The notes under the pieces: model-generated
What the model saw: the letters and a program-made list of their open reading frames with translations, nothing else
What the model was told of the DNA's origin: nothing
Databases searched by the model: none
Shown here: positions 1 to 64,000 of the stretch, one piece after another
How the letters are laid out: each line of letters opens with the position of its first letter
Position numbering within the stretch: position 1 is the first letter of the stretch
NCBI GenBank assembly: GCA_002069965.1
Contig: MWCI01000004.1
Location: 1 to 64,000, forward strand
Reading direction: 5' to 3'
Source: Spirochaetes bacterium ADurb.Bin218
GTDB lineage: Bacteria; Spirochaetota; UBA4802; UBA5550
Length of the DNA: 64,000 nt
Program-made: the position numbers and the translations under genes

Positions 1-1
1 T

Positions 2-214
2 GAAAGCCTAAATAGTTCTCTTGAGCGGTTTTCGCATAGAGTTAAAAGATGGGGCAAAGGAGACATGAAGAAGAGATGGCTTGCTTCGGCAATTTTACAG
101 AGTGAAGAGCGGATGCATCGACTCAGGGGATTTATGGGTATTAAGCCTCTGATAAAAAATATGGAAAAAGTATTGAGCGAAGAAAAAATTAAAATTGACA
201 AGAAGATTTGTTGA
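2..214 (+). CDS. Transposase, C-terminal fragment (mutator/IS256-like, tentative)
   Basis: The open frame enters from the window edge and ends at TGA 212-214, so only the last 70 residues are visible. They are basic and carry RVKRWGKGDMKKRW followed by a stretch with SEERMHRLRGFMGI. From memory this resembles the C-terminal helix of mutator-type transposases, which often end with an RW..G.M..RW...L..AE..FRR..G pattern. No catalytic residue lies in the visible part. About 30-55 bases after the stop, the sequence TCCACTAAAAGCGGGACA could be the right terminal inverted repeat. The neighbouring kinase frame starts immediately beyond it. The family name is recollection, and the partner end lies outside the window. 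Confidence 0.5.
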   Translation, partial: ESLNSSLERFSHRVKRWGKGDMKKRWLASAILQSEERMHRLRGFMGIKPLIKNMEKVLSEEKIKIDKKIC

Positions 215-287
215 GGATATGAATGTTATACTGCTATGGAATTTCCACTAAAAGCGGGACAAGCTCCACATTAATACTTTTGAAAAG

Positions 288-3200
288 ATGCTTGAGTTAT
301 CAGAGACAGAGGTCTATATATTTGAGCCCGGTAGCTATAAAATAAGATGGGTAAATCACTTTGCAAAGAAAAATACAGGCTACAGCAGATTAAAATTATT
401 ATCCTCCACTGTTATGATTTTAAATCCAAGTTTTAGCTTAGAACGCCTTGATGCTGCTTTAAGCTCACTTGTAAAGGGGGAGGAAAACTTTAAGCTTTTT
501 ACCACAACTTTTGTTCGCAGCAATGGAAGCAAATATCCTGTTGAGGTCAACATATTTTTTGATAAATCAATGAATATCTTTGTTGCAACAGCTCATGACA
601 TAACTGCAAAAAAAGAGATGTTTAAGGCCTTTGAAGAAAACGTTGCAGTCCTTTCTACAATGCTCCAGCATATGCCAGATTTAATCTGGCGTCAGGATGA
701 AAATGGTTCCATCATTTTTTGCAATAGCTCCATGGAAAAATTTTTAGCCAAAAAAAACAAAGAGATTGTGAGTAAAAAAATTTCCGAGATATTTGACAGC
801 GACAGTGCATCAAAAATTGACACTGTTACATCACAGGCATGGAGCAGTGGGGCAATTGCAATTGATACAATAGATATAAATTTTAATAATTCAGGGAAGA
901 TATTTTTTGAAATAACTGCAGTGCCAATAAAAGATAGAAAATCTAATGTAGAGTCAATTCTTGTAATTGCCCATAATATAACAGAAAAAATAATGGCCCA
1001 TGAGGCCTTAAGAGATAGCGAGGATCTTTATAGAAAGTTCATTGATGCATCAGATGATCTGATTTTTTTGAAAGATCAAAATTTGAACTATGTTATTGTA
1101 AATTTAGCCAATGCTCGATTCTTTGATAAGAAGATTAGTGATATTATAGGCAAGAGCGATTTTGATCTAATGGATTATAATCTTGCATTGCAATGTCGCG
1201 ATAGCGACATAAAAGCTATGGAAAGTGGCGCTCTTATTATATCCGATGAGGAGCATCATGGCAAGGTTTATGAATCAAGGAAATTCCCTGTATATACACG
1301 CAATGGTAAAAAGTTTATTGGAGGATATATACGGGATATTACAGAAAGTGTAAACCTTGCCAGGAATCTGGAAATATCAGCCAATCAATGGCGCCAGACC
1401 TTTGATTCCATAGATGATATGATATGGCTACTTGACAGGGATTTTACAATAGTTAGAGCAAATAAATCATCGGAAAAATTTTTAAACCTCAAACCTCAGA
1501 AACTTATTGGGAAAAAATGTTGGGAGGTTATTCATAACAGTTATATGCCTCCAGAAACTTGCCCCTATAATTCCATAAAGAATAATAAGAGCTTTGAAAA
1601 TTGCTTTATAGAGATGAATGATAAATTCTTTTCTGTTTCACTATTTCCTGTTGTTGATAATTCAGGATCTATAGACTCAATTGTTCATATTGTAAGAGAT
1701 ATAACCAAAGAAAAACAAGCAGAGAAACAATTGCTTGAAAGTGAGGAATTGTTTAGATCGCTTTTTGAAAATCACTCTGCAATTAAATTAATTTTAGATC
1801 CCGATGGAGGTAAGATTATAGAGGCAAATGAGGCTGCAGTTGACTTTTATGGTTGGAGTAAAGAAGAGCTTAAATCTATGTCTATAATGCAGATAAATAC
1901 TCTAACACCTGAAGAGATACAGGCGGAAATCAATAAGGTCAAAGAAAGGAAAAAGGTACATTTTAACTTCAGACATAGAAGAGCTGATGGCTCAATACGT
2001 GATGTTGAGGTATACAGCAGTGCAATAAACATAAGAGGAAAGGTATATCTCCATTCAATTGTTCATGATGTAACTGATAAAAAACAGGCAGAAAAGGATC
2101 TTTTGATATTGGTTGAGGCTACAAGGCAAGCTGCAAGTGGAATAGTTATAACAGATATAAATGGAAATATTGTTTATGCTAACCCTGCATTTTTAAATAT
2201 GACCATGTATGAATTTGGTGAAGTAATAGGTAAAAATCCGAGGGATATTTTAAAATCAGGCCTTCATGGCAAGGACTTTTATCAATCCCTATGGGATACA
2301 ATTCTTTCTGGAAAAGTATGGCATGGAGACATCATAAATAGGCGTAAAGATGGAACACTCTATACAGAAGAAATGACTGTTAGCTCTGTGAGAGATGAAA
2401 GTGGCAAAATTATTAACTTTATTGCAGTTAAGCAGGATGTAAGCCGAAGAAGAGAAATTGAGCAGCAGTTGCGCAATAGTGAAAAACGTTTTAAGGCAAT
2501 AGTGGACACTCAGCCAGTAGCAGTGTGCAGGTGGGACAAAAATTTTAAAATCACATACGCCAATGAATATTACAGAGTTTTATTTCATCCATCAGGTGAT
2601 ATTATAGGAATCTGTTGGCTTGATTTTATCCCGGAAGATAGTAGAGAAGCTGTAAGGAATTTTTATTATACTGCCATAGAGAAACCTCATCAACTTAACT
2701 ATGAGCATGATGTTAAGCTTGCTGATGGGACAACAAGGCATCTTTTTTGGTCTGATATACCTATTTATGATGACCATGGGAATTTATTGGAATTTCAATC
2801 AGTTGGCACAGATATAACAGATAGAAAAAAGGCCGAAATTGAATTAAGGAAAAATTACAATTACACAAGGATTATTCAGGATATACTTAAAAATTCCATG
2901 GCCAAAATATCCCTTGAGGAATTTCTGGAGAATGCACTTTTTGCTATTTTTACAATTAAGCCTCTGTGTTATAATCCGGAGGCTATTGTATTTCTCTCTG
3001 ATTTGGAAAAGCAAAGTCTTAATGTGGTTGCATCTATTGGTTTTCAAGATGATAAAACAAAGTGCCTTGAAAGAGGATTTGCCACTGTTGAGGATTGTCT
3101 ATGCAAACAGGTTTTTGAACATCGAAAGTCAATTTGTTTTATAAGTGATGCTGCCTTTGCTGAATGCAGGGATAATGTATCAACGCATATATGCTCTATT

Positions 3201-4088
3201 CCCTTGAAATATAAAAGCGATATTCTTGGAATAATAAATATTGCAGTGGATAGAGAATATTCCCTTGAAGAAGATGATTTGCAGTTTATGGAAAACGTTG
3301 CTGCAATATTGGCAGGAGTAATTTTGCTAAAAAGAGCCGAAGACTTAGCAGCAAAAACACTGGAAGAGCTGGAATTTATAATTGATGAAAGAACCTCTGA
3401 ACTTAAAAAGGCAAATAAGGAACTGGAGGCTTTCACCTACAGCGTTTCTCATGACCTGAGAGCTCCTCTGCGCCATATATCTGGTTTTCTTGAGATGTTT
3501 AAAAATGAAGTAGGTGATTTACCTTCGCCTCGTGCAAATCACTATTTAAGTGTCATATCTGATTCTGTAAAGAAAATGACTCAACTAATTGATGATCTGC
3601 TTAAATTTTCTCGCCTTGGAAGAGCATCTATTGAGTGCCAGAATGTTTCTCTTGAAAAGATTATGAATGAAATTATAAATGATTTTTCTATGGAAATAGA
3701 AAAATCTAATTGCAGGGTAATATCAGACAATATTTTACCAGATGTAAAGGGAGATCCTTCCATGCTACGAGTTGTGCTTATAAATCTCATTTCAAATGCA
3801 ATAAAGTTTTCTTCAAAGGTTGCAGAGCCAGAAATTCATCTCGGTTCCATGGAGCAAAATGAAGAGATTATTTTTTATGTCAGGGATAATGGTGTTGGTT
3901 TTGATATGCGCTATGCAGATAAGCTTTTCAATGTTTTCCAGAGACTTCATAGCGATAGAGAATTTGAAGGAACAGGAATTGGCCTTGCAATGGTTCGAAA
4001 TATCATTGAAAAGCACAATGGCAGAGTATGGGCAGAGGCAAAACCTGGAGAGGGAGCAATATTTTATTTTACTCTTGCAAAACCTTAA
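288..4088 (+). CDS. Multi-PAS/GAF sensor histidine kinase (7 PAS)
   Basis: Soluble sensor kinase of 1266 residues with no membrane segment. PAS domains lie at about 1-108, 120-235, 245-355, 365-475, 485-598, 605-722 and 730-845, most closing with a DIT/DVT motif. A GAF domain follows at about 870-1012, then a coiled coil, a HisKA domain with H1055 in YSVSHDLRAPLR, and an HATPase with NLISNAIKFS, DNGVGFD and GTGIGLAMV. The SVSHDLRAPLR type of H-box is typical of phytochrome-like kinases that pair with Rcp1-type receivers, and such a receiver is the next gene. The fourth PAS carries the common CWEVIH....CP pattern. No Shine-Dalgarno sequence precedes 288. The frame is open back to 252 and runs into the presumed transposon end, so the native N-terminus may be lost. 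Confidence 0.9.
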   Translation: MLELSETEVYIFEPGSYKIRWVNHFAKKNTGYSRLKLLSSTVMILNPSFSLERLDAALSSLVKGEENFKLFTTTFVRSNGSKYPVEVNIFFDKSMNIFVATAHDITAKKEMFKAFEENVAVLSTMLQHMPDLIWRQDENGSIIFCNSSMEKFLAKKNKEIVSKKISEIFDSDSASKIDTVTSQAWSSGAIAIDTIDINFNNSGKIFFEITAVPIKDRKSNVESILVIAHNITEKIMAHEALRDSEDLYRKFIDASDDLIFLKDQNLNYVIVNLANARFFDKKISDIIGKSDFDLMDYNLALQCRDSDIKAMESGALIISDEEHHGKVYESRKFPVYTRNGKKFIGGYIRDITESVNLARNLEISANQWRQTFDSIDDMIWLLDRDFTIVRANKSSEKFLNLKPQKLIGKKCWEVIHNSYMPPETCPYNSIKNNKSFENCFIEMNDKFFSVSLFPVVDNSGSIDSIVHIVRDITKEKQAEKQLLESEELFRSLFENHSAIKLILDPDGGKIIEANEAAVDFYGWSKEELKSMSIMQINTLTPEEIQAEINKVKERKKVHFNFRHRRADGSIRDVEVYSSAINIRGKVYLHSIVHDVTDKKQAEKDLLILVEATRQAASGIVITDINGNIVYANPAFLNMTMYEFGEVIGKNPRDILKSGLHGKDFYQSLWDTILSGKVWHGDIINRRKDGTLYTEEMTVSSVRDESGKIINFIAVKQDVSRRREIEQQLRNSEKRFKAIVDTQPVAVCRWDKNFKITYANEYYRVLFHPSGDIIGICWLDFIPEDSREAVRNFYYTAIEKPHQLNYEHDVKLADGTTRHLFWSDIPIYDDHGNLLEFQSVGTDITDRKKAEIELRKNYNYTRIIQDILKNSMAKISLEEFLENALFAIFTIKPLCYNPEAIVFLSDLEKQSLNVVASIGFQDDKTKCLERGFATVEDCLCKQVFEHRKSICFISDAAFAECRDNVSTHICSIPLKYKSDILGIINIAVDREYSLEEDDLQFMENVAAILAGVILLKRAEDLAAKTLEELEFIIDERTSELKKANKELEAFTYSVSHDLRAPLRHISGFLEMFKNEVGDLPSPRANHYLSVISDSVKKMTQLIDDLLKFSRLGRASIECQNVSLEKIMNEIINDFSMEIEKSNCRVISDNILPDVKGDPSMLRVVLINLISNAIKFSSKVAEPEIHLGSMEQNEEIIFYVRDNGVGFDMRYADKLFNVFQRLHSDREFEGTGIGLAMVRNIIEKHNGRVWAEAKPGEGAIFYFTLAKP

Positions 4089-4125
4089 GGTGGGCGCTCT
4101 ATTAATTTGAATTAAGGAGTATTCT

Positions 4126-4548
4126 ATGGAATCTAAAGTCAGAAGAGTTCTTCTTGTGGAAGATAATGATGCTGATGCTGAGCTTGTTATTTCTGTAATG
4201 ACAGATGAAAATTTACCGGTAAATATAGACAGAGCTGATGATGGTGAGAAGGCTCTGGATATACTTTTCAATTGCTATCAAAGTAGGGATCTCTCATGTA
4301 TTATACTTGATATAAAGCTTCCAAAGATAGATGGGCTTGAGGTTCTTAAAATTATCAAGAACAATGAAATATATAAAAATACACCTGTTGTAGTTTTTAC
4401 TTCTTCTGCAGAGGAAAGGGATATTGAAAGGGGTTATATGCATGGAGCAAATGCCTATGTGGTTAAGCCTCTTGATTTTGTTCAATATAGGGAAGCTGTT
4501 TTATCCATTGGAAATTTTTGGTGTAAATACAACGAAATGCCAATCTAA
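4126..4548 (+). CDS. Single-domain response regulator, Rcp1-like
   Basis: A 140-residue CheY-fold receiver with no output domain. Acidic pocket residues E12/D13, phospho-acceptor D62 in IILDIKLPKIDG, a conserved Thr/Ser in VVVFTSS and Lys in YVVKPLD are all visible. The long beta4-alpha4 region and the LLVEDNDADAEL start match receivers that partner phytochrome-type kinases (Rcp1 family). An AAGGAG Shine-Dalgarno sequence lies 7 bases before the ATG. The gene follows the large PAS kinase by 37 bases, so it is probably that kinase's phosphate acceptor. Confidence 0.9.
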   Translation: MESKVRRVLLVEDNDADAELVISVMTDENLPVNIDRADDGEKALDILFNCYQSRDLSCIILDIKLPKIDGLEVLKIIKNNEIYKNTPVVVFTSSAEERDIERGYMHGANAYVVKPLDFVQYREAVLSIGNFWCKYNEMPI

Positions 4549-4559
4549 AAGGAGGAGCT

Positions 4560-5627
4560 ATGTTTGTCATTTCAAGAAATGTTGCCCAGGAGTATCAAAA
4601 AAATAGAACTAAGCTCATAGAATATGTCGATGACTTTATGCTAAATCATCCAGATATAGATAAACTGGTTGGTGCAAAGGGCATTGATATGATGAAGATT
4701 AATCATCAAAACCATGCAGCCTTTATATCTATGATTCTTTTGCTCAATAGATTTGACTCACTTGCGCAAAGCCTTCCATGGGTTTATAGGGCATATCACA
4801 ATCATGGCTTTTCTTATGACTATTTTCTTGTGGCCCTTAATGCCTGGATTGAGGCAATTTCTAAATATCTTGAAAAAGATTATGCTGATGAGATTATTCC
4901 TGTTTATAAATGGATAATTGAAAAACATGATGAAACTATCCTTAAATCTCAGGAAGAAAAAAATACAATATACCTTGTAGATAATAAGTGGATAGATGTC
5001 TTTGAGAAATTCTTCGATTCATTGATGAAAGGCGATAGCTTTCGTTGTGTTGACATAGCAGTGAAAGCCTGTTTTGAAGAAAAGGATGTTGTGGAATTCT
5101 ATGTCAATGTTGCTCAGCCATCACTTTACAAAATAGGAGAGCTATGGGAAAACGGCAAAATTACAGTGGCATGGGAGCATCTTGCAACTGCAATTGTCTC
5201 AAAGGTCATTTCCCATCTTTCTGCACTATTTCGCAGGCCCTTTAATGAAGAGAGACGTGCTCTGGTGCTTTGCATCACAGGGGAATACCATCAAATTGGT
5301 GCGTGGATGGTTGCAAACTGCCTTGAGTTTAATGGATGGACAACAAATTTTTTAGCAGATAGTCTCCCCTTTATGGATGCAATGGAACATATAGCATCTT
5401 TTAGACCTGATATTGTTGCAATCTCTGTTACAATGCAGTATAATATTACTCCAATGATTGATTTTATAAAAAAAATAAAAGATGATAAACCAGATATCAA
5501 GATTATTGCAGGGGGACAGGCTTTTAGACCATTTCCAGATCTGCCACAAATTCTTGGAGCTGATGGTTATTCAGATAGTTGCACATCAGCCGCTCTTCTT
5601 GCTGATAAATTGATCTCCTATTCTTAA
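4560..5627 (+). CDS. Cobalamin-binding sensor protein with CarH-like motifs
   Basis: 355 residues in three parts. Residues 1-150 are an all-helical N-terminus that I do not recognise. Residues 150-230 form a B12-binding four-helix cap and 230-355 a Rossmann-type B12-binding domain. The cap carries W196-x9-E206-H207, the motif that marks adenosylcobalamin photoreceptors of the CarH/LitR type. The Rossmann domain carries E242-x-H244-x-x-G247, the lower-axial-histidine motif. There is no MerR-type DNA-binding domain and no enzyme domain, so it probably passes a light or B12 signal to the neighbouring kinases or receivers by protein contact. A GGAGG Shine-Dalgarno sequence precedes the ATG, and the gene begins 11 bases after the upstream receiver. 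Confidence 0.85.
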   Translation: MFVISRNVAQEYQKNRTKLIEYVDDFMLNHPDIDKLVGAKGIDMMKINHQNHAAFISMILLLNRFDSLAQSLPWVYRAYHNHGFSYDYFLVALNAWIEAISKYLEKDYADEIIPVYKWIIEKHDETILKSQEEKNTIYLVDNKWIDVFEKFFDSLMKGDSFRCVDIAVKACFEEKDVVEFYVNVAQPSLYKIGELWENGKITVAWEHLATAIVSKVISHLSALFRRPFNEERRALVLCITGEYHQIGAWMVANCLEFNGWTTNFLADSLPFMDAMEHIASFRPDIVAISVTMQYNITPMIDFIKKIKDDKPDIKIIAGGQAFRPFPDLPQILGADGYSDSCTSAALLADKLISYS

Positions 5628-5648
5628 AATCTAAAATAGGGTCAGGGT

Positions 5649-7070
5649 ATGGAAAACAAGCTGAAGTTGCTTTTTGTAGAAGATATGGTTGAATCCTTTG
5701 AGATGGCAGAGTATGAACTAAGAAAATCTGGCCTTGATTTTATTGCAGAAAGGGTTGAAAACAGCAATGACTTTGAGAGCTTATTAAAAACAATGAATCC
5801 CGATGTAGTTATATCTGATTATTATCTCCCACAATTTAATGGCATGATTGCCCTTAAAATTGCTAAAAGCTTTGATGAGTCCATGCCCTTCATAATATTA
5901 ACAGGTAACCTTAATGAAGAGATTGCAGTTGAGTGTATGAAATCTGGGGCAAATGATTATGTTCTCAAGGAGCATTTGAGCAAACTTCCTTTTTCAATCC
6001 GTGAGGTAATAAAGCAGAGAGATGCTTTACGAGATAAAAAGAAAGCAGAAGTGGCACTCATGGAGAGTGAAAGGCGTTACCGTAGCATTTTTGAAAGGAA
6101 TTTTGCCGCAATGATGATTGTAAATCCTGAAAATGGTTCTATCATTGATGCAAATAACGCTGCTGGTGATTTCTATGGCTATTCTCTAAAGGATTTACTT
6201 TCAAAAAGATTACAGGATATTACAGATGAGGCTATACCTTTGCCTGTCGAGATATTAAATCTGGCAGCATCTGGTGGCAAAAAGCATTTTTATTCCAAAC
6301 ATATCACTAAAAGTGGACTTATTAAGGATGTAGAGATTTTTTGTAGCCCTGTAACTTTTTGGGGTAAAACCTATATTCACATGATTGTCCACGATATAAC
6401 TCAGCGTAATAGAGCTATAGCAGCACTGCGCAATTCTTTGAAGGCCAACAGAGAGCTTGTAAGGGAAATATTTCACAGGACAAAAAATAATCTCCAGGTA
6501 ATAATATCAATATTTGGCCTGCAGGCTATGTATTTTGAGGATGAGCGCCTTTTAACTGTTTTTAAAGAAATGGAAGATAGAATTAAAGCCATGTCCCTGG
6601 TGCATGAAATGCTCTATAAATCTCAGAGCCTCTCAAAGTTACCACTGGATGAATACATAACAGATTTAATTTTCAATATAAAATCTGGATATGGTGTAGG
6701 TGATGAAAAACTTTCAGTTATTTTTGATATGGAAAGGGTAGAGGTTTTAATTGATATAGCTCTCCCCTGTGGCCTTGTTATAAATGAGCTTGTTGTTAAT
6801 GTTATAAAGCATGGATACAGCTCAAAGGCTGAGGGTATTTTGTGGGTTACTCTTAAAAAAGATAAAGATTCAGAGATAAAAATTACCGTTGAGGATAATG
6901 GTGCAGGCAAGGGAATGATTATTGATCTTAATTCTGTGGAAACCTTAGGTTTGAGCATTGTCAAAAATATTGTTGAATATCAGTTAAAAGGGACTATATC
7001 CCTTGATACAGCTAATGGATTTAAATGGGTAATTACCTTTCCTGATAATTTATACGAAGAGCGAGTTTAG
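5649..7070 (+). CDS. Receiver-PAS-histidine kinase (HisKA_2 type)
   Basis: 473 residues with the receiver at the N-terminus: REC about 5-122 (acceptor D57 in VVISDYYLPQFNG), PAS about 140-253, HisKA_2 with H276 in VREIFHRTKNNLQVI, and HATPase with CGLVINELVVNVIKH and DNGAGKG. The HisKA_2 H-box (H-R-x-K-N-N) belongs to the light- and stress-sensing HWE/HisKA_2 group. A receiver in front of the transmitter suggests that phosphorylation by another kinase of the cluster tunes this one. It lies 21 bases after the B12 gene and is apparently co-transcribed with it. Confidence 0.9.
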   Translation: MENKLKLLFVEDMVESFEMAEYELRKSGLDFIAERVENSNDFESLLKTMNPDVVISDYYLPQFNGMIALKIAKSFDESMPFIILTGNLNEEIAVECMKSGANDYVLKEHLSKLPFSIREVIKQRDALRDKKKAEVALMESERRYRSIFERNFAAMMIVNPENGSIIDANNAAGDFYGYSLKDLLSKRLQDITDEAIPLPVEILNLAASGGKKHFYSKHITKSGLIKDVEIFCSPVTFWGKTYIHMIVHDITQRNRAIAALRNSLKANRELVREIFHRTKNNLQVIISIFGLQAMYFEDERLLTVFKEMEDRIKAMSLVHEMLYKSQSLSKLPLDEYITDLIFNIKSGYGVGDEKLSVIFDMERVEVLIDIALPCGLVINELVVNVIKHGYSSKAEGILWVTLKKDKDSEIKITVEDNGAGKGMIIDLNSVETLGLSIVKNIVEYQLKGTISLDTANGFKWVITFPDNLYEERV

Positions 7071-7073
7071 TGA

Positions 7074-7445
7074 ATGAAAGATATTTCTGTGTTCATAGTT
7101 GAAGATGAAGCAATGACAGCTCTATTTATGGAGAGCATGTTAAAAAAGAAAGGACTGAAAGTTGTAGGGAAAGTTAACTCTGGGGAAGAAGCTTTGACTT
7201 TTGTAAAAAATCTTAAACCAGATGTGGTTATACTGGATATTCGTTTATCTGGTGATATGACAGGAATCGACACTGCAAAAAAGATAAGGGAAGAGGTGGA
7301 CTATCCAGTGCAGTTAATATTTACAACAGGATATGGAGACTCTGAGTATAGGTCTATGGCGGAGCAGTTACAACCTTTGGCATTTCTGGAAAAACCAGTA
7401 AATATTAACGATATATTTAATTTAATAACTAATTGTACTTCATAA
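7074..7445 (+). CDS. Single-domain response regulator
   Basis: A 123-residue receiver with acidic residues E10/D11/E12, phospho-acceptor D55 in VVILDIRLSGDMTG, Thr in IFTTGYGD and Lys in AFLEKPVN. The pattern with an LSGDMTGI loop is common in receivers fused or adjacent to HisKA_2 kinases. Only 3 bases separate it from the preceding kinase stop, so it is almost certainly translationally coupled and a natural phosphate acceptor for that kinase. There is no output domain, so its effect must come from a protein partner. Confidence 0.88.
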   Translation: MKDISVFIVEDEAMTALFMESMLKKKGLKVVGKVNSGEEALTFVKNLKPDVVILDIRLSGDMTGIDTAKKIREEVDYPVQLIFTTGYGDSEYRSMAEQLQPLAFLEKPVNINDIFNLITNCTS

Positions 7446-7467
7446 AATTATAAGTAGGTGTTTTGTT

Positions 7468-9897
7468 ATGGAAGAGATAGGTGATAGGAGAAAAATTATT
7501 TTACACCTGGAGGACTCAAAGGAAGATGCAGAAATTTTAGTGGATAAGATTCGCAGGTCTGGGTTCAAAATAGAATATCACCTTGTTTCTGTAAAGGATA
7601 AATATATAGATATTTTGGATAAATTTTTACCTGATGTAATTATCATAGATTTAAAGGTCCCTGGATTTGAAGGAGTTGAACCTATATTGATTGCACGGCA
7701 GTATCACAAAAGTGTTCCTATAATTGTGCTCACTGGTGCAGTTGGAGAAGAAATGGCTGTTAATGCTCTCAAGGCTGGTGCAGCAGATTTTATTTTAAAA
7801 GACAACATTGAGCGCATTATTCCTGTGCTTGAGAGAGCTTTTTATGAACGTAAAATTATCCTTGAAAAGGATATACTCAATAGCGAACTAAAAGAATTTG
7901 AAGAAAAATATAAAAATTTGCTCGAAAATCTTCCAGTGGGAATTTTTAGAACAACAACTGAAAGCCCGGGAAAATTCCTTAATGCCAATATTGAAACTGC
8001 AAGGATGTATGGATTATCTTCAGTTGAGCAATTGCTTCAGATATACGTAGAGGATATTTATCAAAATCCAGAAGAAAGAAAATTATTACAGGAAGAAATA
8101 AAATCAAAGAAGAAAGTAAAGAATATTCTTGTCAACTTAAAGAGAATTGATGGCACTCCATTTTTGGGATCAATTTCTGCTTCATGCCATTTTAACAATA
8201 AAGGAGAAGTGGACTGGATCGATGGAGTTATAGAGGATGTAACAGAAAAAGCCCAGTTACAGGAAAAATTGAAATCCTACAGTAATTTTTTTGAGACTCT
8301 TCTTGATACCATAAATAGCCCGGTTTTTTACAAAGATATATATGGAAGGTATATCGGATGCAATAAGTATTTTTCAGAACTGATTATTGGCGCTCCTAAG
8401 GAAGAGATTCTCAATAAGACTTTATTTGAGTTAAAGGATTATATACCCTATGAGCTTGCACTTAAGTATGAAGAGATGGATAAAAAACTCCTGGAAAATC
8501 CTGGCATCCAGGAATATGATTACTTTGTTAGATGTTCAGATGGCAAGCTGAGGTATTTTCATTTTAACATGAGTGTTTATAGAGATAGCAAAGGAAATGT
8601 TGCAGGCATTGTTGGTATCATGATTGATATCACAGAGTCAGTTGAAAATCAACAAAAGCTCATTCAAAGCAATGAGGAGTTGTCTTTGCTTATAAATTCT
8701 CTGCCAAGCATAATAATAGGGGTCTCTGTTAAAGATATTGTAACACAGTGGAATCCCTTTGCAGAAAAGATTCTTGGATTAAAGGCAGAGGATGTAATAG
8801 GAAAACGATTTTATGAAACAAGGATAAAATGGAACTGGGAAAAGATCTATGAGGCAATAGGTCAGTGTATAGTAAATAGAAAAGGCATAAGGCTTGATGA
8901 CCTCAAATTTGAAACAGAAGATGGGAAAACTGGAATTCTTGGTTTAAGTGTTAATCCTCTTATAAGGGGTGGAGATTCCCTTGAAGGATTTATGATTCTT
9001 GGAAGAGATGTAACAGAGCAGAGAATTCTTGAAAGCCAGGTTTTCCAATCCAATAAGCTTGAGGCCATAGGACAGCTTGCCGCTGGCATTGCCCATGAGA
9101 TAAATACGCCACTACAGTATGTTGGTGATAATCTTAAATTTATTACAAAGTCTTTTGAAGGTATTTTAAAGCTCATAGAAAAATATAGAGAGGTATATAG
9201 CAAGTGGCAAAACAACGAGACTCCAGATTTCAAGTCTTTTTTTGAGGAAATTGTTCATATTGCCAGAGAAATAAAACTCGATTTTATTGCAGAGCAGATT
9301 CCTCCTGCCCTAAGTGAGGCCTATGATGGATTACAGAGAGTGTCAAAGATTGTTCAATCAATAAAGGCCTTTTCTCATCCTGGAACAGGAGAAAAGACTT
9401 CTGTGGATATAAATAAGGCCATAGAAAATACAATTACAGTTTCCAGAAATCAATGGAAGTATGACTCAGAGGTTATTATGGATTTTGATCCAGATTTACC
9501 ACTTGTGCCATGTTTTGAATCAGAATTTAATCAGGTGGTCCTTAACCTTATAATCAATGCCTCTGATGCAATACATGAGGCAAAGGAAAAGGGAATTATT
9601 GAACATGGAATTATAAAAATAACAACCTCTGTGGAAGAAGGATATGCAGTTGTAAAGGTTTCTGATAATGGCACAGGAATACCAGAGAAGATACGCAATA
9701 GAATATTTGATCCTTTTTTTACCACAAAAGAACCGGGGAAGGGGACTGGCCAGGGATTGCCAATTTCTCACTCAATAATAGTTGAAAAACATCAGGGAAT
9801 GCTGTATTTTGAAAGTGAAATTGGTAAGGGGACAACTTTTATTATAAAGCTTCCTCAAATGTCTTTCTATCTGTTACAGGGGATATCCCGCCTTTGA
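7468..9897 (+). CDS. Receiver-PAS-histidine kinase (HisKA type)
   Basis: 809 residues: REC about 8-125 (acceptor D61 in [13 protein letters not shown]), PAS domains about 145-265, 270-390 and 395-520, then HisKA with H543 in [16 protein letters not shown] and HATPase with [17 protein letters not shown] and a [10 protein letters not shown]2 box. The long insert after the H-box and the GTGQGL box are typical of kinases in receiver-PAS-kinase chains. It is the last gene of the signalling operon. Its final codons overlap the convergent unknown gene by 56 bases. The last 11 residues, beyond the normal HATPase end, are probably just read-through to the next stop. Confidence 0.9.
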
Positions 9898-10720
9898 AAA
9901 CAATTTCAAGGGAAATATTTTGTGAGCTGTTAAAAAGTCTGTCATAATAAGGTAAGAATTTTTCTTTAAACCTGCTTCTCAGCCTCTTCACCTCATTGGA
10001 GTGAGTTACAAAGTAAGAATTATAGTAAAAGAAAAATGCAATAAATCTTATAAGCATTCTGTTCATGTGATTGAGAGTTGTGGAGCCAGTCTGGACAAAA
10101 TCAAGGCGAGCCAGGTCAGAGTAAGTTGATTTGCCATTAGAAAGAAGTGTAATGAGATTATCCACTACGTTTTCTGTTTCCGCAATAAGTCTACCTAAGT
10201 GTTCCCCTCCAACTGGTTGATTGATATTTTCTTCAAGGGTGACCTTATTTATGCAGAGTGTTTTGGAAAAGATTGAGCTTAAATGTCCAGCAACCTCTCT
10301 GTCAAAGCTGCTGTTTTGTGCAATGAGATTCTTGATTTTATAGTTATTGTTTATAACGCTTTGGAGCCTCTCAAGCATTGACATCTCTGAGGCGGTTTTT
10401 ATTTCTGATTTAAATATACTGTCAAAGTCAAAATTCTGGCTATGAGGTTGGTTTGTTGAGTTTGAAGAGCTTCTTAATTCTGTGCTTATGTCTCTTTCAT
10501 TTGAAGGAGATTTTTTTGACATGGTAATTTTTTTGATAAGATTTGTATATTCATCTCTATATATGTAAAGTTCAAGGTCTTGCTCTTTTAAGTACTGATC
10601 AAATTCAGCAGGAGGAATAAAGGCAAAGGTGCCATCTCTTTTTTTCCTCATAATTGGCACGCTATTTTCCATTATAAGAGGCAAGAGCTCCCTTACTTCA
10701 TCGTTATTTAGAGCCACCAA
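9842..10720 (-). CDS. Unknown protein with a start near an A9 tract
   Basis: The reading frame encodes 292 residues from a TTG at 10720 (a GTG lies at 10717), and neither start has a convincing Shine-Dalgarno sequence. I do not recognise a family. Residues 1-60 look like a compact domain containing RKKRDGTFAFIPPAEF, residues 75-105 are a Ser/Asn-rich linker, and residues 110-290 are mostly helical. There is no signal peptide and no membrane segment. Upstream, in another frame, GAGGT followed by ATG at 10752-10750 makes a far better start. It would join this frame if the A9 tract at 10741-10733 were one base longer. The 3' end overlaps the convergent kinase gene by 56 bases. Confidence 0.7.
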   Translation of the reverse strand: MVALNNDEVRELLPLIMENSVPIMRKKRDGTFAFIPPAEFDQYLKEQDLELYIYRDEYTNLIKKITMSKKSPSNERDISTELRSSSNSTNQPHSQNFDFDSIFKSEIKTASEMSMLERLQSVINNNYKIKNLIAQNSSFDREVAGHLSSIFSKTLCINKVTLEENINQPVGGEHLGRLIAETENVVDNLITLLSNGKSTYSDLARLDFVQTGSTTLNHMNRMLIRFIAFFFYYNSYFVTHSNEVKRLRSRFKEKFLPYYDRLFNSSQNISLEIVFKGGISPVTDRKTFEEAL

Positions 10721-10983
10721 ATCTTTTGAATCTTTTTTTTTATCATATCCATGAAAATTTTGACCTCATAGTCGGTTTGAGTTTCAACAAATTTCTATAG
10801 AGATAATTTGTCAAATATATATGTAAAGAGTTTAAAAAAATTTTTAAAACAATAAAATTTTTGAGAAATTTAGTGTATAGTTTAAATCTAATATACTGTA
10901 AAACCTTTTTTTTTGTCGAAAATTTTTTGTTTTACATATCCTGAAGTTTTTTTATTTTTAATTTATACAAAAATAGAAAGAAT

Positions 10984-13701
10984 ATGATACAAATTTTAAA
11001 TAAAGGTGTTATGGCTAATTTCTGTAGATCTCTTTTCTTTATCATTTTTTTGCTATTGTTTAATTGTAAACTTTTTGCTGCCTACTCGGGCAATGTTTTG
11101 ATATTAAACTCCTATTATCCTGATTACAGATGGGCAAATGATGAGTTCAGGGGAATTACCTCTGTGCTTGATAATCAACCGTCAATTCGCTATTACGTTG
11201 AATTTATGGATAGCAAGAGAATCAGAGGCGATGAATATTTTCGTTATCTTAAATATATTTACAATTTGAAATACTCATCTATTAAATTTGATTGCATAAT
11301 ATGTGCAGATAATGATGCCCTTAATTTTTTAAATAAATATCACTCAAGCCTTTTCAAAGGTGTTCCAGTTATTTTTTGTGGAATCAATAATTACCGGCCT
11401 TCAGATGTAACTGGATTTAAAGATTTTACAGGTGTAAATGAAGCTATATCTATAAAAGAAACCCTTGAAATAGCTTTTGCCTTTTTACCTGAAGCAAAAA
11501 GAGTCTTTGTAATAAACGATGCAGGTGATACTGGAAAGAGGCTTAAATCCAGAATAAATGATGTTTCGGACAAATATTTTCATGGTTCACCCTTTGACTT
11601 TGCAGATGGGGATCTGGAAAAAATTTTTTCAGAGGTTCAATCCTCTTCGAAGGACAAGGTTGTGCTTTACACTGTATTTTTCAAGGATACAAAAGGGAAA
11701 AATTATGGTCATACCAGTCTCCTTGATATGCTCAGGGGGGTAAGTCATGTGCCAATTTTTGGACTGTGGGATTTTCATCTCGACAGAGGTATTATCGGTG
11801 GAAAACTCATAAGTGGATTTTATCAGGGAGAAACTGCAGCAAAACTTGCACTAAGGGTTTTATCTGGAGAAAAAGCCTCATCTATCCCTGTTATTATGGA
11901 AAGCCCAAATAAGTTCTTTTTTGACTATAGAGAGATAGAGCGCTTTGCCATTGATGAGTCACTGTTACCAAAGGATGCTATTTTTATAAATAAAAAACAA
12001 CCCCTACTTGATTTTTATAAAATGCATAAAAATGCTTTTATAATTATAACCGCCACCTTTATTCTAACTATTTTATTTTTCCTTACCTTATTTGTAATTA
12101 GAGAGCTACAAAGGCGAAAGGAAATTATATCTTCAGAAAGGCTTTTGCGTGAAATAATAAATTCCATGGATGAGGCTGTTTACCTTTTGACACCTGAGGG
12201 AATTCTTCTTGAGTGTAACGAAGAAGGCAAGAGGAGAGTTAAAATTGACAGTTTTGAAAGAGGAAAAACTAACCTGATGAGCTTTTTTCCACCAGAGGTA
12301 ACAGCACAACGACTTGAATACATGAAACTTGCCTGTGACACGGGACTTCCTGTAACCTTGACAGATAAGAGAAATGGCTTAATTTTACAGAATTCAATAT
12401 ATCCCATATCAAATGAAAATGGCAAAGTGGATAGGCTCTGTGTTGTAAGCTATGACATAACAAGTCTTAAACAAAATGAAGAGTTGCTCAATACTATAAT
12501 TTCAGATGCACCAATAGGCCTTTTGTATACAACTACCCATGGCAAGGCTGTACTCTCCAATTCTGTGGCAGAAAATCTCCTCAACATAAAAAAAGATGAA
12601 TCTACAGGTCTTTACTGCAAAGCTGAGGAAGGCAGTTATAGCTGTTTTTTAGATGAGGATAAGTTTATGTCTTTGCTTAGTGAAATCAATACTACAGGTC
12701 GCAATATATATAATCATGAATGTCAGATTAACTCCCCTGATGGCTATAGGCATCTCCTTATAAATGCAGCTCCCACAAGGGATATCAATGAAGTAATTTC
12801 TGGAATTATATTTATGATTCTTGATGTGACAGAGTCTGTTAATCTGAGAAAGGAGTTGGAGGAATCAAAGGATAAGATAACAATGATCCTTGAGAGTATA
12901 AACGATGGCTTCTTTGTTGTAAACAGAGATGGAATCATAAACTTTGTAAATGCAAGAGCTCTGGAGATCTGGGGGCTTAAAAGTGAGGAAATTATTGGAC
13001 GACCTGCAGTGGAGGTCTTTTTGCCAAAATATTTCTCAGCTGTCTATGATCAACTTGAGATAACACTCAGGGAAAATATCTTTACAAAGGTTGAACATTA
13101 TCAAAAAAATACAAAGAGATGGTATTTGCTTCATCTTTATCCTTACAAAGAAGGGGTATCAATATACTTTACAGATATAACCTACCGCAAAGAGCTTGAA
13201 GAAAAGTTAAAAGAAATTGCCCATAAAGATAGCCTTACTGGTTTGCTCAACCGCAGGGCTGCTATATATTTTCTTGAAAAGGCTATTTCATCCTCTCTGA
13301 GAGATAAAAAAGCTCTTACAATTGCCTTTATTGATATTGATGGCCTCAAAAAGGTAAATGATACCTTTGGCCATAATGAGGGAGACAGGATGATTGTTGA
13401 TGTATGTAAAATAATACATGATGTTTTGCGTGAATCAGATGTCCTTTGCAGGCTTGGAGGGGATGAATTTATGGCAATTTTACCAGGATGCACAATGGAG
13501 CAAACATTATTTATAAAGAGACGAATAGAATCAGGGCTTGATGCTGCAAATAGAATTGGAGATCATCCATACAGGCTGGATGCAAGCATAGGATTTGCAG
13601 AATACCCCCATGATAAAAAAATATCCGCAGAGGAATTTATATCCCTTGCGGATGAGGCGATGTATAAAGTCAAAATGGCCAAAAAGGCTGGTCGTGCTTA
13701 A
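10984..13701 (+). CDS. Membrane diguanylate cyclase with periplasmic ABC-type sensor
   Basis: 905 residues from the first ATG. A second ATG at 11011 has the better Shine-Dalgarno sequence (AAAGGTG) and gives a cleaner signal peptide. Order of parts: an export signal (about 10-33), a periplasmic ABC_sub_bind-type domain (about 35-325), a membrane segment (about 348-372), three PAS domains (about 385-495, 495-625, 630-740) and GGDEF (about 740-900). The active-site motif GGDEF is at 825-829. An RxxD inhibitory site (RESD) lies five residues before it, so the enzyme should make cyclic di-GMP and be feedback-inhibited. Such periplasmic domains sense small ligands directly or through a partner. 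No EAL domain is present. Confidence 0.9.
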   Translation: MIQILNKGVMANFCRSLFFIIFLLLFNCKLFAAYSGNVLILNSYYPDYRWANDEFRGITSVLDNQPSIRYYVEFMDSKRIRGDEYFRYLKYIYNLKYSSIKFDCIICADNDALNFLNKYHSSLFKGVPVIFCGINNYRPSDVTGFKDFTGVNEAISIKETLEIAFAFLPEAKRVFVINDAGDTGKRLKSRINDVSDKYFHGSPFDFADGDLEKIFSEVQSSSKDKVVLYTVFFKDTKGKNYGHTSLLDMLRGVSHVPIFGLWDFHLDRGIIGGKLISGFYQGETAAKLALRVLSGEKASSIPVIMESPNKFFFDYREIERFAIDESLLPKDAIFINKKQPLLDFYKMHKNAFIIITATFILTILFFLTLFVIRELQRRKEIISSERLLREIINSMDEAVYLLTPEGILLECNEEGKRRVKIDSFERGKTNLMSFFPPEVTAQRLEYMKLACDTGLPVTLTDKRNGLILQNSIYPISNENGKVDRLCVVSYDITSLKQNEELLNTIISDAPIGLLYTTTHGKAVLSNSVAENLLNIKKDESTGLYCKAEEGSYSCFLDEDKFMSLLSEINTTGRNIYNHECQINSPDGYRHLLINAAPTRDINEVISGIIFMILDVTESVNLRKELEESKDKITMILESINDGFFVVNRDGIINFVNARALEIWGLKSEEIIGRPAVEVFLPKYFSAVYDQLEITLRENIFTKVEHYQKNTKRWYLLHLYPYKEGVSIYFTDITYRKELEEKLKEIAHKDSLTGLLNRRAAIYFLEKAISSSLRDKKALTIAFIDIDGLKKVNDTFGHNEGDRMIVDVCKIIHDVLRESDVLCRLGGDEFMAILPGCTMEQTLFIKRRIESGLDAANRIGDHPYRLDASIGFAEYPHDKKISAEEFISLADEAMYKVKMAKKAGRA

Positions 13702-14429
13702 TTACCCTTTTCAAGCTTTTGAATCTTGTATGCATTGGGCTCTCTTATTTTAAAGAGATCCTCAACTATTTCACTTACTGTAGGATCGCCGGTGTTTTTA
13801 CAATAAACCGAATATTGCAATACCGGCTTTGCTGTAAATCTTGCATTTATTCTATAGTATTCTGTTTTAAATTGAAGGTAATATCCAGTTTCACTTTTGC
13901 CAAAGGTAAAAAGAGCCATTGGTATTGTCCGCTCATCAACCTCGCTTAACTTAACTGTAAAGCCGTAGGTGTCAGGAAATATATTCCTTGATTGATTTTT
14001 CTTAAAAATATCTTCCAGAGCATCAAGGGATCTCATTTTATCTGTATTATTCTTTTCAAAAATTGCACCAGTTATAATATCTTTTTTTAACTTTGCAATA
14101 TCCTTTGTAAAAAATCTTGATGTTGATTCTTTAAGAACTCTTAAATCCTTTGACTGAGGGTAGTATTCTGTAACAGATTTTATTGTGTTATAGTCGTTGC
14201 CAAGTGTGATAAGAACTATTTTTTTCTCAGAGCCTTCAGAAAAGTCTCCTATAACAATTTGTGTTTTGTTGTTAATTGATTGCAAAAAAAAGTAATTTCT
14301 ATTGTCTACTGGAACAGGAAAAAGCTTTAGCCTATCAGCATCTATTGGTTTGATTTGTAAATCTTCAAAAGATTGACCCCAGAGACTGGCAGACAGTATA
14401 ATAAATATAAATAGTGCAAATCGTTTCAT
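13698..14429 (-). CDS. Exported protein of unknown function
   Basis: 243 residues. A typical signal peptide (MKRFALFIFIILSASLWGQS) has probable cleavage after Trp-Gly or Gln. There is no lipobox and no further membrane segment. The rest is a mixture of beta-strand-like stretches and a basic helical centre, with Tyr-rich stretches near the C-terminus. I recognise no family. It converges on the diguanylate cyclase gene and overlaps it by 4 bases. Its promoter must lie in the region that also holds the first palindromic element. Confidence 0.8.
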   Translation of the reverse strand: MKRFALFIFIILSASLWGQSFEDLQIKPIDADRLKLFPVPVDNRNYFFLQSINNKTQIVIGDFSEGSEKKIVLITLGNDYNTIKSVTEYYPQSKDLRVLKESTSRFFTKDIAKLKKDIITGAIFEKNNTDKMRSLDALEDIFKKNQSRNIFPDTYGFTVKLSEVDERTIPMALFTFGKSETGYYLQFKTEYYRINARFTAKPVLQYSVYCKNTGDPTVSEIVEDLFKIREPNAYKIQKLEKGN

Positions 14430-14488
14430 ATCTCCTCTCTTGACTGTAATAGATTTAATATTATGTCATTTTAAAAATATCAAATAAA

Positions 14489-14618
14489 TTTTAATTATTC
14501 AATATAAATTTAAAAAAATTTTACTGTAAAATTAAGAAAATATTATCTCCGCCGCCTTTGACTTCGGGGATAATAGAGCATTTTTATTTTAAAAAAGTTA
14601 ATGGATAAATACTGAAAA
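14489..14618. repeat. Palindromic intergenic element, copy A
   Basis: About 130 bases related to two other copies (16501-16629 and 53921-54042). Shared arms are TACTGTAAAATTAAGAAAAT on the left and TTTTTATTTTAAAAAAGTTA on the right, ending in a degenerate form of the CCAGTAATTATTCC / GGAATAAATACTGG terminal inverted repeat. The GC-rich core (about 14541-14576) forms a stem between TTATCTCCG and CGGGGATAA. Relative to the arms, the core is inverted compared with the other copies. This element accounts for most of the 373-base gap between the divergent genes at 14429 and 14803. Confidence 0.75.
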
Positions 14619-14802
14619 TTTTTTAATTTAATATATTTTTGTTTTATAAGGCCAACTTACTTTGTTTCTCTTAATAAAGATTACAGTAGTTAACCTTTTT
14701 TTATAGATCTAACATAACGAAAAAAATTTTTTATAAATATCGAATTTTCTTGTTTTTGAGGATTATATTTCATAAATGGTTTGAAAAAGCACGAGGTTAG
14801 TG

Positions 14803-15666
14803 ATGAGTATTTTTCAAAATAAAAAAGAAAGAGTGGCTCTTGCCTCTCTTGGAGCTGCTGTTTTTCTTACTTCTGCCAAGTTTATTGTTGGCATAGTTAC
14901 AGGAAGTCTTGGTATACTATCTGAGGCGATACACTCACTTCTTGATATGGTTGCTGCTGCTGTTACCTTTTTCTCTGTAAGAGTGTCAGATAGACCTGCA
15001 GATAGGGAACACAATTATGGTCATGGAAAAGTGGAAAATCTATCAGCTCTTTTTGAAACATTGCTCTTGCTTGTTACCTCTGCGTGGATCATCTACGAGG
15101 CAATGGATCGACTTATTTCTGGAAATTATTTTTTTGAGGTAACCCTGTGGAGCTATCTTATAGTCATAACATCAATAGTTGTAGATCTAACCAGATCCAG
15201 AGCTCTTAAAAGTGCAGCCATAGAGTTTGACAGTCAGGCTCTGGAGGCTGATGCCATGCACTTTTCCACAGATATATGGAGTTCTTCCGTTGTTTTACTT
15301 GGCCTGATATGCTCAAACTTTGGCATATACCAGGCAGATTCTATTGCTGCAATAGTTGTGGCTTTTATTATAGTTTATGTATCTGTTAAGCTTGGAATAA
15401 AGGCTGTTGATGTTTTGATGGACAAGGCTACTGATGATTACAGTTACATTATAAGTGAAGAATTGAAAGGTGTTCCAGAGATTACCTCAGTGCACAACGT
15501 TAAGGTTAGAAGAGCAGGTGCAGATGTTTTTATTGATATGGTTGTCCACATGGACTCATCCTTTAGTATAGATGAGGCTCACAGGATCTCTCACGTCTTT
15601 GAAGATAGGCTAAAAAGCAGAATAAACAGATGCACAGTTCACATTCACCAGGAGCCAGAGGAGTAA
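14803..15666 (+). CDS. Cation diffusion facilitator (CDF) efflux protein
   Basis: 287 residues from the ATG at 14803, chosen over GTG 14800 because GAGGT lies 5 bases upstream. It exports divalent metal ions (zinc, iron or manganese class) across the inner membrane using the proton gradient. There are about six membrane segments. In the numbering used here, the GTG codon counts as residue 1. A metal-site pair lies in TM2 (H45, D49 in SEAIHSLLDM) and another in TM5 (H153, D157 in ADAMHFSTDIW), in the same positions as in YiiP. After a YGHGKVEN motif, a C-terminal cytoplasmic domain (about 210-288) has the ferredoxin-like dimer fold. The His in place of the TM2 Asp is a known variant that changes metal choice. 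The gene stands alone. Confidence 0.93.
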   Translation: MSIFQNKKERVALASLGAAVFLTSAKFIVGIVTGSLGILSEAIHSLLDMVAAAVTFFSVRVSDRPADREHNYGHGKVENLSALFETLLLLVTSAWIIYEAMDRLISGNYFFEVTLWSYLIVITSIVVDLTRSRALKSAAIEFDSQALEADAMHFSTDIWSSSVVLLGLICSNFGIYQADSIAAIVVAFIIVYVSVKLGIKAVDVLMDKATDDYSYIISEELKGVPEITSVHNVKVRRAGADVFIDMVVHMDSSFSIDEAHRISHVFEDRLKSRINRCTVHIHQEPEE

Positions 15667-15681
15667 CTTTGAATTGTTAAT

Positions 15682-15724
15682 TATAGGTTAAATATATACT
15701 TTTTGAGCCTATATTTTACTTTTA
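15682..15724 (+). terminator. Possible weak terminator after the CDF gene
   Basis: A short stem TATAGG/CCTATA (15682-15687 and 15708-15713) has a 20-base AT-rich loop and is followed by TTTTACTTTT. It lies 15 bases after the CDF stop. The stem is only 6 bp, so the call is weak. Confidence 0.35.
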
Positions 15725-15787
15725 GCATTGCACAATAGTATGCCTCTAAATATGTTTCAAGGGAACGTAGTTTCCTGGAGGTATACA

Positions 15788-16486
15788 ATGAAGCGAATTC
15801 ATGTTTTGCAACATACAGAAGCAGAAACCCCTGGATTTATCCTCCATTGGGCATCAGATATGGGATATCCTATAACTTATACAAAATTTTTTGAAGACTA
15901 TACCTTCCCACCTATAGAGGCTTTTGATTTTTTAGTGATAATGGGAGGTCCTATGTCTGTAAATGATATACGTGACTATCCATGGCTTAAAGAAGAAATA
16001 GCTTTTATAAAAAGGGCAATAGATTCAGATAAAATCATCATTGGGATTTGTCTTGGGGCTCAGTTAATTGCAAGAGCTTTAGGAGCTGTTGTGAAAAAAA
16101 ATGACTATAAAGAAATAGGATGGCACAGAATATACAAAACAGGCACTCAGACAGAAGTGCCAGTATTTGATTGCATACCTGACGGTGCCTATGTCTTCCA
16201 CTGGCATGGAGAGACCTTTGAAATACCAGAAGGAGCAACTCATATCTTTTATTCTGATGCCTGTAGAAATCAGGCTTTTATTTATAAGGACAGGGTAATA
16301 GCTTTGCAGTTTCATCCTGAGGTGACTTTTCAGCTTATTAATAACATGATTGCAGATTTATCAGAGGAGTTAAATGATGAAGGTGAATATATTCAAAACA
16401 TAAATGAAATATTAGAGGGAGTTAGTAATATATGTAATATAAATTTTTATATGCATTCTATTCTTGATAAGCTTGATAAATTATAA
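15788..16486 (+). CDS. Class I glutamine amidotransferase (GMP synthase-like)
   Basis: 232 residues from the ATG at 15788, chosen because TGGAGG lies 8 bases upstream; the frame is open to 15728 but without a ribosome-binding site. The fold is a stand-alone class I glutamine amidotransferase. The nucleophile elbow GICLGAQL holds the catalytic Cys, LQFHPEV holds the catalytic His and Glu, and VIMGGPMS forms the oxyanion strand. These proteins hydrolyse glutamine to glutamate and ammonia, or glutamyl amides, but the acceptor is not evident. No synthetase domain is fused or adjacent. A roughly 45-residue extension after the core is specific to this protein. Confidence 0.88.
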   Translation: MKRIHVLQHTEAETPGFILHWASDMGYPITYTKFFEDYTFPPIEAFDFLVIMGGPMSVNDIRDYPWLKEEIAFIKRAIDSDKIIIGICLGAQLIARALGAVVKKNDYKEIGWHRIYKTGTQTEVPVFDCIPDGAYVFHWHGETFEIPEGATHIFYSDACRNQAFIYKDRVIALQFHPEVTFQLINNMIADLSEELNDEGEYIQNINEILEGVSNICNINFYMHSILDKLDKL

Positions 16487-16500
16487 CAAACTTCTTGAAA

Positions 16501-16629
16501 TTTCCAGTAATTATTCCTGAATATAATTTTTACTGTAAAATCAAGAAAATTATCCCCGAAGTCTGCGGCGGCGAGAATAATAATAGAGTATCTTTATTTT
16601 AAAAGAAGTTACGGAATAAATACTGGAAA
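16501..16629. repeat. Palindromic intergenic element, copy B (best preserved ends)
   Basis: A 129-base element with near-perfect 17-bp terminal inverted repeats: TTTCCAGTAATTATTCC at 16501-16517 and GGAATAAATACTGGAAA at 16613-16629, with one mismatch. The inner arms are TACTGTAAAATCAAGAAAAT and ATCTTTATTTTAAAAGAAGT. The core at about 16549-16583 starts TTATCCCCGAAG and continues with GCGGCGGCGAG. It has no coding capacity. It lies 14 bases after the amidotransferase stop. No clear target-site duplication is visible. Confidence 0.8.
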
Positions 16630-16648
16630 AATCCCAATAGGTTTAGTG

Positions 16649-16680
16649 AAGACTACTGAATTACGCTGGTAGTCTTTTTT
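16649..16680 (+). terminator. Rho-independent terminator
   Basis: Stem AAGACTAC / GTAGTCTT with a 12-base loop followed by a run of T. It ends any transcript from the amidotransferase gene and the palindromic element before the binding-protein gene begins at 16766. Confidence 0.75.
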
Positions 16681-16765
16681 ATTTCAAAAAAGAATCTTTT
16701 ATTGCAAAAAATCACTTCTTTATATATCTTAGAAAGATAATTTAAAGTATAAAAGGGCTATTTAT

Positions 16766-17851
16766 ATGAAAAGAAAAATTATCCTATCTGTATTTGCTAT
16801 TACCTTAGGAATCTGTAGCTGTGGCAATCCAGTAAAAACAAAAATAGCTCTCATGACTAAATTAGAAGCTGGTTCTGCAGTTGGCAGGAGTGAAATAAAT
16901 GCTACGAAAATTTTTATAGAAAAATATAAAGCCAATGACATAGATGTTGTATTTTATGATGATGCATGGAATCCAGATAAAACAATCGAAGCATATAAAA
17001 AGCTTAGAAAGGATCGTATTGATATAATAATTACAAGCCACACATCTGCCTGCGCTGTGGGAATTAAGGAAATGATCAATCACGATAGAGTCTTTACTCT
17101 GGTAACAGGTGCAACCACCAACTTACTTTCAGGAAATGACGATTACATATTCAGGAATATACAGGATGTTGACCTTGAGCAAAAAAGCATTGCCTCGTAT
17201 ATGAATCGTAAGGGATACAAAAACCTTCTTGTTTTGCAGGATATGGACAATGAGGCATATACAACACCTGCGCGAAGTTCTTTTCAAAAGTATTACGTGG
17301 CACCAGTATATTTTTACGAGATAAGTATAAGCAAGGTTGATTCTGACTATATTGAAAGACTTTTTAGAAATCGCACCTTCAGTGCTCTTTATTTGCTAAT
17401 CGGGGGCTATAAGGTAACTGCTGGAACAATAGCTCAACTTGTGAGAAAGATGTCCCCTTCTATTCCAATTTATTATACTCCCTGGATGAAATCACCAGAG
17501 CTCATTGATACAGCAGGCCTTTCCCTTAATGGAAGCATAATTCCTTCTCATTATCCTCCCTCAGGGGAAAACATTGCAGTTGACAGCTATATATCATTAC
17601 ATAAAGAGAAATATGGATTTATTCCAACTTTTATAAGCCTTAATGTTTATAGTGCATTGCAGATTTTATATGAGGCCATTTCTAATGGAAACAAAACTCC
17701 AGATTCCATAAAAAAGTATATTTTGCATAAGAGAAAATTTCATACTGATTTTGGAGATGTAGTTTTTAATGATTTTGGAGATGTGGAAAAGGATCTATTT
17801 TTTACAGAAATAACAGGGGAAACTATAGATGAGATCATTAAGAACTTTTAA
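16766..17851 (+). CDS. ABC-type amino-acid/ligand-binding lipoprotein (Peripla_BP_6-like)
   Basis: 361 residues. A signal sequence with a lipobox-like I-C-S-C at 16-19 predicts a lipoprotein anchored at C19. The body has the two-lobed type I periplasmic binding fold of the LivK/receptor-ligand family (KIALMTKLEAGS at the start of strand 1, then IIITSHTSACAVGI and TGATTNLLSG). The next gene, a membrane hybrid kinase, starts inside its last codons in a 23-base overlap, and no permease or ATPase genes flank it. I infer that it presents a ligand to the kinase rather than feeding a transporter. It could still serve the livHMGF permease at 48-51 kb, which has no binding protein of its own. Confidence 0.85.
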   Translation: MKRKIILSVFAITLGICSCGNPVKTKIALMTKLEAGSAVGRSEINATKIFIEKYKANDIDVVFYDDAWNPDKTIEAYKKLRKDRIDIIITSHTSACAVGIKEMINHDRVFTLVTGATTNLLSGNDDYIFRNIQDVDLEQKSIASYMNRKGYKNLLVLQDMDNEAYTTPARSSFQKYYVAPVYFYEISISKVDSDYIERLFRNRTFSALYLLIGGYKVTAGTIAQLVRKMSPSIPIYYTPWMKSPELIDTAGLSLNGSIIPSHYPPSGENIAVDSYISLHKEKYGFIPTFISLNVYSALQILYEAISNGNKTPDSIKKYILHKRKFHTDFGDVVFNDFGDVEKDLFFTEITGETIDEIIKNF

Positions 17852-20360
17852 CATTATTTATGAAGTAGGACTGTTTGTTTCAGTAGTAATTTTTATTGTC
17901 TTTCTGTTCAAGTTTACTGAATATCATATAAAAAAAGAGTATATAAATCAGCAAAAATTTGACATAGAAAAGGTTGACCTTGTAATAAAAAAGTATGTTT
18001 CTGAGAAGTATCAAATATTTTTAGAGTTTAGCCGCAGTGCAAATAAGAGGGAACTTATTCCTGTTTTGCATGGATACTCTGATATATATTTTTTAGACAA
18101 TAATATGACAGTTACGGAGGTTTTTAAGAAGGAAGAGGGAAGCCCGATTTTTAAAGGTTATAGATTTTTTTCAAATCCCTTTGTCTTGTTCATAAAAAAC
18201 ATCAAACCTGGTAACTCTGCAGTTTCAAGGCTTCTTAGAACTCCAGAGGATGATTCTCTAAGCATTTATATGGCTGCGCGACAGGGGAATAAATATATAG
18301 TTGCAAGGATTGATCTTGAAAATTTTGTCAAAGATTTTTTTTCATTGTCTGAGTTGAATAATAATATCCTGATTTTTTCCAATGCAGATGGATATATAAT
18401 GTCTTCTTCAAAAAGATCCTTTACACCAGGCAATCTTCCAGAGGGTGCAATAACCGATCCCTTATTAAATGAGAGATATGTTATAACAACAGGTTGGAGC
18501 AATACACTTCAGTGTAACATATCAATACTTGCTCCTGTGTCAATTATGTTTAAATCCATTGAATCAGTTAAAAAATTTTTCCCAGCAATGATTGTCTTTG
18601 TGATTTTAATTATTGTGATAAAAACTTTTTTTGATATGAAGTTTATTATTCAGCCCATAACAAGATTTGTGGAGCTCTTTGCAAATTGGGATTTTAATTC
18701 AAGAGAGATTGAAGAGTTATCTTATTTGAGACGCATTAAAGAAATTGATTCCCTCTATAGAACTTTTCAGTCCAAGAGTATGGAGCTTGCTACTTCTGTT
18801 GAAGAGATAAAAAATAAAGAAATGGAAATGGAAAATATGCGCAATTATTTGCGCAGTATAATTGATTCAATAGCCTCTGCCATTGTAACAGTTGATTCAA
18901 ACTTCATAATAACACAGGTAAATAAATCTGCAGAGGCTTTTTTTGCTATAAGCTCAAGGGAGTTGCAGGGCTACAGCTTTATTGAAAAATTTAAGGAACT
19001 GAAACTTTCTGAGGAAATTCTCAGAGAAGCTATAAAAAACAAAAAGGGATTTGATATAAAGAGAAAAATTTCTAAAGATGGGAAGGATATGATTTTACAT
19101 ATCTCTGTCTTTCCAATGATAGAGGTCGTAGAAAATGGCCTTGCCATAAAAATGGACGATGTGACACTTATTGAACGTGCAGAGATAAGCATGATGCGTA
19201 GTCAAAAGATGGACGTAATAGCAAATCTTGTGGGAGGACTTTCCCATGACTTCAATAATATATTGGCAGGTATAATGGGTTCTGTTTCAATATTAAAGCT
19301 TAGAACAGAATCCACAGAAAATTTAAATGACATACGATCTGTTTATGATAAATATATAGGATATCTTGAACAGTCCGCAGAGAAGGCCTCTTTCATAGTG
19401 AATAGGCTCCTGTCTCTGTCTAAAACAAAAGAAATTCAATTTGCACGAGTCAATCTAAAAGAGATTATTTCCAATGTTGTAGCTATTTGTAAAAGAAGCT
19501 TTGATCCTTCTGTTGATATAAAAACAGAAATTCTCTATGGTGACTCTTTTGTTTCTGGAGATGCCGGGCTTCTTGAGCAAATGCTTTTGAACCTCTGCAT
19601 AAATGGTGCTCAGGCAATGACAATTATGAAGGAAGGAAACAAGGGTGGGACTCTTGAGATTTCACTTTCTCTCGCTAAAACCGATGGTTTTTTTGTTAAA
19701 ACTCATCCTGATGCAGCACTTGGGGTTGATTACTTCCGCTTGTCTGTAAAGGATAATGGTGTAGGCATCTCTGATGATATTATCTCTGGTATATTTGATC
19801 CATTTTTTACTACAAGAGGCCATGATGGAGGCTCAGGTCTTGGCCTTACAATGGTTTATAATATTGTGCACAAACACGGTGGATTTATTGATGTATATAG
19901 TGAAAAAAATGTAGGAACAGAATTTGCTGTTTATCTACCGGGGCTTACAACTGAAGATGCTCTTTCATCTTCAAGTTTTATTGTTAAAAAGGCTGAAGGT
20001 AAGATCCTGGTTGTTGATGATGAGGAGATTATTTTGAGAATATCTGAAGAATTGCTTAAAATCTGTGGCTTTGAGGTTTTAACTGCAAATGATGGTGAGT
20101 CTGCTCTGGAAATATTTGCAGATAATATGCTTGATGTTAAAGCTGTACTTCTGGATGTCTTTATGGAAGGAGTAAATGGAATAGATGTATTTTTAAAGAT
20201 GAAAGAGCTTAAAAGCGATGTCAAGGTTCTTCTTACCTCAGGATTTAGATATGATGATAAAATCAGAGAAGGTATTGCCCTTGGTGCGGCTGGTTTTATA
20301 CAAAAACCATTTACTCTACAGAGACTATCTGAGGCTATTTTTAGAATTTTGGATAATTAA
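17829..20360 (+). CDS. Membrane hybrid sensor histidine kinase
   Basis: 843 residues. TM1 is at about 8-29, a periplasmic domain at about 30-250, TM2 at about 253-275, followed by a linker/coiled coil, PAS (about 335-445), HisKA with H473 in GGLSHDFNNILAGIMGSV, HATPase with NLCINGAQAM, DNGVGIS and GSGLGLTMVYNIV, and a C-terminal receiver with acceptor D776 in VLLDVFMEGVNG and Lys in FIQKPFT. The HDFNN H-box class usually signals through its own receiver and an HPt protein. No HPt gene or DNA-binding regulator is adjacent. The coding overlap with the upstream binding lipoprotein implies coupled translation and a joint sensing role. Confidence 0.9.
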   Translation: MRSLRTFNIIYEVGLFVSVVIFIVFLFKFTEYHIKKEYINQQKFDIEKVDLVIKKYVSEKYQIFLEFSRSANKRELIPVLHGYSDIYFLDNNMTVTEVFKKEEGSPIFKGYRFFSNPFVLFIKNIKPGNSAVSRLLRTPEDDSLSIYMAARQGNKYIVARIDLENFVKDFFSLSELNNNILIFSNADGYIMSSSKRSFTPGNLPEGAITDPLLNERYVITTGWSNTLQCNISILAPVSIMFKSIESVKKFFPAMIVFVILIIVIKTFFDMKFIIQPITRFVELFANWDFNSREIEELSYLRRIKEIDSLYRTFQSKSMELATSVEEIKNKEMEMENMRNYLRSIIDSIASAIVTVDSNFIITQVNKSAEAFFAISSRELQGYSFIEKFKELKLSEEILREAIKNKKGFDIKRKISKDGKDMILHISVFPMIEVVENGLAIKMDDVTLIERAEISMMRSQKMDVIANLVGGLSHDFNNILAGIMGSVSILKLRTESTENLNDIRSVYDKYIGYLEQSAEKASFIVNRLLSLSKTKEIQFARVNLKEIISNVVAICKRSFDPSVDIKTEILYGDSFVSGDAGLLEQMLLNLCINGAQAMTIMKEGNKGGTLEISLSLAKTDGFFVKTHPDAALGVDYFRLSVKDNGVGISDDIISGIFDPFFTTRGHDGGSGLGLTMVYNIVHKHGGFIDVYSEKNVGTEFAVYLPGLTTEDALSSSSFIVKKAEGKILVVDDEEIILRISEELLKICGFEVLTANDGESALEIFADNMLDVKAVLLDVFMEGVNGIDVFLKMKELKSDVKVLLTSGFRYDDKIREGIALGAAGFIQKPFTLQRLSEAIFRILDN

Positions 20361-20390
20361 AAAATAAGCCCTGGGTCAGGGCTTATTTTC
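20361..20390. terminator. Bidirectional terminator between kinase and csp
   Basis: A 12-bp stem AAAATAAGCCCT / AGGGCTTATTTT with a 5-base loop. A/T runs on both sides let it serve the kinase gene (plus strand) and the convergent cold-shock gene. Confidence 0.85.
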
Positions 20391-20403
20391 TTCAGGCAGA
20401 AAT

Positions 20404-20604
20404 TTATATTACAGTGACCTGAACTGCTCTTGGTCCTCGATCTGTCTTTTCAATATTAAATTCTACTTTGCTGCCTTCTTTAAGTGTTCTAAAACCTTCA
20501 CCAACTATACTTGAGTGATGAACAAAGTAGTCCTTTCCGTCTGTAGCGGAAATAAAACCATAACCTTTTTGATCGTTAAACCATTTAACTGTGCCCTGAG
20601 ACAT
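20404..20604 (-). CDS. csp: Cold-shock protein (CspA family)
   Basis: 66 residues, the usual length. This single cold-shock domain is a five-stranded OB fold that binds single-stranded RNA and DNA and acts as an RNA chaperone. The RNP1 motif (KGYGFIS) and RNP2-like motif (YFVHHSSI) are intact, and the start GTVKWFNDQKGYGFI is canonical. An AGGAG Shine-Dalgarno sequence lies 8 bases before the ATG. A probable promoter at 20746-20773 would give a 5' leader of about 140 bases, a length typical of cold-inducible csp genes whose leaders fold differently at low temperature. Cold induction itself is inference. Confidence 0.96.
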   Translation of the reverse strand: MSQGTVKWFNDQKGYGFISATDGKDYFVHHSSIVGEGFRTLKEGSKVEFNIEKTDRGPRAVQVTVI

Positions 20605-20745
20605 TTTTTAAACTCCTGAGATTTTTATAAAGGAAAAAATTCCCTTTGGATAAGGTGCAATAAAATTATTCCTGGATTTACCTTTTGAAATTGTAATGAG
20701 GTAAGAAAGCTAAGAAGAATTTAAAGAACCAATCATCCTATAGCC

Positions 20746-20773
20746 CTTATAAAATAAACAAAAAAAAAGTCAA
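20746..20773 (-). promoter_or_regulatory. Probable csp promoter
   Basis: On the minus strand, TTGACT (20773-20768) and TATAAG (20751-20746) are separated by 16 bases. The predicted start near 20739 leaves a leader of about 135 bases before the csp ATG. The rest of the 343-base gap up to 20948 holds the upstream region of the next plus-strand gene, and I see no further gene in it. Confidence 0.5.
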
Positions 20774-20947
20774 CCTATAATTAATTATATTTTTTAAAAT
20801 TTAGATCAAAGGAGGGCGAAGGTATTCGCTAAAATGATAAATTTTTACTCTAAGAGAGAGATAATTTTATATTAAGCCATAAAATTGAAATAACCGATAA
20901 TTCAATAAGTTTGACGTCTATCGGAGAAGCCAGGAGAAGGTTTAAAT

Positions 20948-21844
20948 ATGAAATCTATACATATGAGAGTTGTAAGTTTATCATTACTTTTTTTAATTAT
21001 TTCTCGGGGTAACCTGTTGGCCAGAGATAAGGATTATCTCATACTGGATGTTGATAAAATATCCTCATACAAAGAGGACAGAGTTGTTTATCAGAGGGTA
21101 GAAAGGCAAAATGATCAGCAAAAGGATAATTCAGTTGAAATTTTGATGGTAATCAAGGATCGCAAAGTCTATTACATTGCAGACGGTTACGACAATCCTT
21201 CAGATGTAAATATAAAGAAAATAGTAATGGATGCAGAAAATAAATATATAGAAAATAATGACTACTGGACAAATAAAATCAATGGCAAGCCAGATTATGT
21301 TAGAATTATTTATAGGAGAAGTGAGCTTCTTAAAAATACCAGCGAGGAATTTGCAAACTCAAATTTTGGAGAATTTTACAAGTCTGTGCGTGATAAGTTT
21401 ATAAAGCTTCATGTTGATAAATTTCGCAATATGCTAAAAAATAGAGGAGAGTCAAGGGTATCTGTAACGAAGAATCTCATATCTCTGAGGGTCAGTCCTG
21501 ATAATCCAAATGATGTTACTCAGATCTTTTTTAAATCTGCCTCAGCTAAGGCTGGTGATGAAACAGTTTATTATTGTGAAGATGCAGATGGCGATGGAAT
21601 TACAGAAACATTTATGGTCTACAGAAATGATGGTTTCAACTGGGGAGTAGGCTCTGGGCCCAATATAATATTGATTTATGGTAATACAGATAAGGATATT
21701 GAAACCATGATTGGTAAACTTGTTAATGAGGCAGAGAATGGCACAGTGGAAGAAGAAAAGAAGATGTTTCAGGAATTTCCAAAAGAAAAGGATATCCATG
21801 AAATGATGGAGCAGATGACTCCATTGGATAAGTTTTATGAATAA
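20948..21844 (+). CDS. Exported protein of unknown function
   Basis: 298 residues behind a strong AGGAGAAGG Shine-Dalgarno sequence. A signal peptide covers about residues 1-25. Residues 105-180 are helical and basic (KSVRDKFIKLHVDKFRNM). Near residue 215 the protein has DADGDGITETF, a loop resembling the Asp-rich calcium-binding turn of dockerin or EF-hand proteins, though a single loop is weak evidence. The C-terminus is acidic and Met-rich. I recognise no family. It is followed 16 bases later by the ferredoxin-nitroreductase gene, so the two may be co-transcribed. Confidence 0.8.
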   Translation: MKSIHMRVVSLSLLFLIISRGNLLARDKDYLILDVDKISSYKEDRVVYQRVERQNDQQKDNSVEILMVIKDRKVYYIADGYDNPSDVNIKKIVMDAENKYIENNDYWTNKINGKPDYVRIIYRRSELLKNTSEEFANSNFGEFYKSVRDKFIKLHVDKFRNMLKNRGESRVSVTKNLISLRVSPDNPNDVTQIFFKSASAKAGDETVYYCEDADGDGITETFMVYRNDGFNWGVGSGPNIILIYGNTDKDIETMIGKLVNEAENGTVEEEKKMFQEFPKEKDIHEMMEQMTPLDKFYE

Positions 21845-21860
21845 TAACTGTGAGGTAATA

Positions 21861-22748
21861 ATGGAAGAAAGACCAATTATAGATGAAAAAAAATGCACCT
21901 TATGTGGCAGATGTGTCTTTGTTTGCCCAAAGGAGGTTTTGTCCATAGAAAATAAAAAGCTGATTGTTAATGAAAATGATTGTATGCTCTGTTCCCATTG
22001 TTATGATGTTTGTAAATTCAATGCAGTATCATTTCAAGATGCTTTACGAAATATAAAATTTGATACATTTAAATATAAAGAAAAAATACTTGGTCCAAAG
22101 GATGTTACTCCACAGGAAATTGTAAACATTTTCAGATCAAGGAGGAGTATAAGGCGTTTCAAAGAAGAAGAGGTCGGTGATGATGTAGTGCGAGATTTGA
22201 TTGAATTTGCTGTTACTGCTCCATCTGGTAGCAATTGTCAGGAGTGGGAATTTGTTGTGTTAAATGGAAGGGAAAAGGTATGGAATTTTGCTGTATCCAT
22301 AAGGGATTTTTTTATGAAAATTAATAAACTTGCAAAGAATCCTATTATTCGCTACCTATCAGTTCCATTTATGGGGAAGGCGCTTATAAATTACTATAGA
22401 GATCATTATGAAACAGTAGAGATGGCAATAAAGGAATCATATCAAGGTAGAGACCTTCTCTTCCATGGAGCACCATGTATAATTATAATTCATAGTTCCA
22501 TGGATGGCAGCACACCCATAGAGGATGGAACATATGCAGCATATAATATATGCATGCTTGCCCATTACATGGGATATGGAACATGCCTTATAGGTTTTGC
22601 TGTAGAGGCATTGAACAGAAGCCCTGAGCTAAAGGAGGCTCTGGATATTTCAGATAACAGAGTTCATGCAGTTATAGCACTTGGAAAGCCAGATGTCAAA
22701 TTTTTAAAGCACTCTTTACGCAAAGACTATGCGGTAGAATTTTTATAA
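21861..22748 (+). CDS. Ferredoxin-nitroreductase fusion flavoprotein
   Basis: 295 residues from the ATG at 21861, chosen because GAGGT lies directly upstream; the frame extends to 21837 without support. The N-terminus is a two-cluster ferredoxin domain with CTLCGRCVFVCP and CMLCSHCYDVC, each a complete 4Fe-4S motif. From about residue 85 a nitroreductase domain follows (SRRSIRRFKEEEV, then APSGSNCQEWEF for FMN binding). Such fusions pass electrons from the iron-sulfur clusters to FMN and reduce nitro compounds or related substrates, and are common in anaerobes. The true substrate is unknown. Confidence 0.92.
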   Translation: MEERPIIDEKKCTLCGRCVFVCPKEVLSIENKKLIVNENDCMLCSHCYDVCKFNAVSFQDALRNIKFDTFKYKEKILGPKDVTPQEIVNIFRSRRSIRRFKEEEVGDDVVRDLIEFAVTAPSGSNCQEWEFVVLNGREKVWNFAVSIRDFFMKINKLAKNPIIRYLSVPFMGKALINYYRDHYETVEMAIKESYQGRDLLFHGAPCIIIIHSSMDGSTPIEDGTYAAYNICMLAHYMGYGTCLIGFAVEALNRSPELKEALDISDNRVHAVIALGKPDVKFLKHSLRKDYAVEFL

Positions 22749-22806
22749 AAAGTTTAAAATTTTGGCATGATTTTTTAAATAAACTTTTTCTTTTTTTGAA
22801 AAAATA

Positions 22807-22834
22807 TTGACACATTTTAACCATATATTAACTT
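22807..22834 (+). promoter_or_regulatory. Probable promoter of the tRNA cluster
   Basis: TTGACA (22807-22812), a 16-base spacer and TAACTT (22829-22834), ending 18 bases before the first tRNA. The -35 box is perfect and the -10 box is weak. Confidence 0.45.
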
Positions 22835-22852
22835 GTCTTTCGTTGAAACCCA

Positions 22853-22927
22853 CGGGGCGTGGCTCAGTCCGGCTAGAGCGCGTGGTTTGGGACCATGAGA
22901 TCGGAGGTTCGAATCCTCTCGCCCCGA
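22853..22927 (+). tRNA. tRNA-Pro (anticodon TGG)
   Basis: A complete cloverleaf. Acceptor CGGGGCG/CGCCCCG; D-arm GCTC/GAGC; anticodon stem CGTGG/CCATG with loop TTTGGGA giving TGG; T-arm with GGTTCGAAT. Discriminator A. No CCA is encoded. First of a three-tRNA cluster. Confidence 0.95.
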
Positions 22928-22956
22928 ATAAAATTTCTGATTAACCAAGATGAGCT

Positions 22957-23030
22957 GCGCCCGTAGCTCAGCTGGATAGAGCAACAGCCTTCTAAGTTGT
23001 GGGTCAGAGGTTCGAATCCTCTCGGGCGCG
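22957..23030 (+). tRNA. tRNA-Arg (anticodon TCT)
   Basis: Acceptor GCGCCCG/CGGGCGC; anticodon stem ACAGC/GTTGT with loop CTTCTAA giving TCT, which reads AGA/AGG, common codons in this AT-rich genome. The T-loop TTCGAAT is standard. No CCA is encoded. Confidence 0.95.
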
Positions 23031-23043
23031 AAGATCAAAATAT

Positions 23044-23116
23044 GGTGACTGTAGTTCAATGGCAGAGCTCTGGATTGTGGTTCCAGCCGTTGCGGGTTCG
23101 AGTCCCGTCAGTCACC
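23044..23116 (+). tRNA. tRNA-His (anticodon GTG)
   Basis: The extra G(-1) opposite C73 that identifies tRNA-His is present at the 5' end (23044 with 23116). Acceptor GTGACTG/CAGTCAC; anticodon loop TTGTGGT giving GTG; T-loop TTCGAGT. Last of the three-tRNA cluster. Confidence 0.95.
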
Positions 23117-23120
23117 CATA

Positions 23121-23159
23121 AAAAAAGAGACTTGCTTATATGAGCAAGTCTCTTTTTTT
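23121..23159 (+). terminator. Terminator of the tRNA cluster
   Basis: Stem AGAGACTTGCT / AGCAAGTCTCT with a 6-base loop, an A-run before and seven T after. It lies 5 bases after tRNA-His and can act in both directions. Confidence 0.9.
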
Positions 23160-23237
23160 ATCTATAAATTTTGTAAAAATCTAAATCTTGTAGTCATTTC
23201 ACAAAAGACTTAAAGCAAGCACTCTATAACTATATGG

Positions 23238-23388
23238 TAAATTGCTCTAAGAGGCAGGGGATATAATTTTTTATATCCACAATCCCTTTAAGCTATTTTA
23301 CATAAATTGCTCTAAGAGGCAGAGGATATAATTTTTATATCCACAATCCCTTTAAACTTCTTTTACATAAATTGCCCCAAGAAGTGAG
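23238..23388. repeat. 65-bp tandem repeat overlapping a gene's 3' end
   Basis: Two full 65-base units (23238-23302 and 23303-23367) start with TAAATTGCTCTAAGAGGCAG. A third partial unit (23368-23388) lies inside the C-terminal codons of the nuclease-like gene. Each full unit contains a perfect hairpin GGATATAA/TTATATCC. The units differ at a few positions, so the duplication is not fresh. The unit length is not a multiple of three. The segment from 23160 to 23237 holds nothing else that I can see. Confidence 0.85.
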
Positions 23389-23882
23389 TTGTCATGAAAA
23401 TAGAAAAACTGTCTGTCTTCTACAACGCTAGCTTCGTTTGTTTGTAAAACTTCTGCCATTATGTTTTCGTGAATATATGCCTTTTCTTTCTCTACAGGAA
23501 ATATTACACAGGCCATCGCAGTATTGAGTTTTTTGCCCTGAGTAATTGCTTTGAGTTCTTTTAGTTTTTCAATATCCTCTTTTATTGCTTTGACAGTTTC
23601 CTGGTAGTTTTTCTTTTCCTCTTCTCCAATTACTTTAAGCTCGATTGCCCACTCATCACCAACAAGTAGGTCAACATCGATCTCTTTGCCATTTACATTT
23701 AAAACAGCCTCAGGGACAACCGGTTTTTTATTAATACTTTTTGATAAAACACCTGCAGCCTCAACCTGAAGCCAGTTTTCAAACTTTGAACTTTTCTTAG
23801 CATAAACAGCAAGTCCTTTGGAGCCTTCAATGCTAAGTCTCAGGTCATCTGAAATAGCCTTTTTGAGTTCTTCAAATTTCAT
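23352..23882 (-). CDS. Putative PD-(D/E)XK nuclease-fold protein
   Basis: 176 residues, AGAGGT Shine-Dalgarno sequence. The middle carries NGKEIDVDLLVGDEWAIELK, which fits a PD-(D/E)XK core: an Asp on one strand, then E-x-K on the next. Flanking helices are highly charged and Lys-rich (EEEKKNYQETVKAIKED). There is no DNA-recognition domain and no methylase neighbour. It could be a nuclease of a small defence or repair system, or a catalytically idle member of the fold. It is convergent with the tRNA cluster, and its last codons are part of the 65-bp tandem repeat. I know no specific family name. Confidence 0.6.
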   Translation of the reverse strand: MKFEELKKAISDDLRLSIEGSKGLAVYAKKSSKFENWLQVEAAGVLSKSINKKPVVPEAVLNVNGKEIDVDLLVGDEWAIELKVIGEEEKKNYQETVKAIKEDIEKLKELKAITQGKKLNTAMACVIFPVEKEKAYIHENIMAEVLQTNEASVVEDRQFFYFHDNSLLGAIYVKEV

Positions 23883-24078
23883 TTTGCTTACCTCTTTATT
23901 TTTATTTATATATGTTTATTTATTTTGTGTAGATTATGGTGATTTATATTTAAAAATCAATACAAATTATGCGTTAATGTTTAATTTTTTTGAAAATTTT
24001 ATTGGTATTTACTCAAAAATAGTGCTTGAAAATATGTAATTTCTGGTGCTCTTAAAGCAGAAAGAGAGCTTTATACCT

Positions 24079-26349
24079 ATGAAATTTGCAAGTGAATCTG
24101 ATTTACCTCTGGAGATTGTTGCTGAGTTTTTTGCTGATGTCTCCTCTGCTTTAAGCGATGGCCTTGTGCTCATTGATAGTCATGGCAAGGTGCTTTTGTG
24201 GAATAATACAATTCAAAACATGACAGGCATATCTGCAGCAAACGCCTCAGGCAGATATATATGGGATATTGCAAAGGAAACCTGGCAGTATTCCCATGAG
24301 AGGGAACAGATGTATGAAGAGTCACGAAAATTTGTTCTGGACACAGTGAACTCTCACAGCGGCTCTTTACACAGGAGGATTAAATTTCCATGTCTTGCAG
24401 CAAATGGCAGAAAAATTATACTTGGCATAAATCTCTTTAAAAAGACCTTTGGTAACGAGCCCTTACTTTGCTGTGTATTATCAGACATTACAGATCTTTT
24501 TCCAGAAATAGATTCTAAGATATTATTTTCTGAAAGTCAATCTCATGAGATTAACATGAGGACCCCGGAGATAAGCCCACAGGAGTTTTTGAAGGAGGAG
24601 GCTTTGCATATATCAGCTGAAAAGTATTCCAGATCCTTTCGCTTTGCTCCCATAAGCCTTACAATTACAACCCTTAATGAAGGGAAAATAATAGATGTCA
24701 ATGATGAGTTTTTGCGTAATACAGGTTATACAAGAGAAGAAATACGAAGCAAAACTGTTTTTGATATAAATATATGGGAATCGCCAGAGGTAAGGGAACA
24801 GATTCTATCTCCTGTGAAGAAATGGAAACCGGTAAAAAATCGTGAGATAATTTTTCGTCATAAAGATGGAAGTTTTCATAACTACATTTTTTCTGCAGAA
24901 CCTGTTCGCATTGGAGAAGTTGACTGTATAGTGTCAAATTTTATTGATGTTACAGAAACTAGAAAGCTTGAAAAGGCCTTGAGGGTCTCTGAAGAGAAAT
25001 TTTCTAAATCCTTTATGCTTGCACCAATAAGTCTTAGTGTTACAACTCTTGAAGAGGGGGTTATACTTGAAGTAAATGATGAATTTTTGAATAATACTGG
25101 ATACAAACGGGAGGAAATTGTTGGTAAGACCGTTTTTGATATCAAAATATGGGAGCCGCCAGAGGATAGAAATAGAATCATACCAATACTCCGTCAGGGA
25201 GGAAGAGTAAAGAATATAGAAATTGTTTTTCGTCATAAAAATGGGGATCTCCACAACTATATTTATTCAGCAGAGCCTATTGTTCTTGATGGAGTTGCCT
25301 GCATTATCTCTATATTCTTTGATATCACAGAAAAGAAAAAACTTGAGACCGCACTTAAAATTTCTGAAGAGATGTATAAAACCATCTTTGAGAGCAGTGG
25401 CTCTGCTATGGGAATTGTTCACAATGACACGCTTGTCCTTGTAAATAATGGTATGGTTACTCTTTCTGGATATTCAAAAAAAGAAATGGAAGGCAAGATG
25501 AAATGGCAGGATTTTGTTGTCCCTGAATATGTCCGTGAAATCAGGCGTATGGCAAAGGAGCTTGCTACAAAGGAAGTTTCCCTTATAAATAAAAGCGAGT
25601 TTAAGCTTAGAGACAGTAATGGGAATATAAAGGATGTTTTTTGTCTCACAACACTTGGACCTGGAGAAAACCAATATGTTGTAACACTTATTGATATGAC
25701 AGAATACAACAACTTGCTCACTCAAATTAACGAGATAAGCAAAAGGGAACAGCAGAGAGTTGGTGAATTATTGCACGATAATTTAATCCAATATCTAACA
25801 GGGATTTCACTCCTTGTGCGCACCCTTGAGATAAAAAAACAGGTTGGAAGAAGTATTGAACTGAAAGATATAAAGAAGATTCACGATCTTGTTGGAGAGT
25901 CTCTTACTCTTGCTGAAAGACTTCTTAAAGGTCTTTTTCTTGTTGAGATAGATTATGAAGGGCTTCCCAGTGCCTTGAAAAATCTTGCCACCTCAGTTAA
26001 TGATATTTATGATATTACCTGCACATTCGAAGACAATGGTGAGTTTGATATAGACGTTATGAGTGCAACTGAACTTTTTTATATAGCCAATGAGGCTGTC
26101 CATAATTCTGTTAAGCATGGCAAATCTACAGAGATAAATATAAGGCTATATGAATCCGATTGCAATTTTATTCTTGAAGTATCGGATAATGGTATAGGCA
26201 TTGATGAGAAAAGGCTTAAACAGTCAGAGGGCATAGGGCTAAAGCTGATGAAATTTAGGGCGAAGATGATTGGTGCAAAATTTTCTATAAAAAATAAAAA
26301 GGATGATAAAGGAGTTATGGTTAGCTGTACTTTCCCAAAAAAAAATTGA
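24079..26349 (+). CDS. PAS-domain histidine kinase (NarX/DegS-like HisKA_3)
   Basis: 756 residues from ATG 24079, with a GAGAG about 10 bases upstream; GTG 24046 is the alternative. It is cytoplasmic. PAS domains lie at about 20-140, 185-305, 310-430 and 430-545. The second and third are nearly repeats of each other (both hold a GYxREEIxxKTVFDI stretch), suggesting internal duplication. The transmitter is HisKA_3 with H566 in GELLHDNLIQYLTGI, and an HATPase with IANEAVHNSVKHGK and DNGIGID. Kinases of this class phosphorylate NarL-type regulators, and one follows 12 bases downstream. Confidence 0.9.
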   Translation: MKFASESDLPLEIVAEFFADVSSALSDGLVLIDSHGKVLLWNNTIQNMTGISAANASGRYIWDIAKETWQYSHEREQMYEESRKFVLDTVNSHSGSLHRRIKFPCLAANGRKIILGINLFKKTFGNEPLLCCVLSDITDLFPEIDSKILFSESQSHEINMRTPEISPQEFLKEEALHISAEKYSRSFRFAPISLTITTLNEGKIIDVNDEFLRNTGYTREEIRSKTVFDINIWESPEVREQILSPVKKWKPVKNREIIFRHKDGSFHNYIFSAEPVRIGEVDCIVSNFIDVTETRKLEKALRVSEEKFSKSFMLAPISLSVTTLEEGVILEVNDEFLNNTGYKREEIVGKTVFDIKIWEPPEDRNRIIPILRQGGRVKNIEIVFRHKNGDLHNYIYSAEPIVLDGVACIISIFFDITEKKKLETALKISEEMYKTIFESSGSAMGIVHNDTLVLVNNGMVTLSGYSKKEMEGKMKWQDFVVPEYVREIRRMAKELATKEVSLINKSEFKLRDSNGNIKDVFCLTTLGPGENQYVVTLIDMTEYNNLLTQINEISKREQQRVGELLHDNLIQYLTGISLLVRTLEIKKQVGRSIELKDIKKIHDLVGESLTLAERLLKGLFLVEIDYEGLPSALKNLATSVNDIYDITCTFEDNGEFDIDVMSATELFYIANEAVHNSVKHGKSTEINIRLYESDCNFILEVSDNGIGIDEKRLKQSEGIGLKLMKFRAKMIGAKFSIKNKKDDKGVMVSCTFPKKN

Positions 26350-26361
26350 TTGAGGTGTGGT

Positions 26362-27021
26362 ATGAGGAGTAGTAAAAAACATTCTGTCCTTATAGTGGAA
26401 GATCATTCAATAGTTAGAATGGGGCTTTCGATGCTCATTTCTCAGCTTGATGATATAAGTATATGTAGTGAAGCTGAAAGTGGTGAGGCTGCTCTTGAAT
26501 TTTTGAAAAAAGAAAAGCCTGATTTAATTATAGTTGATATATCCTTGCAGGATATGAATGGCCTTGATTTGATTAAATATATAAAAAAAATAGATTCCGA
26601 AATTCCAATTCTTGTTTTGTCAGTATTTGATGAAACCTTTTATGCAGAGAGAGCTTTTGCTGCAGGAGCAATGGGTTATATAATGAAACAGGAAGCCTCA
26701 GAGGTTATTGTAAAGGCAATCAAAACAGTCCTTTCCAAACAGCTATATGCAAGTGAAATCATAAAGAATAGACTCATGATGAAGGCCTTAAGAAAACAGG
26801 AAGGAGAGGATATCTCAGTTTCATCTCTTACAGATAGAGAACTCCAGGTTTTTGAACTCATAGGGCAGGGATTTGATACACGGGAAATTGCTGAAAAACT
26901 CAGGTTAAGTGTAAAAACAGTTGATACCTATAAGGAACATATAAAAGATAAACTCAATTTAAAAAATGCAACAGAGCTAATCCAGCAGGCCTCACGATGG
27001 GAGCTTACACGGCAAAAATAG
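26362..27021 (+). CDS. NarL/FixJ-type response regulator
   Basis: 219 residues from the ATG at 26362, preceded by GAGGTG; the longer frame would need a TTG at 26350. A receiver domain (about 6-125) has acceptor D59 in IIVDISLQDMNG and Lys in GYIMKQEAS. A LuxR-type helix-turn-helix (about 150-215) has LTDRELQVFELIGQG and KTVDTYKEHIKDKL. It is the transcriptional output of the preceding kinase. Targets are unknown; the acyl-CoA dehydrogenase operon immediately downstream is a candidate by position only. Confidence 0.93.
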   Translation: MRSSKKHSVLIVEDHSIVRMGLSMLISQLDDISICSEAESGEAALEFLKKEKPDLIIVDISLQDMNGLDLIKYIKKIDSEIPILVLSVFDETFYAERAFAAGAMGYIMKQEASEVIVKAIKTVLSKQLYASEIIKNRLMMKALRKQEGEDISVSSLTDRELQVFELIGQGFDTREIAEKLRLSVKTVDTYKEHIKDKLNLKNATELIQQASRWELTRQK

Positions 27022-27201
27022 CCTTAAGTTGAATATAAGATATTCCTATCTTTTTTTAGGGATTTATCCTATGAGATAAATCAGGAGCTTGCCTAAGAAA
27101 AAAAATATAAATTGCCTCCCCATTTTTATATAGATCTGCCCGATTGTCAAAGTATTTCATCTGTGTTTTATTTTCTCCATAAAATAAAAATGGAGGTCAA
27201 C

Positions 27202-28428
27202 ATGAATACTTCACTGGAGGGACATGGTCATATATCAGCTTCATCTCTCAATACAGAAAATAACAGAAGTGTATTTGAACTCACTGAAGAACAGATTATG
27301 GTCAGGGACATGTGTCGTGATTTTGGTGAGAAAGAGCTTAAGGAACAGGCTGCAAGGATAGATAAAACGCATCAATTCCCAATGGAAACCACGAAGAAGC
27401 TGGGGGATCTTGGTATGATGGGGGTTGTATATCCTGAGGAGTATGGTGGTGCGGGTATGGATTATGTTAGCTATGCAATTGCTATAGCTGAACTATCTAA
27501 ATACTGTGCGTCAACAGGAACAATCGTTGCTGCCCACAATTCCCTCTGCATATCTCCAATATACTATTTTGGCACAGAGGAACAGAAGAAGAAATATTTA
27601 CCAAAACTCTGCAGTGGCCAACATATTGGAGCCTTTGCAATAACAGAACCTGAAGCTGGATCTGACGCAGGGGGAACCAAAACTACAGCTGTCTTTAAGA
27701 ATGGAAAATGGATACTTAATGGAACAAAAAATTTCATAACAAACGGAGGAGTTTGCGATGTCCATGTTGTGCTTGCAGTTACTGATAAGGATGCTCCTAA
27801 GGGTAAAAATACCAGTTTCTTTATTGTGGAAAAGGGAACTCCTGGTTTTTCAGTTGGCAAGCTTGAGGAGAAACTGGGTATATGTGCATCTTCCACTACA
27901 GAAATGATTTATGATAACTGTGAGATTCCTGCTGAAAATATCTTAGGCAAACCTGGAGACGGTTTCAAAATAGCAATGCATACTCTTGATGGTGGACGAG
28001 TGGGAGTGGCAGCTCAGGCTCTTGGTATTGCTCAGGCCGCTCTTGATGCTGCAGCTAATTATGCACATCAAAGATATCAATTTGGAAAACCCATAGCAAA
28101 GCAGCAGGCTATTCAATTTATGATTGCTGATATGGCAACAGAGATTGAGGCAGCATGGTTGCTTGTTTATAAAACGGCAGAGATTCTTAATACCGGTGAC
28201 AGAAGGAGAGCCTCTAAATATTCAGCTATGGCAAAGCTATACGCCTCAGAATGTGCTCATAGGTGCACTCACAGGTGTATGCAGATTCATGGAGGCTATG
28301 GCTACATCAAAGATTATGTTGCAGAGCGGCTATACAGAGATGCTCGCATAACAGAAATTTATGAAGGCACTTCAGAGATTCAGAGGCTTGTAATAGCCGG
28401 AAGTGTTTTAGCAGATTATGAAAGCTAA
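27202..28428 (+). CDS. Short-chain acyl-CoA dehydrogenase (butyryl-CoA dehydrogenase-like)
   Basis: 408 residues from the ATG at 27202, preceded by TGGAGG; the frame is open to 27112 without a ribosome site. An FAD enzyme interconverting a short acyl-CoA and its enoyl-CoA, probably butyryl/crotonyl-CoA. It shows all ACAD hallmarks: AFAITEPEAGSDAGG for FAD/substrate binding, a C-terminal RITEIYEGTSEIQR with the catalytic Glu, and RYQFGKPIAKQQAIQ. The length is slightly above the usual 380 because of an extra 25-residue N-terminal tail. No etfAB genes flank it. The next gene is a matching CoA-transferase. Confidence 0.93.
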   Translation: MNTSLEGHGHISASSLNTENNRSVFELTEEQIMVRDMCRDFGEKELKEQAARIDKTHQFPMETTKKLGDLGMMGVVYPEEYGGAGMDYVSYAIAIAELSKYCASTGTIVAAHNSLCISPIYYFGTEEQKKKYLPKLCSGQHIGAFAITEPEAGSDAGGTKTTAVFKNGKWILNGTKNFITNGGVCDVHVVLAVTDKDAPKGKNTSFFIVEKGTPGFSVGKLEEKLGICASSTTEMIYDNCEIPAENILGKPGDGFKIAMHTLDGGRVGVAAQALGIAQAALDAAANYAHQRYQFGKPIAKQQAIQFMIADMATEIEAAWLLVYKTAEILNTGDRRRASKYSAMAKLYASECAHRCTHRCMQIHGGYGYIKDYVAERLYRDARITEIYEGTSEIQRLVIAGSVLADYES

Positions 28429-28459
28429 TATAAATAATAAATACAGCCAGGAGGTTTAT

Positions 28460-29803
28460 ATGAAGTTTAAAGCAGAATACGAGAGAAAAACTGTCACTGC
28501 TGATGAGGCAGTTAAGGTTGTGAAGTCAGGGGATCTGGTTCACTATGGAGAATTTGTAATGAATTCCCATGTCCTTGACAGCGCTCTTGCACGGAGAAAA
28601 AATGAACTCCACAATGTTGAAGTACGTTCTGTATGTTGCCCCTTTGTTCCACAGATTGTCCAGCAGGATCCAGCAAGAGAACATTTTATTTACAATGACT
28701 GGCATTTTAGTACAGCAAGTAGAAGATGCCATGACAATAATCTTTGCAACTACATCTCACTTACATATCATGAGGGGCCTACTTTTTTTGAAAGGGGCTA
28801 TGTAAAGCCCGATGTTGCCATGATTAAAGTTGGTCCAATGGATAAGGCAGGATTTTTTAATCTTGGGACAAGCAATTCCATCACTTTAGCTATGTGTGAG
28901 GCTGCAAAGATTGTAATTGCAGAGGTAAATGAGTCAGTGCCAAAATGCCTTGGTGGTGCAAGTGAGTCTATCCATATTTCTCAGATAGACTATATTGTTC
29001 ATGGAGACAATAAGCCTCTTCTGGAATTGCCAGAGATACCTGTTTCTGATGTTGATAAAAAGATTGCAGAGATTGTTATGAATGAGATACCAGATAGAGC
29101 ATGTGTTCAGCTTGGTATAGGTGCGATGCCCAATATTGTTGGTGCAATGATTGCAGATTCAGATTTAAAAGATCTTGGCGTTCATACAGAGATGCTTGTA
29201 GATTCCTTTGTGGACATGTATAACAGAGGAAAGATTACAGGTAAGTATAAAAATATAGATAAAGGAAAGATAGTCTATACCTTTGCCATGGGGACAAAAA
29301 AGCTTTATGACTTCCTTGATAATAATCCTGTATGTGCAAGCTATCCTGTGAGCTATACAAACGATCCTTTCCGCATTGCCCAGAATGACAATGTAATTGC
29401 TATAAATAATGCTGTTGAGATAGACCTCTATGGTCAGGTATGCTCTGAATCTTCAGGTATAAGACACATCTCTGGAACAGGTGGCCAGTTCGATTTTATA
29501 TTTGGAGCATATAGATCAAGGGGGGGTAAAGGTCTTATTTGCCTTAGATCTGCGAATGTCAAAGATGGAAAGGTGATTTCCAGAATAGTTCCAACATTAC
29601 CACCTGGAGCAACTGTGACAGTTCCACGCAGTATAACCAATTATGTTGTTACAGAGTATGGAGTAGCAATGCTTAAGGCAAAATCAACATGGCAAAGAGC
29701 TGAGGAGCTTATAAATATTGCACATCCTGCAGTGAGAGATGAGCTTATCAAAATGGCAGAAAAGCAGAAGATATGGGTAAGGTCCAATAAGTTGAGTGCT
29801 TAA
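28460..29803 (+). CDS. Butyryl/4-hydroxybutyrate:acetate CoA-transferase family enzyme
   Basis: 447 residues from ATG 28460 behind AGGAGG. It belongs to the acetyl-CoA hydrolase/transferase family (Cat1, AbfT, But). It moves CoA between acetate and a short acyl group through a glutamyl-CoA intermediate. The signature CSESSGIRHISGTGGQFDF is intact, and SRGGKGLICL and VTEYGVAMLKAKS follow in the expected places. Together with the preceding dehydrogenase it could make butyrate from crotonyl-CoA, or activate butyrate for oxidation. The exact acyl substrate cannot be read from sequence. The two genes are 31 bases apart and followed by a strong terminator. Confidence 0.9.
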   Translation: MKFKAEYERKTVTADEAVKVVKSGDLVHYGEFVMNSHVLDSALARRKNELHNVEVRSVCCPFVPQIVQQDPAREHFIYNDWHFSTASRRCHDNNLCNYISLTYHEGPTFFERGYVKPDVAMIKVGPMDKAGFFNLGTSNSITLAMCEAAKIVIAEVNESVPKCLGGASESIHISQIDYIVHGDNKPLLELPEIPVSDVDKKIAEIVMNEIPDRACVQLGIGAMPNIVGAMIADSDLKDLGVHTEMLVDSFVDMYNRGKITGKYKNIDKGKIVYTFAMGTKKLYDFLDNNPVCASYPVSYTNDPFRIAQNDNVIAINNAVEIDLYGQVCSESSGIRHISGTGGQFDFIFGAYRSRGGKGLICLRSANVKDGKVISRIVPTLPPGATVTVPRSITNYVVTEYGVAMLKAKSTWQRAEELINIAHPAVRDELIKMAEKQKIWVRSNKLSA

Positions 29804-29855
29804 CAACACTAACACTGTTACTGGCTGTGTCTGTTTCTAAATAAGCCTTTTTTTT

Positions 29856-29884
29856 AAGGAGGAGTCAATCTCCTCCTTTTTTTT
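29856..29884 (+). terminator. Rho-independent terminator
   Basis: Stem AAGGAGGAG / CTCCTCCTT with a 5-base loop followed by a long T-run, 53 bases after the CoA-transferase stop. Beyond the terminator, up to the small gene at 30078, I see nothing but AT-rich sequence. Confidence 0.9.
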
Positions 29885-30077
29885 ATGAAACGAGACTATT
29901 ATTGGCCCATGTTATAAAATTCATTATTTAACAGCAAAAACTATTTCCTTGGGATTATCACTTTGAGGCCGAAATTTTTTTATCTCCTAATATTTTTTGA
30001 CTCAAATTAGTTTTCTTTATATATTACACTTAAGCACAGGGAATAAGTGCTTCTATGATTTAAAGGAGGTGTTTGTT

Positions 30078-30329
30078 ATGAATGAAGATCTTAATTTAAT
30101 AGAATCACAAATTCTCAGGATATTCAAAAATAATCAAAAGCAGGCAGATGATAGCCTTGAGTTTGATATAGTGCTGCAGCAGTCGCTGAAGGCTCTCTCT
30201 GACAACTTTGATATGCTTGTTGACTCCCTTGTCAAAAAGGGGTATTTGCGCAAAAGTGGTAAGACACTTATTTTGACGGATAAGGGGGATCAGCATATCT
30301 ACAAGAAAAAGCTTTATAGCGACTATTGA
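30078..30329 (+). CDS. Small winged-helix-like protein of unknown function
   Basis: 83 residues from the ATG at 30078, which has an ideal AAAGGAGGTG Shine-Dalgarno sequence; the frame is open to 29997 but the upstream part is unsupported. Helices followed by KKGYLRKSGKTLILTDKGDQH resemble the recognition helix and beta-wing of a small winged-helix protein (L.KKGYL......LTDKG is common in MarR- and PadR-like wings). A DNA-binding role is possible, not shown. It is flanked by terminators on both sides, so it is a single-gene transcript. Confidence 0.7.
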   Translation: MNEDLNLIESQILRIFKNNQKQADDSLEFDIVLQQSLKALSDNFDMLVDSLVKKGYLRKSGKTLILTDKGDQHIYKKKLYSDY

Positions 30330-30370
30330 TTAGCTGGATATCTATGGACAGAGATTTTGTATTAATAAGT

Positions 30371-30418
30371 TGATTGGCTGCTAAAGAAATCTTTTAGGCA
30401 GCCAATCATAAGTTTTTA
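30371..30418 (+). terminator. Rho-independent terminator
   Basis: Perfect 11-bp outer stem TGATTGGCTGC / GCAGCCAATCA, extended inward by a TAAAGA/TTTTA pairing, then TAAGTTTTT. It closes the small gene at 30078. From 30419 to 30641 the gap is AT-rich leader/promoter sequence in which I can assign no further element. Confidence 0.8.
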
Positions 30419-30641
30419 TATAATTTGTGTAATTTAGGGCATTGTGCGGAGTATATTAAAAAATTATAGCTCTCTTTTTTGGACATTTTTTTTGATTTGT
30501 AAAAAATAATTGCAACTTTTTTTATACCATTTTTGTTTGTCCCTTTGATTTTAATCATTCAAACTTGTTCAAAAGCTCTCCAATGAAATTCTATCTTTGA
30601 GACTTTAACAGGTAAAAAATATCATTAAACAGAGGTTTTTG

Positions 30642-31568
30642 ATGAATCAATACACAAAAGAAGTTGTAATTGCCCGGAGTGAGCCTAAACTCTTCAATAT
30701 GTTTTCAAATCTGAAGGGGATTTTTGCCATACTTTTTATTTTGATTAATACTCTTATTGGCTATCCTTTTTTGCTCACAGCTGCATTTTTAAAATTGCTT
30801 ATACCTTTCCATTTTTCCAGGAAGCTGTGGACAAAGGTGCTTATTGTAATAGCTACAATCTGGATTGAAAACAACAACTTTCTGTTCCGCAAATTGCTCG
30901 GTATAAAAATTAATAGCAGTGGTGAAGAAAATTTTTCCAGAAAAGAGTGGTATCTTGTTTTATCAAATCATCAAACATGGTCTGATATAATTATCCTGCA
31001 GATGTTTTTTAATAAAAAAATCCCACTCCTTAAATTTTTTATTAAAAAAGAATTGATATGGGTCCCCCTTCTTGGAATAGCATGGTGGGCACTTGACTTC
31101 CCCTTTATGAAAAGATATAGCTCAGAATTTTTGAAAAAAAATCCATCTCTAAAAGGAAAGGATATAGAGGCCACAAAGAAGGCCTGCGAGAAATTTCGTT
31201 ACACTCCTGTAAGCATAATGAACTTTGTTGAGGGAACTCGCTTTACAAAGGCAAGACATGAAAGACAGCAATCCACTTATAAAAACCTACTCAAGCCTAA
31301 GGCAGGTGGAGTTGCTTTTGTATTTTCATCAATGGGCAATATCATTCACTGTATACTTGATGTTACAATAAAATATCCATCACGGGATTTTAGTTTCTGG
31401 CACTTCCTCTGTGGCAGAATAAAGGAGGTGCATATTCATGTGGAGAAAATTCCTGTAACACCGGAACTTATTGGAGATTATGAAAATGATTCACAGTATC
31501 AGGAAAGTTTTAAAAAATGGATAAATGAACTGTGGCTAAAAAAAGATAAGCAATTTGATTCAATATAA
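30642..31568 (+). CDS. Lysophospholipid acyltransferase (YihG/PlsC-like)
   Basis: 308 residues from ATG 30642 (AGAGG upstream; an adjacent TTG is unnecessary). A membrane-bound 1-acylglycerol-3-phosphate acyltransferase family member. The HX4D catalytic motif is NHQTWSD, and the acceptor-site motif is FVEGTRF. Two hydrophobic stretches at about 27-55 and 62-75 anchor the N-terminus. Length and motif context match the YihG/LCLAT subgroup more than the shorter PlsC. It should add an acyl chain to a lysophospholipid at the inner membrane. The gene stands alone, between hairpins. Confidence 0.85.
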   Translation: MNQYTKEVVIARSEPKLFNMFSNLKGIFAILFILINTLIGYPFLLTAAFLKLLIPFHFSRKLWTKVLIVIATIWIENNNFLFRKLLGIKINSSGEENFSRKEWYLVLSNHQTWSDIIILQMFFNKKIPLLKFFIKKELIWVPLLGIAWWALDFPFMKRYSSEFLKKNPSLKGKDIEATKKACEKFRYTPVSIMNFVEGTRFTKARHERQQSTYKNLLKPKAGGVAFVFSSMGNIIHCILDVTIKYPSRDFSFWHFLCGRIKEVHIHVEKIPVTPELIGDYENDSQYQESFKKWINELWLKKDKQFDSI

Positions 31569-31606
31569 AAATTCAGTTTTTAAATAAACTTTTTTTCCTT
31601 GAAAAA

Positions 31607-31644
31607 AAAGCCTGCATAAGAGAATTGTGAAATATGCAGGCTTT
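31607..31644 (-). terminator. Hairpin with a T-tract on the minus strand, before mfd
   Basis: Perfect 12-bp stem AAAGCCTGCATA / TATGCAGGCTTT with a 14-base loop. Read on the minus strand it is followed by a T-run, as in an intrinsic terminator, while on the plus strand CCCC follows. It sits 39 bases after the acyltransferase stop and may still end that transcript or block antisense transcription from mfd. Confidence 0.5.
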
Positions 31645-31686
31645 CCCCATAATAATGTCCACTGATAATTTATGTAAAGGTCATAT

Positions 31687-34600
31687 ATGATCCTTAAGGA
31701 ATTGATAGATAGAATAAAAAATTCCTCTCATTTTTCTAAAATGATAGAGGAGCTATATAACTCCTTTTCCATTGAGGGAGTTTCCAGGGAATCCTTTCCG
31801 TTCTTTATTTCACTTTTCTTTTACAGCAGAGGGGATCAAATTCTTGTAGTAACAGAAAATCAAGAAAAGCTCAATAATCTTTATAATGATTTAACTGTCT
31901 TTGTAGATGAAAAGTATCTATTTAAATTTCCATCGTGGGAAATTCTTCCCTATGAGTTTGTCTATCCCCTTGAGCAGATTGAAAGAGAAAGGATAACTGC
32001 CATATATAGGATTTTATCAGGTGATCCAGCAATTGTAATTACCTCAGTAGATGCTATTATGCGTAAAATTCCATCTCAGAAATTTTTTTTGAAACGTGGA
32101 CTTGCTCTTAATTTAAATGAGGAGTATCCCTTTGATGATATAATAAATACTCTTGTGGAGTATGGTTATACAAGGGAGGCTAAGGTTGAAGCCTTTGGTC
32201 AATTTTCTGTCAAAGGAGGGATTATTGATGTTTTTTTACCTTCAAGGGATAATCCCATAAGAATTGATTTCTTTGGTGACACTGTTGAATCCATAAGAGA
32301 ATTCAATCCAGAGACTCAAGTGTCAATTGTAGAGAACTTTCTTGATTCTATTACAATTTATCCCCGCAGAGAGCTCGTATTATTTAAAAGTGAAAAAGAA
32401 AAGCTCAAAGAAAAACTGAGTCATTATTTAAAAGATTCTCAGGATATTCCAGAGGATTTAAAAAATTGGCTGAACAGAGATATTGAACTGGATAAGATTC
32501 CTGGGATTTTAGACTACTTCCATGATGTTATAGAAACCGACTCCATAGTGAATTTTTTCCCGGATGATGCTATGGTAGTTCTTCTTGAATGGAACGAGCT
32601 TCTTTCAAGAAAAAATATCATAACAACACATTATGAGGATTTGTATAGGAGGAAGTCTCACTTCCAACATATTCTTCCACCAGAAACTTTGTTGGATTAT
32701 TCTCTTCCTGAAGAGCTCCATGAGAGGTCAGTTAAAATACAGAGTTTTACAGCCACAGTGGGAGCTTTTACTTTTGCCATGAAAAGCTTGCCCAATTTTC
32801 AGGGCAGAATTAAGAATTTAAGAGAAGAAATAGCTGCAAGACTTTCCAGTGGATGGAATATAGTGATGACCACTTCTTTTGAGGGTCAGGCAAGAAGACT
32901 CTTTGATCTCTTTAGCGAATTTTCACCAAACAGTGATTTTTCTCAATTTAATAGCAATAATCCCTTTAACATAGTTCTTAGCCCACTTTCAGCAGGTCTT
33001 GAAATATCAGATATAAAAACTTTTCTGTTAACAGATCATGATATATTTGGGAAGAGCTACAGAAAGAGAAGAACCTTTAAAAGCAAGAGCTCACGCCCAA
33101 TTGAGTCATTTCTGGATCTTAAACCTGGGGATTATGTAGTTCACATAAATCATGGGATAGGAATTTTTAAGAACATAGAGAGGATGACAGCGGGCGGTGT
33201 TGAAAGGGATTTTTTGGTGATTCAGTATGAGGGAGAAGACAGGCTATACGTTTCCCTTGAACAAATATCTCTTGTCCAGAAATATATAGGCCTTGATGGC
33301 AAAAAACCTCGCATCGATGCACTTGGGAAAAAATCTGCATGGAACAGGATAAGAGAAAAAGTCCGTGAATCGGTTGAAGAAATAGCCAGAGAGTTAATAA
33401 AGATCTATTCTCAAAGAAGTGCTCTTAAAGGCTTTAGATTTCCCCCTGATACTCAGTGGCAGGAGGAGTTTGAGGCATTATTTGAATACGAAGAGACTCC
33501 AGACCAGATAAGTGCAATTGAAGACGTGAAGGATGATATGGAAAGCGATAAGCCAATGGATAGGCTTATATGTGGAGATGTAGGCTTTGGCAAGACAGAG
33601 GTTGCAATAAGAGCTTCTTTCAAAGCCTGTATGGCTGGCAAACAGGTTGCAATTTTAGTTCCGACAACAATTCTGGCAATGCAGCACTTTGAGACTTTCA
33701 AAAAGAGATTTAAGGACTATCCTGTTTCTATAGAAATGGTATCGCGTTTTAGAACAAAAGGGGAAATCATAAAGATTAAAGATAGGCTTTCACGAGGGGA
33801 GATTGATATAGTGATAGGAACTCATGCCCTTCTGTCTGCTGATGTAAAGATAAAAAATATGGGCCTTTTGATAATTGATGAGGAGCAGCGCTTTGGAGTA
33901 AAGCATAAAGAACAGCTTAAGAAATTCAGGGCAACAGTTGATGTTCTCACTCTTTCAGCAACGCCAATACCAAGGACTTTGCATATTTCGATGTCTGGTA
34001 TAAGAGATCTTTCGATTATTGCAACTCCTCCAGAAAACAGACAGCCTATTGAAACCTATGTCCTTGAGGATAATGCTGATATCTTAAGAGATGCAATCAT
34101 AAAAGAAATCCAGCGGGGAGGGCAGGTTTTTTATGTTCATAATAGAGTTCAGACTATTGAAGCTCAAATGGTTCTATTGAGAAATCTTGTGCCAGAGGCA
34201 AAATTTTGTATTGCCCATGGACAGATGCATGAGCATGAGCTTGAGGATATAATGATTGATTTTCTTAACCGAAAATATGATGTTCTAATAAGCACAACAA
34301 TTATCGAATCTGGCCTGGATATGCCAAATGTAAACACAATAATTATAAACAGAGCAGATACCTTCGGACTTTCACAACTTTATCAACTTAAAGGCAGAGT
34401 TGGGAGATCGGATAAGAAGGCCTATGCTTATCTTTTTTATCCAAAGCATATATCTTTAACAGAAGAAGCACAAAAGAGATTGCAGGTTATTTCAGAGTAT
34501 TCAGATCTTGGTAGTGGCTTCAAAATAGCAATGAAGGATCTGGAAATTAGAGGGGCAGGCAATATACTTGGGCTTGAACAATCAGGAAATATTATGGATG

Positions 34601-35121
34601 TGGGCTTTGATCTCTATTGTCAGATGCTTGAAGAGGAAGTGAGAAAGATAAAGGGAGAGGAAATAAAGCCATATTTTAGAACATCGGTATTCTTTAAAGT
34701 GAGTTTTTATATACCAGAAACCTACATAGCAGATGAAAAACAAAAGATTGAGTTCTATAAGAGATTTGAGGCCTGTGAAACAGTCGAAGAAGTAGATGTT
34801 CTCGAAAAGGAAATGATTGATAGATTTGGAGCTCCTCCTGAGGAGGTTAGAACTCTTGTGGAGCTTGAAAGAATAAGAGCCCTTGCCTCAAGGCTTTATA
34901 TAGAGGAGATTCTTGAAGAAAACAACAAAATTAATATTAAGATCACCTCTCAATGCACAATATCACCTGATCTTTTGCTTAAATCCATATCATCAGATAA
35001 GAGATTTACCATAAATCCCAAATATCCAGAAATTCTGCAGTTTACGCCAGGTAAAATCCCCATAGAAAAAAAGCTAATGGAGATTAAAAAATGGTTGCAA
35101 CAATTTTTAATTTTATCTTGA
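31687..35121 (+). CDS. mfd: Transcription-repair coupling factor Mfd
   Basis: 1144 residues, full length for the family. It displaces RNA polymerase stalled at DNA damage and recruits UvrA. Order: an N-terminal UvrB-like module (about 1-350), RNA polymerase-interacting CarD-like domain (about 470-560; LKPGDYVVHINHGIGIF), superfamily 2 translocase with Walker A GDVGFGKT (630-637) and DEEQ (731-734), motif GRVGRSDKKAYAYL, then the C-terminal TRCF domain (about 1000-1110). Nothing is missing. It is followed 69 bases later by a SurA-like lipoprotein gene. Confidence 0.97.
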   Translation: MILKELIDRIKNSSHFSKMIEELYNSFSIEGVSRESFPFFISLFFYSRGDQILVVTENQEKLNNLYNDLTVFVDEKYLFKFPSWEILPYEFVYPLEQIERERITAIYRILSGDPAIVITSVDAIMRKIPSQKFFLKRGLALNLNEEYPFDDIINTLVEYGYTREAKVEAFGQFSVKGGIIDVFLPSRDNPIRIDFFGDTVESIREFNPETQVSIVENFLDSITIYPRRELVLFKSEKEKLKEKLSHYLKDSQDIPEDLKNWLNRDIELDKIPGILDYFHDVIETDSIVNFFPDDAMVVLLEWNELLSRKNIITTHYEDLYRRKSHFQHILPPETLLDYSLPEELHERSVKIQSFTATVGAFTFAMKSLPNFQGRIKNLREEIAARLSSGWNIVMTTSFEGQARRLFDLFSEFSPNSDFSQFNSNNPFNIVLSPLSAGLEISDIKTFLLTDHDIFGKSYRKRRTFKSKSSRPIESFLDLKPGDYVVHINHGIGIFKNIERMTAGGVERDFLVIQYEGEDRLYVSLEQISLVQKYIGLDGKKPRIDALGKKSAWNRIREKVRESVEEIARELIKIYSQRSALKGFRFPPDTQWQEEFEALFEYEETPDQISAIEDVKDDMESDKPMDRLICGDVGFGKTEVAIRASFKACMAGKQVAILVPTTILAMQHFETFKKRFKDYPVSIEMVSRFRTKGEIIKIKDRLSRGEIDIVIGTHALLSADVKIKNMGLLIIDEEQRFGVKHKEQLKKFRATVDVLTLSATPIPRTLHISMSGIRDLSIIATPPENRQPIETYVLEDNADILRDAIIKEIQRGGQVFYVHNRVQTIEAQMVLLRNLVPEAKFCIAHGQMHEHELEDIMIDFLNRKYDVLISTTIIESGLDMPNVNTIIINRADTFGLSQLYQLKGRVGRSDKKAYAYLFYPKHISLTEEAQKRLQVISEYSDLGSGFKIAMKDLEIRGAGNILGLEQSGNIMDVGFDLYCQMLEEEVRKIKGEEIKPYFRTSVFFKVSFYIPETYIADEKQKIEFYKRFEACETVEEVDVLEKEMIDRFGAPPEEVRTLVELERIRALASRLYIEEILEENNKINIKITSQCTISPDLLLKSISSDKRFTINPKYPEILQFTPGKIPIEKKLMEIKKWLQQFLILS

Positions 35122-35190
35122 ATTACCAGAAGGCTGGAATTATTCCCCTCAATATAAATTAAAAAATAATTTTAAAATAAGGATTGTTTT

Positions 35191-35850
35191 ATGATAAAAA
35201 AAAGAGATTTAGCTGTGTTAGTTGCATTGATTTTTGCATTTTTTTCAATCTCCTGCAATAAGTTTACAGGAGAGACAGCTGCAACAATTGATGGAAAGAA
35301 GATAACCATCGAGGAAGTAAATAAGTTTTATTATATCCAAAATAAACTCCTCACAAATATTGATTCAAATGAGGAAATAGATAAGCTGGCAGAAAATCCT
35401 GCTTATGCAAATCATCCATTTTTGAACAAAGCAAATTTTTTAGATCACTTAATAGCTCAAAAGGTTCTTTACGAAAAGGCTATGGAAGATAAAGAAATAA
35501 ATAAGGATGAGCTTAAGGCTCTTCTTGAAATGGTAAAGATGCAGACAGCAGCTCAGTATTATCTTTCTAAAAAGCTAAAAAATAAGATTTCAGTATCAGA
35601 TGATGAAGTTAATAAAATTTATAACGAAAACAGAGCAAGATTTGCAGGAAGAACTGCAGATGAATCAGAAAATTATATAAAACAGCAGCTTTTTGCTCAA
35701 AAGTCAAGAGTTGAGGCAGATAAGCTTGTTCGGGAAATTCTTGCTGAGCACTCCATAAAAAAAGATGGCTTCAAGGAATATCTGGAAAAGAATAAAAAGT
35801 CTGCTCCTGTAGAAGAAAATAAATCAGAAACAACCCCGGCACAAAAATAA
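35191..35850 (+). CDS. SurA N-terminal-like lipoprotein chaperone
   Basis: 219 residues. The signal peptide ends in a lipobox FSISC (C22), so it should be an envelope lipoprotein. The body matches the SurA_N type of chaperone domain: a short strand AATIDGKKITIEEVNKF, then long helices through LIAQKVLYEKAMED and ISVSDDEVNKIYNENRARF. No parvulin isomerase domain follows, so it would act as a chaperone for exported proteins only. The C-terminus is Lys/Glu/Pro-rich and probably disordered. It lies behind mfd and ends at a strong terminator. Confidence 0.8.
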   Translation: MIKKRDLAVLVALIFAFFSISCNKFTGETAATIDGKKITIEEVNKFYYIQNKLLTNIDSNEEIDKLAENPAYANHPFLNKANFLDHLIAQKVLYEKAMEDKEINKDELKALLEMVKMQTAAQYYLSKKLKNKISVSDDEVNKIYNENRARFAGRTADESENYIKQQLFAQKSRVEADKLVREILAEHSIKKDGFKEYLEKNKKSAPVEENKSETTPAQK

Positions 35851-35862
35851 AATTCTGAAATA

Positions 35863-35894
35863 AAAAGGCTAATCGGTAAAGATTAGCCTTTTTT
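35863..35894 (+). terminator. Rho-independent terminator
   Basis: Stem AAAAAGGCTAATC / GATTAGCCTTTTTT with a 5-base loop, 12 bases after the SurA-like gene's stop. The A-run before and T-run after also allow activity on the other strand. Confidence 0.9.
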
Positions 35895-36040
35895 GATTAA
35901 AAATATTCTGTTACAGATCATATTTCTATTGACTTATATTGACTTAAGGTTTATAATCATAAAAAACTAAGAAAGGAATTTTAGTCAGACTTTATTTAGG
36001 TCATTTCTTAACTTAAAATATTATGATGAGGTTTTTTGTG

Positions 36041-36610
36041 ATGAATTTGAAAAAATACTCTGGAAAATTAGTTGGGATTATAATCTTCAGCCTTTTATTT
36101 GCTTCTTGTAGCGCAAAGAAAGGCCTTATTCATTCTTCCTCAAGAATTCCGGCAGGTTCTAAGGTAGCTGTAATTATTGATTATCCTAACAATCTAAAAA
36201 ATGTTGTTCTGGTTTCTTTTTTGAAGCAAGGATTTAGGGTTAAGGCTTTAAATGCCTCAGATCTCTACACTATGAAAGATGTTTATGATATATCAGATCT
36301 AAAAAAGCTTTCCTATAACATTGATGAACAAAATGTTTCTACTTTAGAAAAGACATATGATAATATTTATAAACTTCATGTTTATAATTTTGAGCTCAAC
36401 AAAGCTGAATTTTTAAAACAAATAAGAACTGAGTGGGATGTGGATTATCTAATTTTGCTTGATCTCAAAGAATGGGAAAAGGTCAGTTGGGCAAGAGTTA
36501 TAAATTTAAGAAATTTGGAGGTTGAGTTTGTAGAAAATTATCCAACTGCTTATACTGATAATATAGAATCAATTGTAAATCACTTTATTGCAAATATAAC
36601 AGGGAAATGA
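36041..36610 (+). CDS. Lipoprotein of unknown function, related to the next gene
   Basis: 189 residues from ATG 36041, chosen because GAGG precedes it and because it gives a clean lipoprotein signal ending LLFASC. Two further ATGs at 36023 and 36026 lack a ribosome site. The mature part resembles the C-terminal half of the following protein: KVAVIIDYPNNL / RISIITNLEGEE, SFLKQGFRVKAL / EFLKNGYRVFSS and VDYLILLDLKEW / FDYSLIISVDKD. The fold looks like the alternating strand/helix pattern of CsgG/TolB-N-like envelope proteins, which is inference. The stop overlaps the next start (ATGA). Confidence 0.75.
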   Translation: MNLKKYSGKLVGIIIFSLLFASCSAKKGLIHSSSRIPAGSKVAVIIDYPNNLKNVVLVSFLKQGFRVKALNASDLYTMKDVYDISDLKKLSYNIDEQNVSTLEKTYDNIYKLHVYNFELNKAEFLKQIRTEWDVDYLILLDLKEWEKVSWARVINLRNLEVEFVENYPTAYTDNIESIVNHFIANITGK

Positions 36611-37635
36611 TAAATAAACGAAGCATAATAGTTTCTATTCTTGCAGCTTTAGTTTTTTTAGCTGGTAGACCGATTTTTGCGGAGTCTGTGGCTTTTGCTT
36701 TTTTTTCAAATAAGTCAGATAAGGCCTCTTTGAATTATCTCAAGGAGGTTTTGCCAAATACGATAGCCTCATCCCTTAATAAAAAATATAATATATCTGC
36801 AAGAAAACCTTCAAATGTTGATTTTTTGAGCAAATATGCAGAAGGAGATGATTCTATCCCTGAAAAGGCTCTTAGACCATTATCTCCAGAATTAGTGGCA
36901 GATTTTTTTATTTTTGGATATTTTGAAGATTTAAATCAAAATAGAATACGTATTTCTACAAAGATATACAGTCAGGGTTCCAATGAGATCTTTACTTTTA
37001 TAGAAGAAGGCGATTTAGGAACAGATATGTTTAACCTTGTAGATAAGATCGCTTATCGCATAAATAGTATCATATCCTATAGGCAATACTTTAAAGACAG
37101 AGCAATTGAACCTAAGACAAGGATTAGCATTATAACTAACCTTGAGGGAGAGGAGTTAAATATCTGCTATAGTGAATTTTTGAAAAATGGCTACAGAGTT
37201 TTTTCTTCTGTGGGCAATGAACTTAAAACAGAATTTGATTATGAAAAAATGAATTATCTCTATAACTTCTATACAACAAATGCACAATATGAAAAGATAG
37301 CCTATCGCAGTGAGATCTTTTTGGCTCATGGAACATGGTCTGGGGCAAAGTATTACAGGGATCTCCTTAAAGAAAGGGATATATATAACAAATATGCTTT
37401 TGAATATGGCAAAACTATTTCTGGCTACATAAATAAGGTTCGCAATGACAATCTTTTTGATTACTCATTGATTATTTCTGTTGATAAGGATACAAATAAA
37501 GCATGGGTTCGTTGTATTAGCATAAAGGATTTTAAGCTTGTCTATTTAGAAAAAAACATAGATGCGCTGGAGATAGATCAATTGGCTCGTAAAATAATTA
37601 TGGAGCTTTCTACAAATATGCCAGAGAAATTTTAG
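36607..37635 (+). CDS. Exported two-domain protein of unknown function
   Basis: 342 residues with a signal peptide ending near PIFAES. Domain 1 (about 25-165) has VAFAFFSNKSDKASLNYL and FFIFGYFEDLNQNRIRI, a pattern seen in TolB-N/CsgG/FlgT-like proteins that assemble in the envelope. Domain 2 (about 170-340) is related to the lipoprotein encoded just upstream. The 4-base ATGA overlap implies coupled translation, and likely the two products act together in the periplasm or at the outer membrane. I recognise no named family. Confidence 0.75.
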   Translation: MINKRSIIVSILAALVFLAGRPIFAESVAFAFFSNKSDKASLNYLKEVLPNTIASSLNKKYNISARKPSNVDFLSKYAEGDDSIPEKALRPLSPELVADFFIFGYFEDLNQNRIRISTKIYSQGSNEIFTFIEEGDLGTDMFNLVDKIAYRINSIISYRQYFKDRAIEPKTRISIITNLEGEELNICYSEFLKNGYRVFSSVGNELKTEFDYEKMNYLYNFYTTNAQYEKIAYRSEIFLAHGTWSGAKYYRDLLKERDIYNKYAFEYGKTISGYINKVRNDNLFDYSLIISVDKDTNKAWVRCISIKDFKLVYLEKNIDALEIDQLARKIIMELSTNMPEKF

Positions 37636-37636
37636 T

Positions 37637-38338
37637 TTATTTCTTCCTTAAAAGATATTCAGCTTTATCAAATTGTTTTGTTTTTCTGTATAAGTCCACA
37701 AGAGCCTTTTTAATATCTCTGTCATAGGGATTTGCATTGTATGCAGAAAGGAGCAATTTTTCTGCCTCATCAAACTTTCCCATCTTTTCAAGGGTGATTC
37801 CGCTGTAAAAATCTATTCTATCTCCTCTGTAGCCATTGGCTCGTGAAAAATTTAGAGTTTGAATTGCTTCACTATATCTATTGCTATGATACAGGGAGGC
37901 TCCATAGTAAAAGGCACAGTTTGCATTATTGCGGAGAATATTTTTGTCATAAAAATAGATAATTTCACCATAGTATTTATTTTCAAAGAGAGATTCAAGT
38001 ATTTTCATAAGCTCATCAAGTTGAATTGAGCCGTTTTCCATGGAGGAAGCAATGAGTTCTGCACCTTTTTCCTTTTGACCAAGCTTTATATAATTAAGCC
38101 CTGCAATTTTTTTTAGTTCATTATTTGTTAGATATACCTCTGTAACTCTGTCTAAAAATTTTTCAAGCCTGCGGTATTCTCCTTTATTATACAATTCCCA
38201 TGCCTTTTGGACAACACCTTCCTCAGTATAAAATATTGTATAAAAACTTTTAACATAAAATCTATGGACAAGAAAGCTTTCTTTGTAGGAAAAAGCTATA
38301 ATAGCTACTATAATTACAATTAGAAGGAATTTTTTCAT
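37637..38338 (-). CDS. Exported TPR-repeat protein
   Basis: 233 residues. A hydrophobic N-terminus (KKFLLIVIIVAIIAFSY) acts as signal anchor. Repeats of the tetratricopeptide type are visible from about residue 60 onward (YYGASLYHSNRYSEAIQTL, IDFYSGITLEKMGKFDEAEK and PYDRDIKKALVDLYRKTKQ), giving a superhelical binding surface. Partners are unknown. It is convergent with the preceding exported-protein gene, with a single base between the stops. Confidence 0.82.
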   Translation of the reverse strand: MKKFLLIVIIVAIIAFSYKESFLVHRFYVKSFYTIFYTEEGVVQKAWELYNKGEYRRLEKFLDRVTEVYLTNNELKKIAGLNYIKLGQKEKGAELIASSMENGSIQLDELMKILESLFENKYYGEIIYFYDKNILRNNANCAFYYGASLYHSNRYSEAIQTLNFSRANGYRGDRIDFYSGITLEKMGKFDEAEKLLLSAYNANPYDRDIKKALVDLYRKTKQFDKAEYLLRKK

Positions 38339-38482
38339 TTTATCAGCTCTCTTTATAATAAAATCACTAAAATATTGATAAAAGGATTTAATTCTTGAAA
38401 AATAATGCTCTCATAATTATTTTTACAAAAAAATTTTTAAAAATTAAGGAAATAAATCGTATATAATTCAGGAAAGCATAAC

Positions 38483-39094
38483 ATGAGAAAAAAATCAAGA
38501 ATATCTTTTATAGTAGTTTTTATTATGTTGATTACCCATAGCCTCTATGCAATTACAGGCGATGAGGCCTTAAACAAATTCAGGGCAAGGATGAGTTCCA
38601 TAGGAAAACTAACAGGTATTATCTCATGGTCTGGGCCCGAGGGGGAGACTTATACAGGAGCTTTTAAGTATATGAGCCCTGGCAAGATCTATGTAAAATT
38701 CAGTAACCCAGGTGGCAAAACAGTTGTTTCCAATGGTAGAACTCTATGGGTCTATTCCGCTGGAAGTAATATGTGTGGAGTTCAGGATCTGGCAGGGGGC
38801 GGTTCAGGAGGGATAGCTGCTTTAACATCCGGGTATATGGCCATAGTAACAGCCGAAGGCCCAGGAGGATATACTATAAAGCTAAAAGGCAATGGCAAAA
38901 CTTTTCCAGAGATAATTCTTATGGTGGATTCAACTTTCTTTTTAAGGAAGGCGATATTAAAAACACAGAAAGGTGGGGTCTACAATTTTTCTCTGTCAAA
39001 TGTGAGCTCAACAGATGCGATAATACCCAGTATCTTCGACTTTAATGTGCCATCCAGTGCACAGATTGTAAAAAATCCTCTTAATATAAAATAG
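38483..39094 (+). CDS. LolA-family outer-membrane lipoprotein carrier
   Basis: 203 residues with a signal peptide ending HSLYA. The fold is that of LolA, an open beta-barrel that carries lipoproteins across the periplasm: SSIGKLTGIISWSGPEGE, then the typical YMSPGKIYVKFSNPGGKTVV and NGRTLWVYS. A Gly-rich loop (GGGSGGIAAL) covers the mid part. It could also be a LolA paralogue with another lipid-binding role. Its presence argues for an outer membrane. A probable barrel-protein gene follows within 12 bases. Confidence 0.85.
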   Translation: MRKKSRISFIVVFIMLITHSLYAITGDEALNKFRARMSSIGKLTGIISWSGPEGETYTGAFKYMSPGKIYVKFSNPGGKTVVSNGRTLWVYSAGSNMCGVQDLAGGGSGGIAALTSGYMAIVTAEGPGGYTIKLKGNGKTFPEIILMVDSTFFLRKAILKTQKGGVYNFSLSNVSSTDAIIPSIFDFNVPSSAQIVKNPLNIK

Positions 39095-39105
39095 CAGAGG
39101 TGATT

Positions 39106-39672
39106 TTGAAGAGATTAATATTTGGCTTTTGTGTAATTTTTATAGGCTTGCCACTTTTTTCACAGGAGAGACAGGAGAGCTCTCTTAATTATACATTTTT
39201 AGGGCCTATATTTTCTTATTCTATAAACTCTGCACAATACAGTGACTGGGTAGATAATGAAAGAAAAACACAGAAGTTATCTGGAAGAAATATGGCTGGA
39301 GGCCTTGCCTTTAAAGTCATTGCAGGGGATATATCCGGTGATTTACACTGGAAATATTCCTATAGTCAATATGATTCTACAATAACATGCCTCGAATATG
39401 ATATATCAGCAATGTATTTATACACTTTAAACAAATCCTGGTCTTTGGGAGGAGGTTTTGGTTTGTTTATGGAAACTCCTCCTTCTAATGTTAACCACGA
39501 TGGTGCTGCTGGTATTTATATTCCCATTGAAGTTTTATTTTCTGCCTCAGATAGTATAAAGATCTTTGTAGATTTATTTGGCAAATATGGCACTTTTGCT
39601 ATAGGAGATAATACAAAATTTCAATCCTTTGGACTAAACTTAGGGGTTGTTTTTAAAGTTGGAAGGATTTAA
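39106..39672 (+). CDS. Probable outer-membrane beta-barrel protein
   Basis: 188 residues from the TTG at 39106, which has AGAGGTG 5 bases upstream; a GTG at 39100 overlaps that site and is less likely. The signal peptide ends near PLFSQ. The mature part is made of alternating aromatic and glycine-rich strands (GGLAFKVIAGDISGDLHWKYSYSQY is one run of these) and ends with the strand FGLNLGVVFKVGRI, as expected for a small barrel. No family name. It overlaps the following comEC frame by 26 bases. Confidence 0.7.
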   Translation: MKRLIFGFCVIFIGLPLFSQERQESSLNYTFLGPIFSYSINSAQYSDWVDNERKTQKLSGRNMAGGLAFKVIAGDISGDLHWKYSYSQYDSTITCLEYDISAMYLYTLNKSWSLGGGFGLFMETPPSNVNHDGAAGIYIPIEVLFSASDSIKIFVDLFGKYGTFAIGDNTKFQSFGLNLGVVFKVGRI

Positions 39673-41512
39673 TAAGACATTAAATAGACTCTTGGTTCCA
39701 TCTTTGCCGTTGACAGCGTGGATTTTCTTTTCCACAGTCTTTGCTTATGGTTCTTTATGCTATTCTCCGCACAAAGCCCTTTTTACGATTATATTTGCTG
39801 TTATATTTATTGTCTCTGTATGGGGAGTTCTAAATCGCTACAGGCATTTGATATTTAAAGGGAAAGCTCGTTTTTTTTCTATAGCAGTAATTTTAATTTT
39901 GCTGACCTCTATATTTTTCATTATAAACAGAAATATCTACACCAGATATAATTCCACCTCTTTACCTCAGTCACTGGAAAATTTTTATGTAGCAGTAGAT
40001 GAGGTAGAAAAAAAGCGATATACTCTGGAATTGCACTGTTTCCTTGATCAAGGCAAGGATAGCTCAATGATCACCTTATTTTATAATGGGAGTTCCTCTT
40101 TTGTAAAAGGGGATAGACTTATGGTGCTAAAAAGAGTAAATAAGCTTACAACTGGATATGATAGCTACAGGCTTAGAGGAATACATTATGTCTCATACGT
40201 TGATGATGAAGATTTTTTGATTATTGATAAATCTCAGACAAATTTAAGAGACATGATTCGGGAATACATAAAATCCACTGCCTTAAAAATATTTCCGGAA
40301 AAAACAGCCTCAGTTGTTTTATCTATATTTACAGGAAATCAAAGCTATATAAAAAAAGAAACTCGTCTTAAGTTTAGAGATGCTGGAGCTTTACATATAC
40401 TTGCTGCATCAGGGCTACATGTTGCTATAATTGCAGGAATTCCAGCCTTTCTATTTTTTATATTTAGCAGAAATATTGTTTTGCTAATTTCTGCATTAAC
40501 TGTTGGCTTTTATCTATTTGTTACAGATGCTCCAATATCACTTGTGCGTGCAACCATTATGTATTCTCTTTTTGTCTTTCAGATATTTATACATAGAAAA
40601 GTAAATTCCTTTAACACCCTTATGATAACTGCCGCTATTGTTCTTTTGATTTTTCCATGGGAGATCTTTTCCATTGGCTTTCAGCTTAGCTTTGGAGCTA
40701 CTCTCGGCATTATTTTGTTTAGCGACAGATATGGCTCGACAGCGGGCTCTTTACCATTGTTTATTAGAAACACTCTTGCCATGACTTTGTCAGCGCAGCT
40801 CTTTACTACACCTATAATACTTTTTCACCTGAATCAGATTAATACAATTTCTGTTATTAGCAACCTCTTCATTATACCAGCTGCATCTTTTTTTATGTAT
40901 AGCGCATTTTTTGCCCTTTTAGTAGGGCAAGTCCCTTTTATTTCCATAGTTACTGGAGTGTTCGCAGATTACTCCTACAAATTACTTGAAAAACTTGTGG
41001 AAATTTTTTCATCTTTTAATATGAATTTTTTTATATCAGAGGGCTATATTATTATATTATCGCTTTTTACATTATCTCTCTTGCCTCTTATTCCCGTAAA
41101 AACTATCAGTCGTCTTAAGTTTGCACCTGTAGTAATATCTTTTGCTCTCATGACTTTTTATTTAAAGGGAAATCTTTCTGCAAATAATCCGGAGGGTGTG
41201 ATTAAAATAGGCTCTTCTCTGATTGAATATTCCATGAACAATTCCAGGTCTATATCCTTAGATATAAAATCCACAGAGGATATTCAGCCTTTACTGGATA
41301 GACTTAGAGCTCTCAATGGTAACTTTACTTCTATGAGGGTGAAAAATCTTTCATATCCAAATCTTAGGGCTTGCAAAATACTTAGCTCTGAATTTCCAAT
41401 TGTGCAATGTTCTTTTTGTGCCGTGCCCGATATTACAAATACATTCAAGTCCCTTCTTAAAGTTTTAGATAGAGAGGGTATAAGTTTAAAATTTGAAATT
41501 GGTGAAAATTAA
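39647..41512 (+). CDS. comEC: ComEC/Rec2-family competence membrane protein (no nuclease domain)
   Basis: 621 residues. ComEC forms the inner-membrane channel for incoming single-stranded DNA. Several membrane helices, an N-terminal OB-like extracytoplasmic domain (about 100-190) and the competence core (about 210-500) with LRFRDAGALHILAASGLHVA are present. The usual C-terminal metallo-beta-lactamase domain is absent; instead a soluble tail of about 120 residues follows. The start is uncertain: TTG 39647 overlaps the preceding gene and no Shine-Dalgarno sequence is well placed, so re-initiation at a later codon is possible. Confidence 0.85.
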   Translation: MFLKLEGFNKTLNRLLVPSLPLTAWIFFSTVFAYGSLCYSPHKALFTIIFAVIFIVSVWGVLNRYRHLIFKGKARFFSIAVILILLTSIFFIINRNIYTRYNSTSLPQSLENFYVAVDEVEKKRYTLELHCFLDQGKDSSMITLFYNGSSSFVKGDRLMVLKRVNKLTTGYDSYRLRGIHYVSYVDDEDFLIIDKSQTNLRDMIREYIKSTALKIFPEKTASVVLSIFTGNQSYIKKETRLKFRDAGALHILAASGLHVAIIAGIPAFLFFIFSRNIVLLISALTVGFYLFVTDAPISLVRATIMYSLFVFQIFIHRKVNSFNTLMITAAIVLLIFPWEIFSIGFQLSFGATLGIILFSDRYGSTAGSLPLFIRNTLAMTLSAQLFTTPIILFHLNQINTISVISNLFIIPAASFFMYSAFFALLVGQVPFISIVTGVFADYSYKLLEKLVEIFSSFNMNFFISEGYIIILSLFTLSLLPLIPVKTISRLKFAPVVISFALMTFYLKGNLSANNPEGVIKIGSSLIEYSMNNSRSISLDIKSTEDIQPLLDRLRALNGNFTSMRVKNLSYPNLRACKILSSEFPIVQCSFCAVPDITNTFKSLLKVLDREGISLKFEIGEN

Positions 41513-41637
41513 AACTTTTTTAACAAAAAAATTTTTTATTTGCGGAATGACTTTTCTTAGACAAAATACTTCTCTATTTTTTTATTAAAAGTTTCGATTA
41601 TTTTATTAGAGAAAATTTAATACCCTTTAGAGGCAAT

Positions 41638-43128
41638 ATGTTACTTGTTGATGGGAAAAATTATTCAGATTTGATTTTAAAGGGAGAGACAGTTACCCTT
41701 TCTCTTAAATATATTGATGAAGAAACTCTTTTGCTAATAAATTCTATCATTCTTAGAATTTTATCTTTTTATGGAAATATTTTTCTTCTGGAGACTTTAG
41801 TCACAATACTGAGAGAGATAATATACAATGCTTTTAAGGCAAATCTAAAGAGGATTTATTTTGAAAAATCAGGTGTTCCTATAACGGATAGAGAAAGATA
41901 CCATATTTTAATGGAAAAATTTAAGGATGACTTCCTTTTTAGGATAAATGAAATAGCCAATGAAATAAAGGCTCAGGAAAAGTACTACATAAATATTATC
42001 TTCAAAAAAAATGATGATGAATTAAAAATTTCTATATTTAACAATGTTGCTCTTATTGAGGAGGAATTCAATAGAATTAAAGCGCGAATAGAAAAGGCTT
42101 TGCAGTATCAAAATCTGGCAGATGCCTATAACGATATGTATGACTCTACAGAGGGTGCAGGACTGGGCTTTGCACTGATGATTTTTTTGTTAAGGAATTC
42201 AGGAATTGGTCATAATAATCTAAAGATTCAAACATCGGAAAAAGGAGTTACAGTATCTGTTAATGTTCCAAAAAAGCTAAAAGAGGAATCTATAATTTCC
42301 TCTGTCAAGAAAAAGGTTCTGGACGATGTTGATACTTTGCCAACATTTCCAGAGAATATAGTCGAGTTACAAAGGCTCTGTGCAAGTAAAGAGGCCACAA
42401 TTGAACTTATTGCCTCAAGGATAAGTCAGGATCCCTCTCTTACTGCTGACGTTATAAAGCTTTCTAACTCAGCTGGCTTTGTTCCAGGCAAAAAGATTAT
42501 GACAGTGAAAGATGCCTTGATGATCATTGGATTGAAGAATTTAAATCTCATATTGACAGCAAGTGCTGCAAAAACCATAATGCAGAGTAGATATAAAAAA
42601 TTTGAAATTATCTGGGAACATTGCATACGAGTTGCCAATTATTCAACAGCAATTGCAAAGATGAAGCAGTTGAGTGGGATTATTGATTCAGCCTTTACCT
42701 CTGGGCTTTTGCATGATATTGGGAAGATTGTTTTAATGTCAGCAGATGATAAGGTTGTTCATACAATATCTGAAATTACAAGGGATAAGCAGCTTAGATC
42801 TTCTTCGATCTTAGAGGAGATTTCTGTCGGTATAAGCCATGCTGATATTGGTTCACTTATTGCAGAAAAATGGAATTTTCCCCCTCATCTAAAAAATGCT
42901 ATTGAAAACCATCATTCACCTCTCAATGTAAATGGGGATCATAGAGATCTTACCTTTACTGTTTATCTTGCCAATATGCTAGCAGGAGTTGAAAAAAATA
43001 AGTACAGCTATTATTACATAGAGATGGATGTTTTAAAATGGATTGATATTGATAATCTTGATGATCTCAAGGCCTTCCATGAAAAACTCAAGAATAACTA
43101 TAATAACCAGATGACAGCAGCAGGCTGA
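41638..43128 (+). CDS. GHKL-ATPase-like / HDOD fusion signalling protein
   Basis: 496 residues in two parts. Residues 1-220 have the layout of a GHKL (histidine-kinase-type) ATPase: an N-box-like LREIIYNAFKAN and a G-box-like EGAGLGFALMIFLLRNSGIG. There is no phosphorylatable His domain. Residues 230-495 form an HDOD domain (LPTFPENIVELQRLC, SRISQDPSLTADVIKLSNS) that keeps LLHDIGKIVL and a downstream HH pair (ENHHSP), so some HD residues survive. HDOD proteins are signalling scaffolds of uncertain chemistry. The Maf gene begins 4 bases after its stop. Confidence 0.85.
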   Translation: MLLVDGKNYSDLILKGETVTLSLKYIDEETLLLINSIILRILSFYGNIFLLETLVTILREIIYNAFKANLKRIYFEKSGVPITDRERYHILMEKFKDDFLFRINEIANEIKAQEKYYINIIFKKNDDELKISIFNNVALIEEEFNRIKARIEKALQYQNLADAYNDMYDSTEGAGLGFALMIFLLRNSGIGHNNLKIQTSEKGVTVSVNVPKKLKEESIISSVKKKVLDDVDTLPTFPENIVELQRLCASKEATIELIASRISQDPSLTADVIKLSNSAGFVPGKKIMTVKDALMIIGLKNLNLILTASAAKTIMQSRYKKFEIIWEHCIRVANYSTAIAKMKQLSGIIDSAFTSGLLHDIGKIVLMSADDKVVHTISEITRDKQLRSSSILEEISVGISHADIGSLIAEKWNFPPHLKNAIENHHSPLNVNGDHRDLTFTVYLANMLAGVEKNKYSYYYIEMDVLKWIDIDNLDDLKAFHEKLKNNYNNQMTAAG

Positions 43129-43132
43129 TTAA

Positions 43133-44860
43133 ATGTTTGAATACCTACTGACTGAAAGTAAAAGCGGGGTAAAGACCCTTTGTGCAAAGGATATAGAGAC
43201 AAATAGGGAAGTTAGAATTCACTCCGCCTATGACCCTATTAAAGAGGCAGAGAGAGCTGTTCACTCCTTTACTCCAGGTAGAGCCTCTCTTGTTATAGTA
43301 TCAGGTCTTGGGCTTGGATATCATGTTGAGCTACTAAAAAAGAATTTCAGAGATAAAAAATTCCTTGTATTTGAATTTAGTAATGAAGTGATAGCTCTGT
43401 GCAAAAGACATAATCCAGAGTGCCTAAAAGATATAGAGCTGGTAAATTCTATTGGGGAATTAAATCTTTTTTTTGATAATATAAACATCGCTCATCTCAC
43501 TGGAGTCTCAGTCTATGTTCACAGGCCTTCTTATCAGCTAAATCCTGATTTTTATGATGAGATGATTGAAACTGCAAAGCTAAATATTTCTTCTCGAGTG
43601 AGTGATCTTTTAACCAGATTTGAATTTGAAGAGAAGTGGATTGAAAATATTTTTAAGAATATAGGATGGCTTTCCAAGGTACCTTCTGTATCCATACTCT
43701 TTAATAGATTCAAAGGTTATCCTGGAGTTATAGTTTCCGCAGGACCATCCTTAAGAGAATCTTTAGATCTTCTGGAAAAAATTAAAGATAGAGCCGTTAT
43801 CCTATGTGTGGATACGTCTTTTAAGGTGCTACATAAATATGGAATTGAGCCTCACTTTGTTATGACGCTTGATTCTCAAAAATATAGCTTTAAACATTTT
43901 ACTGGTGTTAAATCTAAATCAACTATCTTGATATCAGATGTTGTTGGCTGTCCATCCATTCTCAGGTATTATTCTGGCAGAAAGATAATTAGCACAACTG
44001 CAAAGTATTATAAAGATAAAGAAGGTAGTAACGTCAGAGAAACCACTCCTATTATGGATTGGATAGAAAGAAACATTGGAACAATAGGGGATGTTCAATC
44101 AGGAGGTTCTGTGGCCACAAGTGCTTTTGATCTTCTGCTTAATATGGGATGCGATCCAATAATTCTTATTGGACAGGATCTTGCATATACTGGTCGAGAA
44201 ATACACTGCAGCGGAACATATCACAATGATGATTGGTGTCCGCAGATCAATAGATTAAAAAATCTTGATACTATAAATCAGAATATAATAAGAAAGCGTA
44301 AAATAAAATATGTTGATAGGTTTAACTCTGATGGAGTTGTTATTTCTGATTTTGTTTTTGACCTTTACAGAAATTGGTTTGAAGACTCTTCATTTAAAGT
44401 CAAAGCTCAAGTCATAAATTGCAATTCAGGTGGAGCTAAAATAGAACATACAAAGGAGCTTTTCCCTGAGGAGCTAAATTTAAGCAAACACAAAAGGCCA
44501 CCTCAGGAGGTAATAGATGAGATATATTTCCATGGGAGTTTAAAAAATTTTGACAGATTTATAGAGAAGATTAGTCTCTTAGAGAATAAATTATTTGAAA
44601 TTGAGAGAGCAATTGCCCTTAACATCACTGATGAAGAAAAATTTGACATAATTGATGAAATTTTACAGGACAATGATCTAAATGAAGTTTTACGGCCTCT
44701 TATGAGAAAATCGGAGTTTTATATTGCAAGGCATAATCCCGATGATAAAAAACGCAGTGAGATGATATACAATGAAATAGTAATTAATTCTGCTAAATTA
44801 AAAAAATTTTTTATTGAAACTAAAAGATTTTTCTGTGATAATAATCAATATGAAAATTAA
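43133..44860 (+). CDS. Maf-type motility accessory glycosyltransferase (DUF115/MAF_flag10)
   Basis: 575 residues. The central MAF_flag10/DUF115 domain (about 190-380) carries PGVIVSAGPSLRESLDLL, VILCVDTSFKVLHKYGIEPH and PIILIGQDLAYTGREIHCSG, as in the Maf proteins that attach nonulosonic acids to flagellin. The N-terminal part (about 40-150) is a Rossmann-like region with LVIVSGLGLGYHVELL. It should act on flagellin in the cytoplasm before export. No flagellar structural gene lies in the window. It is coupled to the HDOD gene upstream and overlaps the next gene by 11 bases. Confidence 0.88.
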   Translation: MFEYLLTESKSGVKTLCAKDIETNREVRIHSAYDPIKEAERAVHSFTPGRASLVIVSGLGLGYHVELLKKNFRDKKFLVFEFSNEVIALCKRHNPECLKDIELVNSIGELNLFFDNINIAHLTGVSVYVHRPSYQLNPDFYDEMIETAKLNISSRVSDLLTRFEFEEKWIENIFKNIGWLSKVPSVSILFNRFKGYPGVIVSAGPSLRESLDLLEKIKDRAVILCVDTSFKVLHKYGIEPHFVMTLDSQKYSFKHFTGVKSKSTILISDVVGCPSILRYYSGRKIISTTAKYYKDKEGSNVRETTPIMDWIERNIGTIGDVQSGGSVATSAFDLLLNMGCDPIILIGQDLAYTGREIHCSGTYHNDDWCPQINRLKNLDTINQNIIRKRKIKYVDRFNSDGVVISDFVFDLYRNWFEDSSFKVKAQVINCNSGGAKIEHTKELFPEELNLSKHKRPPQEVIDEIYFHGSLKNFDRFIEKISLLENKLFEIERAIALNITDEEKFDIIDEILQDNDLNEVLRPLMRKSEFYIARHNPDDKKRSEMIYNEIVINSAKLKKFFIETKRFFCDNNQYEN

Positions 44861-45677
44861 AATATTTGTAATATTCATGATAATAATAACTGCTAAGATT
44901 CTTGAACCCAATGCAAAAGAATCCAATAGCTATGTTAATTGGCAAGAAGGTGTTGTGGTCTCAATGGCAGAGGCATCTGTTAAGCTAAATGAAGAGGGTG
45001 AAGTGTTATATGGGGACTCTACAGAAAAGACATCTATCGCCAATGGGAGAGATATGGCCTATTTGAAAGCAAAGGAGATTGCCATTGAGAAGGCATTTTT
45101 AGCTATAGATGAAATTCCAGTTGACTCAAACACAACAGTTGGACAGCTTATGGAATCAGACAGAGATATAAGAGAAAAGATCTACCTTTATATGAATGAT
45201 TATGCAAAATTCCGTGAGATGCCTGCTGGATATTTAAAAGAGCGATGTAGACTTGAACTAAAATTGGGATACATAATTGATGCGTTAAATATTGATTTTC
45301 CAGAGGAACCATTTCCTTTAAGGGCAGATAGAGATATTGCAACAAGATATACATCTCTAATAATTGATACAAGGGGCCTTAAGATAAAGCCTTTATTGAT
45401 GCCTTCTGTTTTTCAGGAGGACGGTCTTGAAATTTACGGGAAGAATAAAGTTAATGGCAAAGCAGCAGTAAAAAATTTAATTATATCATATACTCATAGT
45501 GAGGCTGAAGCTCTAAAGCATAAAAAGGCTGGAAGGCGACCTTTCTTTTGCACTGCCTTAAAGTCTTTAAATGGGAATCCAGTTATCTCAAAAGAGGATG
45601 TTAAACGAATATTTAGCCATAATGATAATATTTCCTATTTAAAGAAATGTAAAGTCATATTAATTATTGATAGGTAA
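44850..45677 (+). CDS. Exported FlgT/LPP20-like protein
   Basis: 275 residues from ATG 44850, overlapping the Maf stop by 11 bases; a TTG further upstream is not needed. A signal peptide covers about residues 1-22. The region GRDMAYLKAKEIAIEKAFLA matches the alanine-rich helix of FlgT-N/LPP20-like proteins, and SLIIDTRGLKIKPLLMPSVF followed by EIYG is a stretch often seen in the same exported family, found near flagellar or outer-membrane assembly genes. The function is not established. Next to Maf, a role in the flagellar envelope is plausible but inferred. Confidence 0.7.
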   Translation: MKIKIFVIFMIIITAKILEPNAKESNSYVNWQEGVVVSMAEASVKLNEEGEVLYGDSTEKTSIANGRDMAYLKAKEIAIEKAFLAIDEIPVDSNTTVGQLMESDRDIREKIYLYMNDYAKFREMPAGYLKERCRLELKLGYIIDALNIDFPEEPFPLRADRDIATRYTSLIIDTRGLKIKPLLMPSVFQEDGLEIYGKNKVNGKAAVKNLIISYTHSEAEALKHKKAGRRPFFCTALKSLNGNPVISKEDVKRIFSHNDNISYLKKCKVILIIDR

Positions 45678-45681
45678 TGTT

Positions 45682-46350
45682 ATGAATCCCATAGTTAATT
45701 TAATAACTTCTTTTTTAATTTCAATAAATAGACTGCTTGATTCATTAACTCTTCAAACTATTCAAAATATTAAACGTGGTTTTTATTTTATAATTTTTTT
45801 AATGTGTATAATAGGCGTGATTATTGGCATCAATATGGGTAAAAAAGCTGCAAAGATTAAAAGCCCTCCTTTTGCGGAATATGTAAATGACACATTTAGA
45901 ATAGATCTAAGCAGAGAAAGAGATGCAGCTGATTTTTCTGAATTGCTGGAAAAGGAAGTTGTAAATCAATCTACTATTAATAATTTTGATAAGGCAGTTT
46001 TTCCTACAAAAGAAAATATGAATCCTCAATATTCAGATGAGCCTGTTGGTGTTAAGGGCAAAATTTCTGAACCTGATATTGTGTCTACTCCTTATAAAGA
46101 TGATTCACCTGTAGATGAGGATCTCAACAGAAAGATAACAGGAGATGATGCTATTCTCAAGCCAATAGAGAGAAATTTAGACGAAAGCCCCAGGAATATA
46201 ATAATTAGAAACGATAGCCTTAAATCCGAGGATAAAAAAGAGGTCATAGATAAAACTCCTACAAATGAGGGTGAGGTGAAAACCATAGAAAAAAATAAGA
46301 CTGTGACTCCAAGAGTGATTTTTAAAGAGCAAGGTGTAATAGGACAGTGA
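45682..46350 (+). CDS. Single-pass membrane protein with disordered tail
   Basis: 222 residues from ATG 45682 (AGGT upstream). A hydrophobic segment at about 33-52 (FYFIIFLMCIIGVIIGINMG) is followed by a long Asp/Glu/Lys/Pro-rich tail with no obvious fold. The arrangement suggests an inner-membrane anchor with a periplasmic or cytoplasmic linker. Unrecognised. It lies 4 bases after the FlgT-like gene and overlaps the next gene by 4 bases, so it belongs to the Maf gene row. Confidence 0.7.
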   Translation: MNPIVNLITSFLISINRLLDSLTLQTIQNIKRGFYFIIFLMCIIGVIIGINMGKKAAKIKSPPFAEYVNDTFRIDLSRERDAADFSELLEKEVVNQSTINNFDKAVFPTKENMNPQYSDEPVGVKGKISEPDIVSTPYKDDSPVDEDLNRKITGDDAILKPIERNLDESPRNIIIRNDSLKSEDKKEVIDKTPTNEGEVKTIEKNKTVTPRVIFKEQGVIGQ

Positions 46351-47267
46351 AAAATTTACAATACATATTGATATTAATTTTTATAAGCTCAGCTCTGGTT
46401 GCACAAGATGTCAAGGCTCCAGAAAACGTAATTAAGAGTATTATTTCCCAGGACAAGCCATCTAAAGCTGTCACAGAGGAGAGCAATAAACAAAAGCAAG
46501 AAATCACCTCTGATAAAAATCAGCAAGATAGTTTGCAAAAAGAGAATGAAACAAAAGAAGACCAAAACCTAAAAGATGATGAAGCTACAGAGAATTCAAA
46601 AGAAGAAAAAAAACTCACGATGTCCGGGAAAGATGAAATTCTGTTTAAAACCGGAATCCAATTATTTGAAACTTCAATGTATGATCACTCCCTTGCAAAG
46701 TTTAAGGAGCTTTTAAACACTTATCCATCAAGCAAATTTGCAGACAGTGCTCATATATGGCTTGGTAAAATATATATAAGAAAATATCAATATGATGACG
46801 CCATAAGTGAATTTGATTCTGTGAAAGAAAATTCCGGCGAGTATCCAGCCTCCCTTTATTATAAGGGGGACTCCTATAAGCTTAAGGGAGATAGCATAAA
46901 GGCAATTGAAAATTATAATAAGTTAGCTGGAGAATTTCCAGAAAATGATCTGGCAGATAATGCTATAATTAATATTGGCAAATTATATCTGGCAGAAAGT
47001 AAAGGTTATCAGGCCCTTGAGGCAGGCCTCAAGATAGTGAAGTATTATAAAGACTCAGAGTCAATTGATGATGCCTATTATCTAATTGGGAAGGTATATG
47101 AAAAGGATTCAATCCTTAAAGACATTGAGCTTGCTCATAAATACTATAGAATGTTTCTGAAAAAGGCAGAAAATAAAGAAAAATATTTTGTGGATTCACC
47201 ACTCTTACAGCTTGTGAAGTCAGATATTCAATTCCTGGAAAAGACATATTTTAAATCGGAGAGATAA
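46347..47267 (+). CDS. Exported TPR protein (YbgF/CpoB-like)
   Basis: 306 residues from a GTG that overlaps the preceding stop (GTGA). A signal peptide ends near ALVAQ. A charged Lys/Glu/Gln-rich linker follows (about 30-95), then tetratricopeptide repeats from about 110 (ETSMYDHSLAKFKELLNTYP, then SSKFADSAHIWLGKIYIRKY), the pattern of the periplasmic YbgF/CpoB and outer-membrane BamD-like families. It probably helps coordinate envelope assembly. It ends the row that starts with the HDOD and Maf genes. Confidence 0.8.
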   Translation: MKNLQYILILIFISSALVAQDVKAPENVIKSIISQDKPSKAVTEESNKQKQEITSDKNQQDSLQKENETKEDQNLKDDEATENSKEEKKLTMSGKDEILFKTGIQLFETSMYDHSLAKFKELLNTYPSSKFADSAHIWLGKIYIRKYQYDDAISEFDSVKENSGEYPASLYYKGDSYKLKGDSIKAIENYNKLAGEFPENDLADNAIINIGKLYLAESKGYQALEAGLKIVKYYKDSESIDDAYYLIGKVYEKDSILKDIELAHKYYRMFLKKAENKEKYFVDSPLLQLVKSDIQFLEKTYFKSER

Positions 47268-47269
47268 TT

Positions 47270-47593
47270 TTAGGTAATGTCTTTGATTTCCTCATATATC
47301 TTCAGCAGCAGTTCCATGTATTGATCTCTGGCTTTGATATATTTTCTCAGTAATTCATTGGAAACAACAACTTCAGTTAACGAACGGAACATTTCTTTTT
47401 CGTAACTTTCAATTGGAGAATTCAGTTCATATTTTCGCTGTATTGTCTCAGCTATCTCATTGTATTTTTTTAACAATGCAGAAGCGTCAGGATCTGATTC
47501 GACTTCTTTTGATATGCTCTCAAATTCAGAGAAAGCTTTTGTCTTTTTTAGTAATAAGCCCAGTTCATTTGCTCTTTTAAGAATCTCTTCCAT
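47270..47593 (-). CDS. YlbF/YmcA-family protein
   Basis: 107 residues, almost entirely helical, of the YlbF family (formerly DUF964). In Firmicutes, YlbF, YmcA and YaaT form a complex that affects RNase Y and hence mRNA processing, competence and biofilm. Recognisable parts are the start KRANELGLLLKKTKAFSEFE and the middle SDPDASALLKKYNEI. It is convergent with the TPR gene, and single-copy here. Its role in a diderm organism is unknown. No Cys motif is seen. Confidence 0.8.
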   Translation of the reverse strand: MEEILKRANELGLLLKKTKAFSEFESISKEVESDPDASALLKKYNEIAETIQRKYELNSPIESYEKEMFRSLTEVVVSNELLRKYIKARDQYMELLLKIYEEIKDIT

Positions 47594-47990
47594 TTTCTTT
47601 CCCTTTAATAAAATTTATGGTGGGGTAATAAATTTCCTTGCTTTATAAGAAATATACTAAAAAGTATTTTTAAGAGTTATTACTGAAAAGAATATTTAAT
47701 ATTCCTATTATGTCAAGGGTTGTGGATATTTTTTTGATTTTTTATTAAAGTCAGAAAATTTAATTTTTAAAAATTTTTAGACAAGCTTTATTTTATGGAA
47801 AGTTCTCTGGTTTTTATTAAGACACTTTTAATCCGACAAGTTGTAAATATAACTCTATTGATATGTAAATTTTTAAATTTCTCTGCTGAGGTCAAAGAAC
47901 TTTATGAATAATATTCTTGACATATAAAGGTAAGGATCGACGATTTCTTCGGTTTTATTTCTAAAATCATTATTGCCTCTGGAGTTTATA
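47594..47990. other. Intergenic region without recognisable gene
   Basis: A 397-base AT-rich gap between the divergent ylbF-like and livH genes. It must hold both promoters. A TTGACA at 47925-47930 is the best -35 match toward liv, but no good -10 follows. I see no hairpin with a T-run and no reading frame of note. Confidence 0.5.
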
Positions 47991-48884
47991 ATGAACATCG
48001 AAAGTTTTTTTCAGCATTTTTCAAATGCTGTGTCCTTAGGGAGCTTATATGCCCTGATTGCCATAGGATATACAATGGTCTATGGAATATTGCGTTTGAT
48101 AAACTTTGCCCATGGCGATATTTTTATGCTTGGTGCTTATTTTGCTTTTTATTGTCTCACTTTATTTATGATGCCCTGGTGGGTAGGATTTATTGTTGCA
48201 ATAGGCTTAACAGCTTGTTTTGGAATTCTCATAGAAAGAGTAGCTTATAAGCCTTTGCGTAATTCACCAAAGGTTTCAGTTCTTATTTCTGCGATAGGAG
48301 TTTCTTTTTTGCTTGAAAGTCTCGGTGTTGTAATCTTTGGCGGAATACAGAAGGCTTTTCCTATTCCAGATATTTTTGGTAAAGTTGTTGTTATTGCAGG
48401 AATATCAATTGTAAGTGTAAATTTTTTCATCCCCATAATAGCTATTATATGTCTTATTGCACTTATGTACCTTGTGAATTATACAAAAACAGGTATGGCA
48501 ATGAGAGCTCTCTCAAAAGATCATGAGGCCGCAAGACTTATGGGTATAGATGTTGACCGTGTAATCTCTTATACCTTTGGTCTTGGATCAATACTTGCTG
48601 CAGTTGGCGGTATAATGTGGGGAATGAAATATCCTCAACTTTATCCGCTCATGGGGCTTATGCCTGGGCTTAAGTGTTTTATAGCTGCTGTTGTTGGAGG
48701 GATTGGCAATATTGCGGGAGCTGTAGTTGGTGGCTTTGTCATAGGCTTTATAGAAATTATGACTGTAGCCTTTGTGCCCGAACTTTCTGGCTACAGAGAT
48801 GCGTTCGCTTTTATACTGCTAATAATAATTCTCCTTGTAAAGCCCAATGGCATCATGGGAGAGAAGCTTGCGGAGAAGGTTTGA
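47991..48884 (+). CDS. livH: Branched-chain amino acid ABC permease LivH
   Basis: 297 residues from ATG 47991, chosen because GGAG lies 7 bases upstream; the frame reaches 47973 at a TTG. It is one half of the membrane channel of a branched-chain amino acid (or related amide/urea) importer. About eight membrane helices; hallmark IGYTMVYGILRLINFAHGDI near the start and the cytoplasmic coupling stretch RALSKDHEAARLMGIDVDR. It is the first gene of a four-gene transporter row. No binding-protein gene is present in the row. Confidence 0.93.
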   Translation: MNIESFFQHFSNAVSLGSLYALIAIGYTMVYGILRLINFAHGDIFMLGAYFAFYCLTLFMMPWWVGFIVAIGLTACFGILIERVAYKPLRNSPKVSVLISAIGVSFLLESLGVVIFGGIQKAFPIPDIFGKVVVIAGISIVSVNFFIPIIAIICLIALMYLVNYTKTGMAMRALSKDHEAARLMGIDVDRVISYTFGLGSILAAVGGIMWGMKYPQLYPLMGLMPGLKCFIAAVVGGIGNIAGAVVGGFVIGFIEIMTVAFVPELSGYRDAFAFILLIIILLVKPNGIMGEKLAEKV

Positions 48885-48885
48885 T

Positions 48886-49944
48886 ATGAAAAATGATCAG
48901 AAAACAAGAAGAATTCTATCCATTGCCTTAATAGCATTAGTGGGGATTGTCCTCTTTTTGTGTAATCAATATCTCGATTCCTATCAACTGAGAATTATAA
49001 ATTTATGTGGCATATATATAACACTTGGATTAAGCCTTAATTTGATTTATGGATTCACAGGTTTGTTTTCTCTTGGCCATGCAGGTTTTATGGCTGTAGG
49101 AGCCTATACCACAGCATTGCTAACTATGCCTCCTCAGTTGAAACAGATGAATTTTTTTCTTGAGCCAATTGTTCCATGGCTTGCAAATGTGGAGGTAGGA
49201 TTTTTTTGGGCTCTAATAATTGCAGGTTCCATTACTGGACTTATTGGTTTTCTAATTGGAGCTCCTGTTTTAAAACTGAGAGACGACTATCTGGCAATTG
49301 CAACTCTCGGCTTTAGTGAGATTATACGAATTGTTTTTACTAATTTACAGAATGTAACAAATGGCCCACTGGGCTTAAAGGGTTTGCCACCTTATACAAC
49401 AATATGGTGGTCCTGGGGTTTTGCGCTTGTTTCCATCTTATTTATGGCTTACCTTTTTAAAGGGAGTTATGGGAGAGCCTTTATAGCTATAAGAGAAGAT
49501 GAAATTGCTGCTGAGGCTATGGGTATAAATATCTTCAGACATAAAATTTTGTCTTTTACAATCGGCTCGTTTATGGCAGGTATTGGAGGAGGGCTTCTTG
49601 CTCATCTTATGGGCACCATAGATCCACTTATGTTTAGATTTTTGCTTACCTTTAATATTTTACTTATAGTCGTGCTTGGAGGAATGGGCAGCATAAGCGG
49701 AACTGTTATATCTGCTATAGTTGTTACTGTATCCATGGAATATCTCAGATTTTTGGATGGCCCAATGAATTTCCTTATATTTAAGACTGATGGAATTCCT
49801 GGCATGAGAATGGTAATATTTTCTTTATTGCTTATGATTGTAATTCTCTTTTTTCAGAGAGGCCTTATGGGTAGTAAAGAGCTCAGCTGGGATTTTATTC
49901 TTGGACCAAAAGACAAAACTTTGAATTTACCTGAAGAGGAATAG
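48886..49944 (+). CDS. livM: Branched-chain amino acid ABC permease LivM
   Basis: 352 residues from ATG 48886, preceded by GAGAAGG and one base after the livH stop. The second membrane half of the importer. Hallmarks: LSLNLIYGFTGLFSLGHAGF and the coupling loop AIREDEIAAEAMGINIFRHK. About nine membrane helices are visible. The C-terminal tail after the last helix is short. It pairs with LivH and the two ATPases that follow. Confidence 0.93.
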   Translation: MKNDQKTRRILSIALIALVGIVLFLCNQYLDSYQLRIINLCGIYITLGLSLNLIYGFTGLFSLGHAGFMAVGAYTTALLTMPPQLKQMNFFLEPIVPWLANVEVGFFWALIIAGSITGLIGFLIGAPVLKLRDDYLAIATLGFSEIIRIVFTNLQNVTNGPLGLKGLPPYTTIWWSWGFALVSILFMAYLFKGSYGRAFIAIREDEIAAEAMGINIFRHKILSFTIGSFMAGIGGGLLAHLMGTIDPLMFRFLLTFNILLIVVLGGMGSISGTVISAIVVTVSMEYLRFLDGPMNFLIFKTDGIPGMRMVIFSLLLMIVILFFQRGLMGSKELSWDFILGPKDKTLNLPEEE

Positions 49945-49946
49945 AT

Positions 49947-50708
49947 ATGTATATTCTGCGAACAGAAAACGTTACAATGAAATTTGGCGGGCTTGTGGCT
50001 GTTTCTGACTTTAATCTTGAGATCAAGCATAATGAGATTGTTGGCCTCATTGGCCCAAATGGTGCAGGCAAAACCACAGCCTTTAATATAATAACAGGGC
50101 AATATACTCCCACAGAGGGGTTTGTTTTTTTTAACAATGAAGATATAACTACATGCAGTCCTTATGAAATAACAAGACTTGGCATTGCCAGAACTTTTCA
50201 AAATATAAGGCTTTTCAAAGACATGACAGTTCTTGATAATGTTTTGGTAGGGAATCATCTCAGGCTTCGTTCACCACTACTATCATCAGTGTTGAGATCT
50301 CCACGATATAGAAAAGAAGAAAGGCACATGATCCAAAAATCTTTTAATCTACTTAGGGATCTTGGCCTTGATGATGTTTTATATGAAAAGGCTTATTCTC
50401 TGCCCTATGGAAAGCAAAGAAGGCTTGAGATTGCAAGAGCTCTTGCCACTGATCCAAAGGTTATTCTCCTTGATGAGCCTGCAGCTGGCATGAACCCTCA
50501 GGAATCTATTGAGTTAATGAACTTTATACATGAGATAAGGGAAAAATTTGACCTTACAATACTCTTAATTGAACACACAATGCAGGTGGTTATGGGAGTA
50601 TGTGAAAGGATATATGTCCTTGACCATGGAGTAACAATTGCACAAGGAACTCCTGAGGAAATACAAAATAATCCCAAAGTTATAGAAGCATATCTGGGGG
50701 TCAACTGA
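49947..50708 (+). CDS. livG: Branched-chain amino acid ABC transporter ATPase LivG
   Basis: 253 residues, cytoplasmic. Walker A GPNGAGKTT (about 37-45), Q-loop in ARTFQNIRLF, ABC signature LPYGKQRRLEIARAL (a Y-G-K-Q-R form in place of LSGGQ, usual in LivG) and Walker B VILLDEPAAGMNP. The D-loop and switch His in LLIEHTMQVV are intact. It powers the importer with LivF. It starts 2 bases after the livM stop and overlaps livF by 1 base. Confidence 0.94.
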   Translation: MYILRTENVTMKFGGLVAVSDFNLEIKHNEIVGLIGPNGAGKTTAFNIITGQYTPTEGFVFFNNEDITTCSPYEITRLGIARTFQNIRLFKDMTVLDNVLVGNHLRLRSPLLSSVLRSPRYRKEERHMIQKSFNLLRDLGLDDVLYEKAYSLPYGKQRRLEIARALATDPKVILLDEPAAGMNPQESIELMNFIHEIREKFDLTILLIEHTMQVVMGVCERIYVLDHGVTIAQGTPEEIQNNPKVIEAYLGVN

Positions 50709-51415
50709 TGCTTAAAATAGAAGGACTGACTGTAAACTATGGTGGAATAAAAGCTCTCAAGGGTATAGATATGGATGTCCCTGAGGGTAAAATTATAACG
50801 CTTGTTGGAGCAAATGGCGCAGGGAAAAGCACAACTTTGCGCTCAGTTGTTGGGCTTACAAAAATAACATCAGGGAAGATTTATTATCAAGGCCAGAATA
50901 TTACAGGTAAAAATACTGTAGATATAGTTAGATCTGGAATAGTCCTTGTCCCTGAGGGCAGAAGAATTTTTCCGAATCTTACTGTATATGAAAATCTTGT
51001 CCTTGGTGGATATTGTGAAAAAAATAAAAAGATTTTTGATGAACGCCTGGAACATGTATGCACAGTATTCCCAAGATTAAAGGAAAGACTCAAGCAAAAG
51101 GCAGGGACATTCTCTGGTGGAGAACAACAGATGCTTGCCCTTGGAAGAGCTCTTATGGCTAATCCAAAACTTTTGATGCTGGATGAGCCATCTCTTGGGC
51201 TTGCACCTTTAATTGTAAAAAATATCTTTGAAATAATTCAAACAATAAATAAATCGGGAGTAACAGTGCTTCTTATTGAGCAGAATGCAAAAGCAGCTCT
51301 TGAGATTGCAGATTATGGTTATGTCCTTGAAACAGGAAACATAGTTTTAAAGGGCTCAGGGGTGGAACTTCTTAGCAATGAGAATGTAAGAAAGGCTTAT
51401 CTGGGCATCGCTTAA
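50708..51415 (+). CDS. livF: Branched-chain amino acid ABC transporter ATPase LivF
   Basis: 235 residues. Walker A GANGAGKST, signature FSGGEQQMLALGRAL, Walker B LLMLDEPSLGLAP and switch residue in LLIEQNAKAAL, with Gln where LivG has His, as is normal for LivF. Its start ATG shares a base with the livG stop. The asparaginase gene follows 5 bases later, so it is probably part of the same transcript. Confidence 0.94.
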   Translation: MLKIEGLTVNYGGIKALKGIDMDVPEGKIITLVGANGAGKSTTLRSVVGLTKITSGKIYYQGQNITGKNTVDIVRSGIVLVPEGRRIFPNLTVYENLVLGGYCEKNKKIFDERLEHVCTVFPRLKERLKQKAGTFSGGEQQMLALGRALMANPKLLMLDEPSLGLAPLIVKNIFEIIQTINKSGVTVLLIEQNAKAALEIADYGYVLETGNIVLKGSGVELLSNENVRKAYLGIA

Positions 51416-51420
51416 TTTTT

Positions 51421-52449
51421 ATGACAAAAAGAATTTCTATTCTCATAATTTATACTGGAGGAACAATAGGGATGATACGGGACCATAAAGATGGTTCCTT
51501 GATACCCTATAGCCTTGAAGGAATTTTGTCAGAGGTTCCTGAAATTTTGCGATTTGGATTTAATCTTGATTCCATTACATTTCAAAATCCAATTGATTCT
51601 TCCTCTGTTACCCCTGATATGTGGCAGAGGCTTGCTTCTATAATTTATAAAAACTATGAGAAGTATGATGGTTTTGTCATTCTCCATGGAACTGATACAA
51701 TGGCATATACAGCCTCTGCCTTGAGCTTTATGCTTGATGGACTGTCAAAGCCTGTCATACTTACAGGATCCCAATTGCCGATAAATATGCTTCGCACAGA
51801 TGCAAAGGAAAACCTGATATCCTCAATAGAAATAGCAGCATCTCAAAAGGACGGGAAAGCTCTTGTGCCTGAGGTCTGTATTTATTTTGAATTCAAGCTT
51901 TATAGAGGGAATCGCACAGTCAAGAGAAGTGCAGAGCATTTCAATGCCTTTGAATCTCCCAATTATCCTCCACTGGCTGAATCCGGGATTGAGATTAAGT
52001 ATAACTATAACTATATAAGAAAATGCAATTCCTGTGAGCTTAATATTTTTACAGATATAGAAAATAATGTTGTGGTATTTAAAATTTTTCCTGGCATGAA
52101 CGAAAATGTAGTCAAATCAATATTCACTATACCTGATCTTAAAGGTGTAGTTATGGAGACATACGGCTCTGGAAATGCACCAAATGACGAATGGTTTTTG
52201 AAAATTATAAGTGATGCAATTAGCAGAGGAATTGTTGTTATAAATGTAAGTCAATGTATTTCTGGAACTGTAGATATGGAAAGATACAATACAGGTGCAG
52301 CTTTAGGCAAAGTAGGAGTTATAAGTGGCAGAGATATTACTACAGAAGCAGCTTTAACAAAGCTCATGGTGCTTTTAGGAAAATATAAAGATCCAGCTAA
52401 GGTGGCATCACTATTCCAGAAGGATTTAGCTGGTGAAATTTCTCTCTAA
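51421..52449 (+). CDS. L-asparaginase, type I (AnsA-like)
   Basis: 342 residues without a signal peptide, so cytoplasmic. It hydrolyses L-asparagine to aspartate and ammonia. The nucleophile Thr is T12 in IYTGGTIGM, and the second conserved Thr/Asp pair is T91-D92 in VILHGTDTMAYT. The C-terminal part carries METYGSGNAPNDEWF. The length agrees with the AnsA dimer family. Its position directly behind livF suggests that the importer brings in an amide amino acid that this enzyme deaminates; this is inference from context. Confidence 0.92.
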   Translation: MTKRISILIIYTGGTIGMIRDHKDGSLIPYSLEGILSEVPEILRFGFNLDSITFQNPIDSSSVTPDMWQRLASIIYKNYEKYDGFVILHGTDTMAYTASALSFMLDGLSKPVILTGSQLPINMLRTDAKENLISSIEIAASQKDGKALVPEVCIYFEFKLYRGNRTVKRSAEHFNAFESPNYPPLAESGIEIKYNYNYIRKCNSCELNIFTDIENNVVVFKIFPGMNENVVKSIFTIPDLKGVVMETYGSGNAPNDEWFLKIISDAISRGIVVINVSQCISGTVDMERYNTGAALGKVGVISGRDITTEAALTKLMVLLGKYKDPAKVASLFQKDLAGEISL

Positions 52450-52450
52450 A

Positions 52451-53344
52451 CTAAAAATTTATACCAAGCTCTTCGATGATGTTATCAATATCAATATTAT
52501 AATTTTTAAGTATGTGCTTTTTAAATTGACTTAAAGTCCCAAGATTAGAAGCTGCAAAGCAGGAATTTTTTATGAGCCTTTTTAGATCGTGAATACTCAG
52601 TATGTCCTGATATTCTTTGAATAATTTCACGCTATAATCAAAGGCGGATAGAACCTTTTTGTAATTTTTCATGAAAATAAATATATCCGATAATTCAGTG
52701 CATCCCTCTATGAGTGTTTTTACGTTTACTGCTTCTGGCTCTATTGTGTCTCTATGGGGTGGAATTTTTATCATCTTGAGATAATATGAAATTGCTGTCT
52801 TTGTATCCTGAAGATAGTGTTGATGGAGATATGCTAATCTAAAGATTGCCAGTATATAGTTTTCATTTAGCTTCAGGGCATTTTTATAAGCATCTATTAC
52901 AAAGAGAGGATTTTTCCTCACAGGAAAATTTGCAGCAAGCATAAACCATGCTTTGGCAGATTTTGGGTAGTTTTGGGCAAGCTCTTCTGCTTTACTCCAT
53001 GCTTTTTTTTCTGCCTCACCGGGAGTAGTTATTCTATCTACTAATTTTTTGCGCAGCTTAAGAGCCTTCTTTTTGTATTTTTTTATCTGGGAGTGATTGA
53101 TTAACTCATTATAGTGAACTAAGGCTGCTTCCTCATATTCGGCCTCTGATGTAAGAAAGCATAGTTTATCATAATTTCGTGCAAGGAGAAGTGTTACCTC
53201 ATCATTGCCAAATCCATGATGAATAAGCTTCTGAAGTATAGAGATAGATTCATGGAGACGGTTTTTTCTGTAAAGTTTTTTTGCCTCAGAGAGCAGTTTT
53301 CGGTGGTCTATAACTTTTATGTTATGTTTTTTTATCAGATTCAT
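52451..53344 (-). CDS. Cytoplasmic TPR-like protein of unknown function
   Basis: 297 residues without signal peptide. Tetratricopeptide-like helix pairs: AKKLYRKNRLHESISILQKL, PKSAKAWFMLAANFPVRKNP and LNENYILAIFRLAYLHQHYL, giving about five repeats spread over the protein. Very basic. No Shine-Dalgarno sequence precedes the ATG. A promoter-like pair lies only 5 bases upstream, so the mRNA may be leaderless. Partner unknown. It converges on the asparaginase gene with 1 base between the stops. Confidence 0.75.
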   Translation of the reverse strand: MNLIKKHNIKVIDHRKLLSEAKKLYRKNRLHESISILQKLIHHGFGNDEVTLLLARNYDKLCFLTSEAEYEEAALVHYNELINHSQIKKYKKKALKLRKKLVDRITTPGEAEKKAWSKAEELAQNYPKSAKAWFMLAANFPVRKNPLFVIDAYKNALKLNENYILAIFRLAYLHQHYLQDTKTAISYYLKMIKIPPHRDTIEPEAVNVKTLIEGCTELSDIFIFMKNYKKVLSAFDYSVKLFKEYQDILSIHDLKRLIKNSCFAASNLGTLSQFKKHILKNYNIDIDNIIEELGINF

Positions 53345-53349
53345 GCCTG

Positions 53350-53378
53350 ATTAAACTAATAAGAAACTAAGAAGTCAA
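53350..53378 (-). promoter_or_regulatory. Possible promoter of the TPR gene
   Basis: On the minus strand TTGACT (53378-53373), a 17-base spacer and TTTAAT (53355-53350). Transcription would start at or within a base or two of the ATG at 53344, implying a leaderless transcript. Confidence 0.4.
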
Positions 53379-53427
53379 CTTATTAATTTAATCGGCAAAA
53401 AACTCTTTCCACCAAAGCACTTTGATT

Positions 53428-53754
53428 TTATGAGCAAGAAAAAATAGAGGTTACACCTTTTAGCTTAAGTTCTCCAAAAAAAAGAAATTTAGAAAATTCA
53501 ATCTCTATGGGAGAATTTTGTTTGTGGACAATATCCTCATGAATCCATATTGTTATTCCATCTTTTTCATATTTTTTGTAAAGATATTGAACAGAACTGG
53601 CTGGTTTTCCCGTGCTAACTGCAGGGACCCGGCTTGATATTTGCCGGGTTGGAGCTCAGCCTCCACAGGCATGGTAGCTTTCAAATGTAATTTTTATTTC
53701 TTTGCCTTTTTTAGTTATATAATTTTTAGCTTCATTGGATATGATTATTTCCAT
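53428..53754 (-). CDS. Small HesB-like / CC-Se-motif selenoprotein (Sec33 at TGA)
   Basis: 108 residues if the single in-frame TGA at 53658-53656 is read as selenocysteine. The start ATG at 53754 has AAGGAT 8 bases upstream, and the frame closes with TAA at 53430-53428. Residue order around the site is YHACGGUAPT, so Cys30 and Sec33 form a C-x-x-U redox or metal motif. Beyond it lie TGKPASSVQYLYKKYEKDG, then ITIWIHEDI, and the C-terminal IEIEFSKFLFFGELKLKGV, which from memory is typical of the small Fe-S-scaffold-like 'CC/Se motif' and HesB-like seleno families. A GC-rich hairpin starts 6 bases after the TGA, as a bacterial SECIS must. Standard callers would miss or truncate it. Confidence 0.82.
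53627..53649 (-). promoter_or_regulatory. Bacterial SECIS element
   Basis: On the minus strand, a perfect 7-bp stem ACCCGGC / GCCGGGT with a 9-base loop AAATATCAA begins 6 bases after the TGA. Bacterial SECIS hairpins lie immediately 3' of the Sec codon inside the coding region, where SelB binds. This is an island of GC pairs in an AT-rich gene, which argues for selection on the RNA. The loop lacks the GGUC of the E. coli form, but loops vary between phyla. Confidence 0.75.
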
Positions 53755-53920
53755 ATATTTTATCCTTATATAATTTAATTAATTTGTAAATCACGGTATA
53801 ATTTTGTTAATCAAAAAATATAAATATTTGCAAAAAAATGCATTGTTATAAAATATCTAAATAAATTTTTATAATAAAAAAAAGTTGCTATCTTTGCCAT
53901 GATAAATATTGTGATGTAAA

Positions 53921-54042
53921 TCAGTATTTATTCCTTAACTTCTTTTAAAATAAAAATACTCTCTTATCCCCGCCGCTGAAGTTTTCGGGGATAGTATTTT
54001 CTTGATTTTACACTAAAAATCATATTTAGGAATAATTACTGG
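53921..54042. repeat. Palindromic intergenic element, copy C
   Basis: A 122-base element in the opposite orientation to copies A and B. Terminal repeats TCAGTATTTATTCC (53921-53934) and GGAATAATTACTGG (54029-54042). The core at 53964-53994 has the stem TATCCCCG / CGGGGATA. Read on the minus strand, its core is oriented as in copy B. It lies in the 317-base gap between the divergent selenoprotein and helicase genes. From 53755 to 53920 the gap is plain AT-rich sequence. Confidence 0.78.
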
Positions 54043-54071
54043 ATACAAATAGTGATACATAAAAAAGTGAT

Positions 54072-55994
54072 ATGGCAAAGATATACCCTCAAGATATTGT
54101 AACTCAGGGAAAAATTCCTCAGGAACTAAAATTTATAGTTTCAGATCTCATGAAACTTGATGATTCTTTTCATATTTTTCATTATTCTTTCTGGGGTGGG
54201 AAAGAAGATGGGGATTGTGATTTTATAATATTTTGTCAGTCCCGCGGTTTCATTACCCTTGAAGTGATTATTGGTAGGGCATTTTTCGATGGGAAAAAAT
54301 GGTTTTGCACTTCAAGAGATTCTAAATTTCGTGATATAAATGATCCTGTTAAACGAGCTCAGGATTCAATGAGAGCTTTAAAGCGGTTTTATGAATTGAA
54401 ATTTAACTCTTCTTTTGCTGGTCTTTATAACTGGTGTGTTGTATTTATGGAACTTCAGCGCACAGAGGAATTTAAGCTGCTTGATATTCATGAGTCCCAT
54501 GTCTTTGAGCCACATAAGGGGAGTATTGCTCAATGGGTGGATAGCCTTTTTGTTCTTACAGAAGATGCTTATGGACAAAAAATTTTGTCTTCAAGTGAAA
54601 ATCAAAATTTTCTTTCACTTTTTTCCATTGACCTGCGTATACCCTTTGCCTATCACAGACTAAAGCTGGAAAGACAAAGAAAATTAGTTACAACAGATTT
54701 GCTCCAGGAAAATCTGTTGGATCTTTTTGAGGATAAAGAACGAATTGCCTTTAAGGGTTCAGCAGGCACAGGCAAGACCTGGCTTGGAATGAAAAAGGCT
54801 GCTCGACTTGCTACTCAAGGTAAAAAAGTATTATTTATATGTAACAGTAGGGCTCTTTGTCAATTTGTAGCTCAAAAGCTCGAATTTTATCCTCAAATTG
54901 ACGTGATGACTTTTTATTCCTTTGCAAACACACTTGTAAGGGACTATCTATCATGGCTTTTGAGGGATGAAATATACAAGGATTATTTTTTTGAATGTCT
55001 GTCACAGCTACTTCTGGCAGGAGGCGAAAGTGCTTATTTTATTACTCAGAAAAAAACAAGGGCAGTGAAAAATTTAGATCTGCATATCAATGCTGCTCTT
55101 TTCTCTTTGAGTAATCTTAAGGCTGGGTATGATTATGATTCAGTGATAGAAAAATATGAGAAAATCCTCCCACTTGAGATAATCGACATTTTATATCTCT
55201 TTGTTCCCGATGGTTCTGCTGAAGATGATTTTTTTGATTATAGATTAGTTTTGGCTCTTTCACTTGTTATAGAAAGCGGGCACATTTCTCTTAAAAAACA
55301 TGAATATGATGCTGTTATAATAGACGAGGGAGAAGATTTTAGAATAAGCTGGTGCGATATATTGCAGAATCTCTTTATAAAATATAAAAATAAAGCAGTA
55401 TATGTTTTTTATGATGAGAATGAGACAATATATAGAAAGGAGAAGGAATTGCCCATTAAGCGTTTGATTTATAAATCTGATCATAATAATTATATATTCA
55501 ATTTAGATAAAAATATAAGATGCTGTGATGAGATCCATAAATTTGGTCTTGATATGACAGGTCTTGGTTATAATACAAGGTCTCTGAGATTATCTGGCAT
55601 ATCTCCTTTTGAGTTAGATTTTGACAGTAACAATGATTTTTTTATTTTTCTTGAGAGGCTTCTTGAAGAGCTGGTATTTAGCTACAAAATACCTGAAGAT
55701 AATATAGTAATTCTCTCCAATCGCTCCATAAGCAATTCAGTCTTTGCCTTGAAAAAAAATATAGGAAAGTTTTACATAGCTGAATCAGATAACATCCACA
55801 AGCCTTTTGAAGTGTCGATTAATTTTCGAACAATTCGCGAGTTCAAAGGTATGGAATCTGATGTTGTTATAATTGTTTTTCACAAACGCGATGTGGAGTT
55901 TATGAACAAAAATCAGTATCTTTCAGAGGAACTTCTTTATTGTGGAATCACAAGAGCAACCTCACTTCTTTACATGCTTACTGTTACTTCGTAA
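54072..55994 (+). CDS. NERD-domain / UvrD-like helicase protein
   Basis: 640 residues. Residues about 20-120 resemble the NERD nuclease-related domain (DGDCDFIIFCQSRGFITLEVI, followed by an FFDGKKW turn). Residues about 220-640 form a superfamily 1 helicase: Walker A FKGSAGTGKTWLGMKKA, Walker B DAVIIDEGEDFR, and the C-terminal IREFKGMESDVVIIVF and LLYCGITRATSLLYML (UvrD_C_2). The Lys expected in the nuclease E-x-K is replaced by Ile (LEVI), so the nuclease part may be inactive. It probably processes DNA or RNA duplexes in repair or defence. The Shine-Dalgarno sequence is weak (AAAAGTGAT). Confidence 0.85.
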   Translation: MAKIYPQDIVTQGKIPQELKFIVSDLMKLDDSFHIFHYSFWGGKEDGDCDFIIFCQSRGFITLEVIIGRAFFDGKKWFCTSRDSKFRDINDPVKRAQDSMRALKRFYELKFNSSFAGLYNWCVVFMELQRTEEFKLLDIHESHVFEPHKGSIAQWVDSLFVLTEDAYGQKILSSSENQNFLSLFSIDLRIPFAYHRLKLERQRKLVTTDLLQENLLDLFEDKERIAFKGSAGTGKTWLGMKKAARLATQGKKVLFICNSRALCQFVAQKLEFYPQIDVMTFYSFANTLVRDYLSWLLRDEIYKDYFFECLSQLLLAGGESAYFITQKKTRAVKNLDLHINAALFSLSNLKAGYDYDSVIEKYEKILPLEIIDILYLFVPDGSAEDDFFDYRLVLALSLVIESGHISLKKHEYDAVIIDEGEDFRISWCDILQNLFIKYKNKAVYVFYDENETIYRKEKELPIKRLIYKSDHNNYIFNLDKNIRCCDEIHKFGLDMTGLGYNTRSLRLSGISPFELDFDSNNDFFIFLERLLEELVFSYKIPEDNIVILSNRSISNSVFALKKNIGKFYIAESDNIHKPFEVSINFRTIREFKGMESDVVIIVFHKRDVEFMNKNQYLSEELLYCGITRATSLLYMLTVTS

Positions 55995-56027
55995 AAATAA
56001 AAATATATTCGATAGCCAGGAGGAGGA

Positions 56028-56429
56028 ATGTTAGAGAAGATAATACCAATAATAATTGCACTTATTGCTCTTCAACTTTTGTTAAGGATAATGCAAAAGA
56101 GGAAAGGTAAGGTGGTGGACTCTCAGTGGCGCACCATTGATTACAAAAAAAGAATTGATACTTTAATGAAGGGGACAGAATCTGACAATATAAGTAAAGA
56201 TATAAAGGGGATTGTGCTTATTGGCCTTGAGGATTTTAGATCTATTCCAGATGATAGGAGAGAACTGAGAAAGGGGATCTTTTTAATTAAAGATGCTCTC
56301 TCAGATAGCATAAAGGCAAAAATCGGACGACCTGTTAGTGGTAATTTTAACAATCCAGAAGAGATCTTTGATGAGATAATAAAAGTAATTGAACAACATA
56401 GAAATTTTGATAGAAAAGTTGATAAATAA
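56028..56429 (+). CDS. Small membrane-anchored protein of unknown function
   Basis: 133 residues behind AGGAGGAGG. One N-terminal membrane segment (IIPIIIALIALQLLLRI) is followed by a basic stretch and a soluble domain of about 90 residues containing IKGIVLIGLEDFRSIPDDRREL and FNNPEEIFDEIIKVIEQH. Unrecognised. It lies between the helicase and the mqn genes, 21 bases before mqnE, so it may be co-transcribed with the menaquinone genes. Confidence 0.7.
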   Translation: MLEKIIPIIIALIALQLLLRIMQKRKGKVVDSQWRTIDYKKRIDTLMKGTESDNISKDIKGIVLIGLEDFRSIPDDRRELRKGIFLIKDALSDSIKAKIGRPVSGNFNNPEEIFDEIIKVIEQHRNFDRKVDK

Positions 56430-56449
56430 ATTTTTTGGAGTAATTCTCA

Positions 56450-57550
56450 ATGATCGATTTTGATTTAATAAAAGATAATAATCTTACCTTGATAGCGCAA
56501 AAGGTTTTAGAAGATGAACCTGTTAGCAGGGAAGATGGACGCAATATGCTTTTGACCTATGACATTAATGCTCTTGGCATGATTGCAAATCATATACGAG
56601 AAAAATATCATGGAGATATAACTTATTATGGTGTAAATATAAATCTCAATTATACCAATATATGTGAACTCCGTTGCCCACTGTGTGCATTTTCCTGCGA
56701 TAGAGATGATGAGAAGGCATACCTATATACTATAGATGATATAGAAAAAATAGTGAGAGAGGCAGATGAAAACGGCATAGATGAGGTTCATATCGTTGGT
56801 GGCCTTAACAGTGATCTTAAGCTTGATTATTTTGTAAATATGCTTCGTAGAATTAAGGAGATAAACGATGACATATTCATAGTAGCCTTTACTGCTGTTG
56901 AATATGATTATTTTGCAAGGTTAAACGGTCTGTCTCTTGAAGAGGTTTTTGCTATTTTAAAAGATGCAGGCCTTGGAGCAATCCCAGGGGGAGGGGCAGA
57001 AATTTTTGCTGATGACAAGAGAGGTATAATCTCCCCAAAAAAAATTTCAGGTAAGCGCTGGCTTGAGGTTATGGAGATTGCCCATCAATGCGGCATAAAA
57101 AGCAATGCTACTATGTTATATAATCATATAGAGACTATTGATGACATTATAAATCACATGTTTGAGATCCGTCAGCTTCAGGAAAAGACCGGTGGTTTTA
57201 AAACTTTTGTACCACTGAAATTCCATGATGAAAATACAGAGATAAAATCAAAGGTGCAATCAACAGGTTTTAGGGATATAAGAATTTATTCTACAGCAAG
57301 AATTTTTCTTCACAATGTCCCTCATATTAAAGCTTTATGGATGTATGTTGGTGAAAAAATGGCCTCTGCTTTACAGGACTTCGGAGTAGATGATATAGGA
57401 GGAACATACATTAAAGAAAAAGTTGTCCATAGTGCTGGCGCAAAAACCTCTGACTATGGTTCTATCGATTTTTTAGAAAATCTAATAAAATCTGCAGGTA
57501 AAACTCCAGCAAGGTCAACAGCGGATTACAGGAGAGTTAGTAAAGTATGA
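56450..57550 (+). CDS. mqnE: Aminofutalosine synthase MqnE
   Basis: 366 residues. A radical-SAM enzyme that joins the MqnA product to S-adenosylmethionine, giving aminofutalosine. The cluster motif is C72-x3-C76-x2-C79 (NICELRCPLCAF), then VHIVGGLNS, the PGGGAEIF motif and a C-terminal TADYRRV. These traits separate it from MqnC (below). A GGAG site precedes the ATG. The 4-base ATGA overlap with mqnA and the next overlap with mqnC show a tightly coupled operon. The hydrolase and MqnD are not in the window. Confidence 0.93.
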   Translation: MIDFDLIKDNNLTLIAQKVLEDEPVSREDGRNMLLTYDINALGMIANHIREKYHGDITYYGVNINLNYTNICELRCPLCAFSCDRDDEKAYLYTIDDIEKIVREADENGIDEVHIVGGLNSDLKLDYFVNMLRRIKEINDDIFIVAFTAVEYDYFARLNGLSLEEVFAILKDAGLGAIPGGGAEIFADDKRGIISPKKISGKRWLEVMEIAHQCGIKSNATMLYNHIETIDDIINHMFEIRQLQEKTGGFKTFVPLKFHDENTEIKSKVQSTGFRDIRIYSTARIFLHNVPHIKALWMYVGEKMASALQDFGVDDIGGTYIKEKVVHSAGAKTSDYGSIDFLENLIKSAGKTPARSTADYRRVSKV

Positions 57551-58356
57551 ATCTTGGATATATAAATTATCTTAATTGTTTTCCTTTTTATTATGAGATC
57601 TTTGAATCTTCGCCCCCAGAGGGAGTAAATATTATCCCAGCTTATCCCGGAGAGCTTAACAGGATGATGAAAGAGGGTAAGATTACAATGAGCCCTGTAT
57701 CTGCAGCAGCATATTCTTATCTTCAAAAGGATTTTTTAATCCTTCCGCAATTTTGTCTTAGCTCTGTTGGATATGTAAAATCTGTAGTTTTGCAAAGTCA
57801 TGTTCCCATTGAGGAACTTCACGGTAAAACTGTAGGCCTCACAACAGCCTCAGAAACTTCAGTGGCCTTGTTAAAGGTTTTGCTCTCAAAATATTATAAG
57901 GTTAAGCCTGAGTATATTCCTGTTAAACCACAGCCTGATTTTAACTCTGTAGATGCAGCCCTTGTAATAGGAAATGAGGCTATGAAAGAAACTCCCATTC
58001 CAGTTGAATATTCCTATGATCTTGGAGATCTTTGGTTTAGAAAAACAGGATATCCTGTTGTTTTTGCTATTTTTCTTGTGCACAGAGATGAGCTTTCAAA
58101 AAATAGAGATTTGATAAAATCTATATGTCAATCCTTCCAGAGGTCTCTAAAAAATCTTGAAAGCAATAGAGAGGAGCTTGTTAAAAATGCTTCATTGCGA
58201 TATCCTGATATAAAATATGACATAAGCAAGTATTATTCATATCTGCGGTTTGAATTTACAGAGGAGTTGCAGCAGGCGTTGAGTTTTTATTTTACCGAAG
58301 CTTCCACTGCTGGCATAATTGCAGAAGTTAAAAGGTTGGAGTTTGCTGATTTATGA
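57547..58356 (+). CDS. mqnA: Chorismate dehydratase MqnA
   Basis: 269 residues with a periplasmic-binding-protein fold but no signal peptide. It dehydrates chorismate to 3-enolpyruvyl-benzoate, the first step of the futalosine menaquinone pathway. Signature stretches: NLGYINYLNCFPFYYEIF at the start, SPVSAAAYSYL, and FCLSSVGYVKSVVL, with LVIGNEAM and YDLGDLWFRKTGYPVVFAI later. It overlaps mqnE upstream and mqnC downstream by 4 bases each. Confidence 0.93.
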   Translation: MNLGYINYLNCFPFYYEIFESSPPEGVNIIPAYPGELNRMMKEGKITMSPVSAAAYSYLQKDFLILPQFCLSSVGYVKSVVLQSHVPIEELHGKTVGLTTASETSVALLKVLLSKYYKVKPEYIPVKPQPDFNSVDAALVIGNEAMKETPIPVEYSYDLGDLWFRKTGYPVVFAIFLVHRDELSKNRDLIKSICQSFQRSLKNLESNREELVKNASLRYPDIKYDISKYYSYLRFEFTEELQQALSFYFTEASTAGIIAEVKRLEFADL

Positions 58357-59420
58357 AAGGTTTTATTGCTTTAAAAGATAAAATTTTATCTGGTGAAAGA
58401 ATATCTGAAAAGGATGCCCTCATGCTTTTTGAATGGCCCCTTCCAATTCTTGGAGCTCTGGCTAATCATAGAAGACAATTGATTCATCCAGAAGAAACAG
58501 TTGGGTTTATTCTGGATCGCATAGTCAATTTTACAAATATATGTGAGGCAAAATGCAAATTTTGTGCCTTCCATGCCAGAGGAGGAGTAATACCATCCTA
58601 TGAACTCTCCATAGATGAGGTTTTAGATAAAATCGGTGAAATGTCCATTGCAGGTGGCACTCAGGTTATGCTACAGGGAGGGCTTCATCCAGAGTATGAT
58701 ATTGAATTTTATGAAAAACTAATCAGATCCGTGAAAGAAAGATTCCCCAATGTATATCTCCACTCCTTTTCCCCTGCAGAAGTTGTCCACATGTCAAAAA
58801 AAAGCAACATCACCATAGAGGAAGCTGTGAGTCGTTTGAAAGCCGCAGGGCTTGACTCAATTCCTGGAGCCTCGGATTTGCTTGTTGATAGAATCCGAAA
58901 AATTGTGAGCCCTCTCAAGGCAACAAAGGATGAGTGGTGCAGGGTAATAAGGGCTCTGGCTGTTAATTCTATGGGATCTACAGCAACAATGACATACGGA
59001 ATGGATGAAACCTTAGAGGAAAGAATTGACCATTTAAAGGTTATCCGCGATATTCAGGATGAAACAGGAATTTTAAGGGCATTTATACCATGGTCTTTTT
59101 CTCCAGAGAAGACAGCTATGGAAAGAATTACCCCTGCCACAGGGATTGATTATCTCAAAATAGTTGCAATATCAAGGATCTATCTTGATAACATAAAGTA
59201 TATTCATGCAGGCTGGCTTACAGAGGGGGTTGCCATTGCACAAGTTGCATTATCAATGGGGGCCAATGACTTTGGTGGAGTGATTATGGAAGAGCTTGTT
59301 GTAAAGGCAACTGGAATAAAAAATACTACTAATATGGAGGAGATAATTGCTCTCATAAAACAGGCAGGTAAGATACCAGTTCTCCGCGATTCAGTATATA
59401 GAGAATTGCAGAGATTTTAA
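58353..59420 (+). CDS. mqnC: Cyclic dehypoxanthinyl futalosine synthase MqnC
   Basis: 355 residues. The second radical-SAM enzyme of the pathway: it cyclises dehypoxanthinyl futalosine into the spiro intermediate. The cluster motif is C64-x3-C68-x2-C71 (TNICEAKCKFCAFHA), then GGTQVMLQGGLHPEYD, HSFSPAEVVH and IPGASDLLVDR. The C-terminus has WSFSPEKT and ANDFGGVIMEE. The start overlaps mqnA (ATGA). The tRNA-Arg gene lies convergently 5 bases after the stop. Confidence 0.94.
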   Translation: MKGFIALKDKILSGERISEKDALMLFEWPLPILGALANHRRQLIHPEETVGFILDRIVNFTNICEAKCKFCAFHARGGVIPSYELSIDEVLDKIGEMSIAGGTQVMLQGGLHPEYDIEFYEKLIRSVKERFPNVYLHSFSPAEVVHMSKKSNITIEEAVSRLKAAGLDSIPGASDLLVDRIRKIVSPLKATKDEWCRVIRALAVNSMGSTATMTYGMDETLEERIDHLKVIRDIQDETGILRAFIPWSFSPEKTAMERITPATGIDYLKIVAISRIYLDNIKYIHAGWLTEGVAIAQVALSMGANDFGGVIMEELVVKATGIKNTTNMEEIIALIKQAGKIPVLRDSVYRELQRF

Positions 59421-59425
59421 CTCAT

Positions 59426-59498
59426 CGCGCCTGGCAGGAGTCGAACCTGCGACGCACGGATTCGAAGTCCGACGCTCTATCCACTGAGCTACAGGCGC
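59426..59498 (-). tRNA. tRNA-Arg (anticodon TCG)
   Basis: On the minus strand: acceptor GCGCCTG/CAGGCGC, D-arm GCTC/GAGC, anticodon loop CTTCGAA giving TCG (reads CGN), T-loop TTCGACT. Discriminator G. One mismatch at the end of the anticodon stem is usual for this isoacceptor. No CCA is encoded. Confidence 0.93.
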
Positions 59499-59546
59499 AA
59501 CAGCCACATTTATGGCAGGGAGTATTTTATTGTCAAGTCATTAAAG

Positions 59547-61283
59547 TTAAAATACATCATAATCATCATCTAAATCGCTCTTTTTTTGAGAATTTATTTT
59601 GACATCATTTTTAATATCTTTTTTTAAAAGAGCACTTGATCTTATCAGTTGTTTATGATCCCCCTGTATTTCAGTGGAAATTTTAAAATTTTTAATCAGA
59701 TTCATCAATTCCATTGCCTGAGAAGACATCTCTTCACTGGCAGAGGCGGTTTCTTCAACTAAAGCAGCATTCTGTTGGGTCATGCTGTCAAGCTCCATCA
59801 CGGCAGTATTTACCTGCTCCATCCCAGATTTTTGCTCATCAACTGCTGCAACAATTTCAGATATAAGCTCTGTAACATTTTTTATTGAGTGGACAATCTC
59901 TTTGATCGCTTCTCCACTGTGATTTGCCTGTTCTGTTCCGCTTTCAATTTTTTCAAGAGATTCTTTTATGAGATTATCTATCTCTTTTGCAGCAGCTCCA
60001 GCTCTCTGAGCAAGGTTTCTAACCTCTCCTGCAACAACAGCAAAACCTCGTCCCTGCTCACCAGCACGAGCTGCCTCTACAGCTGCATTAAGAGCAAGGA
60101 GATTTGTCTGGAATGCTATCTCGTTAATCACAGAGGTGATCTCTGCAATTTTTTTACTGAACTGACTGATCTCATTTATAGATGCAACTGCAGAATTAAC
60201 AAGATCCCCACCTTTCTGAGCAAAGTCGTAAGATGCTCTGGCTGTATCATTTGCATGTTTGGCATTGTCTGCATTTTGCACAAGAGTAGCAGTTGCCTCT
60301 TCAATTGTCGATGCTATCTCTTCAAGGGATGAAGCCTGTTCTGTAGTTCGTTGAGATAAATTAAGGTTACCTTGACTTATTTGCTCAATTGCATAATAGA
60401 GACTCTCCATGGCAGTAGCAATCGTAGTAAACATCTTTTCAAGATTTTCACTTGCAATGTTTATGCTTGTGATAAGTATACCCACCTCATCGTCTCTTTG
60501 CTCATATTTTTTATCAAGGCGCTGAGTCAAATCACCCTCGGCAAGTTTGTTAGCCACCTTAGATGCTTTAATTATAGGATTTGCTATGGAGTTCCCAAAA
60601 TAAAGAGAGATGATAAAGCTTATAATTGAAAGCAAAATAGCAACAGAGATGACTATAATAACAAGCCTGGTAAGATAGATCTTATTTTCTTCCTTGAGTT
60701 TTTGTATGATCTCATCTATATCATCAATGTAGTTTCCTGTTCCTATTACCCACTTATATGGCTCAAAGGCTTTACTGTAACTTCTCTTTCTTTTTGCCTC
60801 AGTTTCCCCTGGCTTTGGAAACCAGTATTCAGTATATCCACCCTCAGGTTGTCTTCCATTTTTTAGTATTTCTTGTATAAGGTATTTTCCTCTGGCATCT
60901 TGCATATTTATACGGGATTTCCCTTCCTGCGCAGTGTTTGGTGGCATAACCTGACATATTCCATCATAATCATCTGCCCAGAAGTATCCATACTTATCGT
61001 ATTTTAGATCTCGCAGAAGTGTTCTGGCTAATTTCTTTCCTTCCTCTTCAGAGAGACCATTTGCCTTTTGATATTTATATACAGCATCAAGCATAGAGAG
61101 AGCATTTTCAACCTGGTTGCGCACATTTTTATCATAGTCATTAATGATTGAATCAGAATTTAGCTTCAAGAGGGAAGAGCTGTAGTTGTAAATTGAAAAG
61201 ATGGTAATTGATAAAATAGCAATTAGCACCAGAATTGCAGTTCCCACTGTGAGTGTAATTAATTTTTGTTTTAGACTCCTCAT
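59547..61283 (-). CDS. Methyl-accepting chemotaxis protein with Cache sensor
   Basis: 578 residues: TM1 about 9-31, a single-Cache periplasmic domain about 33-190 ([51 protein letters not shown]), TM2 about 202-228, HAMP about 229-285, and the long coiled-coil signalling domain with the conserved tip [20 protein letters not shown] and [19 protein letters not shown]. Such Cache domains often bind small carboxylates. The C-terminus is acidic ([10 protein letters not shown]) with no CheR-binding WxxF pentapeptide. GGGAGGT lies 7 bases before the ATG. No other chemotaxis gene is adjacent. Confidence 0.94.
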
Positions 61284-61314
61284 TAAATGACCTCCCTTGA
61301 GAAAATATTTGTTT

Positions 61315-61328
61315 ATAGTTCAAACTAT
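61315..61328. promoter_or_regulatory. Short palindrome upstream of the chemotaxis gene
   Basis: ATAGTT-CA-AACTAT, a 6+2+6 base dyad 31 bases before the start codon of the chemotaxis receptor. It could be an operator. Only its symmetry supports this. Confidence 0.25.
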
Positions 61329-61477
61329 CATTGTAATTTTTATTTTTTCATAATAATAAAAGAATGACTGAAAGGCAAATTTTTTTAGATAATCAAAAGT
61401 TTTAAACAAATGAACAAGGGCAGGGAGCTTATATTTTCCAGGGAGCTATTTTAGAGGTTTGGATTTAAACGTATTTT

Positions 61478-62257
61478 TTATGGGATAATCTGGATAAAGT
61501 TCTTAGGCATATCATAATATTTGTCATCATGGAAAATTAGAGGGATATCACCTGAGTTTTTTAAGTTATTTATAAAATTTAAATTTTTTGCAGAATCTAC
61601 TACTGTTCCATTTCCAATATTTTGAGTTAGATTTCCCAGAGAATATATTTCATCCCCTGTTAGGCAAAATCTCTTAGAATTATAATCAAAGAAGATGACA
61701 GAAGAGCCTTTTGTGTGGCCACCTATTTTTTTTATAAAGAAAAAATCGTATAGAGTATAGTTATCCTCAAAAATTATCAATTGTGATTTATCTGATAGCT
61801 TTTTTTTAATATCAAGATTTCCTCTGGAATTAAAAAGAGAATTATATTCTTCAAGGGAAATTATTATGCGGGCATTGGGAAATCGATGAATATTTTCTAT
61901 ATGATCAAAATGAGCATGAGTTATTATTATATCCGTAATACTTTCTGGAGTTATATTGTTGTCTTTAAGGATTTTGACAGGGTCAATGAAATTTTTTACA
62001 CTGAACATCTTTATGAATTTTTGGTTATTAAATCCTGTATCAATAAGTATTTTACGATCTTTGAATTCAATATAGTAAAACATCCATGAAAAATTTTTTG
62101 TTTTGTTAGACTTGCTATTAAGAAATATAAATTTTTCTGGAAATTGAGATATGCCATATTTAATAGCATAAACCTTTAGTTCACCTGCATTGACGCAAGT
62201 TTGAAAAGAGATTGCTGCAATGCAGGTAAGCATAAATTTAAGAATTTTATTTTTCAT
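61478..62257 (-). CDS. Exported metallo-beta-lactamase-fold hydrolase
   Basis: 259 residues with a signal peptide ending near VNAGE, so it acts in the envelope. The metal motif HAHFDH is complete (IIITHAHFDHIENIHRF), with GGHTKGSSVIFF and FCLTGDEIY supplying the later His and Asp ligands and a final His in PLIFHDD. The layout is closest to the AHL-lactonase/hydroxyacylglutathione-hydrolase-like branch, not to true beta-lactamases. The substrate is unknown. The start overlaps the upstream gene's stop by 4 bases. Confidence 0.83.
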   Translation of the reverse strand: MKNKILKFMLTCIAAISFQTCVNAGELKVYAIKYGISQFPEKFIFLNSKSNKTKNFSWMFYYIEFKDRKILIDTGFNNQKFIKMFSVKNFIDPVKILKDNNITPESITDIIITHAHFDHIENIHRFPNARIIISLEEYNSLFNSRGNLDIKKKLSDKSQLIIFEDNYTLYDFFFIKKIGGHTKGSSVIFFDYNSKRFCLTGDEIYSLGNLTQNIGNGTVVDSAKNLNFINNLKNSGDIPLIFHDDKYYDMPKNFIQIIP

Positions 62258-64000
62258 TTTTTAATTATCATGAAAAGGAGTATTGCTGCTACATAGGTTG
62301 CAAATCCAATCATCAAAGTTGTGCTCATGCCATAGGTAACGTTAAGTAAAAGAGATAGAGAAACAGCAACAGTGGAAAGTATGCCATTTACTCCAAACAT
62401 CAAAGTAGCATACTCATCAGAGACATCCTGTTTAACCTGTTCCATAGCATGAGGGAAGGGAATACCCATCAGAAAGGCTAAAGGGAAGATAAGACCCGAT
62501 GCAATGAAAAGTTTTGCCTTGAAGCTGTATTTTGCAAAGGCAAGAAATACATCGTCAATAAAGAATGCCTGAAAGATTATGAGCAATGGGATAATTGATA
62601 TTAAGATGACAAGGAGTCTTTTGCTAAAATTCCTGCTTACAAAACTTCCAATACCACTAAAAAGCAAGAGCCCACCAAGAATTACAATTGTTGAGTAAAT
62701 AGGGGAGCCTATGAATCTCTGATATTTTTGCATTAACACAATCTCAATTAACATAAATCCAAAGCCAAGTAATGCGAAAAAGAGAGTGTGACCCAAAAGT
62801 CTAAACCTTTGAGAGCCATATTTAAATATGGCAAGAAGTAAAACTGGGATTAGCATTATGGCAGCTATTTTGAAAATAAACTCAAGAGGAGTTTTAACCT
62901 CTTTCTTGTTTTTATAAATATTAAAAGGGAAAGGTTTATCGTCAGTAGTTGGTGACAGGTCAAGTTCATAGGGATAATCTATTGACCGTAGGAGAGCCTC
63001 AAATTTCTGGAAGTCACTTTCTGACATTGATTTTTTTCTGAGATAATATCGTCCATAAGTTGGATTAAATACATATAGGCTTTCAACAAATTTTTTATCA
63101 TCAGGAGAGGTGATCTTTTCAAGAATATCTCCATAAAGCTCGTTTTTGAATAAACTATCTGGATAATCATTCATGGAGTATAGAGGTTCAGGAGATTTAA
63201 ATATTTTTTCAAACATATGGCCTGTTGTCATATTGGGATGAACAAAAATCTCTGAACCATATCGAGAGACAAGAGCACTGTGATATGCAGAAAATGTTCC
63301 AAGCTCCTGAGGAGTAAAGGGTGTTTTTTTGATTAAAACTGTTTGAAACTGTTTCCAGTTACCCCAGAAGTCCCATGAATAAACAATTATGTGTTTGTTT
63401 GGATCTTCAATACCCATTTCTTTCATTGCCTGTTTGATGGTATTGAGAAATTTATAAAAGGCATATCTGGATCTCTTAGTTTCAATAATTTCTTCATATA
63501 CAACCATACCCTTATCAGATAGCTTATTAAGCATCATCTTGGTATTTTCCACAGTATGGAGATACTCTGGAGCAAGGGTTGCAATTGCAGGATATTCATA
63601 GTGAAGATTCATTAATGTTATCATATCATAGATTTCATCATTGCTGGAAAGAAAATATCTACCCTCTGCCTCATAAGCCTCTACATCTTTATATGGGTAG
63701 TTTCCAAATACAGAAAAATAGCCCTCGCCGTTGTTTTCTGTCATGATGCGCATGATGATGGGAGAGAACTCAACTCCAATAACTTTTGCTCCAGGAAGTT
63801 TTTTGGCAGATTTTACAATTCCATCATAGGAAAGACCAATAATGAAAACTTTTGGATTATCAATATGAGGAACTCGTGGGTCCCAATAAGAACCATTACT
63901 TTTGTCAACTGTATCAAGTGGTATTGCATTGGTGCAGAAGAATATGTTTTTGTCATCAATTGCAAAGAGGTCAATTTTCCCCATGAGATCATCTTCAGAA
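62254..64000 (-). CDS. Spermidine synthase-like membrane protein, 5'-partial
   Basis: An ATG lies at 63984, but the frame is open to the window edge with no stop and no ribosome site before it, so the gene almost certainly continues beyond 64000. The visible part holds a spermidine-synthase/methyltransferase-like domain (KVFIIGLSYDGIVKSAKKLP, then VIGVEFSPIIMRIM) and, from about residue 360, seven or so membrane helices (AAIMLIPVLLLAIF; SGLIFPLAFLMGIPFPHAM). Such large spermidine-synthase-like membrane proteins are widespread in bacteria and uncharacterised. Real polyamine synthesis is not shown. It is followed, with a 4-base overlap, by the metallo-hydrolase gene. Confidence 0.8.
   Translation of the reverse strand, partial: SEDDLMGKIDLFAIDDKNIFFCTNAIPLDTVDKSNGSYWDPRVPHIDNPKVFIIGLSYDGIVKSAKKLPGAKVIGVEFSPIIMRIMTENNGEGYFSVFGNYPYKDVEAYEAEGRYFLSSNDEIYDMITLMNLHYEYPAIATLAPEYLHTVENTKMMLNKLSDKGMVVYEEIIETKRSRYAFYKFLNTIKQAMKEMGIEDPNKHIIVYSWDFWGNWKQFQTVLIKKTPFTPQELGTFSAYHSALVSRYGSEIFVHPNMTTGHMFEKIFKSPEPLYSMNDYPDSLFKNELYGDILEKITSPDDKKFVESLYVFNPTYGRYYLRKKSMSESDFQKFEALLRSIDYPYELDLSPTTDDKPFPFNIYKNKKEVKTPLEFIFKIAAIMLIPVLLLAIFKYGSQRFRLLGHTLFFALLGFGFMLIEIVLMQKYQRFIGSPIYSTIVILGGLLLFSGIGSFVSRNFSKRLLVILISIIPLLIIFQAFFIDDVFLAFAKYSFKAKLFIASGLIFPLAFLMGIPFPHAMEQVKQDVSDEYATLMFGVNGILSTVAVSLSLLLNVTYGMSTTLMIGFATYVAAILLFMIIKK

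Follow-up and report, generated by a model that had tools for sequence, protein, structure and literature searches.

What does a vitamin B12-binding protein do within a run of histidine kinase and receiver genes, and on what does it act? The question is raised by a 355-residue protein encoded in the window, the 64,000-nucleotide stretch of DNA analysed here. A sequence-only reading had described, at 4560-9897, a CarH-type photoreceptor module embedded in a kinase/receiver operon, its B12 protein (4560-5627) lying between an Rcp1-like receiver paired with a phytochrome-style kinase and a HisKA_2 kinase. That span belongs to a single run and leaves out its two upstream genes (kinase 288-4088 and receiver 4126-4548). 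Six same-strand genes extend over 288-9897 (+), with 3 to 37 bases separating neighbours; the gaps at the upstream end are 37 bases (kinase to receiver) and 11 bases (receiver to sensor). The features of the run are:

288..4088 (+), multi-PAS, GAF and HisKA/HATPase_c histidine kinase (Pfam), first gene of the run, with the H-box SVSHDL at residue 1052 by sequence
4126..4548 (+), stand-alone receiver (Pfam PF00072), Rcp1-like, phosphoacceptor D and K present
4550..4555 (+), ribosome-binding site AGGAGG of the sensor gene, by sequence
4560..5627 (+), globin-first B12 sensor, 355 aa, ORF open
4560..4979 (+), N-terminal globin-like domain, residues 1-140, without a Pfam family; modelled fold phycobiliprotein/photoglobin-like
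4701..4781 (+), N48-x25-W74, putative equivalents of SasPcob D270/W296, and the NHxNH motif
4980..5624 (+), cobalamin-binding domain (CBD), residues 141-355, photoreceptor type
5136..5180 (+), G193-x2-W196-x9-E206-H207, adenosyl-capping motif, with Glu (E197) after the Trp
5283..5516 (+), ExHx2Gx41SxTx(22-27)GG B12-binding motif, residues 242-319, with H244 the predicted lower axial ligand
5649..7070 (+), receiver-PAS-HisKA_2-HATPase hybrid kinase (Pfam), homologue in the L036 cluster
7074..7445 (+), second stand-alone receiver (Pfam), homologue in L036
7468..9897 (+), receiver-PAS(3)-histidine kinase (Pfam), homologues in L035 and L036

All three kinases keep the phosphoacceptor His. The first has a HisKA/HATPase core and no PHY match in Pfam, and the phytochrome-style label fits its catalytic core at most. 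Scans found terminators (7, against 6.7 in shuffles) and promoters (within 2 sd) at shuffle level, so the limits of the operon are only putative. Neither the gene list nor Pfam includes a methyltransferase in the run, and comparisons with phage records and PHROGs gave no match. Past the end of the run, a 292-aa ORF without a Pfam match is encoded on the other strand (9842-10720, -); about 56 bases at its 3' end are shared with the last kinase gene.

The C-terminal part of the sensor carries B12-binding_2 (residues 148-220) and B12-binding (233-339), both above curated Pfam cut-offs. CarH homologues have been defined by the motif ExHx2Gx41SxV/Tx22-27GG together with Wx9EH (PMC8156234), and the sensor satisfies both. 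W196-x9-E206-H207 and E242-x-H244-x2-G247 occur at the residues originally claimed, the second extending to the full motif over 242-319. Taken alone, Wx9EH is weak evidence; it arises by chance in 236 of 20,000 shuffles of the sensor protein (1.2%). Every CBD of the listed photoreceptor-type set has it, however, the MetH/corrinoid-type CBDs from the same searches all lack it, and the homologues in the same context, which the sequence-only reading expected to keep it, all carry it. The light-response elements of SignatureFinder are GxxW, EH, GxxH and GxxxP (PMC11796333); the first three are exact in the sensor and the fourth reads A266-x3-P270, its Gly replaced.

A full-length model (pLDDT 94.4) agrees with this placement. 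The top match of the modelled CBD is photocobilin 8j2w (Z 28.8, rmsd 1.5 Å, 208 residues aligned), with CtMerR 8jbs at Z 22.9 and CarH at about 21.5 (21-22); photocobilin and CarH are also among the top Foldseek rows for the sensor model. The monomethylamine corrinoid protein 3ezx reaches Z 23.8, so the fold by itself does not discriminate, whereas the motifs do. A tree, with long branches, splits photoreceptor-type from MetH/corrinoid CBDs with support of 100/99. Motifs and modelled fold together confirm the cobalamin domain as photoreceptor (CarH) type, and the sensor can be predicted with good confidence to bind adenosylcobalamin (AdoCbl).

The resemblance to CarH ends with this domain. Pfam finds no DNA-binding domain in the sensor, MerR-type included, which bears out the reported loss of the one used by CarH, and the N-terminus folds as a globin in the model. 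A globin-first N-terminus indicates a photocobilin-like sensor, not a CarH without its DNA-binding domain; the CarH-type designation holds for motifs and fold of the CBD, but the closest characterised relative is a photocobilin.

The N-terminus had been described as helical and unfamiliar. Modelled alone (pLDDT 93.5) it is indeed all-helical, but it is identifiable by its modelled fold as a phycobiliprotein/photoglobin-like globin. The best match is the biliverdin-binding smURFP (Z 15.0, 126 of 145 residues), followed by phycobiliproteins (Z 13-14) and the globins of photocobilin 8j2x (12.8), DosC (12.5) and a stressosome protein (12.3); chance can give Z 13 for helical folds, yet nearly all rows listed belong to the globin superfamily. 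On these models a globin fold is highly probable. Sequence comparison is far less telling. The N-terminus matches no family in Pfam or NCBIfam, a PDB sequence profile search with its alignment reached only E 0.23, to a globin, and its profile gave no significant match to allophycocyanin alpha (1all). Alignment of the globin subfamily with photoglobins by hhalign is gapless and in register over 103 columns, and its score is not above shuffles (20.4 against a shuffle maximum of 22.6), so it is the fold, together with the N/D-x25-W register common to both groups, that supports the globin call. The modelled structure makes homology to photoglobins likely, though the sequence similarity is not significant. 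The globin represents a previously unrecognised subfamily that sequence profiles do not detect.

Two residues are of note in SasPcob (PMC10979010): D270 meets the pyrroles of biliverdin, and W296 is in contact with biliverdin as well as corrin. Alignment of model residues 5-130 with 8j2x chain residues 227-346 pairs N48 with D270 and W74 with W296, provided that no gap precedes residue 74; the gapless profile alignment has the same register. The Asp-to-Trp step in Streptomyces photocobilins is also 26 residues. The Asp column is invariant in 13/13 photoglobins, and the 12 members of the present subfamily all have N-x25-W; the corrin-contacting Trp is retained (W74) while the bilin-anchoring Asp is replaced by Asn48. 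A heme-binding globin was considered and is unlikely, the F-helix stretch having no invariant histidine (position 82 is His, Asn or Arg).

The sensor thus stands nearest to the photocobilins (SasPcob 8j2w/8j2x, AbDPcob 8j2y; PMC10979010) and photoglobin-B12 proteins, which likewise combine a photoreceptor-type CBD with a phycobiliprotein-like globin and in which the W296-equivalent Trp is kept. Members of this group bear the AdoCbl domain at either terminus and act on enzymes by fusion or in trans. The sensor differs in its globin subfamily, with the Asp270 to Asn replacement and its invisibility to sequence profiles, and in that most of its relatives encode globin and CBD separately, in an operon that also holds a histidine kinase gene. 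With CarH/LitR it shares both B12 motifs and the CBD fold, but it has neither the MerR DNA-binding domain nor the His after the Trp, and its context is kinases, not DNA. CtMerR shares the CBD fold, the light signature and the lack of that His, but has a DNA-binding domain and no globin. In the BBAG-2 three-gene clusters a globin gene also adjoins a B12-binding protein gene; these clusters hold a bilin reductase (pre-PcyA) and are tied to heme oxygenase (PMC10151467), whereas the CBD/globin operons have a histidine kinase as their third gene, and searches for heme oxygenase found none. Full-text literature searches returned no description of a CBD/globin/kinase operon.

Several photocobilin-like genes elsewhere have other neighbours. 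In Streptomyces, one (L066:3022-4101) is plasmid-borne just upstream of gas vesicle genes, and three (L067, L069, L072) adjoin a PP2C/SpoIIE-type phosphatase, with STAS genes also in L067 and L069, a neighbourhood that matches the one reported for SasPcob. At L085, a locus of the window's phylum, a photoglobin-CBD lies beside GGDEF.

The kinase and receiver setting noted for the window is borne out by its recurrence in relatives. The fused globin-CBD gene is found in four genomes, the window's included (G000, G002, G007, G031), always in receiver/kinase clusters; the other three belong to the window's order. A HisKA kinase core related to that of 288-4088 adjoins the fused gene in L035 and L036 and lies one receiver away in L037. 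At ten further loci the CBD (about 215 aa) and the globin (about 153 aa) are separate genes of three-gene operons with a histidine kinase, ordered CBD-globin-kinase (L008, L010, L012, L014, L058, L059, L060, L038) or CBD-kinase-globin (L009, L061). These operons occur in Bacteroidota-type genomes and in G020 (L038) of the window's order. In Ilyobacter polytropus a globin-CBD fusion overlaps a GGDEF gene. In the window's phylum the globin profile matches 6 of 393 genomes, and in that of Lutibacter 5 of 395; a stand-alone globin of the subfamily at L051:6052-6522, the only one without a neighbouring CBD, adjoins receiver and kinase-like genes. In a survey of the window's phylum, a histidine kinase lies within about 1.5 kb of 12/28 photoreceptor-type and 0/17 enzyme-type CBD loci (Fisher p 0.001, indicative only, as the loci are related and were chosen by score). 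The linkage to HisKA_2 kinases in particular is not specific: one partner is of this type, but most are HisKA kinases, and GGDEF proteins occur also. Elsewhere in the survey, the protein encoded at L094:1495-2460 combines an HTH_3 (XRE-type) domain with a photoreceptor-type CBD in one chain, a CarH-like regulator that has no MerR domain; the L095-L099 genes are similar in size, Pfam having been run on L094.

How the sensor might reach a kinase is suggested by the split operons. Pfam finds no sensor domain in the first ~140 residues of the partner kinases, and a conserved N-terminal domain of ~150 aa is common to those of the G020/L038 and Bacteroidota operons. A profile of the Bacteroidota kinase N-termini matches the L038 HisKA_2 kinase at 114 bits and the Ilyobacter GGDEF protein weakly (14 bits, partly coiled-coil bias), with E-values computed on a tiny target set. 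That one input domain is joined to catalytic domains of different kinds suggests that the CBD/globin may dock there. It is also found beside CBDs with no globin detected nearby (L079, L080, L081, L084). At L080 and L084 the CBD adjoins a histidine kinase with this domain and a receiver gene; the L080 receiver carries an HD domain (HD_5) in the same protein, which suggests a c-di-GMP output. Profile searches find the shared domain neither in the window's kinases nor in the window's genome, so in the fused lineage the sensor seems to be coupled to different kinases, the most likely partner being the upstream HisKA kinase at 288-4088.

The explanation that best accounts for the whole, to which we give a probability of about 0.52, is a photocobilin-like B12 switch of reversed domain order that acts on an operon kinase. 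A phycobiliprotein/photoglobin-type globin would come first and a CarH-type AdoCbl domain second. In the dark, H244 would ligate cobalt from below and W196, E206 and H207 would cap the adenosyl group. The cap would be lost, and the E206/H207 helix shifted, on green light or whenever the adenosyl group departs for another reason; this could alter the oligomeric state or the globin-CBD interface, where W74 may pack against the corrin. By analogy with photocobilins, the AdoCbl-bound sensor in the dark and the sensor after exposure to light are expected to have different oligomeric states or globin-CBD packing, and kinase binding or release would follow from that difference. Through such protein-protein contact, autophosphorylation of a same-operon kinase, most likely the upstream HisKA kinase, would go up or down, and the phosphate of that kinase would pass to the stand-alone receivers. 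Of the parts, a kinase output is quite probable and light as the signal is somewhat less so, though still favoured. Regulation in trans has a precedent, as photocobilins control a diguanylate cyclase both by fusion and in trans (PMC10979010). The light state would differ from that of TtCarH; with E197 after W196 the bis-His form cannot arise. In TtCarH the H132A variant largely loses light-driven tetramer disassembly (PMC10442372), but photocobilins and CtMerR function without a His after the Trp, which the sensor likewise lacks.

The same capped dark state could instead report AdoCbl supply or cobalt redox to the same kinases, a reading we regard as about half as probable. The window's genome encodes a BtuR/CobA-type adenosyltransferase, so cobalamin can be turned into AdoCbl; no PduO-type enzyme was found in it. 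Neither a class-I photolyase nor a PF01126 heme oxygenase was found in this genome (96.6% complete), which leaves a light-exposed life without independent support, and cobalt redox steps govern the CarH response in vitro (PMC10442372). Heme oxygenase is also missing from 15 of 17 other genomes searched in the phylum, nearly all with photoreceptor-type CBDs, so its lack is not special to the present globin subfamily. Against a purely metabolic signal, the adenosyl-capping Wx9EH is a feature tied to photoreceptors, and SignatureFinder-positive proteins put to the test responded to green light (PMC11796333).

A second chromophore is improbable: the globin would bind biliverdin or another bilin and extend sensitivity to red, as in a dual-chromophore photocobilin. 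Its best fold match, smURFP, binds biliverdin, W74 aligns with SasPcob W296, and the window's phylum has heme oxygenase-photoglobin-like fusions beside a CBD. The pyrrole-contacting Asp, however, is Asn in 12/12 subfamily members, and no searched genome with this subfamily has a PF01126 heme oxygenase; bilin binding of any kind by the globin is judged unlikely. The fusions themselves (L082:140-1450 and L089:148-1431) combine PF01126 with a photoglobin-like domain, and the gene immediately downstream encodes a Wx9EH cobalamin domain on its own; a fusion of this kind could both make and hold its own bilin beside a B12 photoreceptor.

An ordinary corrinoid shuttle or metabolic B12 protein, near kinases by chance, shares the superfamily fold of MetH/corrinoid proteins such as 3ezx but is very improbable, given that those proteins lack Wx9EH and are set apart in the tree, that the run has no methyltransferase and that the kinase neighbourhood recurs across phyla.

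Beyond the window, the reversed-order B12 switch acting on a kinase leads to a tentative proposal, at somewhat below even odds, of a B12-gated two-component family in which a phycobiliprotein-like globin without bilin would relay the loss of adenosyl from a CarH-type domain to a histidine kinase acting in trans. It would take two forms: three-gene operons in which the kinase has a dedicated input domain, and a fused sensor in a multi-kinase phosphorelay, as here. The broad idea is an older one: the 2022 photoglobin paper of Schneider et al. reportedly predicts that photoglobin-B12 proteins feed into signalling systems generally. What is added here to the photoglobin-B12 (photocobilin) group is a globin subfamily not recognised before and a kinase operon that recurs. 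B12 photoreceptors characterised so far are transcription factors or, in photocobilins, control a diguanylate cyclase. If histidine kinases are indeed a conserved partner, B12 photobiology would reach into two-component signalling, and small split-gene sensors for green-light kinase control would become available. There is also the question of why the globin retains its corrin-contacting Trp once the bilin anchor is lost.

Follow-up and report, generated by a model that had tools for sequence, protein, structure and literature searches.

A selenoprotein gene lies on the minus strand at positions 53428..53754 of the window, the whole stretch of 64,000 nucleotides of DNA that was analysed, and it belongs to a family of predicted selenoproteins that has been catalogued before, the CC/Se motif family. 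It has 108 codons, with selenocysteine (Sec, TGA) at codon 33. The computational results that carry this finding are the family membership of the protein, the Sec machinery of the genome, the conservation of the TGA, and two hairpins 3' of the UGA, H1 and H2, that are kept beyond coding need. Taken as a whole, we consider it likely that the gene encodes a CC/Se-family selenoprotein whose SelB site is most likely H2, that H1 is an inserted hairpin, and that a HesB/IscA-like fold is probable for the protein. Ordinary gene finding and annotation miss or shorten a gene of this kind. The gene adds a spirochaete branch and the hint of a HesB/IscA-like fold to a selenoprotein family without known function, and it illustrates that the best SECIS candidate need not be the stem that first catches the eye beside the UGA.

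Results and Discussion

The gene and the Sec machinery

The frame extends from the ATG at 53754-53752 to the TAA at 53430-53428, and a single TGA (53658-53656) is the sole interruption of its 108 codons. When both strands were read, the plus strand of 53428-53754 held no comparable frame. The translation is MEIIISNEAKNYITKKGKEIKITFESYHACGGUAPTRQISSRVPAVSTGKPASSVQYLYKKYEKDGITIWIHEDIVHKQNSPIEIEFSKFLFFGELKLKGVTSIFSCS. The residues around Sec are A29-C30-G31-G32-U33, and C30-G-G-U33 forms a CxxU motif. A Shine-Dalgarno-like AAGGAT is read directly at 53762..53767 on the minus strand, 5' of the ATG. A previous, sequence-only reading of this DNA had proposed the same frame, broken by the TGA at codon 33 and nowhere else, together with the Shine-Dalgarno sequence and the C-x-x-U (ACGGU), and in all of these it was accurate. 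The gene that it proposed stands; it did not state that the strand is minus, and it overlooked a second hairpin that abuts the first at its 3' side.

The genome is a draft of 3.03 Mb in 160 contigs and is 96.6% complete. The Sec machinery that the sequence-only reading had expected was found in it: tRNA-Sec, the product of selC (73.8 bits, anticodon TCA), selB (336 bits), located directly downstream of selA (483 bits) in a tandem, and selD (388 bits). The selD gene (L050, G000:C1:41905-42831) is itself interrupted by one TGA in frame, within the UxxK motif (GAGUAAKIG) that is known for selD (PMC13188914), which brings the predicted selenoprotein genes of this cell to at least two. A putative SECIS of selD, AUAGG-CCCGGGUGA-CCUAU, starts within about 10 nt of its TGA.

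Family membership and conservation of the TGA

When Cys is put in the place of Sec, the single NCBIfam match of the protein is NF041239, 'CC/Se motif family (seleno)protein'; it covers residues 1-100 and scores 55.4 bits, above the curated 40-bit cut-off of this family. The match bears out the 'CC/Se motif' placement proposed from the sequence and, since it spans residues 1-100, the coding character proposed on both sides of the TGA. In a six-frame profile search of the whole genome, the NF041239 match contains 1 TGA. A Pfam search with the protein gave no match, HesB included. NF041239 (Moor_selen_rel) has been tabulated among predicted prokaryotic selenoproteins, with CxxU as its motif and Moorella thermoacetica as the organism of the first prediction (PMC13188914, Table 1). 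The window protein is like this family in its full-length profile match, its CxxU, its Sec encoded by UGA and its small size (about 90-110 residues).

In the phylum, 13 of 393 genomes have NF041239 matches. Each of the 20 credible matches is interrupted by a single TGA and by no other stop codon, and the TGA of the relatives sits within the motif. Among the matches in these 393 genomes there was no Cys version of the family; every relative has Sec. A weak match in another genome (G389), with an internal TAA and 21 bits, is under the NF041239 cut-off and was dropped. All 16 aligned members match NF041239. Two relatives share the long form of the window protein described below. One, L045/L048, belongs to the same genus as the window, with an identity of about 60% in the portion available; L045, from a Spirochaetia bacterium, begins at a contig end that falls within the gene. 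The other, L035/L047, belongs to the same family, with 38% identity; in it the first Cys of CxxU is missing, and U-C is present. Other relatives belong to family f24, which we infer to be treponemes and label so hereafter. Selenoproteins in treponemes have been reported by deep-Sep (PMC12013277); together with the Spirochaetia origin of L045, this points to Spirochaetota as the phylum of the sample.

The TGA could be thought of as a true stop or as a sequencing or decay artefact, in a pseudogene or a gene for a 32-residue peptide, and the draft state of the assembly, in 160 contigs, speaks for such a reading. However, the TGA at 53656..53658 is kept in both of these family genomes and in the treponeme relatives, the profile similarity extends past it, the Sec machinery of the genome is complete, and the RNA structure 3' of it is under selection. 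We therefore regard a stop or an artefact as extremely improbable. The sequence-only reading had counted homologues with neither Cys nor Sec at position 33 and no extension past it as evidence against itself; in L035 and L045 the TGA is kept and the frame continues.

The window protein and its two long-form relatives differ from the treponeme members of NF041239 by extra residues between Sec and a P-x-V motif, the Pro and Val of which are invariant in the protein alignment. The MAFFT alignment has 7 extra residues before P-x-V, and 10 residues separate Sec from Pro in the long form, versus 6 in the treponemes. This alignment places the treponeme Sec over Cys30 of the window protein, not over U33, so the Sec columns of the long and short forms may be non-homologous; an alignment of CxxU on CxxU is equally plausible. 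A repeat search of the phylum sample with the long-form alignment gave no further long-form members. The window protein had no match in plasmids (tblastn), and the long-form alignment gave none that could be confirmed in viral contigs. Among the treponemes, one CC/Se paralogue (L038, L039, L040) has an N-terminal lipoprotein-like signal (LILGCIAC), which suggests an exported selenoprotein. A second treponeme paralogue (L034, L041, L043) begins just 3' of a dicarboxylate/amino-acid:cation symporter gene, and in L043 this paralogue is followed by a gene for glycine reductase component C.

Two hairpins downstream of the UGA

The UGA is followed by 6 nt, then by hairpin H1 (53627..53649, minus strand; ACCCGGC-AAAUAUCAA-GCCGGGU) and immediately by hairpin H2 (53609..53626, minus strand; CCCUGC-AGUUA-GCA(C)GGG). 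The 61-nt region folds with z = -3.5, and 1 of 200 shuffles was as stable. The stem of H1 is the one described in the sequence-only reading, with 7 bp and a start 6 nt past the TGA, and that reading had taken it for the SECIS. Published constraints for bacterial SECIS elements are a G in the first two positions of the loop, a spacing of 16-37 nt, a stem of 4-16 bp and an energy of at most -7.5 kcal/mol (PMC13188914). H1 fails two of them: its UGA-to-loop spacing is 13 nt, and its loop in the window has no G at all. H2, with 6 bp and one bulge, the loop AGUUA, a spacing of 35 nt and -8.9 kcal/mol, satisfies them all. The earlier SECIS assignment was thus probably wrong in detail.

The three long-form genomes separate the two hairpins further. 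The stem of H2 is identical in all of them, and its loops, AGUUA, GGUCA and GGUCU, have an invariant GU, whereas the loop of H1 is not conserved (AAAUAUCAA, AGAUAUCAA and AGGUAACUA; AAAU/AGAU/AGGU) and its stem shows one compensatory pair and two breaking pairs. Being invariant in only three long-form sequences, the H2 stem gives no covariation signal. The H2 loop of L035 is GGUCU, which is also the loop in E. coli fdhF.

The treponeme genes have a hairpin, CCGAC-CGUGUAU-GUCGG, 3' of the UGA with a spacing of 23, which is supported by an A-U to G-C exchange. The GU of its loop starts the Val codon of P-T/A-V, and the GU of the H2 loop starts the Val codon of P-A-V (Val46); H2 for this reason corresponds in position to the treponeme SECIS. 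Where the long form has H1, the treponeme relatives lack a hairpin, though they have this one at the codons of H2, and the extra long-form codons between Sec and Pro encode H1. Compared with the treponeme members, the proposed long-form SECIS is 12 nt further from the UGA. Moreover, the published model of the bacterial SECIS is a single stem-loop (PMC13188914), whereas the window adds a stable, maintained hairpin between the UGA and the recognition hairpin.

SelB might instead bind H1, H2 being incidental or auxiliary. H1 comes directly after the UGA, it is more stable than H2 (-12.8 versus -8.9 kcal/mol), it is maintained beyond coding need in the codon shuffles described below, and the second position of its loop is a G in L045 and L035. 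Against these points stand its short spacing and the window loop without G, the variable loop sequence beside the invariant GU of H2, and the treponeme hairpin at the codons of H2, and we consider SelB binding to H1 unlikely. H2 is most likely the SelB recognition hairpin, and H1, judging from its position, is probably an accessory or spacer hairpin and not the SelB site. An Rfam scan of the region returned nothing near any gathering score. A further hairpin (GGAG..CUCC) places the UGA within its loop; L035 and the window show it clearly, L045 only weakly, and for this reason it was not counted.

Evidence for selection on the RNA

Synonymous codons were resampled in 4000 samples per genome, with the codon usage of 11 window genes. 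Shuffles at least as stable as H1 numbered 5, 2 and 20 of 4000 in the window, L045 and L035, respectively; for H2 the numbers were 33, 0 and 88, and H1 and H2 were matched together in 0 of 4000 in each of the three genomes. Because L045 and L035 were resampled with the codon usage of the window as well, their significance may be overstated. Both arginines in the window H1 are encoded by CGG, which makes up 4 of the 159 Arg codons of the 11 window genes. Furthermore, among the residues identical between the window and L045, the codon is also the same for 12 of 16 within positions 34-51 and for 9 of 29 outside. These results, from three related sequences, support selection on the RNA in H1 and H2 beyond the protein.

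Together, H1 and H2 look like a tandem-hairpin variant of the SECIS. In the decoding that we propose, SelB with Sec-tRNA-Sec would decode the UGA at codon 33 and would recognise H2, with the GU of its apical loop 35 nt past the UGA, where the Val46 codon begins. H1 would most likely fold the extra length away, so that H2 stays near the decoding site. As for its origin, an in-frame insertion next to Sec may have displaced the SelB hairpin to the outer limit of the permitted distance and itself become the hairpin that restores the effective spacing, a case of protein and RNA co-evolution; we put this history forward tentatively, at slightly less than even chances. If this tandem-hairpin reading is true, the gene illustrates how insertions can be accommodated by a bacterial SECIS, and the rule for the spacing between the UGA and the SelB loop becomes directly testable.

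Predicted fold and possible role

An AlphaFold2 model made from 16 sequences has a mean pLDDT of 75.6, with the Sec loop (residues 26-40) below 50. The best eight Foldseek matches in the PDB are of the IscA/SufA/HesB type (IscA, SufA, AQ_1857) or putative Fe-S biosynthesis proteins, with TM scores of 0.40-0.51; the best four have probabilities of 0.96-0.99 and E values of 0.008-0.04. The model supports, with moderate confidence, a HesB/IscA-like fold and not membership of that family. The HesB-like character suggested by the sequence-only reading has moderate support as a fold prediction. The predicted topology, with the Sec loop after the second strand, is like that of the HesB/IscA/SufA carriers and of the HesB-like selenoprotein (TIGR01911); Cys35 of IscA lies after the second strand. 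The window protein has about 10% identity in the structural alignments and, in contrast to HesB, IscA and SufA, no C-terminal Cys-Gly-Cys, its C-terminus being ...GVTSIFSCS, which is not conserved in L035. TIGR01911 and the Pfam HesB families gave no sequence match to the protein, and a PDB sequence search with it gave nothing significant.

The Sec loop also resembles a motif of YkgJ (UPF0153) proteins. The profile-profile comparison gives a probability of 93% over 30 columns, and the likeness was first seen as a match with E = 5e-5 in the genome G077. The stretch of 30 residues can be written CGxU/C...ISSxxPxxxxGKPA. On these grounds, the protein might be a YkgJ-type metal-binding protein and not HesB-like, its C-G-G-U...ISSRVPAVSTGKPA corresponding to C-G-A-C-C...SISSxIPGxxxGKPAG. 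However, the match is limited to the 30-residue loop, and the window protein differs from YkgJ in lacking the remaining cysteine cluster and the rest of that protein. Furthermore, there is no Pfam CxxCxxCC match, the model of the whole protein resembles IscA/SufA, and the genome has a separate YkgJ gene of its own. We find a YkgJ-type protein highly doubtful and retain the HesB/IscA-like fold as the probable one. The loop itself may reflect either convergence of a metal-binding loop or common ancestry. The YkgJ-family proteins L049 and L057 and the genome's own copy (L062, G000:C5:24607-24852) have CGxCC-xxxx-SISSxxPGxxxGKPAG in common with the Sec loop.

In the HesB/IscA-like fold, Sec would probably be placed in a flexible loop after the second strand. 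There, the selenolate and Cys30 of C-x-x-U could act in thiol/selenol redox chemistry or in metal or Fe-S handling; like the sequence-only reading, we infer an Fe-S or redox function from these features.

Gene neighbourhood

The gene neighbourhood points to no function. It is conserved only with L045, in the genes for a TPR-repeat protein, an asparaginase and an ABC transporter, and the window and L035 have no neighbour genes in common. The TPR-repeat protein gene (52451..53344, minus strand) is 83 nt downstream of the selenoprotein gene. Gene order is shared between positions 1-2025 of L045 and 51421-53754 of the window, with an additional NUDIX-like gene between the TPR and asparaginase genes in L045. 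Positions 54072-55994 of the window encode a protein of 640 residues, with a P-loop-like GTGKTW and no NCBIfam match, divergently from the selenoprotein gene. At 56450-59420, the genes for two radical-SAM-like proteins flank one for a smaller protein, and these are presumably menaquinone genes of the futalosine pathway (mqn).
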